DNA from: Methanopyrus sp. SNP6
GTDB lineage: Archaea > JAADCQ01 > Methanopyri > Methanopyrales > Methanopyraceae
Direction: 5' to 3'
DNA: 64,000 bases
NCBI RefSeq assembly: GCF_002201895.1
Contig: NZ_CP019436.1
Coordinates: forward strand, 509,456-573,455
This document shows, piece after piece, positions 1 to 64,000 of the stretch. Numbering within the stretch: position 1 is the first letter of the stretch; each line of letters begins with the position of its first letter. A model generated the notes under the pieces. The model was given only the letters and a program-made list of their open reading frames with translations, did no database searches and was not told the DNA's origin. Made by a program: the position numbers and the translations under genes.

Positions 1-309
1 CACTAAGGCGGGCACGTCCCACGGCATTCTAGGGGCCGCTGCGACCCGCTTACCGCGTATCTCTACGTCTTTGAAGGGTACTTGGGGCAGCTCCGGTAGC
101 AGTACCTGACCCTCTCTCACCATCTCCATGACCGTCTGGAACTTGGATGCGGACTCTTCGGCCGTCCTGATGAGTTGCGAGGTGAATTTGGCGGAGCGTT
201 TCGGACCCTCTTTGAGCAGCTTCACTATTATCCAAGGCAAGTTCACGGTCACGTAGCCGACGGCGGCGGTGAACTTCCACACGAACCGCCCGATCCGCTC
301 AAGCACCAA
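1..309 (-). CDS. Hypothetical protein, C-terminus cut by window edge
   Basis: An open frame runs for 103 codons from a TTG at 309 to the left edge with no stop, so the gene is truncated here. A GGAGG site lies about 7 nt upstream of this start, and the start follows the TGA of the upstream hydrolase gene (ending at 311), so the two are probably co-transcribed. The N-terminus contains a hydrophobic/aromatic stretch (WKFTAAVGYVTVNLPWIIV) that could be a membrane anchor, followed by a charged region. I do not recognise the family. A GTG at 306 is an alternative start. Confidence 0.6.
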   Translation of the reverse strand, partial: MVLERIGRFVWKFTAAVGYVTVNLPWIIVKLLKEGPKRSAKFTSQLIRTAEESASKFQTVMEMVREGQVLLPELPQVPFKDVEIRGKRVAAAPRMPWDVPALV

Positions 310-310
310 G

Positions 311-1228
311 TCATTCCTCCCCGCCGAGCTCGTCGCGGTAAGCTTCGAGCAGTCGCTCCTCCTTACCTAGTACTTCAGCGGCGGAGGACACGTTGTCCGA
401 TTCCTCGTAGACCTCGGACAACCGATCACGGTAGTTCTTGTCGCGGAGCAAATGATGATCGAGGATTATCTGACCGGATTTCGAGGCCAACTTCCGCAGG
501 TTTTCTACGGCCTTCTTCAGATCGTCCGAGGAGAATCGGAAACCGAGTAAATACGTCGGTGGGCCGCTGATCAGCACCAAATTCGGATCGCGTTTTAGGA
601 TCCACTCCAACGCAGGCTCGTACACGGGACCCTGGACGTCTGAGGCGTGAACGATCACGCGGTCACGGTGCGTTATCCTCAACCCGAGAACGTACCCTAA
701 TTTCGTTCCTTCAGGCCCGTGCGGGAGTGGCGGCGAGAACTCAAGAACCGTCTCGCCGAACTCGAACCTCTTACCGTCGGCGAACTCGTAATCGACGCCT
801 AGCTCATCCAACCCCTCAATCAGTGCCTGAGCTCTACCAGCCTGGCTCCGGTTGATGTCCTCTGTAGGATGCTTCATCAGAATCAGCTTATCTCGGTAAA
901 GCTCCTCAGCCGTTCCAGGGTCGCAAGCTTCGTACTCCCGGTCGGTGAACGGTGTGTAGTGATCGTAATGGTAGTGCGATATCGTGACCACGTCCGCTCT
1001 GTCGGCAACACGCTGGATACGCCCTCGCACTTCCTCAAGTGCTTCCCACTCCTCATCTGACGGAGGTAAATTGTAGCGTTTCGGAGGAATTGACACCCCA
1101 GGATCCACCAGTACGGTCACGTCCGGCGTCTCGATCAGTGTGGCCATCGACCTCACGCCGAGGCTCTCGAACCCTAGCGGAATTATCCTAACGTTCCCGA
1201 CTTTCAGTCCGGATGACGACACGGTCAA
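311..1228 (-). CDS. Metallo-beta-lactamase-fold hydrolase (UPF0282-like)
   Basis: This 305-residue protein has the MBL-fold metal motif SHYHYDHY near residue 85, an early VLVDPG strand typical of the fold, and later histidines (VIVHASD, ILDHHLLRD) that could complete the metal site. The arrangement resembles the archaeal UPF0282 family of uncharacterised MBL hydrolases. The substrate is unknown. The chosen TTG start is preceded only by a weak GGGG. It is followed directly by the edge-truncated gene, and a JAMM peptidase lies upstream on the same strand. Confidence 0.75.
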   Translation of the reverse strand: MTVSSSGLKVGNVRIIPLGFESLGVRSMATLIETPDVTVLVDPGVSIPPKRYNLPPSDEEWEALEEVRGRIQRVADRADVVTISHYHYDHYTPFTDREYEACDPGTAEELYRDKLILMKHPTEDINRSQAGRAQALIEGLDELGVDYEFADGKRFEFGETVLEFSPPLPHGPEGTKLGYVLGLRITHRDRVIVHASDVQGPVYEPALEWILKRDPNLVLISGPPTYLLGFRFSSDDLKKAVENLRKLASKSGQIILDHHLLRDKNYRDRLSEVYEESDNVSSAAEVLGKEERLLEAYRDELGGEE

Positions 1229-1317
1229 GTACCCCAGGGGTCGTCATCCTTGTTCGTCGGCCTACCTCGATCTCTTCATCCCGGCCTCGGAGTGGTCGCA
1301 GGATCGTCATAGTGAGG

Positions 1318-1737
1318 TCAGCGGTTGTTCGCTTCTTCATCGGCCGTGTATCTCACCTCTACGACCGGTGTTATGTTTCTGCCGGACTTGTCGTAGAACT
1401 CCAAACGGTCCGGAGTGTACGGGTACGCTGCGATCGCGTGGACGGCACCCAACCTCTTGAACAACATCAAATCATCCTCCGAGGGCACCGGATCACCATA
1501 GGGGTGGGAGTGAAACGTTCCGATTACGTCTCGGGTATGAACGGAGAGGAGATCGAAAATCGCTCCGGAATCGGAAGCTTCGAAAGGAACTACGATCAGT
1601 GAATCTATCGTGATAGTTTCCGCGCTCATAGAACCTCCTAGCATTGCGAAAAACTCATCAGGGTGGTTTTTATCGCTTGCCTCGAGGAGGGAGTTCAGAA
1701 GTCTCGCGTCGAACTCTACCCTTTTCACGCCGGACAA
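1318..1737 (-). CDS. JAMM/MPN+ domain metalloprotease
   Basis: This is a 139-residue single-domain protein. It carries the JAMM zinc motif HSHPYGDPVPSEDD (H-x-H-x7-S-x2-D) near residue 95 and an upstream glutamate in HPDEFFAML, the usual catalytic set. Archaeal stand-alone JAMM proteins of this size include deubiquitinase-like enzymes that act on SAMP/ubiquitin-like proteins, and related metal-dependent hydrolases. The actual substrate cannot be read from sequence. The start overlaps the 3' end of the upstream membrane-protein gene by 68 nt. Confidence 0.82.
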   Translation of the reverse strand: MSGVKRVEFDARLLNSLLEASDKNHPDEFFAMLGGSMSAETITIDSLIVVPFEASDSGAIFDLLSVHTRDVIGTFHSHPYGDPVPSEDDLMLFKRLGAVHAIAAYPYTPDRLEFYDKSGRNITPVVEVRYTADEEANNR

Positions 1738-2560
1738 GCCATCTTCCCTCCGTAGATCTCCTCAGCGGCGAGATTAGAAGGTCGATGATACGGCTAATAC
1801 CGTACCAGCCCATCGCTGCGATCCCAGTGAAGACTAATATGCTGGCGATTATAGTCGTACGTGGTGATGGGAGCATTCGCGCGATCCTCTGCTGAGCTGC
1901 TTTGGTTGGGTCGTAAATCACCCTGAGGTCGGCGATTTCGCGGATCTCCCTCTTTAGACCCGTATACTCCGAAGGCGGAATCTCGACGTCGATCGTGGCT
2001 GTGACGCCAACCACTACGAATCCGCTGGTGTACGTAATCCACCCCGAAAGCTCGTCGGCCAGTTGAGAGATTTTCGAAGGTGGAACGGACTTGAAATCTA
2101 TACGGACGATCATCTTGGTGGACGATGAGAACCTGACGTCTTTGACGCCGGGGAGGATTTTGGGCACTTTAGACTCGAACCACTTCCGACGGTCTGATGG
2201 TACGGGCTCGCTCAGGGCAACTTCCAGCTCTAAGTATCGTCCGATGGGTTTCCCGCGGTACTTCTTAACTACCTCCAAAGCTTTGGGTAAATCCGGAGGT
2301 GCCGTGCTCAACTCGACCGTCAGGTACCCATTCTTCTCCAGTCCAGCCACGACCTTTGGGATGTCCGAGAGCATGGGGGCGAGCAGGAAAAGTCCTACAC
2401 CGGCCCCGATGATCGCAGCTCCGAGGGTGGTTGCTATTGGCGCCTTGATCCACCGCCCGACGACGCCGATAGAGTAAGTCAAGAGTGCGAGTAACACTGT
2501 CGTGAGGGCCGCGGCTGTCACGAATGCCGCACCCACGTGCCATCCCCCGGCGAAGTTCAT
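1670..2560 (-). CDS. Membrane protein of unknown function
   Basis: The 296-residue protein has two N-terminal hydrophobic segments (about residues 8-30 and 40-62), a roughly 170-residue mixed alpha/beta region predicted to lie outside the membrane, and a third hydrophobic segment near residue 235 (TTIIASILVFTGIAAMGWYG), ending in an Arg/Lys-rich tail. I do not recognise a family. The ATG at 2560 is preferred over an upstream TTG at 2566. The last 68 nt overlap the JAMM gene. The gene is divergent from the roadblock gene, and the two share a short promoter region. Confidence 0.65.
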   Translation of the reverse strand: MNFAGGWHVGAAFVTAAALTTVLLALLTYSIGVVGRWIKAPIATTLGAAIIGAGVGLFLLAPMLSDIPKVVAGLEKNGYLTVELSTAPPDLPKALEVVKKYRGKPIGRYLELEVALSEPVPSDRRKWFESKVPKILPGVKDVRFSSSTKMIVRIDFKSVPPSKISQLADELSGWITYTSGFVVVGVTATIDVEIPPSEYTGLKREIREIADLRVIYDPTKAAQQRIARMLPSPRTTIIASILVFTGIAAMGWYGISRIIDLLISPLRRSTEGRWLVRREKGRVRRETSELPPRGKR

Positions 2561-2570
2561 GCGCAAACGT

Positions 2571-2579
2571 ATTTAAATT
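2571..2579 (+). promoter_or_regulatory. TATA-like box A upstream of the roadblock gene
   Basis: TATTTAAAT lies in otherwise GC-rich DNA about 50 nt upstream of the TTG start at 2629, a spacing compatible with an archaeal box A and a short leader. The box is nearly symmetric, but the divergent membrane-protein gene starts only about 11 nt away, which is too close for it to use this box in the standard way. Confidence 0.5.
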
Positions 2580-2628
2580 CCGACTCACCCGCCGTGCCGG
2601 AGAACCCGTCTTTGGGGGCCGACGTCAC

Positions 2629-2976
2629 TTGATCGAGAAGGTGTTGGCAGATCTGAACCGGGTTGAGGGAGTGCATGGATCGTTGGTTGTCTCGAGCGAC
2701 GGATTGATCATCGCGGACGCCGTGCCTCCGGATATCGACTCCGAGATTGTGGGTGCGATTGCGACGACCGTATACGGTTCTGGCGAGCGAGTCGTCGACG
2801 AGATGGATCTAGGAGATCTCGAACAGATGCTCATCGAAGCCACACACGGGAAGGTGATGATCGTAGACGTAGGGGAGGACGCGACGCTAGTCCTCGTCGT
2901 CGAGCCCGACGCCAACTTAGGACTTATCCGCCTCCGCGCTCAGGAGGCCGCTGAGGAGATCGCTAAACAGCTTTAA
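2629..2976 (+). CDS. Roadblock/LC7 domain protein
   Basis: A 115-residue single-domain protein that starts LIEKVLADLNRVEGVHGSLVV and continues with SSDGLIIADAVP and a late LVLVVEPDANLGLIR strand. This is the standard layout of archaeal roadblock/LC7 proteins, which in other systems regulate MglA-type GTPases. No GTPase gene is next to it. Instead it is followed by a second roadblock-like protein and a MinD-type ATPase on the same strand. A longer frame extends upstream, but the TTG at 2629, with GGGGGCC about 10 nt before it, matches the domain boundary. Confidence 0.8.
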   Translation: MIEKVLADLNRVEGVHGSLVVSSDGLIIADAVPPDIDSEIVGAIATTVYGSGERVVDEMDLGDLEQMLIEATHGKVMIVDVGEDATLVLVVEPDANLGLIRLRAQEAAEEIAKQL

Positions 2977-3010
2977 TGGTTTCCCGAATCATCGCTAGGG
3001 AGCCTCGACC

Positions 3011-3889
3011 GTGATCAGAGACATCCTAAGAATTCTTAAAGATATTTTAAGCAGACGGGATGGTAAGGGAAGGGAGCTGGAAGAGGGGGCCAGAGGAAGA
3101 GCTGAAAGTTCGAAGGAGGATGGGACCACGAAAGTCAGAGATGAAGTGATCCGACGAGCGTTCGACGTCATCGGAGAGCAGCTCGATGTGGAGAAGCTCG
3201 TCGAGGAAGCCCGCAAAGATCTGACGTCGGCCCTGAACCGGGTTACCGAGTACTTTGGTTTAGAGAAGCTGGTTGTATTAGACGATTCTGGGAAGCCGAT
3301 TGGGATAGTAGGAGACGGCCGAATGGAGAGTGGGCTAGTAAACGCAATTTACACGATACGTGAATCACTAGGTGAAGTTGATACTATTTTGGTAACCTCA
3401 GAAGACTCGACTAACTACCTGGCGCTGTGTCTAGACGAGTACGTAGTAGTGTGTGAATCTAAAATGACTTTGTCCGATGCTGATATCTTCATGCTTAAAA
3501 ATGATCTTGGAAAAGTTATAGATGCCGCAGTCTCGGGACAGCAAGTGAAGTCTGAGATACCGTTCGTGGTTATCGACGAGCATGGTTTGGTGATCCTGTC
3601 GAATGTAGATCGATGTGAAGAAGTTGGAGCATTGGTCTCGCAGATGTACAGGTTCATCAAAGATCACGTGGAGGGCTCGATCGAGTGGATCAAGATGACC
3701 ACCGGTGAGAACAAGACCCTAGCTGTAAAGCCTCATAACGATTTCCTCATAGCTTTCGTGGTGGAGTCAGATGTAGAGGACGCGGACGACGCGTGCGAGG
3801 AAACCGTTAAAACTCTTATCGAAAAGGTCGAGCGCGCCGTAGCCGGATCTCCGAGCCCTCCAGCCGAAAAGGGCGAGGGGTTAACCTGA
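3011..3889 (+). CDS. Possible tandem roadblock-like protein
   Basis: The 292-residue protein has a basic, charged N-terminus (residues 1-40), a helical linker, and two regions that each open with a strand and turn like the roadblock fold: [20 protein letters not shown] near residue 85 and [16 protein letters not shown] near residue 180. I infer two degenerate roadblock-like halves, which a structure prediction would test. It starts at GTG 3011, 34 nt after the roadblock gene, and ends 1 nt before the MinD start, so the three form an operon. The central part is richer in AT than its neighbours. Confidence 0.6.
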
Positions 3890-3890
3890 C

Positions 3891-4700
3891 TTGGCTGAGA
3901 CGGAACTTCCTGAGTCAGAAGCATGCCGTGTGGTATGTATGGCGTCAGGTAAGGGAGGTACGGGCAAAACCACCGTAACCGCCAACTTAGGCACCGCATT
4001 AGCTGAGCTCGGTGCTGAAACTTACATCTTGGATGCGGATATCGCTATGGCCAACTTGGGACTGATCCTCCGAATGGAAGACGCCCCAGTAACACTGCAT
4101 GATGTACTGGCGGGAGAAGCCGACATCGAGGAGGCCATTTACGAGGGACCTCACGGTGTTAAGGTGATCCCTGCGGGTATATCATTGGAGGGCATTCGAA
4201 AGGCCAATCCCGACAGGCTGAGGGACGTAGTCGAGTACATAATAGACGAAACGGACTTCCTGCTGATCGACGCGCCGGCAGGGTTAGGTAGGGACGCCAT
4301 CACGGCACTCTCCGCGTCGACGGAGAGCCTCTTAGTGGTTAACCCCGAGATAGCGTCGATCACAGACGCTCTTAAGGTCAAAGCGGTAGCCGAGCGGGTA
4401 GATACCCAAATCACGGGAGCCGTCGTCAACCGTGTCACGAAAGATAAGACCGAACTGACGAAGGAAGAAGTCGAAAAAATTCTGGAAACCCCAGTAATGG
4501 TCGAAGTACCCGAAGATCCGGAAGTTCGAAGGGCCGCCGCATTTGGAGAGCCGGTGGTGGTCCGCAGTCCCAAGTCCGCGGCCGCACAGGCTTTCAAGAA
4601 ACTGGCCGCGGAGCTAGTGGGTATCGAGTACGAGGTGCCCGTTCCAGACAAGGAGGGAGTGTTGTCCAAGGTCATTAAGGGCCTATTCGGACGGCGTTAG
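3891..4700 (+). CDS. minD: MinD/ParA-family ATPase
   Basis: The 269-residue protein carries the deviant Walker A motif GKGGTGKTT near residue 20, a Walker A' region ([16 protein letters not shown]) and a Walker B-like strand ([14 protein letters not shown]), all diagnostic of MinD/ParA ATPases. A short C-terminal amphipathic stretch ([12 protein letters not shown]) could be a membrane-targeting sequence like that of MinD. The start is TTG 3891, immediately after the preceding stop. Archaea carry several MinD paralogues not tied to division-site selection. Its place behind two roadblock-type genes suggests polarity or positioning (inference). Confidence 0.85.
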
Positions 4701-5197
4701 AAGCGGGCTTCCCATAACCTGTCCCCGACGTGGTGAACGTTGCGGACTGCTCGACCCCTCTCAGACCCTTCGATTTCCCTCGCACCCATCAAGGCTATTC
4801 CCACGGCGAGAGGCCGTCGGTTGCGCTCGTCGATGACGACAACACCATCACCCTCCTCGAACTCACCCCGCACTTCCACGATACCAGGCACCATGATATC
4901 TGCCCCGGAGGCCACCGGCCTGACGGCACCCATATCCACTATCACTACATGGTCGTAATTTTCCTCATCGAGTTGGAGGAGGGCATGGATCGTGGGAAGC
5001 CAACCCTCGTGCCGCTCGAAGGCCATTACCTTGTCGTCCTTAATCAGCAAGCGCTCAATATCATCGTCCTTGACATACGCGACCTCCACGAGACCAGTGA
5101 GTACTTCGCGGAGACTCACCCCAGACGATACGCGTAACTCCTCCAAAACTTCCTGAAGGTCCTTCTCCGAGATCGGATGTCGACGGGAAACCTTCAT
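4697..5197 (-). CDS. PUA-domain RNA-binding protein (MCT-1-like)
   Basis: The 166-residue protein has an N-terminal region followed by a C-terminal PUA domain: [23 protein letters not shown], then [17 protein letters not shown] and [10 protein letters not shown]. This matches small archaeal PUA proteins related to MCT-1/Tma20, which bind RNA or ribosomes. The ATG at 5197 ([14 protein letters not shown]) is chosen over an upstream start at 5245, because the longer version would overlap the Lsm start. Its 3' end overlaps the MinD gene by 4 nt (convergent). Confidence 0.75.
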
Positions 5198-5233
5198 CCG
5201 CCGGCTCCCCCAGCCGCACGGGGGTCGGACAGT

Positions 5234-5455
5234 TTGAGACCGCACGACTGTCTTAGGGACTTCTTGGACGACATTGTGATAGTGGAGTTGAAGACGGGCA
5301 AGACGTTGCGAGGTAGGTTAGTGTCTTTCGACGGACACCTAAACTTGGTGCTGGATGACTGCGTTGAGATAGATGAAGATTCCGAAGTTAGGCTCGGACG
5401 TGTATTGGTCCGAGGAGACAGCGTCACCTTGATATCACCCGCTGAAGTCGGGTGA
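5234..5455 (+). CDS. Sm-like archaeal protein (Lsm)
   Basis: The 73-residue protein has the complete Sm fold, with Sm1 containing LRGRLVSFDGHLNLVLDD and Sm2 containing GRVLVRGDSVTLISP. Archaeal Lsm proteins form hexa- or heptameric rings that bind U-rich RNA. The TTG at 5234 with GGGGGT about 10 nt upstream gives the normal family length. A longer frame starting at 5177 would add a proline-rich extension that looks like read-through of the divergent PUA leader. It is followed by L37e, a pairing common in euryarchaea. Confidence 0.88.
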   Translation: MRPHDCLRDFLDDIVIVELKTGKTLRGRLVSFDGHLNLVLDDCVEIDEDSEVRLGRVLVRGDSVTLISPAEVG

Positions 5456-5475
5456 GCTGCCAGGGGGAATGAGGT

Positions 5476-5664
5476 TTGGCGAAGGGAACCCCCTCCTTCG
5501 GTAAACGTAACAAGACGAAGACGCACGTCAGGTGTAGGAGATGCGGCCGCCGTGCGTACCATGTGCGGAAAGGGTATTGCGCAGCCTGTGGGTTCGGTCG
5601 CTCACGGCGCATCCGTCGGTACAGCTGGCAGAACAAGAAGGTGAACCGCAAGCGACGCCGCTAA
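5476..5664 (+). CDS. rpl37e: 50S ribosomal protein L37e
   Basis: The 62-residue basic protein has a zinc-ribbon made of CRRCG near residue 20 and CAACG near residue 35, and an Arg/Lys-rich C-terminus, as expected of L37e. The start is TTG 5476 (product [13 protein letters not shown]), with GGGGGAATGA upstream. It lies 20 nt behind Lsm and 13 nt before the Toprim protein, in one plus-strand operon. Confidence 0.93.
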
Positions 5665-5677
5665 GGGAGCCCAGGTA

Positions 5678-6553
5678 ATGGCACGAGACGGACGACGGAA
5701 GTCACCCGTCGACGTCAGGATAATCGTGGAAGGAGCCGCCGACGCCGAAACGATATCTAAAGTGATCCAGCGGATGGCGCTCGGAGGAGAGTACAACATC
5801 ACAGTGACATCCATCATCCCTACCACCCACGCCCATATCGCGCGACGGACCGCCGAAGGTGCGGACTTAGTGCTCATTGCCACAGACGCGGATAAGCCAG
5901 GTCGTAAACTGGCCAAGAAGTTTCAGGAAGAGCTGCGAGGCGTCGTAGGTCGAGTGGAACGCGTGAAGATGCCCATCGGACACGACGTGGAACACGTGGA
6001 CCTGGAAATAGTGGAGAAGGAGCTCCGAAGCGCCTTAGTCCGCGCCGGCCTCAAAAGTCTCAGGGACATTAAGGAGCTGCGCGAGGAGATCAGGGAACTT
6101 CAAGAGGAAATCACAAAGAAGGAGGAGCTCATCGAGGAACTCGAGGAGAAAGAATTGGAGTTGGAAGAGCTGCGCAAGAGACTAAAGGAGGTCGAAAAGG
6201 AAAAGGCGCTCCTTGAGGAGGAACGGGACAAACTACTGGATGAAGTCGAGCAGCTCAGAGACCGCCTCGAAGAGCTTGAGGAGAAGTTGAAATCCGAAGA
6301 TCGTCTGCAGATCATGGACCTCGAGTCCGTGTGCGAAGAGGCGGGGCTGAGCACGGAGGACGTAGAGCCGGAGATCCTAGAAGAGCTCGGAGAAGAGCTC
6401 GAAATTCCGATAGTGGTAGGCCCTATCCGAGTTGCAGCACCATCTAGGGAGGACGCGGTCAGAGTACTAAAGATCTACAAGCTCGCCCGAAAAGTGGTTG
6501 ATGGCGAGGGGGAAGAGGAAAACGAAACAACTCCAGGAGATCCTGAAGTCTGA
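5678..6553 (+). CDS. Toprim-domain protein with long coiled coil
   Basis: The N-terminal 110 residues form a Toprim domain: IIVEGAADAETISKVI supplies the catalytic-type glutamate and LVLIATDADKPGRK the DxD-type motif. Residues about 125-215 are an uninterrupted Glu/Lys/Leu coiled coil. A conserved-looking C-terminal segment (PIVVGPIRVAAPSREDA) follows. Stand-alone archaeal Toprim proteins of this kind are uncharacterised, and a role in nucleic-acid cleavage or strand handling is inferred from the domain. The C-terminus overlaps the M24 peptidase start by 53 nt. Confidence 0.8.
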   Translation: MARDGRRKSPVDVRIIVEGAADAETISKVIQRMALGGEYNITVTSIIPTTHAHIARRTAEGADLVLIATDADKPGRKLAKKFQEELRGVVGRVERVKMPIGHDVEHVDLEIVEKELRSALVRAGLKSLRDIKELREEIRELQEEITKKEELIEELEEKELELEELRKRLKEVEKEKALLEEERDKLLDEVEQLRDRLEELEEKLKSEDRLQIMDLESVCEEAGLSTEDVEPEILEELGEELEIPIVVGPIRVAAPSREDAVRVLKIYKLARKVVDGEGEEENETTPGDPEV

Positions 6554-7526
6554 CGATTTCTTTCTAGAGAAGGTGGAGAAGCTAGAAGAAATCGCAGAAG
6601 GCGAACCATGCACTCTTGTCAGGCGCCAAAATGTCGAGTGGATAACCCACTTTCCCGGTCTAGCGTTCCACGCCGACTTCGAGTCCGAAGAGTACACACT
6701 GGTTGTTCACCGTATGGATTCGAGGGCCGTTCGAGAATGGCCGATTCCAGAGGCCGTCGAAGTCGTAACACACGATGAGGCCGATCGCCTAACTCCCGCC
6801 CGGGCCGTCGATGACGAGTCGGCTGTCCGCAGGGTGCCTTGTTATAGGGTGAAGAACGTTAACAAGGACGTTACGAGAGTACGTCTCTCCAAATCGAAGA
6901 GTGAGCTGATGTTCATTGAGGAGCTAGTGGAAGCTACCGAGCGGATACTTACAGAAGTCCTCCCACCCGAAGGCTCGGAGGCCGAGGTAGCATCCGACAT
7001 CATAAAGAAGACCATGATTCGCGGCTTTCAAACGGCATTCGACCCTATAGTAGCATATGACGAGGGTGCCGGTGTGCCTCATCACCGACCGAGTCCCGAA
7101 GAGAAGACCTGGACGAAATGTGCGTTGGTGGATTACGGGATCAAGATGGTATACTGCACGGACATCACTAGGACCGTAGTGTCCGAGGGCAGGGCAGGAG
7201 ATATCCTCGAAGTCGTCGTGAACGCCCTCGAGGAGGCACTCCGAGAACTTCAAGCGGGTGTTGACCCGAAGGAGCTCGAGAAAGAGCTGAGGGAGTGGAT
7301 GGAAGACGAAGCGCCCGGATTCAAGTTCCCACACAGTATCGGCCACCATGTAGGAGTCACAGTCCACGAGGGTCGTCTCAGGGGTCGATTGCCGGAAGGT
7401 GCCGTGATCACCGTAGAGCCAGGGCTCTACTCGGACGAGTTCGGGATCCGCGTCGAAGAAATGGTGGTCGTCGGGAAGCGAAAATGCCGAACTCTAACCA
7501 AGCTTCCGCGGGTGTGGGAGCGTTGA
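6501..7526 (+). CDS. M24-family metallopeptidase (Xaa-Pro aminopeptidase-like)
   Basis: The 341-residue protein shows the pita-bread metal ligands in order: VDYG and CTDITR (two Asp), SIGHHVGV (His), TVEPG (Glu) and RVEEM (Glu). The N-terminal half is a creatinase-like domain. Family members cleave N-terminal Xaa-Pro bonds of peptides in the cytosol. The N-terminal 20 residues are basic. The ATG at 6501 is preferred to the overlapping codon at 6498. It overlaps the upstream Toprim gene, and its stop overlaps the CobT frame. Confidence 0.85.
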   Translation: MARGKRKTKQLQEILKSDDFFLEKVEKLEEIAEGEPCTLVRRQNVEWITHFPGLAFHADFESEEYTLVVHRMDSRAVREWPIPEAVEVVTHDEADRLTPARAVDDESAVRRVPCYRVKNVNKDVTRVRLSKSKSELMFIEELVEATERILTEVLPPEGSEAEVASDIIKKTMIRGFQTAFDPIVAYDEGAGVPHHRPSPEEKTWTKCALVDYGIKMVYCTDITRTVVSEGRAGDILEVVVNALEEALRELQAGVDPKELEKELREWMEDEAPGFKFPHSIGHHVGVTVHEGRLRGRLPEGAVITVEPGLYSDEFGIRVEEMVVVGKRKCRTLTKLPRVWER

Positions 7527-8620
7527 AAGAAGTCTTACCGGGTATCCGAGTGCTGGGAAATCTCGGAGCCGCGGAGAAGGTTGTTAGGAGGTGCTCCGGT
7601 GGAAGCACGGTGATGGTGTGTGTGATCGGCAGTACCGAGATCAGCCGCGTTCCCGGTATCTCAGCCGCGGGTAAAACGCCAGAGTCAACCTTTCACACAC
7701 CCGCAGGTGATGTCGAGTTGATTTACCACGACAGGGTCATCAACGCCGAAGAGGTTCCACAGAATCCGGTGGGTGCTCCCTCACCCGCCGTGATAACGAA
7801 AGCCGTCGTGAACTTGGCATCCATTCCATTCCTGACGGTGGACGCCGGGGCAGCCGTGAAACCCGCTTGCCCTTACATCGACCTCGGAGGTGAGGTCGCG
7901 AGGGATTTCCGCGAAGGACCGGCACTATCGGAGGAAACCTACGACAGGCTGCTAGAGTTAGGTAGAACGCTCGGTAAGGAGCTCACTCGCGATGTGGATT
8001 TCCTGACCGTGGGGGAGAGCGTGCCGGGCGGGACTACTACGGCGATGGCTGTGATGACGGCATTGGGCTACAATACTAGTGAAAAGTTCGCGAGCAGCTC
8101 CCACGACTCCCCGCACGATATCAAGGAGCGAGTGGTGAAAGAGGGCTTGGAGGCGCAAGGAGTGGAACCGGGTGACTTGGACGCCCATGAGGCGATCAGG
8201 AGGTTCGGCGACCCTATGATGCCTGCGGTGATAGGCATTATTCACGGAGCCAGAACACCGGTGCTTTTGGCAGGTGGTACGCAGATGGCCCCCATATTAG
8301 CGTACCTGGCGGAGGAAGATAGGACGGACCCGGAACGGGTCTTCGTCGGAACTACCAAATATGTGGTCGAAGACGAGGATTCCGATATCGAGGGTCTGTT
8401 CCGGCAAGTAGGCGACTACGTGCTGTTCTCAGCGGATCCTGGGTTCTCGGAGTCCAAGTTCCGTGGGTTCAGGTTGTACGAGGATGGGTACGTGAAGGAG
8501 GGTGTCGGTGCCGGTGGAGCTCAGGTAGCAGCTGCGTTGAAAACAGAGGGAAAAATCACGCCGGAAGACGTTTTGAGGGAGTGCGAGCGAGTTTACGAAC
8601 GATGGGTGGATGAACTTTAA
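7484..8620 (+). CDS. cobT: CobT-like nicotinate-nucleotide phosphoribosyltransferase
   Basis: The protein of roughly 365-378 residues resembles the archaeal CobT-type enzymes that activate the lower-ligand base of cobamides. It contains VGESVPGGTTTAMAVMTALG, the GG-T nucleotide-binding stretch, GAGGAQVAAA near the C-terminus and PVLLAGGTQMAPILAYL in the middle. Cobamides are essential here as cofactors of methyl transfer in methanogenesis. Start choice is uncertain: ATG 7484 overlaps the M24 gene, while TTG 7523 overlaps its stop as TTGA and has GTGGGAG just upstream. Confidence 0.82.
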   Translation: MPNSNQASAGVGALKEVLPGIRVLGNLGAAEKVVRRCSGGSTVMVCVIGSTEISRVPGISAAGKTPESTFHTPAGDVELIYHDRVINAEEVPQNPVGAPSPAVITKAVVNLASIPFLTVDAGAAVKPACPYIDLGGEVARDFREGPALSEETYDRLLELGRTLGKELTRDVDFLTVGESVPGGTTTAMAVMTALGYNTSEKFASSSHDSPHDIKERVVKEGLEAQGVEPGDLDAHEAIRRFGDPMMPAVIGIIHGARTPVLLAGGTQMAPILAYLAEEDRTDPERVFVGTTKYVVEDEDSDIEGLFRQVGDYVLFSADPGFSESKFRGFRLYEDGYVKEGVGAGGAQVAAALKTEGKITPEDVLRECERVYERWVDEL

Positions 8621-9351
8621 CTAAACAACCTTTCTATTAGAGTACGCTCAAACCTACGGTGCTCCAGGAAGTGATTATTAGGGTCTCTTATTAATATATA
8701 GACTAAGTAAGGATACAGAATCGGGAAGATGACAACCATGAGTATGTAAATTCCAAAGTTCCTGTAAGGTATTTTTCTGGAGAAAGATATGCATATATTC
8801 AGCTCATCGGCTAGCAATGATGCGATAGCACTTTCCCTCGCTTCATGCAGATAGAAATCTCGCATAAGCCTGTATGCAACGTACAGATATGCTACTCCAA
8901 AGGTGATCGTACCCAAAAATATCCACAAGATTTCATCTAAATGACCCATCTCTTCGATATTTTTTACTTTCTTGAATACGGCTAAGTAGCAGGACTTGGA
9001 GATGCATCCTGTGCGGTGCAATATCTCAGAAACCGTACGGAACAATTCCGAAGACCGCTCGAAGTGCTTGTTTCTCCTCCGAATGAGGGTATAGAATAAC
9101 GCCGCATTGACTGCGAAGAAGGTCGCGAAGAACACCACCGTTCCCACGGTGAGGGCTGTTCCTCCGGCAGATACTATGGAAGTACCACTGGCTGTCGCCA
9201 CGCTCACAGTAGTGATCACGGACACCGAGGCTGAGGCTAGTGGGCCTAGAACTACGACGACGATCCCGAGTGCGGGGTTCAGGATCATGTCAGTATCTTC
9301 CGCGCGCTTCAGGGACCGCTCCAGTTCTCGAAGCCACTCGTCGGTGGACAT
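8617..9351 (-). CDS. Multi-pass membrane protein of unknown function
   Basis: The 244-residue protein has about four hydrophobic segments: residues 22-75 (probably two, rich in Val/Ala/Thr), about 135-160 and about 205-230. Cytosolic-looking basic loops (LIRRRNKHFERSSELF) separate them. The last part repeats a pattern of aromatic membrane segment followed by RDxxxHFLEHRRFE. No family was recognised. The 3' two thirds are clearly AT-richer than adjacent genes. Its stop overlaps the CobT stop by 4 nt (convergent), and it follows HypD by 3 nt, so it may be a distal member of the hypCD unit. Confidence 0.6.
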   Translation of the reverse strand: MSTDEWLRELERSLKRAEDTDMILNPALGIVVVVLGPLASASVSVITTVSVATASGTSIVSAGGTALTVGTVVFFATFFAVNAALFYTLIRRRNKHFERSSELFRTVSEILHRTGCISKSCYLAVFKKVKNIEEMGHLDEILWIFLGTITFGVAYLYVAYRLMRDFYLHEARESAIASLLADELNICISFSRKIPYRNFGIYILMVVIFPILYPYLVYILIRDPNNHFLEHRRFERTLIERLFS

Positions 9352-9354
9352 GCA

Positions 9355-10407
9355 TCATCCTCCGCCGAACCTGTACTCTATGAAGCACGGGCCCTCCTCC
9401 GACACCATACACGGACCTACCGGATCCGTCGGAGTACATTTCGTGCCGAACAGCGGGCAGTCCCGGGGCTCAGCCAATCCTCGCAGTATCCTATCACATA
9501 TGCAGGATTCGTCGTGTCCCAGTGTGTAATCCGGGTGTATTCCGATCTCCATCGCGTCGTGGTCTGCGAGATCCTCACGCAGCCTCAACGCCGACTCTGG
9601 GATCGTTGGGAAACCCCGCCACGGCCTGTCTTCAGGCTCGAACGCCCTCTCTATCAGTTCCTTCGCGACCTGGTTCCCACTATCCTCGACGACCCTGAGA
9701 TACTCGTTGGCAACCCCTACACGCCTCCTTCTGAGCATTTTAAGACATGCCAGTACCGCGATCAGGACATCCTCGGGCTCGAAGCCGGCGACCACGCACG
9801 GGAGCTCCCGGGCTACGGACTCGTATGGCTCCGTCCCGATGATCGTGGACACGTGGCCAGGACATATGAACGCGTCGAGACGACACTCGCCCGACTCCAG
9901 CAACCACTCCATCACGGGGGGTATCAACCGATGAGCCGACAGCACGTAGAAGTTGGAGGGCGGGTCATCGAGGAGCACAGCAGCGGTAGTTGGTGCAGTA
10001 GTCTCGAATCCTACCGCCAAGTAGAGGACATCACGATCCTCGGACTCGGCGATCTCCTCGGCCTTCCTAACGCTCTGGACCACTCTGACGTCCCCATCAC
10101 ACGAGGATAGGGATCCGACCGGGGTAGGGACCCTGTACACGTCCCCGAAAGCACACACTACCATGCCATCCTCCGCGGCTTTTATGGTCGCGGCAAGCTC
10201 TCCCGCGGTAGTCACGCACACGGGACACCCTGGACCGCAAACTAAACGGACGTTCTCGGGGAGTAACGATCTAAGACCGTGTTCGACTATGGTCCGTTCG
10301 TGGGACCCACACACGTGCATGATGGTCACGTCACGATCGAGGATCTCGGCTTCCCTACGGATTCGACGGACGAGCCTTCTCACGAACTCCCGACGCGTCA
10401 TTTTCAA
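9355..10407 (-). CDS. hypD: Hydrogenase maturation factor HypD
   Basis: The 350-residue protein contains the HypD motifs CGSHE near residue 32, GPGCPVCVT near 58 and GFETTAPTTA near 150. The C-terminal iron-sulfur cysteine cluster runs through DESCICDRI, DCPLFGTKC, GPCMVSEEGPC. HypD assembles the Fe(CN)2CO unit of NiFe hydrogenases with HypC. It starts at TTG 10407 (or ATG 10401) inside the 3' end of hypC, an overlap of about 53 nt that implies translational coupling. The Mvh hydrogenase at 50-53 kb is one client. Confidence 0.93.
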   Translation of the reverse strand: MKMTRREFVRRLVRRIRREAEILDRDVTIMHVCGSHERTIVEHGLRSLLPENVRLVCGPGCPVCVTTAGELAATIKAAEDGMVVCAFGDVYRVPTPVGSLSSCDGDVRVVQSVRKAEEIAESEDRDVLYLAVGFETTAPTTAAVLLDDPPSNFYVLSAHRLIPPVMEWLLESGECRLDAFICPGHVSTIIGTEPYESVARELPCVVAGFEPEDVLIAVLACLKMLRRRRVGVANEYLRVVEDSGNQVAKELIERAFEPEDRPWRGFPTIPESALRLREDLADHDAMEIGIHPDYTLGHDESCICDRILRGLAEPRDCPLFGTKCTPTDPVGPCMVSEEGPCFIEYRFGGG

Positions 10408-10633
10408 GCTCCTCCTCGATGTGCTTCAGGACTTCTTCCCAGATCTCAAGGGATGCCCGTGCTTCCTCCTCATCTAGCTTCTGAATCGCGAAACCTGTGT
10501 GGACAATGACCCAATCGCCCTCCTCCACGTCCTCCAGTAAACTTACATCGACTTCCTGTCGTACACCTCCGAAGTCCACCACAGCACGGTTGCCATCGAG
10601 CTCCACAACTCTCCCGGGGATCGCCAAGCACAC
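10355..10633 (-). CDS. hypC: Hydrogenase maturation chaperone HypC
   Basis: The 92-residue protein starts with the obligatory HypC/HybG N-terminus (GTG start, then CLAIPGRVVELDG), whose exposed cysteine carries the Fe ligand complex, followed by the small OB barrel (AVVDFGGVRQEVDVSLL). The C-terminal helix is acidic and longer than usual because it overlaps hypD. The GTG at 10633 is chosen because Cys2 must directly follow the initiator. It is divergent from archease, with 73 nt between the starts. Confidence 0.92.
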   Translation of the reverse strand: MCLAIPGRVVELDGNRAVVDFGGVRQEVDVSLLEDVEEGDWVIVHTGFAIQKLDEEEARASLEIWEEVLKHIEEELENDASGVREKARPSNP

Positions 10634-10706
10634 GTCGTCCACCCCGCTGGGTTGGACCGAAGAACTTCTTTCGTATTTTCTCCCGAAAGCCAGGGGGAGT
10701 GCCCTA

Positions 10707-11132
10707 GTGCCGTGGGAAGAGATCGAACACACGGCGGACGCCGCGTTTCGAGTGTGGGCCAACACGCCCGAAGACCTCCTGGTTGAAGCTGCCAAGGCGC
10801 TGTTCGATCTGATCACGGACCTGGACGAGGTGAAACCCGAAGAGGAGGTTGAAATCGAGGCGGAAGGAGAGGACTTCGTGGAGTTGCTCCACGACTGGCT
10901 CGAGGAGATACACTTCCGACACGAGGTTGACGGGATGCTGTTCTCCGACTTCAGAGTGAGAGAATTGAAGAAAGACGAAGACGGATGGAAGGTGCGTGGC
11001 GTGGCTCTAGGCGAGCCCTACGATCCGGACCGACATCCGTTCCACACCGAGGTTAAGGCCGTGACCTACCACAATATGAAGGTCGAGCGCGAGGACAGGC
11101 GGTGGGTGGCCGAGTACGTGGTTGACTTGTGA
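10707..11132 (+). CDS. Archease (tRNA ligase RtcB activator)
   Basis: The 141-residue protein starts PWEEIEHTADAAFRVWA, the archease signature with its metal-binding Asp/His, and continues with LVEAAKALFDLITD and HDWLEEIHFRHEVDGMLFSDF. It ends with VKAVTYHNMKV and WVAEYVVDL. Archease promotes guanylylation and multiple turnover of the RtcB RNA ligase during tRNA splicing. The GTG at 10707 has a GGGGGAG site upstream and gives the family's normal length. A longer frame upstream is discarded because it lies antisense to hypC. Confidence 0.9.
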   Translation: MPWEEIEHTADAAFRVWANTPEDLLVEAAKALFDLITDLDEVKPEEEVEIEAEGEDFVELLHDWLEEIHFRHEVDGMLFSDFRVRELKKDEDGWKVRGVALGEPYDPDRHPFHTEVKAVTYHNMKVEREDRRWVAEYVVDL

Positions 11133-11148
11133 GGGGGTAGGTCGGTAT

Positions 11149-12327
11149 TTGAACCTGGACCGTTACAGGGACTTCGTCCGTGAGACGGAGCGGAAGTACA
11201 TTAACGTGAACCCAATCCAACGAGGGGGTGTGCTGACACCGGAAGCTAGGAAAGCCCTACTGGAATTTGGAGATGGGTACAGTGTATGCGACTTCTGCGA
11301 AGGGTTGCTCCACGAGATCGAGAAACCCCCCATCCGACAATTCCACGAGGACTTGGCCGAGTTTCTCGGGATGGACTTGGTACGGATCACCGCCGGTGCG
11401 AGGTACGCGAAGGAGGCTGTCATGAGCGCGTTGTGCGAGGAGGGAGACGTAATCGTCGCAGACTCGCTCGCGCACTATACCACGTTCGTCGCAGCGGAGA
11501 AGGCAGGAGCTATGGTTCGGGAGGTCCCGAACACCGGTCACCCGGAGTACAGAGTGAAAGTCGACGAGTACGCTCGGGTTATCGATGAGGTGGAGGAAGA
11601 ACGGGGAGACCCACCCGCGTTGGCGTTACTTACGCACGTCGACAGTGAGTACGGGAACCTCGCGGATGCGGAGAGGTTCGTGAAGATATGCCGCAAGAAA
11701 GGTGTTCCTGCGCTACTCAACTGCGCTTATACCATGGGACGCATGGATCTGTCAAACTTGAGCCCGAAGCCCGACTTCATGGTCGGTAGCGGTCATAAGG
11801 GCATGGCCGCGTGTGCACCGTGCGGCGTACTCGCGATGCGGGAGGAATGGGAAGAGGTAGTGCTCAGAGGATCCTCACTGCGTGGAGACGTCTCCGGTCG
11901 GGAGTGGCCACATAAGGAGGTCGAGATGCTCGGATGTACCGTGATGGGAGCACCGATAGTCACTATGATGGCCAGCTTCCCACACGTCGTGGAGCGAGTG
12001 AGACGATGGGAGGAAGAGGTGGAGAAGACGCGGTGGTTCGTGAAAGAGATGGAACGGATAGAGGGCGTACGACAGCTCGGTGAGCGACCGAAGCGGCACG
12101 ATCTGGTGAAGTTCGAGACCCCGGGCTTCCAGGAGGTGGCAAATAATCACCCCAAGCGCGGCTACTTCCTGTATAAGGAGCTGAAAAAGCGTGGTATCAT
12201 CGGCATCCAACCAGGACAGACCGAGACCATTAAAGCCAGCGTGTACGGTCTGACGGACGAGCAGGTGGAGCACGTCGTGCGAGCGTTCCACGAGATCGCG
12301 GAGGAGCATGGTTTAGAAGTCTCCTGA
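11149..12327 (+). CDS. pscS: Sep-tRNA:Cys-tRNA synthase (SepCysS)
   Basis: The 392-residue PLP enzyme has the Schiff-base lysine in GSGHKGMAA near residue 215, an N-terminal INVNPIQRGG segment, and the conserved Cys-containing DFCEGLLHEIEKPPI stretch near residue 45. SepCysS converts O-phosphoseryl-tRNA(Cys) to Cys-tRNA(Cys), the main route to cysteine in many methanogens. The start is probably TTG 11149, about 12 nt after GAGGGGGT; the frame is open back to 11122. It closely follows archease on the same strand. Confidence 0.9.
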   Translation: MNLDRYRDFVRETERKYINVNPIQRGGVLTPEARKALLEFGDGYSVCDFCEGLLHEIEKPPIRQFHEDLAEFLGMDLVRITAGARYAKEAVMSALCEEGDVIVADSLAHYTTFVAAEKAGAMVREVPNTGHPEYRVKVDEYARVIDEVEEERGDPPALALLTHVDSEYGNLADAERFVKICRKKGVPALLNCAYTMGRMDLSNLSPKPDFMVGSGHKGMAACAPCGVLAMREEWEEVVLRGSSLRGDVSGREWPHKEVEMLGCTVMGAPIVTMMASFPHVVERVRRWEEEVEKTRWFVKEMERIEGVRQLGERPKRHDLVKFETPGFQEVANNHPKRGYFLYKELKKRGIIGIQPGQTETIKASVYGLTDEQVEHVVRAFHEIAEEHGLEVS

Positions 12328-12452
12328 GCAGCTTCACCGACGGGAGCCACCTCCGCCGGGAGTATCGAGGGACGGGAGCGCCAGCGAGCAGGAACGTGAC
12401 CGTACGCGGAGCGAAGTCGTAAGGCGTCGAGTCGCCGTTCCCGATCGCACGT

Positions 12453-12473
12453 AATTGTTACGAATATCATAAC
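12453..12473 (+). promoter_or_regulatory. Near-palindromic operator-like motif, copy 1
   Basis: This 21-bp AT-rich sequence recurs exactly at 34318-34338. Its core GTTACGAATATCATAAC is an imperfect inverted repeat of the form GTTAnGAnnnTCnTAAC, typical of a dimeric regulator's operator. It ends 19 nt before the GTG of the PP-loop gene and so overlaps that gene's promoter/start-site region. A regulatory role is inferred. Confidence 0.5.
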
Positions 12474-12492
12474 TATTGGTGGGGGAGCCTTC

Positions 12493-13116
12493 GTGCGGAT
12501 GGTAGTGTTATTCTCCGGTGGTCCGGATTCCCTACTGGCGACACTAATGGCCTGCGATGAGTACAACCCGGAGGAAGTCATCCTAGCGACATATGATAAC
12601 GGCGTGCTGATCGATGTTGAAAAAGCCGGCATCAATTACTCCCAGGTGAAACGTGCCACGGACATCGGGGTAGAGTGGAGAATTTTCGATATCCACAGGC
12701 CCTTCCACCGATGGGGACTCCGAGGTCTTGAACGTAGGATTCTGCGGCTCGGTTGGAACCCCGTGTGCCTAGACTGTAAATTCTGCATGCTCTTCCACGC
12801 GCTGGAGAAGTTGGACCCTGACGTGATCGTAACTGGAGACAGGGAATCCAGGAAGTACCCGGAACAGACGCCGGAAGCTAAGGCATTCTGGGAGGAAATG
12901 TGCGACGAATATAACTGTGAGTACTTCACACCGCTCTGGGATTGGAAAAAAAGAGACGTCTACGAGGAATTAGCCCGACGAGGGGTATCGGTGAGGGGAT
13001 CGGAGCCTAAATGTATGCTGGCAGGCTCTTGGAAGAAGCCGGTGAGTGAGAAAAAGGTCGAACGTTACCTGGAAGGACTTAGGAAGAGACTCTTGGGGTT
13101 ACGCTCTACTCCTTGA
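12493..13116 (+). CDS. PP-loop ATP pyrophosphatase family protein
   Basis: The 207-residue protein begins MRMVVLFSGGPDSLLATLMA, with the PP-loop SGGPDS at residues 8-13. It has two cysteine pairs (CLDCKFC near residue 97) and a later single C in SEPKCML. This places it among the N-type ATP pyrophosphatases that adenylate substrates in tRNA thiolation or deazapurine synthesis. The exact reaction is unknown, and the CxxCxxC suggests a bound metal or Fe-S cluster. The GTG start has a strong GGTGGGGGAG site 5 nt upstream. The operator-like repeat lies just upstream. Confidence 0.78.
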   Translation: MRMVVLFSGGPDSLLATLMACDEYNPEEVILATYDNGVLIDVEKAGINYSQVKRATDIGVEWRIFDIHRPFHRWGLRGLERRILRLGWNPVCLDCKFCMLFHALEKLDPDVIVTGDRESRKYPEQTPEAKAFWEEMCDEYNCEYFTPLWDWKKRDVYEELARRGVSVRGSEPKCMLAGSWKKPVSEKKVERYLEGLRKRLLGLRSTP

Positions 13117-13648
13117 GCTCCTCTAGCCTCTCCGAGAGACTTTCCAGCTCTTCAAGGGCGTCCTCCATCCTCGTATAACACTTCTTCAGACCCTCCACGA
13201 CGCGAGAGATGGTGGTGGACACATCCTCCATCTCGGACTCCAATCGCTCCAGCTTCTCCTCCTCAGCCTTGAGTCTCTCCTTGATATCCTCGACGCCGGT
13301 GACTATCCGGAGTTTCCCACTCTTAAGCATCTCATAGGTCTCCAGAACGAGCTCCCCGGCCTTCGTCTCTCCCTGCAGATGCTTCCTGATCGTAGCCTCG
13401 GTACGTCCCAGTTCTTCTGCTATCTCCGATACCGTATACCCGGCCTTCTGTCTCGCGAGGGCCGACGCGGCCACCGCTAAAGAGTCGACCCAGGTCAGAA
13501 ACTTCTGCTCGTGAATCATCTCCAGCACCTTCGGGCGGAAGAGTGTAGCTACCAGTAGTACGGTCTCTAGCTGGTGAATCTCCTGCCGATCCATGGGCTG
13601 GAACGGGATCTCCGTGAGGTCAATTACCTCCTTCACGCTTTCTGCCAT
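13106..13648 (-). CDS. HTH transcriptional regulator with C-terminal coiled coil
   Basis: The 180-residue protein has a helix-turn-helix near residues 62-95 (AGYTVSEIAEELGRTEATIRKHL), preceded by helices that look like a conserved archaeal domain (WVDSLAVAASALARQK). A Glu/Leu-rich coiled coil spans residues 120-180 and probably dimerises it. The pattern fits the archaeal predicted-regulator group COG1318. It is divergent from the TatD-type gene across a shared TATTTAAAC promoter and convergent with the PP-loop gene (11-nt overlap). Confidence 0.75.
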   Translation of the reverse strand: MAESVKEVIDLTEIPFQPMDRQEIHQLETVLLVATLFRPKVLEMIHEQKFLTWVDSLAVAASALARQKAGYTVSEIAEELGRTEATIRKHLQGETKAGELVLETYEMLKSGKLRIVTGVEDIKERLKAEEEKLERLESEMEDVSTTISRVVEGLKKCYTRMEDALEELESLSERLEELKE

Positions 13649-13683
13649 ATCTGATGTACCCTTGATGCAACGGGGGATCCGGC

Positions 13684-13692
13684 TATTTAAAC
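13684..13692. promoter_or_regulatory. Bidirectional TATA-like element
   Basis: TATTTAAAC sits in the 78-bp gap between the divergent HTH regulator (start 13648) and TatD-type gene (start 13727). Its near symmetry and its distance of about 35 nt from each start would let it serve as box A for either or both genes. Confidence 0.5.
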
Positions 13693-13726
13693 TCTAAGAA
13701 ACAGAACCTCAAGGGGCGGTGGAGCC

Positions 13727-14482
13727 TTGTTCGTCAAGTTCGACTCGCACGTACACCTGGACGTGAGATGTGAGGACGATATGAAGACGATGAGCCTCGC
13801 CGGAATACGCTACGTCCTGACGCTCGCCCACGACCCCATGCCGTTCCGCACCGCGGAGGCCCTCTTAGGACACTGGGAGGCGGTCGAGTCGATCGCGGAG
13901 ACGGCGGTCGAATACCTGATCGACGTGAAGGTGGGACTGGGGATACATCCGAGGGCCATCCCGGACGAGGGTATCGAACTCACCCTCGAACGCCTTGAAT
14001 CGAAGTTGAGTGATCTAGACGCGGTAGGAGAGGTCGGACTAGAGGAAGCCACGGACGAGGAGGTGGAGGTGCTCCGGAAGCAGCTGGACCTCGCCGCGAC
14101 CGAAGATGTGCCCGTGATCGTTCACACCCCACGGAGCCGTGACCCGAACGTCATTTCGAAGATCATCGAAGTCGCTAGTGATTCGGATCTGGACCACGAT
14201 TTGATCGTGATCGACCACCTCAACGAGCAGTACGTCGACGCGGTCCTCGCGGAGGGTTTCAACGCCGGGATCACCGTACAGCCCGGTAAGGCGACCGTCG
14301 AAGAGGCCGTCGAGATAGTGACCAACCGGGCCGAACATGCGGACCGCATCCTCATCAACAGCGACGCGTCGAGGGCTCCGAGTAACGTCTTGGCGGTGGC
14401 CGAAGTGGCGTTCGAGCTGGAAAAGAGGGGGTTCGACGCTACCGAGGCGGTGGTGCGGGACAACGCCCTACAGCTCTTCTAA
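13727..14482 (+). CDS. TatD-type metal-dependent hydrolase
   Basis: The 251-residue TIM-barrel protein has metal motifs of the TatD/amidohydrolase group: FDSHVHLD near residue 5, GLGIHPRAI near 69, a barrel Glu in VGEVGLEEA, PVIVHTPR near 130, LIVIDHLNE near 163 and LINSDAS near 208. This version matches the archaeal TatD-related subgroup. The expected activity is metal-dependent hydrolysis, possibly on nucleic acid, but it is untested from sequence. The start is TTG 13727 with GGGGCGGTGGAG upstream. Confidence 0.82.
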   Translation: MFVKFDSHVHLDVRCEDDMKTMSLAGIRYVLTLAHDPMPFRTAEALLGHWEAVESIAETAVEYLIDVKVGLGIHPRAIPDEGIELTLERLESKLSDLDAVGEVGLEEATDEEVEVLRKQLDLAATEDVPVIVHTPRSRDPNVISKIIEVASDSDLDHDLIVIDHLNEQYVDAVLAEGFNAGITVQPGKATVEEAVEIVTNRAEHADRILINSDASRAPSNVLAVAEVAFELEKRGFDATEAVVRDNALQLF

Positions 14483-14531
14483 CTTCTAACCGGCACCCTC
14501 TTAACCCCGCCCTCCCTCGCCCACCCGGGGT

Positions 14532-15209
14532 ATGAACGTGCGGCTGGCGTTCATCGGAGGAACCGGCCACCAAGGGCTCGGGCTCGCACTGAGACTGGCG
14601 GCGGCGGGACACCAGGTGATCATAGGATCGAGGGAGGAGGAACGCGCCGTTAAAGCCGCGGAGAAAGCCGAGAGGATCCTGTCGGAGCACGGGTACGAGG
14701 ACGTCACCGTTGAAGGTCGCGAGAACTCCGACGCAGCAGCCGAAGCGGATGTGGTATTCCTGACGGTCCCGTTCTTCGCCGTCATCGACACGGTGAAGAC
14801 GATCCGGGACTCGCTCGACGAGGACGCGATCGTCGTGAACGTCACGGTACCGTTGGAGACGGCTATAGGGGGCAATCCCACCCGGCTGATCCGACCATGG
14901 TCCGGATCTGCGGCTGAAACCGTGCAGTCCCTCGTCGACAACCCAGTGGTGTCCGCGTTCGAAAACGTCTCCGCGGAATCACTTCGGGACCTGGAGAAAA
15001 AAGTCGAGTGCGACGTGGTAGTGTGTTCAGACCATAAGGACGCAAAGAACGTCGTCATGGAGCTAGCGGAGGAGATACCGGGAGTCCGAGCGATAGACGG
15101 CGGGCCGTTGGAGAATGCCAGGATCGTGGAGTCTATTACGGCACTGCTGATCAGCATCAACATGAGGTACGGCAAGGAGAACGTCGGGATCAGGTTCACC
15201 AACCTATAG
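14532..15209 (+). CDS. fno: F420H2:NADP oxidoreductase
   Basis: The 225-residue protein opens with the NADP-binding LAFIGGTGHQGLGLALRLA and shows VIIGSREEERA, VVFLTVPFFAVIDT and a C-terminal ITALLISINMRYG helix, the pattern of archaeal F420-dependent NADP reductase (Fno/NpdG). It transfers hydride between reduced F420 and NADP+, supplying NADPH for biosynthesis. The ATG start follows a GGGG site, 49 nt after the TatD-type gene. Confidence 0.9.
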   Translation: MNVRLAFIGGTGHQGLGLALRLAAAGHQVIIGSREEERAVKAAEKAERILSEHGYEDVTVEGRENSDAAAEADVVFLTVPFFAVIDTVKTIRDSLDEDAIVVNVTVPLETAIGGNPTRLIRPWSGSAAETVQSLVDNPVVSAFENVSAESLRDLEKKVECDVVVCSDHKDAKNVVMELAEEIPGVRAIDGGPLENARIVESITALLISINMRYGKENVGIRFTNL

Positions 15210-15280
15210 GGGTCAGCCCGCGTCCCGATCTTCACCCCATCAGTTCGGGACTTTGTCTTCATCCCCCCGGGGGCGCCGCG

Positions 15281-16570
15281 TTGAGGGATTTCCTGAGATA
15301 CGTGGAAGATGACCTAGTAGTAATCGAGGAGTGGTTATCACCGGAGTACGAGGTACCGGCGGTTCTCCAGGAACTCGATAGACCGATAGTGTTCGAGGGC
15401 GTTGAAGGCTACGACATCCCGCTGGTAGGTAACCTATGTTGTCGTCGGGAGTACTTGGTAAGGGCGATGGGAGCGGAGTCTTGGGACGATGTTCTTTGGA
15501 AACTCGCGGAAGCCATGGACTCCCCGAAGGAGCCGAGGAGAGAACGCTCCCCGTCGTTTCTCGAGGTCGAGCGTGGACCAGAGTTCCTGGAAGAGTTCCC
15601 GATGTGCCGGTTCTACCGGACCGACGGTGGTCCCTACCTCACGGCGTCCCTGATCGTCGCGGTCGAGCCCGAGGAAGGAATCCCCAACGCGTCCGTACAC
15701 AGGATGATGTACCTCGGTGACGGCAAGTTCGCGGTACGAATCGTCCCACGACACCTTCATCGGTACTACGAGAAAGCCGACAACGACCTACCGGTAGCGG
15801 TATGCCTGGGTGTGGACCCGCGGACGATGTTCGCGTGCTGCGCCCGCGTACCGTACGAGGTTAGCGAGCTGGACGTCGCGGCGGCGTTCTGGGAGGATCT
15901 CCGGGTGTACGAGGTCGACTACGATATCCCGATACCAGCGGAGAGCGAGATCGTTATGGTAGGCAGATTGACACCAGAGCGCGCCCCAGAAGGACCCTTC
16001 GTGGACGTGACGCGCACTCTGGACGAGCGGCGTCACGAACCCGTCTTCGAGGTCGAGAAAGTGTACACTCGAGAGGACCCGTACCACCCGATCATCCTTC
16101 CAGGCGGAGAGGAACACAGGATCATGATGGGCGGTCCCGCCGAGGCCACGATCCTCGCTCACGTCTCTCGGGTATCGGAAGTAGTCAAGGTCAGACTGAC
16201 TCCGGGCGGGGGAAGGTGGCTCCACGCGGTGGTATCGATACGGAAACGCACTGAAGGTGAGGCTACGAACGCGGGCCTCGCCGCGCTGGCGGCCCATCCG
16301 AGCCTGAAGCACGTGGTGGTCGTGGACGAAGACGTGGACCCGGACGACCCGGAACAAGTCGAGTACGCACTCGCGACGAGGTTTCAAGCGGATCGCGACC
16401 TGCATGTGGTGAGGGGTCTCGGGTCCACCCTCGACCCGTCGGCAGAAGAAGGTATCATGGCGAAAGCTGTGTTCGACGCGACGGCTCCGGTGGAGGAAAG
16501 GGAACTGTTCGAGGTAGTCGAGGTGCCCGTTAGCGATAGGGTCCGACGGATCCTGGACGAACTACCTTAG
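15281..16570 (+). CDS. UbiD-family decarboxylase
   Basis: The 429-residue protein follows the UbiD layout: an N-terminal alpha/beta domain, the central [12 protein letters not shown] region and [14 protein letters not shown]. The catalytic-region [18 protein letters not shown] and PEGPFVDVT follow, with a late [11 protein letters not shown]. UbiD enzymes use prenylated FMN to decarboxylate alpha,beta-unsaturated acids. In archaea a family member acts as the anhydromevalonate phosphate decarboxylase of the modified mevalonate pathway to isoprenoids, a plausible role here but not provable from this window. It ends 9 nt into the convergent purA. Confidence 0.83.
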
Positions 16571-17602
16571 ATCCACCGTGTGCTCCAGTTCCGGTCCCGT
16601 GGAGACTATCGTCACCGGTACTCCGACGGCCTCCTCCACCTTCTCGATGAACTTCTTCGCTTCGGTGGGAAGCTCGTGCCAAGTCTCGGCCTCCGCAGCG
16701 TCGGGGAACCTCCTGTCGATGCACGTGATCGCGACCTGAGTAGCACCGTTGATAACGCACGCACGCTTGGCCATCTCGAAATCGAACTCACCTATACGTC
16801 GTGGCCGACCCGTGACTGTACCGCGCTCGACTTCCAAGATCTCTTCGCCGAACTTCTCAGTCACCTCCTCTCGGGATAACTCCGTAGGGAACGGTCCCTC
16901 TCCGACCCTGGTCGCGTACGCCTTGAACACCACGTACACATCATCGATCCTCGTCGGACCGACGCCGACGTCGGAAGCGAAGGCGCTCGCGGTGGTATCC
17001 TTGCTGGTGACGTAGGGGTAATCTACCCCATGGTAGAGGGATAGACCGAACCCCTGAGTACCTTCGATCAGCACGTCCTCGCCCTCGTCTATCGCATCGT
17101 TCACCAACCCCGGGACGTCGCCGAGGAACTCCGAGAGATCGTCAACGTCCCGGGCCAGCTTCGCCTTCCGTAGTGCCCTGTCCGCGTTCGCCGGCCCGCA
17201 GCCGGTGCCGGTCGTATCGATCTCGTCAGAGAGATGCTTGGAAGCGCGCTCGGACTCGATGTGCTTAGGCTCGATTATCGCACACTTCTCGTCCACGACC
17301 AGCCTATCATCGACTTTGAAACGGGACAGTCGCTCGACTTCATCCAAGAGCACATCCGGGTTAACGAGGACCCCGGGTCCTACGGCAAGATCGGCCTCCT
17401 CATGCGGGAAGCCGCACGGGATCTGTCGTAGACCGTAATCCTCACCGTCCACACGAACGGTGTGACCGGCGTTGGGACCGACGCCCGCACGCGCTATAAC
17501 CTTAGGCTCGTCCTGAACGGCTAAGTACGCAACGATTTTACCCTTACCCTCGTCGCCCCACTGACCACCAGCAACGACGCTAACGTGACCGCGATCCCGC
17601 AA
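16562..17602 (-). CDS. purA: Adenylosuccinate synthetase
   Basis: The 346-residue enzyme begins with the GTP-binding [14 protein letters not shown] and has [31 protein letters not shown] and [10 protein letters not shown], all PurA hallmarks. It catalyses GTP-dependent ligation of IMP and aspartate toward AMP. The length is the shorter archaeal form. The only start able to include the full N-terminal motif is TTG 17602, so its first 82 nt overlap the 3' end of the upstream exported-protein gene, an unusually long same-strand overlap. Confidence 0.93.
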
Positions 17603-19386
17603 GCTGGTTTCCCCCAGTTCTGAGGGTGAGGCGTCGGAGAATGCGTGACGAACTCCAGCGTGACGCTGACATGGTACTTATCGGATTCGTTCAACGGTAG
17701 CACGTACACGTCCCGGATCCCAGCTGGATGTATCAGGATACCGGTGACGGAGTAACGGTTCGGGCCTAAGTTCTCGATCTCGAAGTCGGTTCCGTCCGCG
17801 AGCACCGTGGAGTAGGGATCTCTCGGTATCCTCGTTATCCCAGTGACGAACGCCGGTAACACCAACGGAACTAGCCTGTACCCGTCCACCGGCACCATGA
17901 ACGCTTTGGGAAGTTTGATGCTCAAATCCTTCCCTTCCGGCACGCGTGGTGGCTGGTAGTCGAGTGTCCTTTCGAACCGGTAGAACGGGTCCCCGACGAG
18001 TAGGTAGCCCGGGCTGACGTCGACGTAGCCCCGCAGTAGCTCGAGTTCCCATGTAGCCCACACCACGGCCCGACCCAATTCGACGCCGGAAGCCGCGAAG
18101 AGATACGCCATGATGGCTCCCGCGGGATCCCGGAAGGCAACGACCGCCCGGAACTTCGGGAAACCGTTCGGGGTCGCGTACACGTCCACAACCTTGGCAA
18201 TCGAGTTAGGATCGGCACACACGAACAGGACGCTCCTACACTGTGAATCCAGGGCCCTCAGGAACTCTGTCCCCAACACGCTTCCAGAGCCTGCGACGTT
18301 CACTATTGCGCACGCTGATCCCCTGAGCTCGCAGTTCAGGGATGGAACGTCCGGAACGGATAGCCACTTCACGTTGGCGGAACCGAGTGAGTTGTTCAGG
18401 TCACCCTTGTAGACTGACAGCGATCCTGTTGGGTCGAAGACGGCGAGCGGTGACGCCCTACCGTGGAGATGCGTGGAAACGATCATCTTATTAGCCGCAA
18501 GGAACCCCGGGATACCGTGGAACGGGAAACACGCAACACCGACTCTCAACCTAGGATCTCCCAGTAACAACGATCCGAACGAGACCACATACTCCACGTC
18601 TTTGAGTCCCTTGAGCTCCTTCCCGTACGCGGACAAGAACCTCTCACGTACCCTACGTACAATGGTATCGATGTCCGTCTTCTCACTGGGTTGGACGAAC
18701 GCCACCAACGCCGGTCTCATACAGGCGAACTGTACGGCGGCCAAGGTGATCGGATCGAACGGTTGAGATTTGTACGGACCGCTCGGTTTCACGAGCGGTT
18801 GGACGACCACAATAGCCCTGATAGATAGGTCACTGAAGTCGTATTCCGGGTTGCGGAGGTACTCGTCCAACGTGAGTACAGGGACGTTGAAGCTGGACGC
18901 GTACGTCAGCGGATTACCCCATACAATGGCACCTAACTGTTTTGCAACGATAGGTGCCAGTTCAAGCCCGGGAACGAAGTCTGAGTCTGGATCCAAACAC
19001 AGTAGGAACTTCAACGGGACCCCGGATTTTATCGCCACGTCCACGAGTCGTACGCAAGCCGCCTCAAGATCGTCCGGCAACTCTGACCAACCTGGATGGG
19101 TCGCTGGGAACCTGTACGTGAGGACGTGGCTGGACGGCCCGACCCTCGACATCAAGTCCAGCGTGAGTCGATCGAGCTTACCCTGAACGGCGATCGGGAT
19201 GACGGAAGGCACGTTACCACCTGCCCACTCCCTGTCCATCGACGCCGCGGTGACGAACACCCTAATCCAGCTGTCTTTGGTCATCACTTGGTCGGGTACG
19301 TTCACCACGACGTAAACGTGAGCGCTGGCCGGGACCGTCAGTCCGAGGATAATCGATGTGATCGTAGCAACGGTACGAATATCCAT
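17521..19386 (-). CDS. Large exported/membrane-anchored protein, unknown
   Basis: The 621-residue protein has an N-terminal signal peptide ([22 protein letters not shown]), about 560 extracytoplasmic residues, and a single C-terminal hydrophobic segment ([16 protein letters not shown]) followed by a basic tail, so it is probably anchored at the outer face. The late [18 protein letters not shown] is reminiscent of the end of gingipain-type (C25) peptidase domains, but I cannot find a convincing catalytic dyad. Its start lies 49 nt inside the upstream exported-protein gene, and its end overlaps purA. Confidence 0.62.
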
Positions 19387-21110
19387 ATCGGCACCACCCT
19401 GTTGATACCGTCGTTATTGATTGGACTCGGATTCGATGGTAACGGTTGAAGGGTTAGGATAGCGTAAACATCACCGGATTGCGCCAGCATGAACGGGACC
19501 GTAGGCACTCTACCGTTACCCCTACCCATAATCACGGTATAGTGCCTGTTCGGAGCGTTCACCTCGAACTGTATCACGTCTGCTGTCTTCCGAGACGAGA
19601 CCGGGTACCCGAAGAACACCACGAACCTGTATTCCTCGTAGTGGAGAGCGTTTTCCACACAGCCTAGGATGAGTCCTCCAGCTAGCGCGAAAATACCCTC
19701 GAGACCGACGACCACAACTTCGACGTCGTACAGTTGGTCCGGGATCCTGCCGAAACTCGAGTACCAATCCCAAGCCCACTCACAGAACCCGGACGCTAAC
19801 GCGTACCAAGTGTAGGCTAGAGGATCGCCCTTGGTAACTTCAAACAACACTGTGTACGGTCCGACCAGCCCCCACCCAAACCAATGGTCGCCGGACAAAA
19901 TGAGATTATTGTAAGTGGACAGCAGGTAGCCGGAGTTGAACAGTAAGGTGCTGGTGGTGAGGTCTATCCCTGAGAGGTCCCATGGGTAAAAACCACAGCA
20001 TGGAAGCGCGGCGTAGAAGTTTGGTGTTCCAACTTGGATCGAGTTGTTCCATTGGTCGGTCAGCGTCATGTACGATAGGAAAACGTGTTGATCGGCACCT
20101 AAGATTTCCGGCAATGCTGAGGTGAACTCGTATGTAATATCATAGTACAACATAGTACCCTCTCCGGGTGGACCCACGATGATCACACCTTCCCATTTGC
20201 AACCTTCAAGGCGTAAGTCCTCCGCCGCCCACGCTATAGGGAGTCCGTAGAGAGCACCCAAGTATAGCGAACTGGGCCACAGCTCGAACATTCGTGCTTG
20301 TCTCCAATTCTCTCTTCGAGGGACGTTGAAGATCACTGCCGGGGCCCCGGACATTATTCTCGAAGAGGCACGGACGTAGACGGCGTCATCACCGAAGACC
20401 ATTACAGCTAGATTCCTGAACGCTTCGGTCTTATAGACGACTATGACGAGGTCGGAGTTCGCGTAGAGCCGATAGAATGGATCGTGTTGCGGGTCCGGAA
20501 TGTCCTGCCACGGACCTGCTGGATTGATCACGTTCGCTCCCGGGACTAGGGGTATCAACACGTCTTTGACCGCCTCAGGAGAAGTAACGGTCGCCCTCGC
20601 CATGAAGACCACGACCACGCCGACCTTACTAGGATCGACGTCGTGCGATCGCTTCAGTAGTTCTCGAACCGCGTCCCATTTGAGCGCCAGTGCGGATGAT
20701 ATGGCCATGGGGTCGTATTCCGATACTATCGTAATTAGGTGATCGTAGCCTAACGATCGGGATAAGTCCAGTGGATCATAACTATGGGACAAGTCTACAT
20801 CGATCCTAGCCGAAGACGGGAGGGCACGGAACACGTTGTCGGCGATCCCCATAACATCGAGAGGTGAACCACGAGTAACTGCCGGGAACACGTGGATCCT
20901 ACCTTCGGAGTCCGTGTAGGACAGAAGTGAGAAGCACGGCACCCAGTATACGCAGGCTGGGAACTTGTCTTTTTCGGTAATCTGATCTCTCGGTTTTGGT
21001 ACTTTGAACACGACGAGATGTGATTCGTCTAAGATCACCGTGGGCGCAGCGGAGGTGGAACCTATAAGGGTGATTAGGAGTGCGAGCGGTAGGACCCACT
21101 TACCGTTCAA
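19338..21110 (-). CDS. Large exported protein, unknown, partner of next gene
   Basis: The 590-residue protein has a signal peptide (WVLPLALLITLIGSTSA) after TTG 21110, which has a GGGGTGAG site upstream. The body mixes many aromatic residues (WPSSLYLGALYGLPIAWAAE; WDWYSSFGRIPDQLYD) with Rossmann-like strands (LVIVVYKTE, VVVVFMARA). A hydrophobic stretch (IFALAGGLILGCVENAL) lies near residue 480. Cysteines (CVYWVPC, PCCGFYPW) could form disulfides. Family not recognised. The longer frame upstream is antisense to gatA and was discarded. It overlaps the following exported-protein gene. Confidence 0.6.
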   Translation of the reverse strand: MNGKWVLPLALLITLIGSTSAAPTVILDESHLVVFKVPKPRDQITEKDKFPACVYWVPCFSLLSYTDSEGRIHVFPAVTRGSPLDVMGIADNVFRALPSSARIDVDLSHSYDPLDLSRSLGYDHLITIVSEYDPMAISSALALKWDAVRELLKRSHDVDPSKVGVVVVFMARATVTSPEAVKDVLIPLVPGANVINPAGPWQDIPDPQHDPFYRLYANSDLVIVVYKTEAFRNLAVMVFGDDAVYVRASSRIMSGAPAVIFNVPRRENWRQARMFELWPSSLYLGALYGLPIAWAAEDLRLEGCKWEGVIIVGPPGEGTMLYYDITYEFTSALPEILGADQHVFLSYMTLTDQWNNSIQVGTPNFYAALPCCGFYPWDLSGIDLTTSTLLFNSGYLLSTYNNLILSGDHWFGWGLVGPYTVLFEVTKGDPLAYTWYALASGFCEWAWDWYSSFGRIPDQLYDVEVVVVGLEGIFALAGGLILGCVENALHYEEYRFVVFFGYPVSSRKTADVIQFEVNAPNRHYTVIMGRGNGRVPTVPFMLAQSGDVYAILTLQPLPSNPSPINNDGINRVVPIWIFVPLLRSHRLSSD

Positions 21111-21134
21111 CCGCTCACCCCGCGGGGAGGAACG

Positions 21135-22502
21135 ATGCTGAGGGAAGTCGCAAAGGACGTCGAATCGGGCCGCGTCGACCCGTCGGAGCGGATCTATGGG
21201 TATCTCGAAGAAATCGACAAGGTGAACCCGGATATAAATGCATTGACCTACGTTAACGAGGGAGCGCCCCGGAATGTCAAGTCTGAGGGCCCGCTCGCTG
21301 GTGTAGTCATAGCCGTCAAGGCCAACATCAACGTGGAGGGGATGCCATGCGACTGCGCGTCCAAGACACTGGAGGGGTACCGGGCTCCGTTCGACGCGAC
21401 AGTAGTGCGAAGGATCAAGGAAGCCGGTGCCGCGGTTATCGGCATTGCGAACATGGACGAGTTCGCGGCCGGTTCCTCGGGCGAGACCTCGTGTCACGGA
21501 CCGACCGATAACCCGAGGTGCCCGGGGCGCATTCCGGGCGGGTCGAGCTCCGGGAGCGCCGCGGCCGTGGCGGCGGGACTCTGCGACGCTGCCTTAGGTT
21601 CGGACACGGGTGGGTCGATTCGGAATCCAGCATCACACTGCGGTGTGGTCGGGTTCAAGCCCACTTACGGTCTGGTCCCGAGGCAGGGTCTTATCGATTT
21701 AGCCATGAGCTTCGATCAAATCGGGCCCATCACTAGAACCGTTGAGGACGCCGCGCTGCTGCTGGAGGTGATAGCGGGCCCGGATGAGGACGTCGAGGGA
21801 ACCGTGAGGAATACTGAGGTCCCCAGGTTCTCGGAGCTGTTGGACCCGGAAGAAGTGGAAAGAATACGCATTGGTCTCGTGAGGGAGTTCCTCGAGGTCT
21901 CAGAGCCGGAGATAGCGGAGGTCGCCGAGGAAGCGGCCCGTGCCCTGGAGCGGGCCGGGGCCACCGTCGAGGAGGTGAGCTTAGGTCGAAAGCTCGTCGA
22001 CGTGGCGCTGCCCACGTATTATGTGATCAACTACGTGGAGTTCTTCTCGGCGACGCGTCGGTTCGACGGACGGAGGTACGGCCGTAGGATCGAGCATGTA
22101 TGCGGGGAAGAAGTTCTCAGGAGAATCGTGGCTGGAGCTGCGATCAGCCGGCAAGAGGTTCGAGGTCAATACTACGAGCGGGCGATGAGGGCCAGGACGT
22201 GGATCCGACGCAGACTGTTGGAGGCGTTAGAGGGATACGACGCGTTGCTAGGGCCGACGGTACCGAAGCCTCCACACCGTATCGGAGAGGAGTTGAACGT
22301 CCGTGAGATGTACGGGTACGACGTGCTGACCGTGATCCCTAACCTGGCAGGGTGTCCGGCCGGAAGCGTGCCGTTCGACACGATTAACGTAGATGGCGAC
22401 CGGGTGCCGTGCGGTGTTCAGGTGATCGCGCGACCGTGGGAAGATCTAACCGCCCTGAACGTCATGGCGGCCCTCGAGAGGGCCGCCTCCTTCGAGCCAT
22501 GA
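21135..22502 (+). CDS. gatA: Glu-tRNA(Gln) amidotransferase subunit A
   Basis: The 455-residue amidase carries the Ser-cisSer-Lys triad: Lys in GVVIAVKANINVEG near residue 60, and the amidase signature from IPGGSSSGSAAAVAAG to LGSDTGGSIRNPA near 133-165. GatA releases ammonia from glutamine (or asparagine) for transamidation of Glu-tRNA(Gln) or Asp-tRNA(Asn). The partner genes gatB/gatC are not in this window. The start is ATG 21135, with GCGGGGAGG upstream. It is divergent from the exported-protein gene, with 24 nt between starts. Confidence 0.93.
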   Translation: MLREVAKDVESGRVDPSERIYGYLEEIDKVNPDINALTYVNEGAPRNVKSEGPLAGVVIAVKANINVEGMPCDCASKTLEGYRAPFDATVVRRIKEAGAAVIGIANMDEFAAGSSGETSCHGPTDNPRCPGRIPGGSSSGSAAAVAAGLCDAALGSDTGGSIRNPASHCGVVGFKPTYGLVPRQGLIDLAMSFDQIGPITRTVEDAALLLEVIAGPDEDVEGTVRNTEVPRFSELLDPEEVERIRIGLVREFLEVSEPEIAEVAEEAARALERAGATVEEVSLGRKLVDVALPTYYVINYVEFFSATRRFDGRRYGRRIEHVCGEEVLRRIVAGAAISRQEVRGQYYERAMRARTWIRRRLLEALEGYDALLGPTVPKPPHRIGEELNVREMYGYDVLTVIPNLAGCPAGSVPFDTINVDGDRVPCGVQVIARPWEDLTALNVMAALERAASFEP

Positions 22503-22517
22503 CTCTAGACTCGACTC

Positions 22518-22557
22518 CCCCTCAGCATCGACCTGTCGGAGGGGCAGTTGGATTTTT
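22518..22557 (+). terminator. Hairpin plus T-run after gatA
   Basis: CCCCTC (22518-22523) can pair with GAGGGG (22539-22544), followed after 8 nt by GATTTTT. Its position 16 nt past the gatA stop fits a terminator. Archaeal termination depends mainly on the T-run, so the hairpin may be incidental. Confidence 0.45.
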
Positions 22558-23052
22558 CACGTATATTACGTATATTTTGTGCATGATACTCATGATCGTT
22601 GAAAAGCGGTGTGGTATCTTGCGGACTACAATTCGACAGTCGTCGTGTTACCTATGCATGCACGACATACGGTTTATGCACAATTTACGTATAGAATGCT
22701 AGCAGTGCTCATACCTCGTGGTGCGTCATGACCGGCGTCCGAATTTGTGCGACTTTATCACGAGTCCGAGCGCTACTCGGCCGGTACGACGCTATTTGTG
22801 CCTCTGTTGTTGGAGAGAATCCGATAATATCGTCGTAGGTCCCTTACCGCCGAATGGTATGCTCGGAGAATCCTTCAGACTGTTGACTACTATCTTTTGA
22901 GGGTTAAGAAGCCCGTATGGTGGTGGGAACGTACTCGTGGATCTCTCGGAAATACCGGGGGAGTCCTGACTTCGTGCCCGTTCAACAGATCATGAGAGGC
23001 TAACCGGGCGACAGAAGCTTAACCGGTATGACGGAGGACGTCAGGGGCCGAC
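22558..23052. other. Intergenic stretch without a supported gene
   Basis: No convincing reading frame, tRNA or known RNA was found in these 495 bases. The first 150 are distinctly AT-rich for this genome and contain a tandem repeat of ACGTATATT (22559-22576). Short frames on both strands have unlikely composition. The segment may hold long leaders for the methyltransferase gene or remnants of a lost gene. Confidence 0.5.
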
Positions 23053-23493
23053 GTGACCAGCTCCTACATTGTGTTCGACGTGAGGAGATACCGAGAGCTG
23101 GCCGAGGAACTCGTAAGGCCGGAAGACGTGGTGGTAGAAGTCGGCGCCGCCGCTGGTGATACCACAGTCAGATTGGCCCGCAACGCCCGGCTGGTGATAG
23201 CCTTCGAGAAGTCGGAGGAGATGTTCGAACGGCTGAAGGAGTGCGTACGTGGGTTGGATAACGTCATCGTCCTGTGCGAGGACGGGTTCGAGCTGGGAGA
23301 AGTACTCAAACGAACGGAGCGCGTGGACGCGGTATTCATCGACGTAGGTGGTGGGGCGCAGCCGAGGTTGGCACTAGCGCTGTGGGAAGCTTACTACTCG
23401 CGTTTTCGTCCGAGGGTGATCGTGGTCCGGAACCGAAGGCTCTGCCGACTGGTCGAAACGGTGGAACGCGTGGAGTGCGATGAGGAGGTATAG
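23053..23493 (+). CDS. Small class I SAM-dependent methyltransferase
   Basis: The 146-residue protein has SAM-binding motif I VVVEVGAAAGDTTVRLA near residue 27, an acidic end of strand 2 (VIAFEKSEEMFERL), motif III-like NVIVLCEDGFE and a VDAVFIDVGGG strand. It is close to the minimal Rossmann methyltransferase size and lacks an obvious substrate domain, so the substrate is unknown. It starts at GTG 23053, with GGGGCC upstream. The 3' end faces the convergent Mrp-type ATPase. Confidence 0.72.
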   Translation: MTSSYIVFDVRRYRELAEELVRPEDVVVEVGAAAGDTTVRLARNARLVIAFEKSEEMFERLKECVRGLDNVIVLCEDGFELGEVLKRTERVDAVFIDVGGGAQPRLALALWEAYYSRFRPRVIVVRNRRLCRLVETVERVECDEEV

Positions 23494-23630
23494 CCGCTTC
23501 TGACGCAGTGATGAGGGCACTCGGGGCCGAGCACGCGCTCCGCGACGAGGAGGTACGGACCCCCACTGATGGCTCGCACGTCGATCGGAAGATATTCTAC
23601 CGGAGGGTGGAAGGGTACTCGGACGCATCC

Positions 23631-24518
23631 TCAGATGCGGTCACGAACGGTCTCGGCGAGCTCGGAGAACGCCTCGGAGACTCGCGAGTCGGGGGCGGCG
23701 ATGACGAACGGTTTACCTTCCTCCTCAGCCTTCCGCTTCGCCTCTGGGTCGAGTGGTATCCGAGCGAGGACCTCGGTGTCGAACCTCTCCGCGAGCTTCT
23801 CCGAGTAATCGTCGGAGAAGTACTCGATCGTGCTCCCGCACTCGGGGCAGACGATCCCGTGCATGTTACTGACGATCCCGACCAACTCGCCCTTCAGCTT
23901 ATCGACGGCTTCACCGGCCTTCACGACGTCGGAGAACGCCAGGGACTCTGGACTTGCGACCAGGAGTACGTTACGGGCGTCCTCGGGAAGCATCTGCAGC
24001 GCCGTCATGACCTCGTCACCTGTCCCGGGGGGCATATCGACGATGAGGTAGTCCAGGTCGCCCCAACGCGTCTTGACGAGAATCTCTCGGATGAAGCCCG
24101 ACTTGCGCGGCCCACGCCATAAGACGGGGAGGTCCTCACGTTCCAGCATGGTGCCGATGGACATGACTTTCACGTCACGGTAGCCTGAGAGCGGGAACAG
24201 TCCTGCGGGTGTTCCCTTCGGGGGTTCCGTGACCCCGAGCTGCTCCGGCACGTTCGGTCCGTGGATGTCCAAGTCGAGGATACCCACGTCGTCGTCCTCG
24301 GCCAGCGCGAGCGCGAGGTTCACCGAGACGGTGGTCTTACCCACGCCACCTTTGCCGCTCATGATGACCAGGACGTGCTCAACGCTCTCCAGGTTCTTCT
24401 CGATGGCTTCGCGTTCCTTCTTGAGGCGCTTCTCTAGCTCCCTTCGAGACGGGTGGTGCGGATGACCCTCTTCATGCGATTCGTTTCCGGACAAGGCATT
24501 CACCCCGGTTAGGTGCAC
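23631..24518 (-). CDS. Mrp/NBP35-type iron-sulfur carrier ATPase
   Basis: The 295-residue protein has the deviant Walker A SGKGGVGKTT near residue 54, DLDIHGPNVP, VDMPPGTGDE, and the cluster-binding CPECGST near residue 222. This is the Mrp/ApbC/NBP35 family, scaffolds or carriers for [4Fe-4S] clusters. In a methanogen with many ferredoxin-type enzymes it would serve cytosolic Fe-S assembly. The first 30 residues are His/Glu-rich (HEEGHPHHPSR) and could bind metal. A GTG about 15 nt in is an alternative start. Confidence 0.88.
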   Translation of the reverse strand: MHLTGVNALSGNESHEEGHPHHPSRRELEKRLKKEREAIEKNLESVEHVLVIMSGKGGVGKTTVSVNLALALAEDDDVGILDLDIHGPNVPEQLGVTEPPKGTPAGLFPLSGYRDVKVMSIGTMLEREDLPVLWRGPRKSGFIREILVKTRWGDLDYLIVDMPPGTGDEVMTALQMLPEDARNVLLVASPESLAFSDVVKAGEAVDKLKGELVGIVSNMHGIVCPECGSTIEYFSDDYSEKLAERFDTEVLARIPLDPEAKRKAEEEGKPFVIAAPDSRVSEAFSELAETVRDRI

Positions 24519-24673
24519 CTGATGAGTTGTTCGAGGTCATTAAAACCGGTTCCCCCGTGTGCTCACCGATGGTACCGATGAGCCCTAAACGATCTGGGGA
24601 CCGCCGACAGCGCCCGGACGAGGATGGGCTCGTGAAGGCGGTTCAACCTGGGGATGAGGTGAACCGTGCCGGG

Positions 24674-25540
24674 TCACCGCCACACTCGTTCTCCGACGGT
24701 AGAGCGCCCGATGAGGACGAGCCGGCGGTAGCCGAGAAGCCGCGCCAAGCGACTGCACTCCGGCACTTCGGTACGGCCGAAGGTCTTCACCTTGATGAGG
24801 TCCATCAACGCCCCTCCCGTAAGTACGTCCCATACGGCGTCCATGAACGTTGGGTCCTCGATCCCGAGTCGATCCTCCATATACTCACGGAGTCTGGGTT
24901 CCACCTTGAACCGGTAGAACGCCCCAGCCAGGGTGAAGGAGGTAAGGAAAGCGACAGCACCTATCGGGTCCCCTCGAGTGCACGCGAGCAGAAGTGCAGT
25001 CGCTACCGAGGCGTTCCCCGCGTCCCCGAGCATCGTGCGACCCTTCAAGTCCAGCAGGACATAGGGTACGAGCGCAGCCCAGGCGACGGAGACTAAGGTG
25101 TGGTTCCACCACGGGATGGTCGCGACGGTAGCGGTAAGTGCGGCGAAGGTGAACGCGCGCGGTTGCATGTCGACGATGTTGGCGGGTTGCGGGAGGAACC
25201 CCGTCACGAGCCCCGTGATTGGATGGAACCTCCACCAACACCACCCGAAAGCTAACAACATAGCGGTACCTCTGGCAAGATGACCCACCTCGACACCGAA
25301 CCTCGTGTGGGTCCTACCGAGCGCGTCGTCCACGAACCCCAGTACGGCATGGGTCACGACCGGGACGCCGTAGGTTAGGGGTGCCAGATACGCGTATATT
25401 AGGGCGGGGACGACGCCGACGCCCCTCGGTGTACCTCCCCGAACGGGCTCGTAGAGCGGCCCGTCCAGGAACCTGAAGACGGCGCACGCGGCGAGGGTCG
25501 CGGGTGCTGACGCTACGAGCGCCACCAACGTGTCGTGCAC
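24674..25540 (-). CDS. MraY/WecA-like phosphosugar transferase
   Basis: The 288-residue multi-pass protein retains the polyprenyl-phosphate transferase signatures: GGTPRGVGVVPALIY, the Asp pair in LGFVDDALG, and DLKGRTMLGDAGNA, followed by a late YRFKVEPR loop. It is shorter than bacterial MraY. In pseudomurein-building methanogens a MraY homologue is expected to make the lipid-linked cell-wall precursor. That assignment is an inference strengthened by the neighbouring divergent flippase-type gene. The start is GTG 25540. Confidence 0.75.
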   Translation of the reverse strand: MHDTLVALVASAPATLAACAVFRFLDGPLYEPVRGGTPRGVGVVPALIYAYLAPLTYGVPVVTHAVLGFVDDALGRTHTRFGVEVGHLARGTAMLLAFGWCWWRFHPITGLVTGFLPQPANIVDMQPRAFTFAALTATVATIPWWNHTLVSVAWAALVPYVLLDLKGRTMLGDAGNASVATALLLACTRGDPIGAVAFLTSFTLAGAFYRFKVEPRLREYMEDRLGIEDPTFMDAVWDVLTGGALMDLIKVKTFGRTEVPECSRLARLLGYRRLVLIGRSTVGERVWR

Positions 25541-25563
25541 GGACTGGCCCCCACATTCGACTC

Positions 25564-26856
25564 ATGGGGATACTCACGATGGGGAGATTCGAGCGCAACT
25601 TGGCGGCGATGTTCACTGAGTACGCCCTGATCAGTACGATCCAGGTCCTCTTCTGGATCGTGCTACCTAAGATCATGGGTCCTCAGCAGTTCGGGAGGCT
25701 CGTGCTTCTGATCAACTTGGCGGGATTCCTAGCCGACCCAATCCATCAGGCGGTCGCCCTCGCGTGTTCTACCGAGCTGTTGAGTCTTGGGGACAGGGAG
25801 CGCGCCTCCTTGTGCGTTTCGGCTGTGATAGTCTCATTGACGCTATCCCTCGCGGCCGCTTCTGCGATGCTGACGGTCATCACCATACTACCCGTACCGG
25901 AGAGGCTCCGTACTGTGTCGGATCCGTGGGCCGCCTTAGGCCTGTTGGCATTGTGTACGTCTCCTGTGACGAGGGTCATGGAACCGTTCCTCCTCGCCGC
26001 CGGACGGAACTTGTTTGTGATGACCATAGCACTAGGTCACGCCGCTAAGGTGATGGTCCCAACGTTACTGAGGACTTCGTGGGTCGGAGCGGCGATATGT
26101 GCCGGTCTCTGCCCGTTCTTGGCCGGTTTAGCGGTCCTACCGCTCGTCGGGAAGCCTCGGGGATGGAATTTCTCGATCGGATACCTCAAGCGCGGTACGG
26201 TAATCGTTGTGGACCGTCTCGTTGAGTTGGGGTCGTACGCGTACGCGATCGTCCTAACGTACGTCCTGTACGGGTCGAAGACCTCGGCGTTCGTCGGTTT
26301 AGGGTTGGCGGCCTACAAGTTCGCGGCCCTGACGTTGGAAGCGTTCGTGCAGCCGATAACACTCGAAGTCGGGGCGGGTGAGGAGGAACTGGCGTTCAGA
26401 GGATTGCGCGGATACCTAGTCCCGGCGGGTATCGCGGCAGCCATAGCGATCTTCACGTGCGCCAGCCTCGCACCGGTAGTTCTCTCGACCGAGTACGGGC
26501 CGGCGGTGCCGATCGTCCGATGGTTCTCACTCCCCACGCTCATGCTTCCCTCCCACATCGCACTCCGGGCGCACCTGATAGGAATCCGTAGATTACGTCT
26601 GCTTCTCGTGTACCGCGCCCTTTACGCCTCCTCGTTCCTCGTAGTCCTCCACACATTGACCGGGACGTTCGGACCCGTGAGCGTACCGATGGGGTTGTTA
26701 GCGGCCCTTTCGTTCACACCCCCGATAGTAGCGATGATCCGACGTCATACGGTCACTGGTGAGGAATCTCGGCGAGCACGTCGGGCAGATCCTCCAATCG
26801 TTCCGGTCCGACCACGATCTCACACCCGGCGTGTAGTGACACCTCGAAGATCGTGA
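25564..26856 (+). CDS. MOP-superfamily flippase (polysaccharide/lipid-linked sugar)
   Basis: The protein of about 430 residues has roughly 12 hydrophobic segments and the Wzx/MurJ-like opening FERNLAAMFTEYALISTIQVLFWIVLPKIMGPQQFGRLVL. Members flip undecaprenyl- or dolichyl-linked sugars across the membrane. Adjacent to a MraY-like transferase, it is a candidate flippase for pseudomurein precursor or surface glycan (inference). The ATG at 25564 or 25579 is likely. The Arg-rich C-terminal tail overlaps the convergent radical SAM gene by 104 nt. Confidence 0.75.
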   Translation: MGILTMGRFERNLAAMFTEYALISTIQVLFWIVLPKIMGPQQFGRLVLLINLAGFLADPIHQAVALACSTELLSLGDRERASLCVSAVIVSLTLSLAAASAMLTVITILPVPERLRTVSDPWAALGLLALCTSPVTRVMEPFLLAAGRNLFVMTIALGHAAKVMVPTLLRTSWVGAAICAGLCPFLAGLAVLPLVGKPRGWNFSIGYLKRGTVIVVDRLVELGSYAYAIVLTYVLYGSKTSAFVGLGLAAYKFAALTLEAFVQPITLEVGAGEEELAFRGLRGYLVPAGIAAAIAIFTCASLAPVVLSTEYGPAVPIVRWFSLPTLMLPSHIALRAHLIGIRRLRLLLVYRALYASSFLVVLHTLTGTFGPVSVPMGLLAALSFTPPIVAMIRRHTVTGEESRRARRADPPIVPVRPRSHTRRVVTPRRS

Positions 26857-27907
26857 CACCGTCGATGAACGACCCGAGTTCCACGGATATCCGCGGCACG
26901 ATGGCCACGTCTAGATCCCTACGCTCAAGTTCTCGGAGGATGTCCTCACCCGTGAGTAGTCCGGCGCACCCGATGTTACCGCCGAAGTACCGATTTTCCA
27001 CTGTTACAGGTTCTAAGACTTCACGCCCCAGCTTCTCGTTCGTAGTCCGACATAATTCCTCGATGACAAGTCCGAACATCTCGCCGGTGATCAGTCCTAT
27101 CTTAGAGTCGACGCCGCCGAGGGCTTCGGCGCATTGTGACGCCAGATCGTTTAGACTCTTCAAATATTCCTCTAACGGGACCAGACTGTCGCAGGGGACC
27201 ACGTCGAGGTCCAACTCGCGATCCATCCGTCGGCACGTCTCCCACAGGAACCGAATTTCATCGGACGTGGGGGGCCGAATACCTTCCCGGTTGTACCTAG
27301 TGACCCCGACCGGAATCACCACGCACTTACGGAGGTCCCAGTCGTCGAGATCCCGTAGGATCATGGGTAGGGAGTTCAAGTTGTAGTCGGGTACGGCCAC
27401 GACGTTAGCGACGGTATCGACCTCACGTGCAGCCTTTCGGACCAGCTCCAACACACGTGCGGCTTCGCGGACGCTCTCCCGGGTCAGCTTGGCGCGTTCC
27501 GATGGATCGGTGGAAAGGAGGTGGAAGTCTAGTTGATCGACGTACCGTAGGAGAGTCCGGAGCTTTCGCTCCGTCAGGAATTTTCCGGAAGTTATCACCT
27601 TGAGCGGTAGGTTCTCTCGGCTTTCCACAAGCTCGCGCGCCCGGCGAACCACGTCTTCCAGCTTCGGATGGTTCACCAGATCGGATGGGTACATGGATAA
27701 CTCGTCGATGACGAGACGGCGTCGGGCATCCGGTGGGAGTTGGGTGGCATAACAATGCCGACAGGTCGGCGAGCATGGCGGTGTGGGATCACTCGGAGGA
27801 CCGTGAGACTCGATCAGCCAGGTCTTCTCCCCGTCGTAATCCAGGTGTCGAGTCACCCACTCCGTACTCACCTGAACGATCCCACATTCCCCCCACCGAG
27901 ATGCCAC
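26753..27907 (-). CDS. Radical SAM protein with DUF512-like C-terminus
   Basis: The 384-residue protein has the radical SAM cluster motif CSPTCRHCY (C-x3-C-x2-C) near residue 45, then LKVITSGKFLTERKL and VPVGVTRYNREGIRPP. The C-terminal part (VPCDSLVPLEEYLKSL, TGEMFGLVIEEL, VENRYFGGNIGCAGLLTGEDI) resembles the DUF512/FeS oxidoreductase group found in methanogens. The reaction is unknown. It overlaps the flippase gene tail-to-tail by 104 nt. The TTG start at 27907 is uncertain. Confidence 0.75.
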   Translation of the reverse strand: MASRWGECGIVQVSTEWVTRHLDYDGEKTWLIESHGPPSDPTPPCSPTCRHCYATQLPPDARRRLVIDELSMYPSDLVNHPKLEDVVRRARELVESRENLPLKVITSGKFLTERKLRTLLRYVDQLDFHLLSTDPSERAKLTRESVREAARVLELVRKAAREVDTVANVVAVPDYNLNSLPMILRDLDDWDLRKCVVIPVGVTRYNREGIRPPTSDEIRFLWETCRRMDRELDLDVVPCDSLVPLEEYLKSLNDLASQCAEALGGVDSKIGLITGEMFGLVIEELCRTTNEKLGREVLEPVTVENRYFGGNIGCAGLLTGEDILRELERRDLDVAIVPRISVELGSFIDGVTIFEVSLHAGCEIVVGPERLEDLPDVLAEIPHQ

Positions 27908-28144
27908 CCATCGGATGAGACCGTCTGATGGGACCCTTTCGACCCACTATTCGTGGCGCATATCACTCCGAAGTCGCCCCGGGATCGCAGCTGAGATAGG
28001 GACGGTCGAGGTGTCTACGCCGCAACTCCGCACTCGGGGAGTGGACAACCTGATACTGCGCGGCCGACGGAGAACCCAAACGCTACGTCGCGCCACGTCC
28101 CATCAGTTGGTTATAGGAACGGTCTGGGACGCTCCGTGCCGGTA

Positions 28145-30154
28145 CTACTCCCTATACTTCGGCTGTCCTCCGACACCGCCGGGTAGCCCTTCCCTTTTCC
28201 GTAACTTTTCAACTAGCCGCAGTATTCCGAGCAAGTACCGCTCGACCGAACTCTCGAACGTTACCACGTCCTCCTCGGGCCAGGGACAACGAGGTAACCG
28301 CAGGTTTCGCGGGTCTTCCTTCCTGGCCAGCTCGATGGCCTCTTCGACCGCAGACTTCCACTCCAGCATGGGCATCACTGCCGGCGGTGACTCGTAAATC
28401 AGCAGGAAGGCCTCTTTGTCGGATTCCTCGGGACAATGGACGTAATGGTTCAAGAGTGAGAGTGGCACCCCATGTTTCAACTTCAGGGCATAGTTGAGGG
28501 CGTGAACCGCGTGTTCGGCCGAATCGGTCCCGACCCTCCTCCTCAAATCCGAGTCTTCCAGGCGAATGTAGTACGCCTTCACGCGTATCGTGATGTCACC
28601 ACGCTCCAGCGGGATAGGCCGCTCGGGTTCGTCCGGGGGAGGCGAGAGTACCGTGTCCGTCCACCGGAGCTCGACGTACCCTATTCCGCACTTCCCCTCT
28701 CCCTCGACGTGGACCTCGATTCTGGGATAAGTCCACCAACCTTCCTCGATAAGCTGTGCTACGGTGGGATCGTACTCCTCCACGGGGACGGCCGGGATCG
28801 TGAGGGTCTTCCGGTCGGGTGGTTCGCTGACGACCCAGATCTCGCCGGCGGCCCTGAACGCGCATCCCGGGGCCCAAGCCCTTGGCACGTCTTCGGGATC
28901 GACTTGGTCCCTGAGAACGGCCCGTGAGTCGTCCTCGCGGACCACCCGGTACGATCCCTTTTCCCCGTAGAACGACTCGGTCGGATTACTCCAAGGTGGT
29001 GCGGCCAAGTGCGACTGGGCGTAAGCCAGTATGCGTTCGACTTTGCCCTCCAGGTAGGCCTCGCGGAATCTCCTCGGAGTCTTGGTCACGAACGAAGTCC
29101 AAGGGTCGGCCGGGTAGATCACGGACTCCGCCTCCTGACCGCGCCTGCCGGCACGTCCTTCCCGCTGCCAGAAGTCGGAGACGCGGTCAGGGATCCCGTA
29201 GTGCACGACTCGAATTACGGACCCCACGTCGATGCCGACCTCGAGCGTCTTCACTGTAATCATCACGGAGGCACGACCTCGCTTGAACTCCCGCTCGGCA
29301 CGTCGGCGCTCGTCCCGGGGGAGCGCCCCGTGATGTAGTGTGACGTATTCTTCTAGTCCGTACCGTCGGCATAGTACCTGGTAAGCGTGTTCCGCCTGTG
29401 TCCGGGTTCTGAAGAATACCAACGTCTTCGGGTCCTCCAGGGCGTATCTGATGATATCTTCCAGGAGATCGGCCATTTTGGCGGTATTTCGAACCACGAA
29501 CTTACGGGGTGCCATCTTCCCCCTACCGCGGACGTGCGTGCAGGTCTCACCGGTGGCTCGCTCGACCTCGCCGCAGAAGTAATCCGGGTGTCCCACGGTT
29601 CCGGACATGAACAGGTGCCGGCGATCCCGGAGCGCGCGAACGATCCCGAGCAACAGGTTCACCTGTTTGGGACCGTAGAAGTGGACTTCGTCCCACACGA
29701 GGCACCGCGCGACGTCGGTCAGGAACTCCCAGAACTGAAGCCCTCGACGGGCGTGAATCCAGATCATCTGTGGGTTTGTAACGACGATCTCGGCTTCCTG
29801 AACCTTGGCGCGCCATCCCGGGTGGTCACCGTCGGCGATAACCACGTCGTAGCCGTACTGGATCATCCGTTCGGCCTGATCACGGGCGAGAGCCTTAGTC
29901 GGATACACGAAAACTGCAGGAAAGGTATGTTCGTGCTCTATCGCCGCGAGAGCCGCCTCGGTTTTTCCAGCACCCATTCCCGCGGTCAGTAGAACGTGGC
30001 CGTTCTCGAACGCCTCTACGGTCTCAACCTGATGTCTGTAGGCCTCTACGTCCGGGAGCCGTTTCGAGAACCTCGAGAGCGGAATTCCGGCACCTTCCGG
30101 TTTTTCACCCTCCCATTCGAGCTCCCACCGAACTCCCATCGATCTCACACCCAT
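28145..30154 (-). CDS. DEAD/DEAH-box superfamily 2 helicase
   Basis: The protein of about 669 residues has the SF2 motifs in order: YRHQVETVEAF (Q-like), GMGAGKTEAAL (I), VFVYPTKALARDQAE (Ia), VTNPQMI, VWDEVHFYG (II, DEVH), MSGTVGHP (III), TLVFFRTRTQAE (IV), TLEVGIDVG (V) and QREGRAGRRGQ (VI). It resembles the Lhr/Hrq1-like group of repair helicases. The C-terminal 250 residues are not recognised. The ATG at 30154 (or 30139) avoids overlap with the divergent gene at 30191. Confidence 0.86.
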   Translation of the reverse strand: MGVRSMGVRWELEWEGEKPEGAGIPLSRFSKRLPDVEAYRHQVETVEAFENGHVLLTAGMGAGKTEAALAAIEHEHTFPAVFVYPTKALARDQAERMIQYGYDVVIADGDHPGWRAKVQEAEIVVTNPQMIWIHARRGLQFWEFLTDVARCLVWDEVHFYGPKQVNLLLGIVRALRDRRHLFMSGTVGHPDYFCGEVERATGETCTHVRGRGKMAPRKFVVRNTAKMADLLEDIIRYALEDPKTLVFFRTRTQAEHAYQVLCRRYGLEEYVTLHHGALPRDERRRAEREFKRGRASVMITVKTLEVGIDVGSVIRVVHYGIPDRVSDFWQREGRAGRRGQEAESVIYPADPWTSFVTKTPRRFREAYLEGKVERILAYAQSHLAAPPWSNPTESFYGEKGSYRVVREDDSRAVLRDQVDPEDVPRAWAPGCAFRAAGEIWVVSEPPDRKTLTIPAVPVEEYDPTVAQLIEEGWWTYPRIEVHVEGEGKCGIGYVELRWTDTVLSPPPDEPERPIPLERGDITIRVKAYYIRLEDSDLRRRVGTDSAEHAVHALNYALKLKHGVPLSLLNHYVHCPEESDKEAFLLIYESPPAVMPMLEWKSAVEEAIELARKEDPRNLRLPRCPWPEEDVVTFESSVERYLLGILRLVEKLRKREGLPGGVGGQPKYRE

Positions 30155-30190
30155 AACCGGTCGGAAGGGACGTCTCCCGGGGGTTAAAAG

Positions 30191-31465
30191 TTGGAAGGTA
30201 GAGTGCACCTGCACGTACTGGTGAGGGCACGGAAGGATGCGTCGGCTGTGGAATCGGCATTGGAGCGATATTACCCGGACTGGGAGTGGAGAGTGGAAAC
30301 GCTCGGAGGTGAACGCAATCCGTCGTGGATTGTCGGTTTAGCGCGTGAACGGTTCGAAGATTCCGACGCGATGTGGAAGGTACTCCTTCTGGGCCGGCGT
30401 AGTTACTCCGGCCGTGGGCGTGTGGTTTGGATGGAGGGATGGTCGGCGGTAAACGTGGGCAAGGCGGAGGTCCGGAACGCCAGGCTGACCGAGATCGTGG
30501 ACAGTATCGAGTTAGGGCGTGCCGCCCCGCGCCTGAGCGTGGCTTTCAGACGGGTACCGGAGCTCCGACGGGGGAGGTTACTGACCGAGAATCAGGACGC
30601 GGATACCATGCTTCGGTGGGGCAAATTCACCGAAACGATCGCTGAGCTAACGGAGGAGGAGTTACATAACGGTGCGTACTTCTCGCTCCGAAAGCCGGGG
30701 AACCCACCGGAAGAAGTACTCTACGACGCCTCCGGTAGGCCGATCCTCAGGATCCTCATGCCGGACGAGGGTAAACCGAGCGTAAGCGTGCTCGGGAACG
30801 GGGAACCCTTCGATCTTAAGGCGTTCGTCCGTGAGAACTGCGAGACGCTGGAAAACCTGTTCGAGGACGCAGTGGATTCCCTAGGTGGAGTAGCGGGAGA
30901 GTTCGATGTCCTACTCGTGCCGGTCAGCGGGGGGAAGGACAGCACGTGCTGCTTAGCGATAGCCGTCGAAACGGCGGACCGATTAGGAATAGACGTCGAA
31001 GCCGTGTACGTGGATACCGGATACGACCTGGGAAGAGACGTCGTCGAAGACGTCGGAGCAGCGTTGGGAGTCGACATTAAGCACGTAGACGTTTCCGATG
31101 CGTTTGAGCGTGGGTTGAGGGAGCGGAAGCCTACCCATGAGAACCGATGGTGCACCGGTGTGAAGCTTTCCGGGATCAAGAAAGTGCTGAAGGATTTGGA
31201 GGGAGATGTCCTGTTGGTCGTGGGGGATCGAGATGCGGAGAGCCGTAGGAGGAGATTGAGGCCGCCGGTCCATAGGAACCGTCTGCTCGACGTGCCCGAA
31301 GTTAACCCCGTGAAAGGGTGGGGAGGAGCCGAGGTGCTCGGGACGTTGTTCCGATTGGGTCTACCCGTGAGCGAACTGTACGAGATCGGGTTCTACAGGT
31401 TGGGCTGCTCCGTGTGTCCCTCATTCACGGCGTGGGAGAGAACGCTCGTGGAGCTCAGCCGATAA
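30191..31465 (+). CDS. PAPS-reductase-like PP-loop protein with N-terminal extension
   Basis: The C-terminal 200 residues have the PP-loop VPVSGGKDSTCCLAIA near residue 237, VYVDTGYD and a late RLGCSVCPSF cysteine pair, typical of the PAPS reductase/ATP-sulfurylase-small-subunit superfamily. WCTGVKLSG, also typical, lies near residue 315. The N-terminal 220 residues are a different domain whose late part (EITELTEEE-like region and GRPILRILMPDE) resembles PUA-linked members in methanogens. Such proteins may mobilise sulfur or adenylate an unknown substrate. The start is TTG 30191 or GTG 30203. Confidence 0.72.
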   Translation: MEGRVHLHVLVRARKDASAVESALERYYPDWEWRVETLGGERNPSWIVGLARERFEDSDAMWKVLLLGRRSYSGRGRVVWMEGWSAVNVGKAEVRNARLTEIVDSIELGRAAPRLSVAFRRVPELRRGRLLTENQDADTMLRWGKFTETIAELTEEELHNGAYFSLRKPGNPPEEVLYDASGRPILRILMPDEGKPSVSVLGNGEPFDLKAFVRENCETLENLFEDAVDSLGGVAGEFDVLLVPVSGGKDSTCCLAIAVETADRLGIDVEAVYVDTGYDLGRDVVEDVGAALGVDIKHVDVSDAFERGLRERKPTHENRWCTGVKLSGIKKVLKDLEGDVLLVVGDRDAESRRRRLRPPVHRNRLLDVPEVNPVKGWGGAEVLGTLFRLGLPVSELYEIGFYRLGCSVCPSFTAWERTLVELSR

Positions 31466-31585
31466 TCCTGACTGCGGGCTTCATCGCCAACTCTCAAGCG
31501 CAAGCGCGGTCTCCCACGGGCCCGACGGTGCGCACGCGGGGACAACGTTACGGTTACTTTAACGATTGCGTCCGGGGGTATCGGT

Positions 31586-31894
31586 TCACTTCATGATGAT
31601 CTCCACGTGCACCTCTTCGGGGACGTGTATACGCATTAGCCGTCGGATCGTACGCTCATCGCCTTTAATATCGATCAACCGCTTGTGAATGCGCATCTCC
31701 CACTTGTCCCAAGTAGCCTTACCTTCACCGTCCGGAGACTTCCGTGTCGGAACCAGAAGTCGTTTAGTCGGCAGTGGGATGGGACCAGACATCTGAGCAC
31801 CGGTTTCCTCAACGACCTTCTTGATCCGCTCACAGACCTCCTCGAGTTTGTGGTGATCGGTACTCGACAGGCGCAGGCGTACTTCCTGGGCCAT
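31586..31894 (-). CDS. rps10: 30S ribosomal protein S10
   Basis: The 102-residue protein matches archaeal S10: it begins AQEVRLRLSSTDHHKLEEVC and contains GPIPLPTKRLLVPTRKSPDG and WEMRIHKRLIDIKG. It follows the EF-1A gene by 43 nt on the same strand, the standard archaeal tuf-rps10 arrangement, and presumably shares its promoter. The ATG at 31894 is the natural start. Confidence 0.95.
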   Translation of the reverse strand: MAQEVRLRLSSTDHHKLEEVCERIKKVVEETGAQMSGPIPLPTKRLLVPTRKSPDGEGKATWDKWEMRIHKRLIDIKGDERTIRRLMRIHVPEEVHVEIIMK

Positions 31895-31937
31895 CACGAC
31901 ACCTCCCGGAAGAGAATTATCTCGAGGGGAAGAAAGC

Positions 31938-33209
31938 TCACTCTTCCTTCTCGATCTTCACGCACATTCCGGCGGCCACCGTCTGACCCATGTCTCTGAT
32001 GGCGAACCGGCCAAGCTGTGGGATGAAGCTGACCTCCTCGATGACCATCGGCTTCGTCGGCCGGATGCGCACCTTCGCGGCCTCTCCGGTCTTCAGGAAG
32101 TCCGGGTTCTCTTCGATTACCTCACCGGTAGCCGGATCGATCTTCTCGATGAGTTCCTCGAACTTGCAGGCCACCTGGGCGGTGTGACAGTGGAATACCG
32201 GTGTGTAACCTGCGGTGATCGCGCTCGGGTGCTGTAGGACCACGATCTGCGCGATGAAGGTGTCGTCCGGCGTAACCACGGTAGCCGGCTCGTCGGGGTG
32301 ACAGGCTACGTCACCGCGGCTGATGTCGTTCTTACCCACGCCCTTCACGTTGAAACCGATGTTGTCGCCCGGCTCGGCGCGCTCGATCTCCTCGTGGTGC
32401 ATCTCGATGCTCCTGACCTCACCCTCTCCCTTCCGTCCTCCGGTGGCCGTGTAGGCCGGCTCAAACCGGACGGTGTCGCCCACCTCGAGTACTCCTGTCT
32501 CAACCCGACCCACCGGCACGGTACCGACACCGGTGATCGAGTACACGTCCTGGATCGGGATCCGCAGCGGCTTGTCAATCGGCTTCTTGGGCGGTTCCAG
32601 GTCGTCTAGCGCCTCCAGCAGAGTCGGACCGTCGTACCACGGTGTGTTGTCGCTCTTCTCGACCACGTTGTCGCCTTCGAAGGCGCTGATCGGGATGAAC
32701 GGGATCTCGTCGACGTTGTAACCGATAGTCTTTAGGAGCTCGGCGACCTCCTGCTTGACCTCCTCGTACCTGTCCTCATCGTAGTCCACGAGGTCCATCT
32801 TGTTGATTGCCACGATGAGCTGGTCGATACCTAGCGTCTTGGCCAGGAACGCGTGCTCCTTGGTCTGAGGCATCACACCGTCGTCCGTGGCCACTACCAG
32901 GATTGCAGCGTCGGCTTGGCTCGCACCGGTGATCATGTTCTTAACGAAGTCTCGATGTCCTGGGCAGTCCACGATGGTGAACTCGTAGTTGTCGGTCTCG
33001 AACTTGGTGTGAGCTAAGTCGATCGTTACACCTCGCTCCCGCTCCTCCTCGAGCGTGTCCATGATAACTCTGAACTTGTCTTCTCCTTCACCCAGATCCT
33101 TGTCTTCGATCACACCGGTGTCGTACAACAATCGACCGACCAGGGTGGACTTACCGTGGTCTACGTGGCCGATGAACGCGAGGTTAATGTGCTCCTTCTC
33201 CTTCGCCAC
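31938..33209 (-). CDS. tuf: Translation elongation factor EF-1A
   Basis: The 423-residue GTPase shows G1 GHVDHGKST near residue 14, DCPGH (G3), NKMD (G4) and SAFEGDN (G5), and the three-domain archaeal EF-1A architecture. It delivers aminoacyl-tRNA to the ribosome. The start has GGGGGAGG just upstream, and a strong TATA box lies about 50 nt further upstream. Confidence 0.97.
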
Positions 33210-33255
33210 GGGAACCTCCCCCGGTTTCGTTTCGCGACGACCCGGCCGATCCCCG

Positions 33256-33264
33256 TTTTATAAT
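33256..33264 (-). promoter_or_regulatory. TATA box of tuf-rps10
   Basis: The minus strand reads ATTATAAAA in a GC-rich background, about 47-55 nt upstream of the EF-1A start codon. It is one of the clearest box A elements in the window, as expected for a highly expressed gene. Confidence 0.65.
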
Positions 33265-33289
33265 ATTGTCGGTTATGGGGAAAGCTCGG

Positions 33290-34243
33290 TCATTCGACTT
33301 CTTCTAGCGAGACGGGTCGATCCTCCTTCACAGACTTGAGGGCCGCCACGGCCGTGCGGAGAGCTTGAAGTCCAGCCTCGCCGTCGACGAGGGGATCTCG
33401 ATTTTCTAATATAGACTCGGCAAAGTCCCGAAGCTCCAGTTTCAGGGGTTCTTCCTTCCGTATATTGAACCGTTTAACACCCTCCCGATCCATCAACCGG
33501 AGCTCCTGTTCTATGTACTGAATCTCCAGGATAGCCTCCCGACCTGTCACCTCTAGCCTCCGTTCCTTATACGGGGTGAGCCAGTTCACTTCTATCAGTC
33601 CAGTAGGATCTCCATCGAACCGGAGCATGACCTCGGCATAATCTTCCCGAGTTCGTGTGATGGCAGAGCCGGCCGTGGCGTACACCTCTTCCACATCTGT
33701 CTCAGCTAAGTAGCGCATCACGTCGATGTCGTGCACGGCAAGGTCCACGATGACACCTACGTCCCGGATCCTGGGTGGATACGGACCGACCCGCTTAGCC
33801 GACATAACTACGATATCACCCAAGTCACCCCTCGAGACTACCTCCTTAGCTTTCATCACGCTCGGATTGAACCGCTCGATATGGCCGACCGCGAGCTTCA
33901 ACCCGTGGTCCTCAGCGGCGTCTATGATGCGCCTGGCGTTCTCGATCGTATCGGCGATCGGTTTCTCGACGAGAACGTGCACGCCCGCTTCCAGCGCGTC
34001 AACGGCTATCTCCGCGTGATACTTCGTCGGGACGCAGACACTGACGCCGTCCAAGTTCTCCTCTCGGAACATCTTCCGATGGTCGGTGTACCAGTTAACG
34101 TCGTACTTCTTGGCGACCTCCTTGACCCTGCGCTCGTTGACGTCACAAACCGCCACTAACTCCGTCTCTTCGAGCTCATGGTACACCCGGGCATGGTGCG
34201 ACCCCATCATGCCGACACCGATCACACCGGCACGCACGGTCAA
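33290..34243 (-). CDS. Gfo/Idh/MocA-family dehydrogenase
   Basis: The protein of about 317 residues begins with the NAD-binding RAGVIGVGMMGSHHARVY and contains the family motif VEKPIA near residue 93 and the catalytic-helix VDLAVHDIDVMRYL near 168. Family members oxidise sugars. Methanogen homologues include UDP-GlcNAc 3-dehydrogenase for surface glycan synthesis, a possible role here. The TTG at 34243, with GGGGGTG 6 nt upstream, is preferred to GTG 34252. The 21-bp near-palindrome lies 75-95 nt upstream. Confidence 0.82.
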   Translation of the reverse strand: MTVRAGVIGVGMMGSHHARVYHELEETELVAVCDVNERRVKEVAKKYDVNWYTDHRKMFREENLDGVSVCVPTKYHAEIAVDALEAGVHVLVEKPIADTIENARRIIDAAEDHGLKLAVGHIERFNPSVMKAKEVVSRGDLGDIVVMSAKRVGPYPPRIRDVGVIVDLAVHDIDVMRYLAETDVEEVYATAGSAITRTREDYAEVMLRFDGDPTGLIEVNWLTPYKERRLEVTGREAILEIQYIEQELRLMDREGVKRFNIRKEEPLKLELRDFAESILENRDPLVDGEAGLQALRTAVAALKSVKEDRPVSLEEVE

Positions 34244-34317
34244 TGGCGACACCCCCTGTCGGAGTGTCGGCGTGTCGATCCTGAGGAAGCGTTAAAACCC
34301 GGCGGTCCCACACCGTA

Positions 34318-34338
34318 AATTGTTACGAATATCATAAC
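34318..34338 (-). promoter_or_regulatory. Near-palindromic operator-like motif, copy 2
   Basis: Exact second copy of the 21-bp sequence at 12453-12473, with further partial identity on both flanks (CGTAA before, ATT after). It lies between the Gfo/Idh gene start and the hdrA SECIS, all on the minus strand, so the Gfo/Idh promoter is the likelier target. Function is inferred from symmetry only. Confidence 0.45.
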
Positions 34339-34365
34339 GATTCGCGCCGGGCGTGAGACCCCATC

Positions 34366-34401
34366 CCCCGCCCCCTGGGCTTTCGCCCTTCGGGGGCGGG
34401 G
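34366..34401 (-). promoter_or_regulatory. Archaeal SECIS element of hdrA
   Basis: On the minus strand this 36-nt hairpin has a 10-bp lower stem (CCCCGCCCCC pairing with GGGGGCGGGG), an asymmetric internal loop of GAA on the 5' side and a single A on the 3' side, a 4-bp upper stem (GGGC/GCCC) and a GAAA apical loop. This is precisely the archaeal SECIS consensus. It starts 33 nt after the hdrA stop codon, in the 3' UTR as usual in archaea, and explains readthrough of the UGA at 35845-35847. Confidence 0.93.
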
Positions 34402-34434
34402 TCATCGGGGGACTCGTGATCTTGAGGCCTTCCG

Positions 34435-36444
34435 TTACTCCTCTTCTTCCTCCTCGAGTGCTTCCGACAGCAGCGCCTCGATCTGCGGCGTCAACTGCTC
34501 ATCCCGGTAGTAGCGTAGCTGCATGGCACCGCTCGGGCACGCGGCGGCGCACTGTCCACAGCCCTGACAGGCCACGTCCTGCACCTCGGCAACTCTCTTA
34601 CCGTCCTTCTCCACCATTTCGATGGCATCGAACGGACACACCTGTGCGCACGCTCCGCAGCCGCCGCAGACGTCCTCGTCCACGGTCGCTGTGATCAGCT
34701 CGATCTCGACCTTGCCCTGGGACATCGGGATACTGGCCTCGCTGGCGGCGCCCTTCGCTTGGGCTACAGTGTCCGGGATGTCCTTCGGACCTTGCGCCAC
34801 ACCGGCGATCTGGACGCCGCGAACCTTCGTGCTGACCGGCTCCAGCTTCGGGTGTAGCTCCTTGAAGAACCCGTCCGGCGACCTGTCGATGCCCAGGATG
34901 TCGGCGAGCTTGGAGTACGTCTCCTCCGGCGCTACTAGGCCGCAGCCCAGCACCACGAGGTCAGCCTCGATCTCCATCGGCTCGCCGGTGAGCGTGTCCT
35001 CGACACGCACGATGAGGTTCTTGGTCTCAGGATCCTCGACTATCTCGGCCGGCCTACCTCGGATGAACCGCACACCGAACTGCTTCTGGGCGCGCTCGTA
35101 GTACTCCTCGTAACCCTTACCGAACGCCCGCACGTCCATGTAGCAGCAGTAGACCTCGGCATCCGGCTCGTGCTGCTTGATCAGCTGCGCGTTCTTGAGG
35201 ATGAACATACAGCAGATCCTGCTGCAGTACGCTTCGCCCTTCTCCTCCTTGCCCGGGCACCGCGATCCGACGCAGTGGATGAACACGATCCTGTGCGGCT
35301 CCTTGCCGTCGCTCGGTCGGATCACGTGACCCTCTGTCGGACCGGCCGGGTTGATCATCCGCTCCAGCTCCAGCGTAGTGATCACGTTGTCGTACTTGCC
35401 GTAGCCGTACTCCTCGAGCTTGCTCGCGTCGAACTCCTCGTAACCGGTCGCGACGATGATCGTGCCGACCTTCAGCCTTATCTCCTCAGGCTTTTGGTCG
35501 AAGTCTATCGCCGGCGGGTCCTGCGGGCACGCCTCTTCGCAGAGGCCGCACTTGATACAGTGCTCCTCGTCGATCGTGTACACCAGCGGCATCGCCTGCG
35601 GGAACGGCACGTAAATCGCCTTCCTGGTACCGAGCCCTAGGTCGAACTCGTTGGGCACCTCGATCGGACATACCTCCGCACAGACTCCGCATCCCGTGCA
35701 CGCGTCCTCGTCCACGTACCGCGGTTTCTTCTCGATCGTTACCTCGAAGTTGCCGATGTAGCCGTCCACGTCCTTGATCTCGGCGTAGGTGATCAGCTCG
35801 ATGTTCGGATGGTTACCCACCTGCACCATCTTCGGAGCCAGGATTCACATGGCGCAGTCGTCGGTCGGGAACGTCTTCGCCAGCCGCGCCATGTTACCTC
35901 CGATCGTCGGCTCCTTCTCCACCAGATACACCTTGAAGCCCTGATCCGCGAGGTCCAGGGCCGCCTGGATCCCGGCAATACCACCACCGATGATGAGGAC
36001 GCTGTTCTCGACCTCCACCTCCTTCGTCGGTACGTCCTCTAGCCGCTTAGCGCGCTCCACCGCCGCCCGAATCAAGTCCTTGGCCTTCTCCGTGGCCTCC
36101 TCCGGCTCCTGCATGTGTACGAACGAGCAGTGCTCCCGGATGTTGACCATCTCCATGTAGTACGGTGACAACCCGGCCTCCTTGACACAGTTCCTGAACG
36201 TGTTCTCGTGGATCTTCGGGGTACAGGCAGCCACGACTACTCGATCGAGGTCGTGTTCCTTGATGGCTTCCTGGATGATCTCCTGACCCGGATCGGCGCA
36301 GAAGAACGGGTAGTCAGTCGCGTACACGACGCCGGGCAGCTTCTTGGCGTACTCGACTACCTCTTCGACGTCGACGGACGCCTTGATGTTCACACCGCAG
36401 TGGCACACGAACACGCCTATCCTGACGCCCTCACTGTCCTCCAC
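34435..36444 (-). CDS. hdrA: Heterodisulfide reductase subunit A, selenoprotein
   Basis: The 669-residue flavoprotein is interrupted only by an in-frame UGA at codon 200, read as selenocysteine. The paralogue at 48-50 kb has cysteine at the matching place (NDCSIC versus DDCAM-Sec). It has a FAD motif [16 protein letters not shown] near residue 153 and four ferredoxin motifs: [36 protein letters not shown] and [12 protein letters not shown]. HdrA carries the bifurcating flavin of the HdrABC complex that reduces CoM-S-S-CoB and ferredoxin. GTG 36444, with GGGGGTG upstream, fits a TATA box at 36496; a longer frame reaches 36483. The gene stands alone, without hdrBC. Confidence 0.94.
35845..35847 (-). 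other. In-frame UGA selenocysteine codon of hdrA
   Basis: TGA on the minus strand between ATG (Met) and ATC (Ile) in DDCAM-Sec-ILAPKM. The alignment continues without any shift on both sides, the Cys paralogue has TGC here, and a canonical SECIS follows the gene. Read as a stop it would split the protein into two frames (34435-35829 and 35845-36483). Confidence 0.93.
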
Positions 36445-36495
36445 GTTTTCACCCCCTATGCCGTTGTGGCCACGCCCGGTCACACGATGTTCGGG

Positions 36496-36503
36496 TTATA
36501 AGC
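36496..36503 (-). promoter_or_regulatory. TATA box of hdrA
   Basis: The minus strand reads GCTTATAA about 52 nt upstream of the GTG 36444. Transcription would begin near 36475, which supports the shorter hdrA start over one at 36483. Confidence 0.55.
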
Positions 36504-36553
36504 GTTGGGATATTGGAGGCCGAAATCGGGGAGATTGGAGGGAAAGCTGGACT

Positions 36554-37261
36554 CTAGGACAGGAGCCCGAAGGGAAAGGCCTTAGATAAGAACATGCAGA
36601 ATATGTCGGCGACGTATTTGGCCAGGTTAGTTACCATGTTGTCCAACTCGTTCCTGGCGTTGCTGTAGGCCTTTTCCTCTTTGTCGTTATTAGCACATTT
36701 CGATGCGGTGTCGATGGCGTCGTAGAACCTCGCTATCGGATCGAACGATCGGATCATCAGTTTCAGGTTCTCCTGGAGCTCAGCCGTCACCGTACTGAGG
36801 AACTGCATCACAGTCGAGTTCGGGCCGATAAACCGGACCAGAGCCAGGTGAAACTCGTTCAGCGGCTTTTGGAAGGATTCCCCGTGCAGTTTCTGGTTCA
36901 GCACCGCCTTGAACGAGGACAGTACTACGGCGGCTACTAGGTCCTCGGGTCGTACTGGCTCGTGGTACGCTTGACCGCGGAGGTAATCGATCACAGCTGC
37001 GGTGCAGTTGTACAACGCATCACATAGCGACTGCGTCAGGTTGCTGGCGAGACTGTAGTACTCCGGAGGCACTGTCGTCGTGACGTTCGCGGACGTCGAC
37101 GTCGTATCGGATGCGCCGGTGTCGACACCCGCGCCCGCGGACGGATCGACGGTCGTCGTAAATGTGGTCCCAGTATCCACCGATACCTGGAGTTCCGCAG
37201 CCGAGGCGATTGGAGTCACTACCATTGCTACTAGAAGGGTCGTGATGGCGCTAACACGCAT
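36554..37261 (-). CDS. Exported protein, Thr/Ser-rich N-terminus, unknown
   Basis: The 235-residue protein has a signal peptide (RVSAITTLLVAMVVTPIASA), then a Thr/Ser/Asp-rich linker of about 45 residues (including TTTVDPSAGAGVDTGASDTT), and a helical domain with several N-x-S/T sites (NLTQS, NCTAA, NSTVM) and paired cysteines. This suggests a secreted or surface glycoprotein. No family was recognised. The ATG at 37261 gives the cleanest signal peptide. It is divergent from L10e across a symmetric TATA element. Confidence 0.65.
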   Translation of the reverse strand: MRVSAITTLLVAMVVTPIASAAELQVSVDTGTTFTTTVDPSAGAGVDTGASDTTSTSANVTTTVPPEYYSLASNLTQSLCDALYNCTAAVIDYLRGQAYHEPVRPEDLVAAVVLSSFKAVLNQKLHGESFQKPLNEFHLALVRFIGPNSTVMQFLSTVTAELQENLKLMIRSFDPIARFYDAIDTASKCANNDKEEKAYSNARNELDNMVTNLAKYVADIFCMFLSKAFPFGLLS

Positions 37262-37295
37262 ACGATCATCCCCAAGCGTAGCAGGCACGTTACCG

Positions 37296-37303
37296 TTTTA
37301 AAA
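37296..37303. promoter_or_regulatory. Symmetric TATA box shared by divergent genes
   Basis: TTTTAAAA is a perfect palindrome 35 nt from each of two divergent start codons (ATG 37261 minus, ATG 37338 plus). It can act as box A for both the exported protein and the L10e-ppsA-trmB unit. Confidence 0.6.
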
Positions 37304-37337
37304 CCTCTACGAAGCGGGTGGCGGGGGGTAGGTAGCG

Positions 37338-37859
37338 ATGGTGAACCGTCCAGCCCGGATCTACCGGGAGTGGAAGGGTCCGGCGTACACGCGAAGGGAA
37401 TACATCAAGGGAGTACCGGACCCGAAAATAAGGCAGTTCGACATGGGGAATCCGTCGGGTGACTTCGACGTAGAGGTGTCACTGGTGGCCAGGGAACGCG
37501 CTCAGGTCACGCACAACGCGCTCGAGGCGGCCCGTGTCGCCGCGAACCGTTACCTGACCAAGACCGTGGGTAGGCAGAACTACCACCTGAAGATCCGAGT
37601 GTACCCACACCATGTTCTGCGCGAGAACCCACTGGCAACGGGGGCCGGAGCGGACAGAGTTCAGGAGGGAATGCGACTGGCCTTCGGGAAGCCGATCGGT
37701 ACGGCAGCCAGGGTGCGTGAAGGTCAGCGCGTGGTGACTGTCAGGATCGACTCGGAGAACTTCGAGCATGCCAAGGAAGCCCTGCGCCGCGCGGGCATGA
37801 AGTTCCCGTTCCCGTTCACCATCGTGGTCGACAAGGGTGAAGAACTAGTTCGGGACTGA
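37338..37859 (+). CDS. rpl10e: 50S ribosomal protein L10e
   Basis: The 173-residue protein matches archaeal L10e (L16 family): [20 protein letters not shown] at the N-terminus, then [39 protein letters not shown] and a basic [13 protein letters not shown] end. It sits at the central protuberance base near the peptidyl-transferase centre. The ATG start has GGCGGGGGGT upstream. PEP synthase follows after 23 nt. Confidence 0.95.
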
Positions 37860-37882
37860 TGCGATACCGGTCGTGCTGAGGG

Positions 37883-40204
37883 GTGCCCACCGTGAAGTAC
37901 GTCCGGTGGTTCGAGGAAATATCAAAGGATGACGTCGACGTCGCCGGAGGTAAGGGTGCGAACCTGGGCGAGATGACGCAGGCGGGACTCCCGGTCCCGC
38001 CCGGCTTCGTGGTACTGTCCACGGCCTACAACGAGTTCCTCGAGCGCACTGGTCTGGAGGAGAAGATAAAAGAAATACTTTCCTCCCACGATCTGTCCGA
38101 CAACGACGAACTTCAGGAGGCCACGAAGGAGATTCAGAGGTTGATCGTTGAGGCCGAGATGCCGGAGGAGATCCGTGAAGAGATCGTGAAAGCCTACCGA
38201 GAGCTCTGCGAGAAGGTCGGCAAAGAGGAGGAGTTCGTGGCAGTTCGCTCGTCAGCGACGGCTGAGGACTTACCGGAAGCGTCTTTCGCGGGCCAGCAGG
38301 AGACGTTCTTGAACGTCCGAGGCGAGGAGGACGTAGTGAAGTACGTGCAAAAGTGTTGGGCGTCCCTGTTCACCCCTCGAGCCGTAGCTTATCGGGAGGA
38401 GCAAGGGTTCGAGCATCTAGACGTTTCGATCGCCGTCGTCGTCCAGAAGATGGTGGACTCGAAAAAGTCGGGAGTGATGTTCACGGTCCACCCTTACACC
38501 GGCGATCGGGACAAGATGGTGATCGAAGTCGTGTGGGGTCTTGGTGAAGCCGTAGTCAGTGGGGAAGTCACTCCCGACACTTACATCGTCGACAAGAACA
38601 CGTTCGAAGTCATCGAGGAGCAGATATCCGAGCAGGAGTGGATGTACACAAAGGACCCAGAGACCGGGGAGACTGTCAAGGCCGAAGTACCCGAGGATAA
38701 ACGCGACGCTAGGAAGCTGACGGACGAAGAGATCAAGGAACTGGCAGAGATCGGAGTAGCCGTGGAGGAGCACTACGGGTTCCCGCAGGATATCGAGTGG
38801 GCCATTGAGGGAGGCGAGGTGTACGTGCTGCAGTCGCGTCCGGTCACCACGATACCAGAGGAGGAGAGGGAAGAGAAAAAGGTAGAGACGGAGGAGTTAG
38901 AGGGCAAGATCCTCGTCCGCGGCTTAGGGGCTAGCCCGGGGATCGGTACGGGCGAAGTCAAGATCGTGATGGACGTGGACGATATTGACAGGATGGAGGA
39001 AGGAGACGTCTTGGTCACCAAGATGACCACACCGGACATGGTCCCGGCAATGCGGAAGGCGTCGGCCATAGTCACGGACGAAGGAGGTATCACGTGCCAC
39101 GCAGCGATCGTGTCGCGAGAGCTGGGAATCCCGTGTGTGGTCGGTACGGGCAACGCCACGGAGGTCCTCGAGGAAGGACAGGTGGTAACGGTCGACGGAG
39201 AGCGTGGAGTGGTGTACGAGGGTGACGTGCGCAAGGTCCTCCGTGCCGAGGAGGAAGAAGAGGAGCGGGAAGAGAAGGAGATCGTGGTGGAGCGCCCGGC
39301 TGCTGAGCCCGTAACCGCTACGGAGATCAAGGTTAACGTCAGCATGCCCGAAGCCGCGAAGCGTGCCGCCAAGACGGGAGCCGACGGTGTCGGACTGCTC
39401 CGTATCGAGCACATGATCCTGGGCGTGGGAGTACACCCGCGCAATCTCATTGAGGAGGGTGAGCGCGAAAAACTGGTTCAAGTGCTGATGGATGGAATCC
39501 GCAAGGTCGCGGACGCCTTCTACCCGAAGCCCGTGTGGGTTAGAACCCTGGACGCTCCGACCGATGAATTCCGCGAGCTCGAGGGCGGTGAGCGGGAGCC
39601 AGAAGAGGCCAATCCGATGCTCGGTTGGAGAGGCATTCGTCGCGATCTCGAGGAGCGAGAGACCCTCGAGTGTCAGTTCGAGGCTATCCGTCGTCTCCAC
39701 CAGGAAGGTTACGATAACATCGGCGTGATGATCCCGCTAGTACAGCATCCTGAAGAACTGCGCCGCGCCAAGCGGATTGCTAAGGAAGTGGGGCTCAAAC
39801 CGCATCGCAAGGTCGAGTTCGGAATGATGGTGGAGACGCCGGCCGCCGCGGTACTGATCGACGAATTCATTGAAGTAGGTCTAGACTTCGTGAGCCTTGG
39901 CACCAACGACCTCACCCAGTACACGTTGGCGGTCGACAGGAACAACGACAAGGTGGCATATCTCTACGACGAAAAGCACCCGGCAGTACTTCGGCTGATC
40001 AAACACGTCATCAACGAGTGTAAGGAGGCCGGAGTGAAGACTAGCATCTGCGGTCAGGCGGGTAGCGACCCGAAGATGGCCGAAATACTAGTGAAAGCGG
40101 GCATCGACAGCATTTCTGCGAACATCGACGCGGTGTCCCAGATCCGGCGGATCGTAGCCCGGGTAGAGCGGAAGATACTGCTGGATAAGGTGAGGGAGCT
40201 CTAA
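37883..40204 (+). CDS. ppsA: Phosphoenolpyruvate synthase
   Basis: The 773-residue enzyme has the three-domain PPS layout: the N-terminal nucleotide-binding domain (VAGGKGANLGEM, VAVRSSATAEDLPEASFAGQ), the phosphohistidine domain with GGITCHAAIVSRELGIPCVVG near residue 410, and the C-terminal PEP domain ending FVSLGTNDLTQYTLAVDRNN and SICGQAGSDP. It converts pyruvate, ATP and water to PEP, AMP and phosphate, the entry to gluconeogenesis from CO2-derived pyruvate. It is followed 5 nt later by a TrmB-type regulator. Confidence 0.95.
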   Translation: MPTVKYVRWFEEISKDDVDVAGGKGANLGEMTQAGLPVPPGFVVLSTAYNEFLERTGLEEKIKEILSSHDLSDNDELQEATKEIQRLIVEAEMPEEIREEIVKAYRELCEKVGKEEEFVAVRSSATAEDLPEASFAGQQETFLNVRGEEDVVKYVQKCWASLFTPRAVAYREEQGFEHLDVSIAVVVQKMVDSKKSGVMFTVHPYTGDRDKMVIEVVWGLGEAVVSGEVTPDTYIVDKNTFEVIEEQISEQEWMYTKDPETGETVKAEVPEDKRDARKLTDEEIKELAEIGVAVEEHYGFPQDIEWAIEGGEVYVLQSRPVTTIPEEEREEKKVETEELEGKILVRGLGASPGIGTGEVKIVMDVDDIDRMEEGDVLVTKMTTPDMVPAMRKASAIVTDEGGITCHAAIVSRELGIPCVVGTGNATEVLEEGQVVTVDGERGVVYEGDVRKVLRAEEEEEEREEKEIVVERPAAEPVTATEIKVNVSMPEAAKRAAKTGADGVGLLRIEHMILGVGVHPRNLIEEGEREKLVQVLMDGIRKVADAFYPKPVWVRTLDAPTDEFRELEGGEREPEEANPMLGWRGIRRDLEERETLECQFEAIRRLHQEGYDNIGVMIPLVQHPEELRRAKRIAKEVGLKPHRKVEFGMMVETPAAAVLIDEFIEVGLDFVSLGTNDLTQYTLAVDRNNDKVAYLYDEKHPAVLRLIKHVINECKEAGVKTSICGQAGSDPKMAEILVKAGIDSISANIDAVSQIRRIVARVERKILLDKVREL

Positions 40205-40209
40205 CGCCC

Positions 40210-40938
40210 GTGTCCCTCCTGAAACATCTTTCCGAACTAGGATTGTCCGAGCGAGAGGCACGGGTATACCTGTACCTGGTTCGCGCTGGTGAGGCCAACG
40301 CACGGGAGGTGAGTGAGGGGGTCGGAATTCCGTACTCAAAGGTTTACTCCGTCCTTCGATCGCTGGAGGACAAGGGATGGGTGGAAGCCGATCGAAGCAT
40401 CAGACCTACTACCTATCGACCGGTGTCCCCGGACGTCGCGGTGAGGCGAGCCCTGGAGCGGGAGCTGAACAGGATCCAACGTGAGCTGGAGGAGCATGCC
40501 AAGGTCGCCGTGAGGAAACTTTCCGAGATGTACAGAGCGGAACGGGAGACCGTGGCCCGCACGTATCACGGTAAATCCGCCAGGGAGACGCTCGCAGAAG
40601 TGCTGAGATCGTCGGAAGATATAGTATGCATCGTCCACCTAGGCCGCAATCTGCCACGCTGGCTCCTGGAGTCGCTTCGGCGGATGAAAGGCTCGATGGT
40701 CCTCAGGGCTAAGGAGGGGTCCGAGGTCGCGGACGAACTGGAACCCGACGTGAAAGTAACAGTCGATATTGAACCCCGAGACACCTTAATAGTGCTCTCA
40801 GCGGACCGCCGCGAGTTTTTCTTGGGTAAGTTCGGTGTCGAGGGCGACTACTTGCTCTCACTCGAGGAGCCTATACTGGCCCAAGGGATCCACGATGCGG
40901 TCACGAGAGCGTGTAAATCGCGCTCACGACGCGCTTGA
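40210..40938 (+). CDS. TrmB-family transcriptional regulator
   Basis: The 242-residue protein has an N-terminal winged helix (LGLSEREARVYLYLVRAGEANAREV, then GIPYSKVYSVLRSLEDKGWV), a linker coiled coil, and a C-terminal domain (FFLGKFGVEGDYLLSLEEP) like the TrmB/Sugar-specific regulator group. TrmB proteins control sugar transport and gluconeogenic genes. Its cotranscription with ppsA suggests it tunes the PEP/pyruvate branch point (inference). It starts at GTG 40210. Confidence 0.85.
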   Translation: MSLLKHLSELGLSEREARVYLYLVRAGEANAREVSEGVGIPYSKVYSVLRSLEDKGWVEADRSIRPTTYRPVSPDVAVRRALERELNRIQRELEEHAKVAVRKLSEMYRAERETVARTYHGKSARETLAEVLRSSEDIVCIVHLGRNLPRWLLESLRRMKGSMVLRAKEGSEVADELEPDVKVTVDIEPRDTLIVLSADRREFFLGKFGVEGDYLLSLEEPILAQGIHDAVTRACKSRSRRA

Positions 40939-41399
40939 GTACCGGATTCGCCTAGGAAGGACGACACCCCAAACTTGTCCGAAGCACATGCGCCATCCCA
41001 GTTCCAGGCGTAGGGCCGTAAGGGGAGCATACGACGCCCTGACAGCCCGAACAACCTCGGGGTCGATGTTCGTCTCTTCCAAGAGCTCGCTCCCGGTGAT
41101 TACAGTGGCCGCCCGGGTCGAGCTTACAGAGCGGGCATCTCGAGATTCCGTAACCGATGTCGTGTAGTAATCACGATTCGAGGGCGATTTTACCATCGAC
41201 TCTGAACTTCCACGACAGTCACCAGTACAATTAAGTCACATTCGAACGAGTACTCAAGCCTCGTATCATCAAGATGTCCGCGTCGTTCAGACGACATAGT
41301 CGCCGAAGGACGCGTTCGGGAAGGTCGGAAACTACTTTCTCCAGGAGCGTGCAAGAAGCGCAAATGTTTCGACTCTAATAACGTTCTCCCGCAGGGCGC
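40939..41399. other. Intergenic stretch without a supported gene
   Basis: No gene is supported in these 461 bases. A 90-codon minus-strand frame (40924-41196) has only a weak protein-like core (ETNIDPEVVRAVRASYAP) and overlaps the TrmB 3' end. No tRNA-like arms were seen. The DNA is slightly AT-richer than average, and part of it may be 3' UTR of the ppsA-trmB unit and of EF-1 beta. Confidence 0.5.
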
Positions 41400-41687
41400 T
41401 CAGAGGGTGCGACTGGCACTCACCACCTCGACCTGATTGACCTCGTCGACCTCCTTGAGAGCGTCTTCGAGCGCGTCGGTACCTCCCTCGGCGTCCGGCA
41501 CTACCACCTTCACTCTGATCGCTTTCAGCCCGAAGGCTATGGGTTCTTCCTCCATACCCTCGATGGAGTCCACCACGTCTATGGACTCGAGCTTCTCGCG
41601 GATGGCCTCCTTGAACTCCTCGTAGTCCACATCGGCACTCTCAGGAAGGACTTTCAGGTCCACGAGTACCTTCGACACCGCTATCAC
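41400..41687 (-). CDS. ef1b: Elongation factor EF-1 beta
   Basis: The 92- to 95-residue protein corresponds to the archaeal EF-1B nucleotide exchange factor for EF-1[44 protein letters not shown] and [11 protein letters not shown]. The start may be GTG 41678 (6 nt behind GGGGGTGAT) rather than 41687. It ends the minus-strand run tusA-like, Zn-ribbon, EF-1 beta. The gap to the Zn-ribbon gene is 4 nt, so the two are co-transcribed, as in other euryarchaea. Confidence 0.9.
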
Positions 41688-41691
41688 CCCC

Positions 41692-42006
41692 TTAAGGACC
41701 TATGAAACCGCAGTTGGGACACTGGTACCGGTTGCCCAACCTCCTGCACTTCTGACACCTGGTGATCACGACCTCACCGCACTTCGGGCACGGGTGGGAA
41801 ACCGCACGTTCGCCGGGAGCGATCGGTCCACCGCACGCGGAACATACGGCGTAGTCGGCACGTTCTATACGACCTGCCTCGGTCATCTCGACTTCCTCTG
41901 CGGCCTCCTTGATGAGTTCCTCCCTCGTCTTACCACCTGTTTCCTTCAGCTCCTCCGAGGAAGCCCTCTCTACACCGACTTCCCGCTCCTCGTTCTTCTC
42001 CGCCAA
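41692..42006 (-). CDS. Zinc-ribbon protein with acidic N-terminal extension
   Basis: The C-terminal 55 residues hold two zinc knuckles (CSACGGPI with CPKCGEVV, and CQKCRRLG with CPNCGFIG), matching the small archaeal HVO_2753/DUF1610-like Zn-ribbon proteins usually encoded beside EF-1 beta and thought to bind RNA. The N-terminal 45 residues are a Glu/Lys-rich helix not normally present, and may be an extension specific to this organism or an overlong start. The start is TTG 42006. Confidence 0.75.
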
Positions 42007-42056
42007 TCGGTACCCCCTAGGGATTGGCCCGAAAAGGATGCTATATCAATGGCGGG

Positions 42057-42290
42057 CTAGCCCTTCTTCCTGATGTAGATCACGAAGTGATCCTCCTCTT
42101 CTTCCACGTCTAAGATCTCGTGCCCGTTCTCCTCGGCGAACCTCCTGATATTGTCCTTCGCGGGAGGGTAATCGCCGACGACCTTCAGGACTTCCCCTTC
42201 GCTCATATCATCCAGCTTCTTCCTGGTTTCGAGCACGGGCATAGGACAGATCTTACCCCGGACGTCCAACTCCTCGTCGTACTCGACCAT
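42057..42290 (-). CDS. TusA/SirA-like sulfur (selenium?) carrier
   Basis: The 77-residue protein has the TusA signature ELDVRGKICPMPVLETRKKL with the CPxP cysteine that carries persulfide, and the family's closing VVGDYPPAKDNIRRFAEENG. TusA-like proteins relay sulfur. In Se-using organisms SirA/YedF-type homologues co-occur with YedE and may carry selenium. The ATG at 42290 gives the usual length; an upstream start would add 21 residues. It is divergent from the double-cubane-type gene and close to YedE-like genes at 46 kb. Confidence 0.85.
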   Translation of the reverse strand: MVEYDEELDVRGKICPMPVLETRKKLDDMSEGEVLKVVGDYPPAKDNIRRFAEENGHEILDVEEEEDHFVIYIRKKG

Positions 42291-42368
42291 CCGGATCGCC
42301 CCCAATCTGACTCCACGTGATAGGTATTCGGATTTGTTCCCTACGATCTTCAATAGGTATGAGGTTAG

Positions 42369-42401
42369 CTAATGGTCATATTTAATTGCGAACTCCATTA
42401 G
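42369..42401 (+). promoter_or_regulatory. Inverted repeat flanking the promoter of the DCCP-type gene
   Basis: CTAATGG (42369-42375) and CCATTAG (42395-42401) form a 7-bp inverted repeat bracketing a TATA-like ATATTTAATT (42379-42388). It is placed as a repressor site would be, 30-60 nt upstream of the GTG start. The words AATGGTCAT and GAACTC in it also occur (as GAGTTCAATGGTCAT) at the fwuB promoter. Confidence 0.45.
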
Positions 42402-42430
42402 TATAATGCAGGAATTCGATTTAATAATGA

Positions 42431-43726
42431 GTGAGAAAGTACCAAGTTGAAGGGATCCTATTGGATATTAGAGATATTTGGAAAGAACTCGGAATCGACC
42501 TAGAGCGGCATGATAAGTTGCTCGAAGCCCTGCCGGAGACGTACGAGCAGATCTTCCTGAGTCAGGAAAACCGCCCAGAGCGTATGTCCTACTTCGATGA
42601 GGTAGTCGCCGATATCCACGGAACACGGGTCCAGGAGCTGTACGAGATGAGAGAGGAAGGTAAACCGATCCTGGGGACGTTCTGCGTCTACGTGCCGGAG
42701 GAGATCGTCCTCGCCGCTGGCGGTGTTTGCATGGGGTTATGTGGTGGATCGGAATTCCCGATCCCGGACGCCGAGAAGTACCTCCCACGCGACCTGTGCC
42801 CACTGATCAAGTCGTCCTTCGGCTTCCTAGTATCCAGACTGTGCCCATACTGCCAAGTCGCGACGGTGATCGTCGGCGAGAACACTTGCGACGGCAAGAA
42901 GAAGATGTATGAGATAATGTCCGAGCACAAGGACGTCTACGTGATGGAAATGCCTCAGGTGAAAAATGAAGAAGGTCTCGAGTACTGGTACGAGCAATTA
43001 ATCAAATTCAAGGAGTTCGTAGAGGAACTATCTGGGAACGAAATTACCTACGAGTCTTTATTAGACGCTATAGAGCGTGTGAACGCTAAGCGGGCAGCTC
43101 TTAAGAAGTTGTACGAGCTTAGGAAGCACGATCCGGCACCTATAAGTGGACGTGATGCGAACCTGATAGCTCAAATAGCGTTTTACGATGATGTTGATCG
43201 ATTCACTAAGAAGGTGAACGAACTCAACGAAGAGCTCGAAAAACGTGTGGAGGAAGGCGAAGGTATCGCCGAGGAAGCACCGAGAATCCTAGTAGCCAGC
43301 ACGCCGATGCCGATCCCACACTGGAAGCTACTTCACATCGTGGAGTCTTGCGGCGCGGTGGTAGTCTGCGAGGAATCGTGTACGGGCACCAGGTACTTCG
43401 AACGGGAGGTCAGCACGGAAGGAGACGATGTCGAAGATCTGATTAAGAATATCGCAGAAGCGTACATGGAAACGAAATGTGCAATTTTCACACCGAATGA
43501 CGAGAGGATCGAAGATATTATTAAGAAATACGAGGAGTGGAACTGTGATGGAGTGATACTGTATAACCTTAAATTCTGTCAACCGTACGCTGTGGAACAC
43601 TCGAAGATCGAAAGTATGCTAAAAGAAGAAGGAATCCCCACGTTGAGACTTGAATCAGACTACAGCGAGGAGGACGTAGGGCAACTGAAAACGAGAATCG
43701 AGACGTTCCTAGAGTCGATCGCTTAG
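42431..43726 (+). CDS. Double-cubane/2-hydroxyacyl-CoA dehydratase D-subunit-like protein
   Basis: The 431-residue protein resembles HgdB/HadB-like subunits and the double-cubane cluster proteins: GTFCVYVPEEIVLAAGG, GVCMGLCGGS, LCPYCQVATVIVGENTCDGKKK and later VVCEESCTGTR and FCQPYAVEHSKIES provide the cysteines. Such proteins, paired with a BadF-type ATPase, make very low potential electrons for difficult reductions. The physiological substrate in methanogens is unknown. The GTG at 42431 is weakly supported. The 3' half is AT-richer than the 5' half. The activator gene lies 1.4 kb away on the other strand. Confidence 0.78.
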   Translation: MRKYQVEGILLDIRDIWKELGIDLERHDKLLEALPETYEQIFLSQENRPERMSYFDEVVADIHGTRVQELYEMREEGKPILGTFCVYVPEEIVLAAGGVCMGLCGGSEFPIPDAEKYLPRDLCPLIKSSFGFLVSRLCPYCQVATVIVGENTCDGKKKMYEIMSEHKDVYVMEMPQVKNEEGLEYWYEQLIKFKEFVEELSGNEITYESLLDAIERVNAKRAALKKLYELRKHDPAPISGRDANLIAQIAFYDDVDRFTKKVNELNEELEKRVEEGEGIAEEAPRILVASTPMPIPHWKLLHIVESCGAVVVCEESCTGTRYFEREVSTEGDDVEDLIKNIAEAYMETKCAIFTPNDERIEDIIKKYEEWNCDGVILYNLKFCQPYAVEHSKIESMLKEEGIPTLRLESDYSEEDVGQLKTRIETFLESIA

Positions 43727-43732
43727 GCCCGC

Positions 43733-45037
43733 TCACGCCATCTCCTCTATTTTCTCTATTATCATTTGTAGGATTTGTTTGTCGTTGGGTATTTGTTCTG
43801 GTGGTTCGGTTATTTTCTTCATTCTGATTGGTACTGCGTCCATTCTGTAGGCGGTTCCTTCCCATTCTATGCCCGCGATGGCTACTGGTATGTATAAGTC
43901 TGAGAGTTCTGCTGTTGGCGTCCAGTGTGGGTCGATGCATACGAGTGGTATTCTAGCCATGTGTTCTACTGCTTTTTGTGGGAAGTGTGCGCCTGGGTCG
44001 CTTGCGATGACCATCATCGCGTCGGCTTCTCCTCTGATTAGTAAGTCTACAGTACTCGTTTCACCCGGGTTATACCGCGGGTATCCTCTAGTGAAGTCTA
44101 CAGCGTACGGGTATCCCGTCGTCCATGCTAGTACTTCATTGAACCCAGTCACATTGTAATGACCTCGCATCATGATTAGAGTCCACTTCGAGTACTCGTT
44201 CAAATCCCTGATTAGGCAGATTGCATTATCAATGTTCCGATGCCTACCGCGAGACATTGTCAAACCCATTCCCCAGAATAGTGTACCAAAGCTAGCCTCC
44301 TTGAGCAAGTCAGCGACCTCGTAGACTAGTTCTACCGGTACTCCAGCCACTTTCTCACGCTCGATTTCAAGCCCATGAACAGCCATTCGAAGCGCGCTGA
44401 TTAACTCGTAATCCTCGTTCGGCTTGACTTGTATGTAAACGTCAGCCAGTCTAGACGTGGCAGTCCTCCGCGGGTCAACGACGATCACAGTACGATCCCC
44501 ACGACCCTTCGGCCTGAAATAACCCCTAGCAAACACTGGATACCGACTCATATGCCGCGGATGAGCATGCATCGGATTACAACCCCAGTAAATCACCGTA
44601 TCAGCCCTGTTCTTCACCTCACCCAACGTACACCCCGGAACACCAACATCCTGCAACCCCAACACCGAAGGACCGTGTCACACTGAGGCCGTGTTGTCGA
44701 TGACGCCACCGACTAGTTCTGCTAGTTCAACACCCTTCTCCTGTGCCTCTACCAACGTCGCGGACCAACCGTACAGGATCGGTAACTTAGCCTCAACGAG
44801 TATCCTAGCCGCTTCTTCCGCAGCATCCTCGTAGTCAATCTTCTTCCACTCTCCATTCTCCCTGATCATCGGTTCCGTATGACGATGCTCCTCCTGCGCA
44901 CTCAAGAACTTCGCAGCACCAATCCTACAAGCATGCCGAACCTCCACGATCTCACCGTCCTCCACGACCACCTCCAAATCATCACACAACGTACCACAGA
45001 ACGGACAAACCACGTCCCTGATCACCTTACGACTCAT
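43733..45037 (-). CDS. fwuB: Tungsten formylmethanofuran dehydrogenase subunit B, selenoprotein
   Basis: The 434-residue protein starts VIRDVVCPFCGTLCDDLEV (N-terminal Fe-S site) and contains an in-frame UGA at codon 120 in DNTASV-Sec-HGPSVLGL, where Cys homologues have the tungsten-ligating cysteine. The pterin-binding motifs VIYWGCNPMHAHPRHMSRYP and IVVDPRRT follow. FwuB holds the W-bispterin site that reduces CO2 with methanofuran, the first step of methanogenesis. Other fwd subunits are not nearby, so the gene is solitary. Codons favour A in the third position, unlike neighbours. I find no convincing SECIS in either flank. Confidence 0.94.
44678..44680 (-). other. In-frame UGA selenocysteine codon of fwuB
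   Basis: TGA on the minus strand between GTG (Val) and CAC (His). The two flanking frames (44678-45037 and 43733-44665) are in the same phase, and the position equals the metal-binding Cys/Sec of FwdB-type enzymes. Selenocysteine in the FwuB enzyme of Methanopyrus kandleri is established. Confidence 0.92.
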
Positions 45038-45107
45038 ATAGCCCCCCTAGACAATGCGATCATTTCAGCTTTTGAAAGTTATTAATCTTAGAGTTCAATG
45101 GTCATTC

Positions 45108-45120
45108 GTGTTATAAATGG
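45108..45120 (-). promoter_or_regulatory. TATA region of fwuB
   Basis: The minus strand reads CCATTTATAACAC about 75 nt upstream of the fwuB start, in an AT-rich gap. The sequence ATGACCATTGAACTC lies just downstream, near the expected transcription start, and contains words shared with the promoter region at 42369-42401. Confidence 0.5.
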
Positions 45121-45136
45121 ATTATGAACCTAGTAT

Positions 45137-45892
45137 TCATTTCTCTAATACCCATAAAGCAGCTCCTAATGCTCCAGCTATGTGGGCTTCATCCGGCACA
45201 TTTATCCTCATCTTCAGCCTGTCTGAGAGGAGCTCGGTGAAGACTCGACAGCGCGTCATACCACCGACTAGCACTACCTCGGGCTCCGGTGACACCTTGT
45301 CAGCCATGGTGGCGACGCGCTCTGCCACAGAGTCGAGGATGCCCAGCAGAATTCTTTCGACGTCGATCCCGCGGTTCACCAGCGAGATCACCTCAGTCTC
45401 CGCGAAGACCGCGCACATCGAGTTGATCTTCACGGGATCATCCGCGCAGTTCACGTGTTCGTCGACCTCCGACATTTCGATCCCGAGCCGTCGGCACACG
45501 TTCTCGACGAACCTCCCGGTACCGGCAGCGCACTTGTCGTTCACCTGGAAGTCCACGACCTTGCCGTCTTTCACCTTCATCACCTTGGTATCCTGGCCGC
45601 CCACGTCTATCACCGTCCTGGCGCCTTCGACCAGTCTGGAGGCGCCTAGAGCGACCGCTGGGAGCTCGGGCACGGTCTCGTCAAACTCGTCGCTCAGAGC
45701 CTCTCTACCGTATCCTGTGACGGCCGTGACGTCGAACTCGTCGATGTCCGCACTTAGCTCGTCCATGGCACGTCGCAGCACCTCTTTCACGGGACCGGTG
45801 GACTCTACCACGGTGTAGTCCTCGAGCGAATCGTCTTCTACGATCGCACACTTCAGGTTGGAGGATCCAGCATCCACGCCGAGAACCCGCAT
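45137..45892 (-). CDS. BadF/HgdC-type activator ATPase
   Basis: The 251-residue ASKHA-fold ATPase begins LGVDAGSSNLKCAIVEDD and has VIDVGGQDTKVM, NDKCAAGTGRF and INSMCAVFAETE, whose two cysteines bind the [4Fe-4S] cluster at the homodimer interface, and VLVGGMTRCRVF near the end. It transfers ATP-energised electrons to a 2-hydroxyacyl-CoA dehydratase or double-cubane protein. The obvious partner is the protein at 42431-43726, although the selenoprotein gene fwuB lies between them. It may share transcripts with fwuB, 99 nt downstream. Confidence 0.86.
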   Translation of the reverse strand: MRVLGVDAGSSNLKCAIVEDDSLEDYTVVESTGPVKEVLRRAMDELSADIDEFDVTAVTGYGREALSDEFDETVPELPAVALGASRLVEGARTVIDVGGQDTKVMKVKDGKVVDFQVNDKCAAGTGRFVENVCRRLGIEMSEVDEHVNCADDPVKINSMCAVFAETEVISLVNRGIDVERILLGILDSVAERVATMADKVSPEPEVVLVGGMTRCRVFTELLSDRLKMRINVPDEAHIAGALGAALWVLEK

Positions 45893-46033
45893 GGTCTGTC
45901 CCCGGTCGATCCGTCACGTGCACCTCCTTGATGTCGTTGGGCGGTTCGTTCGATAGCTATTACCGAGTTTCATACCACCACAGGACTCTTCATTAAGTTC
46001 TCTAATATCGTTTTGATACCGGAAAGAGTACTA

Positions 46034-46042
46034 ATTATAACG
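46034..46042 (+). promoter_or_regulatory. TATA-like box upstream of YeeE/YedE pair
   Basis: AATTATAAC lies about 45 nt upstream of ATG 46082 in a short AT-rich window and is followed by GCCGGGGGAG, a strong ribosome-binding site. It would drive the 46.08-48.43 kb operon. Confidence 0.5.
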
Positions 46043-46081
46043 GGATACAACATCTGCCCGCCGCGCCGGGGGAGTTGAAGC

Positions 46082-46543
46082 ATGACCAGGATATCACCGT
46101 TGGTTACGGGGTTGGTAGCCGGCGTCTCCGCCGCGATACTTCAGGCAGTCTTCAAGGTCAGCCCACCACCGGCGTACAGCATCTGTATAGCGTGTCACAC
46201 CAGGGACCTGGTGAACTGGATAATGAACCACGCCGCGGGAACCACGCTCGGGATGGCGCCGGTCTCCAAACCCTTCCCGGTGCTGACCGTCGTAGGGATC
46301 TTCATCGGGGCGCTGATTGCGTCGTTCGCCCGCGGAGAGTTCCGAATTCGGAAGACTCACCACCCGGTTGTGGGATTCGTACTGGGTTTTCTGATCATCA
46401 ACTTCGCACTCTTCATGGGCGGATGCCCGATCCGAACGAGTCTGAGGACGATGTACGGGGACGTCGTGGCACTTCTCGGATTGATCTCCATAGCCGTCGG
46501 CGTAGTATTGGGTGCGGAGTTCTACCTCAAGAGAAAGACGTGA
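46082..46543 (+). CDS. YeeE/YedE-type half transporter, first half
   Basis: The 153-residue protein has about four membrane segments. It has an early cysteine motif ICIACHTRDLVNWI near residue 34 and the YeeE/YedE signature GGCPIRT near residue 118. Full-length YedE proteins (often over 330 residues) contain this unit twice. Here each unit is its own gene. Family members import thiosulfate, and YedE is proposed to move a selenium compound in Se-using prokaryotes. The context of two selenoprotein genes supports a Se or S substrate (inference). Confidence 0.8.
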   Translation: MTRISPLVTGLVAGVSAAILQAVFKVSPPPAYSICIACHTRDLVNWIMNHAAGTTLGMAPVSKPFPVLTVVGIFIGALIASFARGEFRIRKTHHPVVGFVLGFLIINFALFMGGCPIRTSLRTMYGDVVALLGLISIAVGVVLGAEFYLKRKT

Positions 46544-46556
46544 GGGGGGACGATCG

Positions 46557-47030
46557 TTGGCGGAGTACCTGCACGCCATCGGAACGCTTGCGTTCGGCGT
46601 GCTGATCGGCTACTTGGGCCAGCGGTCCGCGATGTGCTTCATAGGTGGAATCCGGGACGTGTACCTACTACGCGATACGTGGCTCGTGCAGGGTCTAATC
46701 GGGTTCCTCATCGGTGCCTTCTTCGGGTTGTCGGTGTTCGGAGCCGCGGGCATGATCAAGAAGTTCCCATGGTTCCTGTACAAGGGAGCGTCCGCCATCC
46801 CGGGTGACGTCCTAGGCAAGAAGCCGGGGTTCGTCGCTCACGCGGCGGTGACGGTGGTGGGAGGTCTCGGCGTTGGTTTCCTATCGGTGGTCCAGGGTGG
46901 CTGCCCGTTCAGGAACTACGTTATGGCGGCCGAGGGCAATGTGACGGCGATGGCGTATCTGCTAGGAATGTTCGTCGGTGCGGTGTTCTACCACGCCTGT
47001 ATCATACCGATTTTCGGGCCACCTAAGTGA
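46557..47030 (+). CDS. YeeE/YedE-type half transporter, second half
   Basis: The 157-residue protein has about four membrane segments with the matching pair of motifs, GQRSAMCFIGGIRDVYLLRD near residue 20 and VQGGCPFRNYVMA near residue 110. With the upstream gene it would rebuild a complete two-repeat YedE channel. TTG 46557, 7 nt after TGAGGGGGGA, is preferred over an earlier GTG because it leaves no overlap. The gap of 13 nt to the first half and 10 nt to the DUF3343-type gene marks one operon. Confidence 0.8.
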   Translation: MAEYLHAIGTLAFGVLIGYLGQRSAMCFIGGIRDVYLLRDTWLVQGLIGFLIGAFFGLSVFGAAGMIKKFPWFLYKGASAIPGDVLGKKPGFVAHAAVTVVGGLGVGFLSVVQGGCPFRNYVMAAEGNVTAMAYLLGMFVGAVFYHACIIPIFGPPK

Positions 47031-47040
47031 GGGGATGGAA

Positions 47041-47613
47041 ATGGGGTTTCTTTCTCGCCTCCGCTCCGCATTTTCCCGGGAGGATAGGCACTCAAACGGG
47101 TGCGGAGGTAGGGGTCTAATCGTCTTCGAGAGCGCCAGGGACACTATGAGGGCTGAGAGGGCTCTCAAGGAGGCTGGATACGACGTCCGAGCGGTAGCCC
47201 CGCCGCCGGAAATCCGCGAGGGATGCGACCTAGCGATCGAGTACGACCTCGTCGACGAGGTTGGCGTGCGTCGAACGCTCGAGGAGATAGGTGTGGAGCC
47301 GCTGAAGTTAGTATCGCTCGAGGATCATTCCCTCAAACCCATCGAACTGGTTCGCGTTAAGGAGATAGACGGATACATCATGGTCCGGTGCGGCAACATG
47401 AAGGTGACCGTGGATCGAGATGGAACGATAGTGAACGTGTCGGGAGGCGGTTGTCCCGACGTCCCTTACCTAGCACACGAACTCGTAGGTAAGAACGTCC
47501 TCGAGCTGTCGGAGGACTCGATGCCGGCGAGCCTAGGGTACACACTCTGCGCGTACACACTCGACAAAGCCGTGAGGAAGGCTAAAGAAATGCTCGTAGG
47601 GGAAGAGAGTTGA
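47041..47613 (+). CDS. DUF3343-type protein with extra C-terminal domain
   Basis: The 190-residue protein has an N-terminal basic helix, then a DUF3343-like unit (GLIVFESARDTMRAERALKE, VRAVAPPPEIREGCDLAIEY) with the conserved cysteine near residue 63. A C-terminal domain contains MKVTVDRDGTIVNVSGGGCPDV and ASLGYTLCAYTLDKAV. DUF3343 proteins are genomically linked to YedE and selenium use and may carry Se/S on the cysteine. The C-terminal domain, with two cysteines, is not one I recognise. The ATG at 47041 (6 nt after GTGAGGGG) is chosen over ATG 47035. Confidence 0.7.
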   Translation: MGFLSRLRSAFSREDRHSNGCGGRGLIVFESARDTMRAERALKEAGYDVRAVAPPPEIREGCDLAIEYDLVDEVGVRRTLEEIGVEPLKLVSLEDHSLKPIELVRVKEIDGYIMVRCGNMKVTVDRDGTIVNVSGGGCPDVPYLAHELVGKNVLELSEDSMPASLGYTLCAYTLDKAVRKAKEMLVGEES

Positions 47614-48434
47614 TTATCGCGGGCACGGTCCCTATCGAAAGCCTCGATCTCGTCGAGGGCGAGGTGGAGTCGCTGGGTAATCGGATACGCGTCGCTGATC
47701 GTGAAATACCCGTCTCAATGGGAACCACCGCGCTGGCCGCCGCGGCGGCTCAGACCTTGGGGTTCTTGGACGAACGTAAACCGCAGCTTATAACCGCTGG
47801 GGATCTTGGGGAAGGTGGTGGTAGCCTCGATATCTACCGTCGCCTGAGGGAAGTCGATGATGAAGTACTCGTGATCCACTACATCAAGCCGAAGATAGAC
47901 GAGATCCGGCGCATCGATACGTCGGGCAAAGTCGTCGCGGACGCCGGAGGGATGTACGCCGCTAAGGCCGCGGGTATCGGACCAGAGTTTCACCTGTTCC
48001 TGCCAGACCCCGGGGAGCTCGCGTTCCTCGCTGACGAGAAAGCCTATCATCCGGCCTACGTTCGAAGGTTCATCGCTGAAGTCGACGAGGAGGAGGTTCC
48101 AAGTCTGGTGAGGCGTGCATACGAGGGGAATCAAGTTCCGGATCACTTGGTGGTCAAGGGGAGGCGTGACTACGTCGTCCGTAGTGGTGAAGTAGTGGAG
48201 ATCGTCGATGAGCCCCTAATCGAGGCTATGGAGTGCATCGGAGGCACGGGTGATACACTCACAGGGATCGTCACCGGACTCATCGCCGCGGGGTTCGAGA
48301 CCGAGGAGGCGTGCGTAATCGGCTGCAGGGTGAACCGTAGGGTCGGTGAAATCGTGAAAGCGACTCCTGCGACCAGGATACACGAGCTCATCGAAGCGAT
48401 ACCGGAAGCGTTGCGTGAAGAACTGAAGGATTAA
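47610..48434 (+). CDS. Carbohydrate-kinase-fold protein (NAD(P)HX dehydratase-like)
   Basis: The 274-residue protein resembles the ribokinase/YjeF-C fold: [56 protein letters not shown] and the anion-hole motif [18 protein letters not shown] near residue 212. The fold includes ADP/ATP-dependent NAD(P)H-hydrate dehydratases and sugar or vitamin kinases. The substrate is unknown. It starts at TTG 47610, overlapping the previous stop, so it is translationally coupled to the DUF3343-type gene. Confidence 0.72.
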
Positions 48435-50399
48435 GAGGAGGGGTCCCTGAAAGCTCCCTCGATCTGCTTGTGCAACTGCTCGGTCTTGAAATGGTTCTGC
48501 TCCATGGCGCCACTCGGGCACGCCGCCGCGCAGGTCCCACACCCCTTACACAAAGCGGCCGTGACCTCAGCCACAAGCTTACCGTCCCTCTCGACGAGTT
48601 CTATGGCGCCGTATGGACAGAGCTCCATACAGACACCACAACCACCGCAGGTCTCTCTGTCCACCTCAGATACGATGGGCTCCACTGCCACCTCCCCGGC
48701 CGCTAACGCCGTGGCGGCACGGGCCGCGGCGGCCGAACTCTGAGCGACAGAGGAGGGTATGTCCTTCGGGCCCTGGCATGCTCCGGCCAGGAAGATACCA
48801 TCGATCGCCGTATCCACTGGCCGCAGCTTCGGGTGTGCCTCCATGAAGAAACCGTCCGGCGAACGTGAGATGCTGAGGACCTCCTGGATAGCGTCGGCTG
48901 AGTCCCGTGGCACCATACCCACGGACAGCACCACCAGCTCGTACTCGCGCTCGACCACCTCGCCGAGAAGCGTGTCCTCGGCACGGACGATGAGGTTCTT
49001 GGTCTCCGGATCCTCAACGATCTCCGCGGGTCGGCCGCGGATGAACCGAATGCCGTACTGCTTCTGCGAGCGTTCGTAGTACTCCTCGTAACCCTTACTG
49101 AACGCCCGCACGTCCATGTAGTAGATATCGATCTCAGTTTCCGGGTATTTCTCCCGGACGAGTTGCGCCAGCTTCATCGCGTACATGCAGCAGACGTTGG
49201 AGCAGTACGGGTTGGTCTTGTGGGGGTCCCGTGAGCCCACGCACTGGATGAACGCGATACGTTTCGGTTTCTTCCCGTCACTTGGCCTCACCACCTTGCC
49301 GCCGGTAGGCCCCGAGGCGTTGATGAGCCTCTCCAGCTCTATCGACGTGATCACGTTGTCATAGACGCCGTACCCGTACTCTTCGCGCTCGGTCGGATCA
49401 CATGTATCGTATCCGATGGCGCAGATGATAGCACCGACCTCTTCCTCGACGATCTCGGGCTCTTGATCGAAGTCTATCGCGTCGGCGTCGCACACTTCCT
49501 CGCAGAGACCGCATCGGATGCAGTGCTCCTCGTCGATCGTGAACACCGACGGGACTGCCTGCGGGAACGGCTTGTAGATGGCCTTCCTCATCCCTAGGCC
49601 CTCGTCGAACTCGTTGGGCACTTCGATCGGACAGACCTCCGCGCACGCGCCGCAGCCCGTGCACGCGTCCTCATCCACGTACCGCGGTTTCTTCTCGATC
49701 TTCACTGTGAAGTTGCCCACGTACCCGTCCACTTCGACGACCTCGGCATAAGTGTACATCTTGATGTTGGGATGCTTGGAAACGTCCACCATTTTCGGTG
49801 CCAGGATGCAGATGGAGCAGTCGTTCGTGGGGAACGTCTTGTCAAGCTGAGCCATCCTACCTCCGATGGATGGTTCTTTCTCGACCAGGATGACTTCGAA
49901 ACCCATGTCCGCGAGGTCCAGGGCCGCCTGGATCCCAGAGACTCCGCCTCCGATGACCAGGGCACGGTCGGTCACATCCACCTTGATGGTCTCGAGGGGC
50001 TCGAGCAGCCGAGTCTTGGCTACCGCCATGCGGACGAGGTCCTTCGGTAGCCTTGGCAGGGTCGTCCATGTGAACCCACGAGCAATGTTCCCTGATGTTC
50101 GCCATATCGAAGCAGTAAGGGTTCAACCCGGCCTCCTCGACACACCGTCGGAACGTGGGCTCGTGTAACCTGGGCGAACAGGCCGCCACGACGACGCGGT
50201 TCAGATCGTACTCCTCGATGTCGCGCTGGATGATCTCCTGACCCGGATCGGAGCACACGTACTTGTAATCGCGCGCCACGACCACGTTCCTCAGCGTTTT
50301 GGCGAACTCGGCTACTTCCTTGACATCGACGACGCCGGCGATGTTCACACCACAGTGGCACACGTAAACGCCGATGCGCGGCTCTTCCTCCTCCGCCAA
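48431..50399 (-). CDS. hdrA: Heterodisulfide reductase subunit A, cysteine form, with apparent frameshift
   Basis: Paralogue of the Sec-HdrA at 34-36 kb, with Cys (TGC) in [12 protein letters not shown]. It has FAD motif [16 protein letters not shown] and ferredoxin motifs [36 protein letters not shown] and [12 protein letters not shown]. The N-terminal 120 residues (50399 to about 50040) are in one frame and the rest (from about 50045) in another. At the junction the Sec paralogue has ATEKAKDL but here ATE runs into DLVRMAV with 8 nt fewer. It heads the hydrogenase operon hdrA-mvhAGD in reverse order, 6 nt after mvhA. Either decay or a sequence error. Confidence 0.85.
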
Positions 50400-50405
50400 C
50401 CGACA

Positions 50406-51833
50406 TCACCCCTCCACAACCCGAACTAGCTTACCGGCGCGGTGAACCTCGAGCGTGAGCCTGGGACGCTCGCCGAGTATGTGGGTCGCACAAGATAGGC
50501 AAGGATCGTAAGCCCGGATCACCATCTCCATACGGTTGAGAACCTTGGGGGAGGCGTCCTCGGGACTTCTCAGGTACTCCTCCGCGACCCTCTTGACGCC
50601 GAGGTCCATGGCTGGGTTGTTCTGGACCGTGGCGACTATCAGGTTGACCTCAGTGATGATGCCTTCCTCGTCCGTCTTGAAGTGGTGGATCAGCGTCCCA
50701 CGAGGCGCCTCCACGCAGCCGACGCCCTCACCCACAACGTCGTCCGGATCCACCTCCTCCCGGACGTCATCGCCCGTGATCTCGTCGTCCTCTAGCAGCT
50801 CGACGCAGCGTTCTGCCGACGACAGCAGCTCGATCGTCCTCGCGTAATGGTACAGCATCGGGTGGTGGCACGGTTTCCCATATTCGTCGATGAACTCCTC
50901 GTAGCGTTCCTGGGCCCTGGGCGTGGCCATCTTGTCGCATACGTTGAGGCGGGAGAGCGTGTTGACCCTGTAAAGTCCGTCCTCTTCGCCCTTGTCGCGT
51001 AGGTACGGAAACTTAAGGTATGAATACGGTCGCACGGCCTCAGCGATATGGTCGAGATATTCCGACGGATCGAACTCCCGGTCGACATTGCCCTGGGGAT
51101 CCACGACGCGGATCACACCGTCGTACAGCTCGTGCACACCGTCGCTGACCATCCCCATGTGGTGAGACTCCAGATATCCGAGCTCGAGCAGCCCCTCTTC
51201 CTCGAGGCGCCGAGTCAGTTCCTCGGCCATGTCGACGGTGCGCTCCGCCAGCTTAATCGCGCTCCTCGCGAGTTCGAGTAGCTCCTCCCGTCGGTCCTCT
51301 TCCAGGGGCTTAGATACACCGCCTGGAACGGCAGTGATAGGGTGTATGGGCTTGCCACCGACTGCCTCCACTATCGTCTGTCCTATCTTCCTCAGCTCGA
51401 TGGCATACTTCACGACCTCCGGGTTCTCTCTGGCCAGTGCTAGAACGTGGCGCTTCATCGGATCCTCCTCTTCGGGCTTGACCAGGTCCGGCGCCGCGAG
51501 GAAGTAGAAGTGGAGCGCGTGACTATGCACCGTCGCGGCGTGATGCATCAGCCCCCGTAGCTTCTGAGCCGGTTCCGGGGGATCTACACCGAAAACCTCG
51601 TCGGCAGCTTTGGCGCTGGCGAGGTGGTGGGCCACCTGACATATCCCGCAAATCCTCGGTGTCAGGATCGGGGCGTCCTCGATCGGTCTTCCTTCGAGGA
51701 ACTTCTCGAAGCCGCGGACCTCGACCACGTGGAACCTGGCGTCCTTCAGTTTCCCGTCCTCGTCGAACTCGACCACGATCTTGCCGTGACCCTCCACTCT
51801 GGTGACCGGCTCGATGTCCACAATCTCCGACAA
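50406..51833 (-). CDS. mvhA: F420-non-reducing hydrogenase large subunit
   Basis: The 475-residue NiFe subunit has both nickel-ligand motifs: RICGICQVAHHLAS near residue 60 and DPCLSCATH near the C-terminus. About 24 residues follow the final His and would be removed by a maturation protease. All four Ni ligands are cysteine, so this is the non-selenium type. It oxidises H2 and passes electrons via MvhG/MvhD to HdrA. TTG 51833, 6 nt after GGGGGGAGGT, is chosen. It lies between mvhG and hdrA, and the frame is intact. Confidence 0.93.
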   Translation of the reverse strand: MSEIVDIEPVTRVEGHGKIVVEFDEDGKLKDARFHVVEVRGFEKFLEGRPIEDAPILTPRICGICQVAHHLASAKAADEVFGVDPPEPAQKLRGLMHHAATVHSHALHFYFLAAPDLVKPEEEDPMKRHVLALARENPEVVKYAIELRKIGQTIVEAVGGKPIHPITAVPGGVSKPLEEDRREELLELARSAIKLAERTVDMAEELTRRLEEEGLLELGYLESHHMGMVSDGVHELYDGVIRVVDPQGNVDREFDPSEYLDHIAEAVRPYSYLKFPYLRDKGEEDGLYRVNTLSRLNVCDKMATPRAQERYEEFIDEYGKPCHHPMLYHYARTIELLSSAERCVELLEDDEITGDDVREEVDPDDVVGEGVGCVEAPRGTLIHHFKTDEEGIITEVNLIVATVQNNPAMDLGVKRVAEEYLRSPEDASPKVLNRMEMVIRAYDPCLSCATHILGERPRLTLEVHRAGKLVRVVEG

Positions 51834-51850
51834 CGTATCGACCTCCCCCC

Positions 51851-52745
51851 TCACTCCCTGTTCACCTTAAACGGCACCAACGAGCTGGCGAGCGTGAACC
51901 GGTAGAACCAGCCTACCACGTCGGGGACGGACTCCACGAGCTCAGAAGGACCGTCGTCCACATCGGCTCGGAAGATCGAGGCGATCGCGGACATCATCTC
52001 CGCACCTTGGTCGTGGATTTCCTCAGTCGGTCCCGCACAACCCGCACACGGTACCCCGGCTTCGGGACAGCGTGCCCCGCATCCCGCACGTGTGGCGGGC
52101 CCCATGCACGGGTAGCCCTGTTCCAGCAGGCACCGGTCCGGATCGGGCTCACCTTCAACCGGGCGGAGGATCTCGTGGATCACGATCTCTTCCTTCTTCC
52201 GAGGGCACTCCTCGCAGAGGTTCGTCGTCGGGAGCTCGGGTTCGCGTCCGTCGAGGATCGCTGTGACCGCGTCCGCGATCAGGTCGGGTTCCGGGGGGAC
52301 AGCCTGGTAACTCGTAATCGACGTCGATGACATCGGAGAGCGGGTGAACGCGCCACGTTAACTCGGGGATGTCTTCGGACGGTATTACACCGTCCTCGTT
52401 CTCCGTGCTGGCTGTTTCCACGTAGACCGTCCTCAGGAGTTCCTCGTTAGAGTACATATTGGCCAGTCCCGGGACGCCGCCGTAACATGCGCAGGTACCT
52501 ACCGCCACGACGATTTCCGCACGCTCCCTGAACTCCTCCACCACCTCCACGTTCTCCTCGTTCCTGATCCCACCCTCGATCAGAACCACGTCTATATCCT
52601 CGGGGATCTCCTTGGTATCCATGAGCACGGGGCAGTGAACCAGCTCGGCGTTGCCCAGGAGGTCCAGAAACCGCTCGTGGAGGTCCAACATCGAGATATG
52701 GCAACCGGAGCAACAGCACAACCACGTCGTGGCGATCTTTACCAA
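51851..52745 (-). CDS. mvhG: F420-non-reducing hydrogenase small subunit, frameshifted at a C-run
   Basis: The N-terminal part (52745 to about 52299) has the proximal-cluster motif [16 protein letters not shown] and [17 protein letters not shown]. The frame then breaks in ELPGCPP at six consecutive C residues (52293-52298, minus strand). With five, the protein continues [21 protein letters not shown] into the second part with [32 protein letters not shown] (distal clusters). So one base appears extra. TTG 52745, 5 nt after AGGAGGTG, is the likely start. A homopolymer sequence error, programmed shift or real mutation are all possible. Confidence 0.87.
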
Positions 52746-52759
52746 ACGCACCACCTCCT

Positions 52760-53186
52760 TCACAGTCTCTCCAACTTCTCATGGAGCTCCAACGGCCCTA
52801 GTTCTAACAACGTTTGGTGAAACTCTGTCATAACCTCAGCGAACTTCTCTCCTTCTGAGGCTGAAATCCATTCGTATCTAAAACGCTCAGGTTCAATACC
52901 TATTTCAGCTAAGAATTTCTTCAATAACTCGGCCCTTCTCCACCACTTATAATTACCTGATTGATAGTGACAATCTCCCAAGTGACATCCTCCTACGAAC
53001 ACCCCCATCGGCACCTTCTCTAAACGCTTTCAAAACAAGAGACGGTTCTATTCGTCCCGAACACATTACTCGAATGATTCGAGCACTTGGGGGATATTGC
53101 ATCCTACCAACGCCAGCGGTGTCCGCTCCTCCATACGAGCACCAGTTGCAACAGAAAGCTATGATTTTTGGTTCCCACTCTCCCAC
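52760..53186 (-). CDS. mvhD: F420-non-reducing hydrogenase iron-sulfur subunit D, frameshifted at a G-run
   Basis: The protein of about 141 residues begins [21 protein letters not shown] and has [25 protein letters not shown] and, after a phase break, [19 protein letters not shown], the [2Fe-2S] motifs of MvhD, the adaptor that links MvhAG to HdrA. The break lies in GADG at five G residues near 53006-53010. Four would restore [16 protein letters not shown]. The last motif uses Cys where some methanogen VhuD proteins use Sec. GTG 53186 has CGGAGGG upstream. It is first in the operon, with a TATA-like GGTTTAAGT at about 53261-53269. Confidence 0.85.
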
Positions 53187-53260
53187 AGACACCCTCCGGG
53201 GCTCCTTTGTCCACATAAGAAAAAGCTTACTATTCAGCGAATTTCAGCACTATTCCTCGG

Positions 53261-53269
53261 ACTTAAACC
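53261..53269 (-). promoter_or_regulatory. TATA-like box of the mvhDGA-hdrA operon
   Basis: The minus strand reads GGTTTAAGT about 75 nt upstream of the mvhD GTG, the only good box A in the gap between mvhD and the divergent exported-protein gene. It predicts a leader of about 50 nt. Confidence 0.45.
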
Positions 53270-53426
53270 CCTTAAGTTACTTCCCATCGATCGATTCGCG
53301 TAATCATAAGTGATATCGATATCCATTGAAAGTATCAGGACAACAGTTCTCGTACGTGATCGAAAATTGCTCCGGGAATTGGTGGGGCTTTTAAACTCGC
53401 GGAGAGGCGGGGTGGGGGGCCGTATC

Positions 53427-54743
53427 GTGACGTTCTTTCGAATGTCTTGATAGGTTCCTTAGCGTGTCTCGCACTTCCCATCGCGGCGACATGCGTAAAC
53501 GAGGAATTCGAATCGAGAGTCGAGAGTCTGATACAGAATCCCGATTTCCAGGGAGCGAAGGAGATCACGCTGTACGCATCGAGTTCGTACGTGATGACGG
53601 GTCGCATCAAGATATCGTATAAGGGACCGGAGGAAGTTGGGCCTGCCGAGGCGAATGAGCTCATCAACGGGATGAAGAAACTGTGTGAAGACCTAGATCC
53701 GTTGACCGGTCGAAACGAACCTATCAAGGATTTGCTCGACGCACTGAAAAGGTTCGACGAAACCTTGAACCTGGAGAAGTTGAAGGAGGAAACGCAAGGA
53801 TTGAGGCTCGCAGCTTGTGAAGTCAAAGTGGATCTATGGTATGTCGGGGAAAACACCGCCGTCGGACCTACCTCAGGTCCTCCAACAACTGCGGACCGAG
53901 AAAGAACTTCATCTCACGTACAAGATACCGTACCCTGAAGCACATGTGTACGTCGTTGGGAGTGTGGAGCTCCTCGATCGAGCGCTGGACCTACCCATAC
54001 GCGCGGTGTTCTCGTACGATTATCCAAACGATGGCTCCGGTGTGAAGGTTTCAGTGGATACTGAGCATCGCAAGTTCACGATAGAAACGACAGATAAGAC
54101 CTACAATCTGATAGTGGCCGAACTCACGTTCCAAGGCGGACTTCGAGAGATCGAAGAGTTGACGGACCTCAGTGTTGAATCCTCGGAGGACTTACAGAAA
54201 CTGCTCGAGAGTACCGATCTGAAGGTAGACTGCCATCCATCAGGAGGTAGGATCGAGATCGACGGATTGCCCCTCGTGGTCAACGAAGGGGCCGCGATAG
54301 TCGTCTACGCGATCGGGAGCAACCCTATCAACTCCACCGTCGCGTCCAAGATCGCGGAGCTTATTGGCAAGAACCCGCTGATTGTGACTCTAGGAAACGC
54401 CGACCTTCAAGTGGGAACCGAAGGCAAGACGTTGGTCGTCAAGGGATCCGCACCAGGTGGCCTGGTGGTGATCTACGGGCCGGCCGTACCGGATAACACG
54501 CTGGATGCCACTTCTCGAGTTGGTATATTACAGGTCGCCAGAGCCCTCGGAGTCCAGGTACCGCCGTTAGTTTCCCTGTTCGGATGGATACTGGGGCCAC
54601 TACTGGGGTCGATCACGGCCACTTATACACCCGAGTTCAGCGGTAAGCTGAGGATGTCATCCCGCGGCGTCGGGATGGCCACACCAGCGGTGATTGCCAC
54701 CCTACTACTCCTCGGCGTCCACGGACGCCGCCGTTCTAAGTAG
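53427..54743 (+). pseudogene. Exported membrane-anchored protein with one or two frameshifts
   Basis: A signal-peptide-like stretch (LIGSLACLALPIAATC) opens the first frame (TTG 53447). The better start, GTG 53427 with GGTGGGGGG upstream, reads VTFFRMS and is joined to it only if one T is missing near 53446. The first frame continues to about residue 130 (VKVDLWYVGE) and then changes phase at GGGGAAAA (near 53847-53854) into TPPSDLPQVLQQLRTEKEL. The second frame carries the rest of an extracytoplasmic protein and a C-terminal anchor (ATPAVIATLLLLGVHGRRR). Family unknown. Could be intact if these are sequence errors. The 3' end overlaps cgi121 by 39 nt. Confidence 0.6.
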
Positions 54744-55145
54744 TTCCTTGTAGCCATCGCGTTCCGGGAACTCCTCGAGCTCCTCGGCCTCCCCCAACAG
54801 TTCCTTCAACACCTCCTTCACTTTTTTCCGATCCCTGGAAGCCACGACGAGCACGAACTCATCACCCGGCTCCGCTCGATCGATCGCCTCGCGGATTTGA
54901 CGGGTCCCCGTCAACCTCACCAAGAACTCCAAGTCCAGGGACCGTGCCAGGTTGTGGTCGCTCTCAAACGCTCGAATGGCGCGACAGGCGGCCGAAGCGA
55001 TCACGCGGTAATCAGCGTACTCGGTGGAAATCGCCTGTATGATAACTTCCTCCGAGGAGCGTTCGATCACCCTGCGAGGGTCACCCCTACGGATCGAGCA
55101 GTGCAGGTACAGCGGACCGGACCAGTGGTCGAACTTCAGGATCAC
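54705..55145 (-). CDS. cgi121: KEOPS complex subunit Cgi121
   Basis: The 146-residue protein fits archaeal Cgi121: EVIIQAISTEYADYRVIASAACRAIRAFESD, then the characteristic ARSLDLEFLVRLTGTRQIREAI and GDEFVLVVASRDRKKVKEVL. KEOPS makes the t6A modification at tRNA position 37, and Cgi121 binds the tRNA 3' end and Bud32. It is divergent from pheS across a GC-rich structured gap. Confidence 0.82.
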   Translation of the reverse strand: MILKFDHWSGPLYLHCSIRRGDPRRVIERSSEEVIIQAISTEYADYRVIASAACRAIRAFESDHNLARSLDLEFLVRLTGTRQIREAIDRAEPGDEFVLVVASRDRKKVKEVLKELLGEAEELEEFPERDGYKELLRTAASVDAEE

Positions 55146-55192
55146 TCGGCCTCCCCCGCACCGGAAAACCTCATTACGCCGATATCATTGTT

Positions 55193-55345
55193 GATGTCCG
55201 GCCCGGGCCCGGCCGGCGGTCCGGGAGGTGGTAGCAACCAGCGATGACCGGCCGACACCAGCCGGCCGGGCTACATCGCCCGGGTGAGGTCCCCCGAACG
55301 GGGGGCGACCGTGATCCCGGGTGGGTTTACCCCGCCCCCAATCCG
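55193..55345 (+). other. Candidate structured RNA or leader upstream of pheS
   Basis: This GC-rich gap folds extensively. GATGT (55193) pairs with ACATC (55272-55276), and GGCCGGC (55211-55217) with GCCGGCC (55261-55267), enclosing small hairpins such as TGGT-AGCA-ACCA. A separate stem, CCCGGG (55279-55284) with CCCGGG (55316-55321), encloses GTCCCCC-GAAC-GGGGG. TGA triplets on both sides of that stem could form a kink-turn. Strand and function are unknown. It could be an independent RNA or the pheS leader. Confidence 0.45.
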
Positions 55346-55388
55346 CCATGCAGGGTCGCAGCGGCCGAACTGACCGGGGGTCCGCCGC

Positions 55389-56963
55389 GTGGACCCGCGG
55401 GAACTAGCTGAGCGGTTGACCGAGCGCGACTTAAGGATCCTCATTCATTTGGCGGAAAACGAAGAGGCAACACCCGAGGAGCTCGCCGAGTCGCTGGGTG
55501 TCGACTTGGGTCCCGTCATGAGATCACTCTATTGGCTCGAGGAGCGTGGATTGATAGAGTCCGAGGAAGAAACATACGAGGTGTACGAATTAGGTGATGA
55601 AGGAAAGGAGTATGCCGAGGAGGGACTGCCGGAGCTCCGCGTGGTCGAGGTCTTGAGAGGGATGGGCGGCGAAGGACGGTTGGAAGAAGTCCTAGATCGT
55701 GCCGGAGTGCCACGGAAGCTGGCCGGACCCATCCTAGGATGGTTGAGGAGAAAAGGACTGGCGGAAATCAAAAGGGAGGGCGGAGAGACGTCACTCGTTC
55801 TCCTGGAGGAGGAACCCGAGGATGTGGATCAATCTGTGCTCGAGGCGTTGGCCGCCGAGGGCCCTATGTCAGTCGAGGAGGTAGCGAGAAGGCTGGAGAT
55901 GGACGAAGAGGAAATGGAGAAAGTCCTGAAGAGGTTGAGCGAGCGCGGTGACGTCCTGAGAGCACGGGAGGAGACGGTTAAGAAAGTCAGGCTAACCGAA
56001 CGTGGTGAGGAAGTTGCGGAGCACGCCCCAGAAGTGCTGGAACGTGACTGGATTACGGAGCTGAAACCCGAGCATTTGAGGGAGGGGACCTGGAAAGAGA
56101 AGGAGTTCAAGCCGTACGACGTGAAGGCACCCACGCGCCCCACGTTCCCAGGTAAGCGTCATCCGTTGAAGGAGGTTATCGATGAGATACGCAGAGTCTT
56201 CCTCGAGATGGGTTTCGTGGAAGTATCCGGACCACTAGTCGAGTCCAGCTTCTGGAACTTCGACGCCCTGTTCCAGCCGCAAGATCACGCCGCCAGGGAA
56301 ATGCAAGATACCTTCTACCTGGAAGAACCCGCCGAGGCCGAATTGCCGGACGGTGAGATCGTCGAGAAGGTTCGAGCCGTGCACGAGGACGGTGGTGACA
56401 CGGGATCCAGGGGTTGGGGGTACGAGTGGGACGAGGGTGTGGCCCGGAAGACGGTCCTACGTACTCACACGACGGCGGTGTCGGTTCGGAAACTGTACGA
56501 GGTAGAGGGGCCTCCACTCAAAGCGTTCTCGATCGGCCGGGTATACCGGCGTGAGACGGTCGACTATAAGCACTTGCCGGAGTTCCATCAGTGTGAGGGG
56601 ATAGTCCTGGCCAGAGACGTCTCGTTCCGGGACTTGCTCGGGATACTCGAGGAGTTCTACCGACGGATGGGGTTCGAAGAGATCAGGTTCAGACCTGCCT
56701 ACTTCCCGTATACAGTCCTCTCCGTAGAGCCCGAGGTGTACTTCGAGGAGAAAGGAGACTGGGTAGAGCTGGGCGGTGCGGGCATTTTCCGACCTGAAGT
56801 GATTCAACCCCTAGGGTTCGATCCCGACGTGGTGTGTTTAGCGTGGGGCTTGGGCGTCGAACGACTGGCGATGCTGAAGTTGGGAATAGACGACATAAGG
56901 GACCTGTACATGAGCGATCTTAAGACGCTCTTGGAGATGCCTACCACCAGAGCACGGCGCTGA
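55389..56963 (+). CDS. pheS: Phenylalanyl-tRNA synthetase alpha subunit
   Basis: The 524-residue class II synthetase has an archaeal-type N-terminus made of several winged-helix units (residues 1-215: LTERDLRILIHLAENEEATPEEL; QSVLEALAAEGPMSVEEV) and a catalytic core with motif 1 region HPLKEVIDEIRRVFLEMGF, LFQPQDHAAREMQDTFYL, motif 2 IGRVYRRE and the closing motif 3 GLGVERLAMLKLGI. It charges tRNA(Phe) as part of an alpha2beta2 enzyme; pheT is not adjacent. The start is GTG 55389, with GGGGGT upstream. Confidence 0.95.
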   Translation: MDPRELAERLTERDLRILIHLAENEEATPEELAESLGVDLGPVMRSLYWLEERGLIESEEETYEVYELGDEGKEYAEEGLPELRVVEVLRGMGGEGRLEEVLDRAGVPRKLAGPILGWLRRKGLAEIKREGGETSLVLLEEEPEDVDQSVLEALAAEGPMSVEEVARRLEMDEEEMEKVLKRLSERGDVLRAREETVKKVRLTERGEEVAEHAPEVLERDWITELKPEHLREGTWKEKEFKPYDVKAPTRPTFPGKRHPLKEVIDEIRRVFLEMGFVEVSGPLVESSFWNFDALFQPQDHAAREMQDTFYLEEPAEAELPDGEIVEKVRAVHEDGGDTGSRGWGYEWDEGVARKTVLRTHTTAVSVRKLYEVEGPPLKAFSIGRVYRRETVDYKHLPEFHQCEGIVLARDVSFRDLLGILEEFYRRMGFEEIRFRPAYFPYTVLSVEPEVYFEEKGDWVELGGAGIFRPEVIQPLGFDPDVVCLAWGLGVERLAMLKLGIDDIRDLYMSDLKTLLEMPTTRARR

Positions 56964-57473
56964 TCAGCGGTCCAGTCGTCTCCACACGTCCTTCCAGCGA
57001 TCCCCACACCTGTGCTTGACCTCGTACTTCAGCAAGTTAAGAAGAGTCGCCACAAACACCTCGTCGGTACCACGAATCACAGACTCGGGCCTGAACCCGT
57101 TGTTCGCGAGGGTCGTCAACCACGGGATACCCGCCTCGGAGACGAACGACTCCACCGACACCTCGAGCTCGGACGAAAAGGTGTCGATTACAGCCAAGAC
57201 GGCCGCATCAACGCACACCCTCCACGCGTCACCGTTCGCGGATGTCAGCGGGTACGAGAGTTCCGAACCGCGTGACCATGTGAACACGTCCGCCAGAGCC
57301 GCCGAGAAAAGCCCAAGGACCCCCGCAGTAAGTGATAGAGGGTTCTCGTCGTCCCGCACGTCCATAGACAATAACATCAGCTCACGGTGACCCACCCACA
57401 CGGGAGCCCGTAGCTCATGAACCCTCAGCTTTTTCCCAGTTAGCACGTCCAAGATCCACTTAGGGACTTGCAC
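56964..57473 (-). CDS. Hypothetical protein, unknown family
   Basis: The protein of about 169 residues has no recognised motif. The N-terminus (QVPKWILDVLTGKKLRVHELRAPVWVGHRELMLL) is followed by a moderately hydrophobic helix (SLTAGVLGLFSAALADVF) and an amphipathic C-terminus (ATLLNLLKYEVKHRCGDRWKD). GTG 57473 just after GGAGGGT is chosen. The frame continues upstream to 57596, but that part has poor composition. It is convergent with pheS, with adjacent stops. Confidence 0.55.
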   Translation of the reverse strand: MQVPKWILDVLTGKKLRVHELRAPVWVGHRELMLLSMDVRDDENPLSLTAGVLGLFSAALADVFTWSRGSELSYPLTSANGDAWRVCVDAAVLAVIDTFSSELEVSVESFVSEAGIPWLTTLANNGFRPESVIRGTDEVFVATLLNLLKYEVKHRCGDRWKDVWRRLDR

Positions 57474-57645
57474 TGCACCCTCCCGAACTCCCGAGAACAC
57501 GTCGCTCAGACCCCCCAAGAGATGATGAGACCCCGGTACGCATCGTCGGATCTGTGAAGACCGGCACTCGGGCTGAGGCCCGTGCACGCTTCCCATCTCC
57601 TTTTACCATCGTCTTCACGGCCATGTTTCCACGGGGGGATCGTAA

Positions 57646-57936
57646 TTGGAGCCGCCGGTGAAAGAGCACCGGGAAGGAACGCTGATCCGGGTGCGGGTGA
57701 ACCCGGACGCGGACACCACCGATTTGAAGGGGGTCGATGATTGGCGTGGGGCCATAGAAATTGACGTAGCCGCGCCACCGGTGAAGAATAGGGCGAACCG
57801 CGAGTTGCTTGAGTTCCTCGGGAGGAAGCTCAACACGACCTGTGAGTTGGTCTCGGGAGAGAAGTCCAGGGAGAAGTTAGTGCTCGCACGGGACATCTCC
57901 GTTGATGAGGTGGAGGAACGGCTGGGATTGCGTTAA
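57646..57936 (+). CDS. DUF167/UPF0235 (YggU-like) protein
   Basis: The 96-residue protein has the DUF167 pattern: IRVRVNPDADTTDLKGVDDW, IEIDVAAPPVKNRANRELLEFLGRKL and CELVSGEKSREKLVLARDIS. Homologues are small and conserved in all domains, and their function is undefined. It starts at TTG 57646, with GGGGGGAT about 8 nt upstream. It is followed by the structured gap at 58 kb. Confidence 0.85.
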   Translation: MEPPVKEHREGTLIRVRVNPDADTTDLKGVDDWRGAIEIDVAAPPVKNRANRELLEFLGRKLNTTCELVSGEKSREKLVLARDISVDEVEERLGLR

Positions 57937-58003
57937 GCGTCACGGGAAGCAGGTGAGCGTACGCAAGGCGGCAACACCCTAGGACTGCAGTGGTACTCGG
58001 TGT

Positions 58004-58205
58004 GGGCCCGGGTCGAAGCGACGGGCTCATCGGCGGCGGAACCGCCGACCCTCTTACCAGTGTCCCGTCGCCGTCCCCCCGGGCCCTTCATCGGCTGTGC
58101 CCGGCGGTAGCCGACCCGGCGGATCATCCCCGGGATGGAACCGCGTCATCCGCGGGCGGGGAGGCCGGGCTTCGGTCCGCTGGGTCATCCCTTGCACACG
58201 GACCC
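58004..58205 (+). ncRNA. Candidate structured non-coding RNA
   Basis: The 416-bp gap 57937-58352 has no plausible reading frame but folds strongly. GGGCCCGGG (58004-58012) pairs with CCCGGGCCC (58078-58086); inside it GCGACGGG (58018-58025) pairs with CCCGTCGC (58064-58071); inside that CGGCG-GAAC-CGCCG (58034-58047). Downstream are CGGCT/AGCCG (58092-58113), GCGGAT/ATCCGC (58119-58153), CGGGC-TTCG-GTCCG (58166-58179) with a G-U pair and a cUUCGg loop, and GGGTC/GACCC (58182-58205). The G-U pair and tetraloop favour the plus strand. No match to RNase P, SRP or tRNA signatures was recognised. Confidence 0.5.
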
Positions 58206-58352
58206 TCTTAGCCCGAGACCCCACTGAACTCGCCGAATCTTAACCATACCGCCTGAAGACGTTCATAGTCTCCCCCCGAAATCGTAATGTTTTTCTGAAA
58301 TTAAATACGCCGATGGAGGGAGGGCGACTCGCCTGTCATCGCCGCCCATCTG

Positions 58353-59201
58353 GTGATCACACGCCGGTCGGAGTCCCCCGAGGTGAAACCTCCGCCCGAG
58401 GAGGCGTGGATGGGTAGGCCGGTAAGGCCCGCTCAGGGCTTCCACACGCGAGTCTCGATGATTGCAGGCGTAATGATGGGAGGACCCGCCGACGTTGAGT
58501 TCCCGAAGACGACCCACCCGCTCGAGCTACCACATTACCTCGAAATAGACGGTGATACCTGGTGTCGACTGAGGTGTCGGCTGGAGTCGTTGGAGGACAG
58601 GAGCCCGGATTTAGGGGACGCCGTCCGGGCATACATCAGGGAAGTGTTCAGGTGTATGATCAAGCCAGACTTCGCGATCGCCGTTAAAGCGTGTACTCCC
58701 GTCATCGCCCTCGACACTCCGCTATGGCGCGACGCACGAAGGTTGGCCCGCGCGATCGCAAGACTACTGGCGAGGGTCACGGGAGTCGAGGTGCAACCTC
58801 CTCCGGACACCGCGGCAGAACTCCGAGCGACGCTGTACCCGATCGCTGAACGGGCGCTGGTATCCACGTTGCTCGCACAGGCGGTAGCGCATCGTGTTCG
58901 ATCGTTGGGGATACGATCGGAATACTTGAGCGCGCACTTGGATTCGCCCTCCGGTGAGCCCCCACCCCGTGAACTCGGGGAGGTCTCCGACCTGTACGCT
59001 ACGCTGGTAAAGGACTTTGAAGGGTACCTCACGCGAGTGACGCGCTTGAGCCGGTACATCACGATCACAGCTGGGCGTAAATTCGTCCTCACACCGGACG
59101 ACTACGACCCGGCGTGGAGAGGTTACCTTCAAGGTCTGCGCAGGTTCTGGGAGAATAAACGTGGAACGGAGGAAATAATCAGGCAGTTGGGTCTGTCCTG
59201 A
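58353..59201 (+). CDS. Hypothetical protein, unknown family
   Basis: The 282-residue soluble-looking protein is Arg/Leu/Ala-rich and mostly helical, with a 50-residue low-complexity N-terminus (TRRSESPEVKPPPEEAW) and conserved-looking blocks PLELPHYLEIDGDTWCRLRCRLESL, RLARAIARLLARVTGVEV and GRKFVLTPDDYDPAWRGYLQGLRRFW. No family was recognised. It starts at GTG 58353 or ATG 58410. Its stop abuts the convergent synthase gene with no gap. An AT-rich TTAAATACG near 58299 could be part of its promoter. Confidence 0.6.
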   Translation: MITRRSESPEVKPPPEEAWMGRPVRPAQGFHTRVSMIAGVMMGGPADVEFPKTTHPLELPHYLEIDGDTWCRLRCRLESLEDRSPDLGDAVRAYIREVFRCMIKPDFAIAVKACTPVIALDTPLWRDARRLARAIARLLARVTGVEVQPPPDTAAELRATLYPIAERALVSTLLAQAVAHRVRSLGIRSEYLSAHLDSPSGEPPPRELGEVSDLYATLVKDFEGYLTRVTRLSRYITITAGRKFVLTPDDYDPAWRGYLQGLRRFWENKRGTEEIIRQLGLS

Positions 59202-60731
59202 TCAGCTACGCTTGCGGGCAATAAGCGCGTTGATACCGTCGATGAACGCCTCCAGGCTCGCCACGACGATGTCTTCCCGTGAGGAACCGGAATGCACTAT
59301 CTCACCTGTTTCCGGATCTCGCAGCTTGACATCCACGTGGGTGATCGCGTCAGTACCGCCGGTCAGAGCCTCAGCACGGTACTCGACGAGCTCGAAGTCG
59401 ATCCCTTGATCCCTGAGGGCTCGTTCCAACGCCTTGATGGTAGCATCCACGGGCCCCACGCCGGTGGACGCTGCCTCCTTCCTAGTCCCGTCGATCTTCA
59501 CGACGATCGAGGCCGTCGGTATGGTCTTCTTCCCGGTGACCGTCGTGAAGTCCTCTACCTCGATGTCACGCTCGGCCGGTCTCCCAAGTACGTCCTCAGC
59601 GATCGCACGGAGATCAGCCTCTGTGGTCCGCTTCCCACGGTCCCCCAACCGCTTAAGACGTCGAAGTATCTCCAAGAGCTGCTCATCGTCGACTTCAATA
59701 CCCATCTGTTTCAGCTTCTTTCGGATCACGCTAGTTCCAACATGTTTACCTAGAACGAACCGGCGCTCGTGTCCGACCTTCTCCGGCGGAATTGGCTCGT
59801 AAGTACTCTCGTCCTTGAGGATACCGTCGGCGTGGATCCCCGACTCGTGGGTGAACGCGTTCTCACCCACCACGGCCTTGTTCGGTGGTACCCTAACGCC
59901 GGTCAGTCTTTCCACGAGCTTGGAGAGCTCCGTCAGCCGCTCGGTCCGAATGCCGGTGTCCACGCCGTACAGCTCTTCCAGCACTACCACAACCTCCTCC
60001 AACGCCGCGTTGCCGGCGCGCTCGCCGATCCCGTTCACGGTCACGTGGACCTGGCGCGCCCCCGCTCTGACGGCGGCGACTGTGTTAGCCGTCGCCATAC
60101 CGAAGTCGTCGTGGCAGTGCACACTGAGGACGACGTCCTCACCGACGCGCTCCCGGAGCTTCTTTACCGCCAGGAACATACCCTCAGGTGCCATCACTCC
60201 GACGGTGTCGTTGTAGCCGAGACGTTCGGCGCCCGCTTCCAAGCAGGCGTCGAACACCTCGTACAGGTACTCGAGCTCCGTCCTGGTACCGTCTTCCGTG
60301 GAAATCTCCACCGTCAACCCATGATCGTGCGCATACTCCACGATCCCGCTTGCGCGCTCCAGGACCTCTTCACGGTCCATCCGGAGCTTCTTCTTCACGT
60401 GGACCTCGGAAGTAGGTACGACGATGTGGACTGCGTCGGCCTCAGCCTCGATGGCCGCGTCTACATCACCCTTCACCATACGCGCCATACTACACACTTC
60501 AGCGTCGAGCTCCTCCCGGACGATGCGTCGAATCGCCTTGAGTTCTCCCTCGCTCGCCGCCGCGAAACCTGCTTCGATCGTATCCACGCCGATCTCGTCG
60601 AGCTTTCGGGCGATCCGGAGCTTCTCCTCTGGAGTCAGAGCGACTCCAGGCGTCTGCTCTCCGTCCCTCAGAGTGGTGTCGAATATCCTCACCTCATCCG
60701 GTGGATCCACGTCCACGTTAGCCTCTCTCAA
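59202..60731 (-). CDS. 2-isopropylmalate/(R)-citramalate synthase family enzyme
   Basis: The 509-residue enzyme has the HMGL-like TIM barrel, VRIFDTTLRDGEQTPGVALT near residue 14, VHCHDDFGMATANTVAAVRAGA near residue 205 and NGIGERAGNAALEEV, and a C-terminal LeuA regulatory domain (TASTGVGPVDATIKAL; ITHVDVKLRD). It condenses acetyl-CoA with a 2-oxoacid. The regulatory domain points to LeuA (leucine) or CimA (isoleucine via citramalate) rather than AksA of coenzyme B synthesis. The barrel resembles CimA about as well as LeuA, so I leave the symbol open. Confidence 0.88.
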   Translation of the reverse strand: MREANVDVDPPDEVRIFDTTLRDGEQTPGVALTPEEKLRIARKLDEIGVDTIEAGFAAASEGELKAIRRIVREELDAEVCSMARMVKGDVDAAIEAEADAVHIVVPTSEVHVKKKLRMDREEVLERASGIVEYAHDHGLTVEISTEDGTRTELEYLYEVFDACLEAGAERLGYNDTVGVMAPEGMFLAVKKLRERVGEDVVLSVHCHDDFGMATANTVAAVRAGARQVHVTVNGIGERAGNAALEEVVVVLEELYGVDTGIRTERLTELSKLVERLTGVRVPPNKAVVGENAFTHESGIHADGILKDESTYEPIPPEKVGHERRFVLGKHVGTSVIRKKLKQMGIEVDDEQLLEILRRLKRLGDRGKRTTEADLRAIAEDVLGRPAERDIEVEDFTTVTGKKTIPTASIVVKIDGTRKEAASTGVGPVDATIKALERALRDQGIDFELVEYRAEALTGGTDAITHVDVKLRDPETGEIVHSGSSREDIVVASLEAFIDGINALIARKRS

Positions 60732-60778
60732 CAGTTCCCTAACGGCGGATAAAGCGATCCCCCACGTTAGGCACGCCC

Positions 60779-61591
60779 CTACAGCCTCTCCTGGACGGCA
60801 CCGATGAGTTCCCGATACTCTTCTTCAAGCTTTCGCGGATCAGACCTTCGAGTCTTATCGAGCGGTGGGAGCCTGACCACCTCTAAAGGCTCCAGAACCT
60901 CGAGCAGGCTCAGCGTCACCGCCTCCGGGCCGGCGAGCGTCTCGGCGGCTCTGGCGTAGTCCCTGAGATCGTACACCAAGGCCGTACCGGGGCCGACGGC
61001 GACGGCCACGCCGTCGTACTTGAGGACGCCGGGCCAGGGAACGGCCAGGTTGTTCAGGCTTTCCACCAGTACGGGACCCTCCTTACGGACTCGACTCCAG
61101 GCCTTGTCGATCGTCCGACACAGTTCTTCGGGGGCGGGTTCCTCACGGACCTCCTTCACCTCGCACTCGCGGATCATCTCCATCGTCTCATCGGGCACGT
61201 ACCTGAGTTCGGTCCCCTCCGTATACAGGAATACGGTTTCGTCCAGCCGATCCATCAGGACGTACGCGTCGATCTGGGCAGAGAGGTACCTCAGTGATAC
61301 GTTGGAGTTCACCGCGACCCCGACGTCCGGAGACGTCCACACACGATGGACCGGATTGAGTGTAACCAACGGTAAATCGACCTCGGCAACCTTCGCCAGC
61401 TTGAGCACGTCACGACTGACAGGTAGCCCGAGACCTACACATCTGCACGTATGGTCATAATGCAACCATATGTTGTGACCTGACCTGGGCTTAAACGGTA
61501 CGAGGTCGAGCGCAGAGACCAGAGGCAACGCGGCAGTCGTTTTGCCGGAGTCGGTTTCTAAGAGGCCGACGACCAGCACGACGTGCGTCAC
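60779..61591 (-). CDS. Predicted P-loop ATPase/GTPase, unknown role
   Basis: The 270-residue protein begins HVVLVVGLLETDSGKTTAALPLVSAL, a P-loop like that of dethiobiotin-synthetase-type NTPases. PFKPRSGHNIWLHYDH, YVLMDRLDE and PVLVESLNNLAVPWPGVLKYD (a substrate- or Mg-binding style segment) follow. It resembles an uncharacterised group of methanogen P-loop proteins. GTG 61591 after GCGGGGGCA is chosen. It is divergent from the radical SAM gene (29 nt apart). Confidence 0.65.
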   Translation of the reverse strand: MTHVVLVVGLLETDSGKTTAALPLVSALDLVPFKPRSGHNIWLHYDHTCRCVGLGLPVSRDVLKLAKVAEVDLPLVTLNPVHRVWTSPDVGVAVNSNVSLRYLSAQIDAYVLMDRLDETVFLYTEGTELRYVPDETMEMIRECEVKEVREEPAPEELCRTIDKAWSRVRKEGPVLVESLNNLAVPWPGVLKYDGVAVAVGPGTALVYDLRDYARAAETLAGPEAVTLSLLEVLEPLEVVRLPPLDKTRRSDPRKLEEEYRELIGAVQERL

Positions 61592-61619
61592 GGGTGCTGC
61601 CCCCGCGGGGTGAGAGGTG

Positions 61620-62351
61620 ATGCAAGAGTGGCGCCCCATGCCGGGTTATGACCCTTTAGAGACGGCGGAGCGCGTGCGTGAGTGGGTGTGTGAAGGAAGT
61701 CGGCGTAAATACTACCGATTCCGGGAGACTCGCTTCTACGGTGGATGCGCCACCGCAGACGCAGTGGGGTGTAACCTCAACTGCGCTTACTGTTACGTTA
61801 ATTACCCGCGGAGGCATCCCTGGGACCGGCGTTGGAAGTTCTACCGACCCGTAGACGTCGTGAAGTGTCTGAAGAACATGAAAGGCGATGTCGTGCGCGT
61901 TTCCGGCTGCGAACCGACGTTGTGTAAGATGCACATCCTCGAGCTCATCGAGCTATGCGGGCGGGAGCTCCCCGACCGGAAGTTCATCTTGGAGACGAAC
62001 GGCACGATCCTTGGGAACGACCGTTCGTTTGTGAGGGAGCTAGGGAATCACGAACACATCCATGTGCGCGTGTGTCTGAAGGGGTACGACCCTCAATCGT
62101 TCGCGCGAATCACCAACGCGGACCCGAGTGGGTTCGATGTACAGCTCCGGTGCCTCAAATATCTTTTTAAAGAAGGGATATCCTTCCACCCAGCGATCCC
62201 CGGTCTGTTCCGAACGGAAGAGATCGACAAGCTGGCCGGAATGCTTTCGAACATAGGAGTCCCACCCTCATCACTCGAGGTGGAGCCGATTAGAGTCTAC
62301 GACCACGTCCGCAGGGAGTTGAGACGGCGGGGACTTACGGTTGTACGGTGA
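61620..62351 (+). CDS. Radical SAM protein
   Basis: The 243-residue protein has the radical SAM motif GCNLNCAYCYVNY (C-x3-C-x2-C) near residue 50, VVRVSGCEPTLCKMHILELI (GxE-like second motif, with two further cysteines) and KFILETNGTIL. It lacks an obvious C-terminal cluster domain. Family members act as activases or cofactor-synthesis enzymes; the substrate is unknown. The ATG at 61620 lies 5 nt behind GGGGTGAGAGG. Its 3' end overlaps the start of the following membrane protein. Confidence 0.78.
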   Translation: MQEWRPMPGYDPLETAERVREWVCEGSRRKYYRFRETRFYGGCATADAVGCNLNCAYCYVNYPRRHPWDRRWKFYRPVDVVKCLKNMKGDVVRVSGCEPTLCKMHILELIELCGRELPDRKFILETNGTILGNDRSFVRELGNHEHIHVRVCLKGYDPQSFARITNADPSGFDVQLRCLKYLFKEGISFHPAIPGLFRTEEIDKLAGMLSNIGVPPSSLEVEPIRVYDHVRRELRRRGLTVVR

Positions 62352-64000
62352 TCCAGGGCTCCTAGTGTTGATATTGCTCGTGTTGTTGGGAGTGGCTTCT
62401 CTGCCCGCGGGTTCCGTGGTTTTGGCCTCGACTTTAGCTCCCGTGGCGGTAGCCGGTGGAGTAGCACTCGAGTACAATCTCGTGGATCCGAGGATAGTAC
62501 CCGTGTTCGGGTTGCTTGCTATCCCCGGGTTCGTCCTAGGACTACGAACAGCCCGAAAATACCCCAGACAACACCTACGTTACAGAATGATCGTAGCGGC
62601 AATGTTGCTGGCGGCATGCCTGTTAACGGACTTGACTTTATATATAACGAGGGGCAGTCTCGGCGGCACTATGAGTGATCCGTCTAGACACGCCTCCCAC
62701 GCGTTGACGTTGTTGACCACCGGGCAACCCCCGGTCTTCTACGACACATTGAGACGAGAGTACCGCCCGGTCCATTATCCGTCAGGTCTCGGTCACATCG
62801 CGATCACGGAGTCGATTTTATCGTGCTTGTACCATCCGAAGGATGTGAAGGATGCCGCGAGCTGGCCGGTTCAATTCGGATCGGTGCTAGTTGAGTTGAT
62901 TGAATACCATATAAGCTCAGCGATGATAGCTTCCTCAATAGTCGACTTACTGCTGATAGCACGCGGAAGGTTACCTATCTTCGTAGTGCTACCTCTAACG
63001 ATCACGACGTACTTAGCATGTATTCCAAATTATATGAAGGTCGTACCATTCTTTCAATCACTAGCAGTGCTTGCTGCCTCAATAATAGCACTTATGCTTA
63101 ACTCACGGTTGCTGCCTGGTCTACTTGCGTTAGGCGCAATAACGATCCACTTTTATGGTATTATAGTCGTAATTATTCTGACTTTAACTTTGTTATGGGT
63201 CAAGAGGGAAGTCACAATTGCAAATCCAGTACTATTGGGTTCTATAATAGGGACTGTAGTGCAGTATCCTTATGTACATTGGAGCATAATGACGTATTTC
63301 CCATGTTATCCAGCTCATCCTAATCATTTACCACCAGACTGTATACATGGTTTAATATTATGTTTATTATCGTTCCTTTCAACTGCATTCATTGCTTATC
63401 CAGTTCTAGCCCTACCAACAATCAATGATTTACCTTATGTACTACCATTCGGGATCGTCATAGCTACAATTATAATTAGGGCCTGTAGGTCTCTACCTAC
63501 GGCTCTCAAAATAGCATGGATAAAATGTACTATCATGATCTTGACATTGACCGCAATTTCTGGAAGTATCGTTGGAGCGCGTCTTCTAGTCGTAACGCCA
63601 TTGCTAACTACCATAAGCCTATCCCTACTGGCAGCGGATGGGTATCTGTCTGCGTCGGTAGCATTGTACGGATATTGCATACTAACTATCAATCGGTGGT
63701 TAACGGACGCAATGTATGGATGTGAATTCGTCGGTGTACAACCGACTTATGTCCTGAAAGAGCATTGGAAGCTGTTCTATAGGTCGTTTTGTAGCAAAAA
63801 AGTCGTAGCTACAGTGCCTGAGGGATCCCTACCGTTTACGTGCTCTTGGAAACCGCGAGAAGTCGCTGAAGTTGTTCGAACGTTTCCAGATTCCAACACG
63901 CGACTACTGTTAACGGCAAGGAAAGGTAGCGAAATAATGCTTTACGTACCACCGGTTCGGGTTAGTGGGGAGTACGTCGTAAGGGAGTTGTCGCCCACGG
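62341..64000 (+). CDS. Large polytopic membrane protein, cut by window edge
   Basis: An uninterrupted frame of 553 codons runs from TTG 62341 to the right edge, so it is missed when only closed frames are listed. GGGGAC lies just upstream, and the start overlaps the radical SAM stop by 11 nt. It encodes about 10 hydrophobic segments (first LLVLILLVLLGVASLPAG; later MIVAAMLLAACLLTDL, LPIFVVLPLTITTYLA), with a loop containing RHASHALTLLTTGQPPVF, an arrangement recalling membrane glycosyltransferases or surface-assembly proteins, but unproven. The stretch 62.9-63.7 kb is far AT-richer than the rest of the window. Confidence 0.72.
   Translation, partial: MYGDPGLLVLILLVLLGVASLPAGSVVLASTLAPVAVAGGVALEYNLVDPRIVPVFGLLAIPGFVLGLRTARKYPRQHLRYRMIVAAMLLAACLLTDLTLYITRGSLGGTMSDPSRHASHALTLLTTGQPPVFYDTLRREYRPVHYPSGLGHIAITESILSCLYHPKDVKDAASWPVQFGSVLVELIEYHISSAMIASSIVDLLLIARGRLPIFVVLPLTITTYLACIPNYMKVVPFFQSLAVLAASIIALMLNSRLLPGLLALGAITIHFYGIIVVIILTLTLLWVKREVTIANPVLLGSIIGTVVQYPYVHWSIMTYFPCYPAHPNHLPPDCIHGLILCLLSFLSTAFIAYPVLALPTINDLPYVLPFGIVIATIIIRACRSLPTALKIAWIKCTIMILTLTAISGSIVGARLLVVTPLLTTISLSLLAADGYLSASVALYGYCILTINRWLTDAMYGCEFVGVQPTYVLKEHWKLFYRSFCSKKVVATVPEGSLPFTCSWKPREVAEVVRTFPDSNTRLLLTARKGSEIMLYVPPVRVSGEYVVRELSPT

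Follow-up and report, generated by a model that had tools for sequence, protein, structure and literature searches.

On the minus strand of the 64,000-nucleotide stretch of the Methanopyrus sp. SNP6 genome analysed here (hereafter the window), we found a gene that most probably (we put the probability at roughly 0.87) encodes an archaeal H/ACA guide sRNA of two hairpins, with its 5′ hairpin (HP2) directed at U1485 and its 3′ hairpin (HP3) at U1356 of 16S rRNA (Table 1). What had been an unnamed structured RNA becomes a prediction of two specific 16S pseudouridines, one close to the decoding region and one within helix 45, in a host whose heat tolerance is among the highest known. Pseudouridines are thought to be few in archaeal rRNA and are described mainly in the 23S peptidyltransferase centre and helix 69 (PMC7991803). 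In the proposed mechanism, Cbf5, Nop10, Gar1 and L7Ae would assemble on each hairpin, the internal-loop pocket of that hairpin would pair with 16S rRNA on either side of the target U and leave U-N unpaired, and Cbf5 would then isomerise the unpaired target U to pseudouridine, HP2 guiding U1485 and HP3 guiding U1356. Transcription of the gene, assembly of the RNP and both pseudouridines are inferred. Two of these proteins are encoded by the host with matches over the cut-off (Cbf5, 475.9 bits; Nop10, 85.2 bits), and Gar1 has been reported in M. kandleri AV19 as MK0859 (PMC3695527).

Table 1. Features of the predicted guide sRNA gene and its parts, in window positions.
Feature	Position	Strand	Remark
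Predicted H/ACA guide sRNA gene	~58217 to ~58000	minus	core conserved in five Methanopyrus genomes; strand by G·U pairs
Box A-like promoter element, TTAAGA	58238..58243	minus	AT-rich counterpart in the equivalent place in all five genomes
Conserved 5′ leader	58185..58209	minus	function unproven
Leader AAGAGG	58204-58209	minus	
Leader GUGUGCAAGG	58190-58199	minus	complementary to 16S CCUUGCACAC, SSU 1368-1377
HP2, 5′ H/ACA unit	58096..58170	minus	pocket complementary to 16S U1485
HP2 lower stem, GCCCGGC with GCCGGGC	58164-58170 with 58099-58105	minus	
HP2 5′ guide, CUCCCC	58158-58163	minus	
HP2 upper stem, basal closing pair	G58157·U58114	minus	
HP2 upper stem, CCCGCGGA with UCCGCCGGG	58149-58156 with 58115-58123	minus	
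HP2 GAUGA	58124-58128	minus	
HP2 3′ guide, CGGCUACC	58106-58113	minus	
HP2 ACA	58096-58098	minus	invariant in five genomes
Linker between HP2 and HP3	58087..58095	minus	GAUGA invariant in five genomes
HP3, 3′ H/ACA unit	58001..58086	minus	pocket complementary to 16S U1356
HP3 lower stem (9 bp), GGGCCCGGG with CCCGGGCCC	58078-58086 with 58004-58012	minus	
HP3 5′ guide, GGGACG	58072-58077	minus	
HP3 upper stem (8 bp), GCGACGGG with CCCGUCGC	58064-58071 with 58018-58025	minus	
HP3 variable top		minus	between GCGACGGG and GAUGA
HP3 GAUGA	58027-58031	minus	invariant in five genomes
HP3 3′ guide, UUCGA	58013-58017	minus	
HP3 ACA	58001-58003	minus	invariant in five genomes

A sequence-only reading of the window had proposed a structured non-coding RNA of about 200 nt within 57937–58352, and comparison with four other Methanopyrus genomes (G001–G004; G000 is the source genome of the window) bears this out through both conservation and the compensatory changes that it had named as a check. 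Its interval was too wide: the conserved core spans ~58000–58205 (~200 nt), with 57937–58000 and 58250–58352 falling outside. The core occurs in synteny in all five genomes while the flanking genes diverge, with PheS upstream in each and a conserved LeuA-like gene downstream in the four whose contig extends that far; the DUF167 gene was not found in G002 and G003. In these same two genomes the gene adjoining the core is down to 38–43% amino-acid identity, with the core at 78–88% nucleotide identity. That gene, a 282-aa ORF on the plus strand (58353–59201), is fast-evolving and conserved in position, and it has no Pfam match. As for the absence of coding potential in the earlier reading, open frames do exist in the area and none is conserved, because the indels among relatives are not multiples of three; we rejected a protein-coding reading on these out-of-frame differences. 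Searching 40 relatives with the 416-nt DNA interval returned convincing matches in Methanopyrus only (a match in G024 appears, by eye, to sit in a tRNA), and scans of 394 archaeal genomes for both guide layouts, using exact patterns that divergent guides would escape, gave no visible excess over a reversed-pattern control outside Methanopyrus.

The strand was decided by G·U pairs and covariation. Tallied over 16 tabulated helix pairs in five species, the minus strand shows 7 G·U pairs and 1 mismatch, whereas the same cells on the plus strand show 0 G·U pairs and 8 mismatches, and the variable pairs are G-C, A-U or G·U when read on the minus strand; we therefore favour the minus strand, contrary to the earlier reading. 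The opposite assignment, in which the plus strand is the RNA and serves as a novel structured RNA or as a cis-regulatory leader for the downstream gene at 58353, is highly improbable, and we rejected it on the G·U evidence. The plus strand also allows these helices, together with a cUUCGg loop (58172–58183), but that choice turns the variable minus-strand G·U pairs into A·C mismatches. Also against it, the box A-like element is upstream on the minus side, the G004 core directly abuts a plus-strand C/D-type sRNA, and the downstream gene has diverged strongly, as described above, while the core has changed little. The cUUCGg loop with its G-U pair, which the earlier reading had pointed out, accordingly lies on the wrong strand, with an A-C mismatch on the transcribed one. 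Minus-strand transcription would begin near 58217, a start placed by the position of the box A-like element, and would end near 58000; box A in AV19 was reported as TTTAAA (PMC3695527).

At the heart of the element are two nested stems (58004–58012 with 58078–58086; 58018–58025 with 58064–58071) that, as first described, pair perfectly; in HP3, the 9-bp helix forms the lower stem and the 8-bp helix the upper one. The nested 9+8 bp layout arose in 0/500 dinucleotide shuffles (any single 9-bp stem: 90/500) and in 2/394 overlapping slices of the window, the element's own slices possibly among them. An appeal to special stability at ~100 °C is unneeded, as high GC alone yields such folding energy, which is unexceptional for GC-rich DNA (z = −0.63 for the plus strand and −1.08 for the minus strand).

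Both hairpins have the architecture by which archaeal box H/ACA units are recognised: an internal-loop pocket between the lower stem and the upper (GA) stem, an ACA directly 3′ of the lower stem that is invariant in 5/5 genomes in both units, and a bipartite guide around U-N (8+5 bp in HP2; 4–6 plus 6–7 bp in HP3). HP3 has strongly conserved stems, and energy folding gives its pocketed hairpin in all five genomes; pair 1 of its upper stem is G-C, G·U or A-U across species and pair 4 is A-U or G-C. The productive "10/5/9" fold (PMC4652768) combines a stem of 10 layers, G·A pairs counted in, with a 3′ guide of 5 nt and a lower stem of 9 bp. The HP3 of G000 resembles it, with 8 Watson-Crick pairs and a GAUGA half in the upper stem, 5 nt in the 3′ guide and 9 bp in the lower stem. 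For the spacing from box to upper stem, a range of 14–16 nt has been given, of which 14–15 is productive (PMC4652768); we count 14 nt in HP3 of G000, G001 and G004 and 13 nt in G002 and G003 (drawn pairs), and 15–16 nt in HP2. HP2 is drawable as a pocketed hairpin in 5/5 genomes, and energy alone gives that fold in G000, G003 and G004 and not in G001 and G002; its lower stem and basal pair vary between G-C and G·U among species, and in G004 the lower stem has one extra base on each side (GCCCCGGC/GCCGGGGU). At the top of HP2, G004 has a canonical K-loop (GGGG-UGA...AAUGAG-CCCC), and G000–G003 keep the GAUGA half of the kink-turn invariant with one extra base present. The GAUGA half of the HP3 kink-turn is likewise present in 5/5 genomes, and the 5′ strand opposite it, GGGACA, is non-canonical. 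As a separate observation (58092–58113, minus), AGCCG, which begins at the last base of the HP2 ACA, is complementary to CGGCU of the HP2 3′ guide and could mask the guide; it is similar to the 16S target (GGUAGCCG) and does not vary among the five genomes.

Other RNA classes were set aside. At the Rfam gathering cut-off nothing matched within the element, and a relaxed scan of 57500–58700 gave no credible match in it. What the earlier reading missed is the signature of a known class, the H/ACA guide, on the minus strand. It was correct that this is neither RNase P RNA nor tRNA: a tRNA scan at the element found none, and archaeal RNase P RNA (RF00373) has no match here, the genome's own gene being at G000:C1:344177 (88.3 bits). 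We rejected a box C/D sRNA as well, as inspection of the minus-strand alignment shows recurring GAUGA and no conserved CUGA in the core.

To assign targets, we compared the pockets with 16S rRNA, in which both proposed sites are identical across the five 16S genes. The HP2 pocket matches GGUAGCCG[U]AGGGG with 8+5 bp around U1485 (E. coli ~U1512, helix 45). In a scan allowing offsets of 0–5 on each side, G000, G002 and G003 all gave this site as their best match, and the offset was the one that the basal G·U/G-C pair predicts; G004 pairs 7+6 at U1485 and has another site that scores slightly higher with free offsets. Shuffled guides equalled the HP2 score in 1/1000 (G000) and 3/1000 (G004) cases under a fixed-pocket null, in which trying several offsets carries no penalty. 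The 5′ duplex amounts to −13.9 kcal/mol in G000 and −12.2 in G004, for which a published guide-duplex cut-off of −6 kcal/mol (PMC4652768), computed with another program, is a rough comparison. We grade the predicted assignment of HP2 to U1485 as strong.

For HP3, whose pocket is fixed by its stems, GGUGAA[U]ACGUCCC is the best 16S site in 5/5 genomes; it places the target at U1356 (E. coli ~U1376 by our own count), close to the decoding region. We grade this predicted assignment only as moderate, because 0.5–9% of shuffled guides, depending on species, match the score, a 23S site (LSU 514) scores marginally above U1356 in G002, and the duplex on the 5′ side is weak in G000–G002, where its 4 bp amount to −0.5, −1.2 and +1.0 kcal/mol (duplexfold); it is stronger in G004 (−3.8) and G003 (−6.4 kcal/mol). 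The weak 5′ duplex and the 23S site in G002, together with the non-canonical HP3 kink-turn, would also fit an arrangement in which only HP2 is productive and HP3 is structural or degenerate, or acts on a different RNA (23S, tRNA or mRNA) rather than on 16S U1376 (E. coli numbering). We consider this somewhat unlikely, as one 16S site tops the small-subunit matches of HP3 in five species, its 3′-guide variants (UUCG, UUCA, UUUA, UUCACC, UUCAUC) keep four to six pairs, G·U included, and its stems have been strongly conserved.

Upstream of the two guide units lies the conserved leader, in which GUGCAA is invariant in five genomes. Its GUGUGCAAGG segment is complementary to 16S CCUUGCACAC (~1388–1397 in E. 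coli numbering), which begins 12 nt past the HP3 target U; the match covers 10/10 bp in two genomes (G000, G001) and 8 bp in the remaining three. An additional rRNA contact through the leader is possible and weakly supported by these matches. Carried further, they raise the alternative of an rRNA-folding chaperone whose leader holds 16S ~1388–1397 while the subunit assembles; the H/ACA units would then serve as anchors, and guiding would not be the main role. The 10-bp match beside the HP3 target and the invariant GUGCAA speak for such a role, but a 10-bp match anywhere in rRNA arises in 67/300 shuffles (more rarely near the target, in 109/20000) and the GUGUGCAAGG bases could pair instead with CACAC at the 3′ end of the sRNA, which leaves the chaperone quite unlikely. 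Equally a long shot is the broader proposal of a Methanopyrus-specific two-unit RNA with a double role: it would direct pseudouridylation in helix 45 and the decoding region of 16S and, by pairing of its leader with 16S ~1388–1397, would bridge the 16S 3′ region and so chaperone assembly at ~100 °C. We had also considered whether the leader might form a third H/ACA unit and dropped the idea, as this stretch is without an ANA box and without a consistent stem. A box C/D sRNA complementary to one H/ACA leader has been reported (PMC3695527); for the present leader, BLAST against its own genome, which short guides could escape, matched the locus itself only.

Returning to the favoured reading, the two-unit guide is a new example of a known RNA class, an ordinary H/ACA guide absent from Rfam, and similar Methanopyrus guides may therefore be missed by annotation. 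H/ACA sRNAs with more than one hairpin do occur in archaea, though rarely (PMC7991803). Af4 of Archaeoglobus fulgidus (Af4.1–4.3) and Pa40/Pf7 of Pyrococcus (.1–.3) are likewise tandem H/ACA hairpins with rRNA targets, and in them, too, the pocket is flanked by a lower stem of ~9 bp and a GA stem of ~10 layers, with ACA after the stem (PMC4652768). In contrast to these three-unit RNAs, the Methanopyrus RNA has two units, a conserved 5′ leader and no Rfam match, its predicted targets both lie in the 16S 3′ region, and its kink-turns are mostly non-canonical except in HP2 of G004. Within the genus, RNA-seq of M. kandleri AV19 yielded six H/ACA sRNAs, one of them, described as "newly identified", having a 5′ leader, which fits the layout of our RNA of the same genus and class (PMC3695527); the present RNA may already be among the six. 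The H/ACA snoRNA snR30/U17 is also linked to small-subunit rRNA, possibly pairing outside guide pockets, but snR30 does not guide pseudouridylation (PMC7601244), whereas in the Methanopyrus RNA the pocket, at least that of HP2, is fully complementary to its target.

Nearby on the plus strand we noted a box C/D-type sRNA candidate (57518–57578; AUGAUGA ... CUGA) with weak Rfam matches to several sR families. Its CGGCACTCGGG, before CUGA, is perfectly complementary to 16S 406–416 over 11 nt, and its ACCCCGGTAC complements 16S 439–448; the candidate is kept in the other Methanopyrus genomes and directly abuts the H/ACA core in G004. The listed start of a minus-strand ORF (56964–57596) lies upstream of this sRNA; because relatives in G002 and G003 align only from residue 14 or 33 on, the true start is probably further in, which would leave the C/D-type sRNA largely intergenic.
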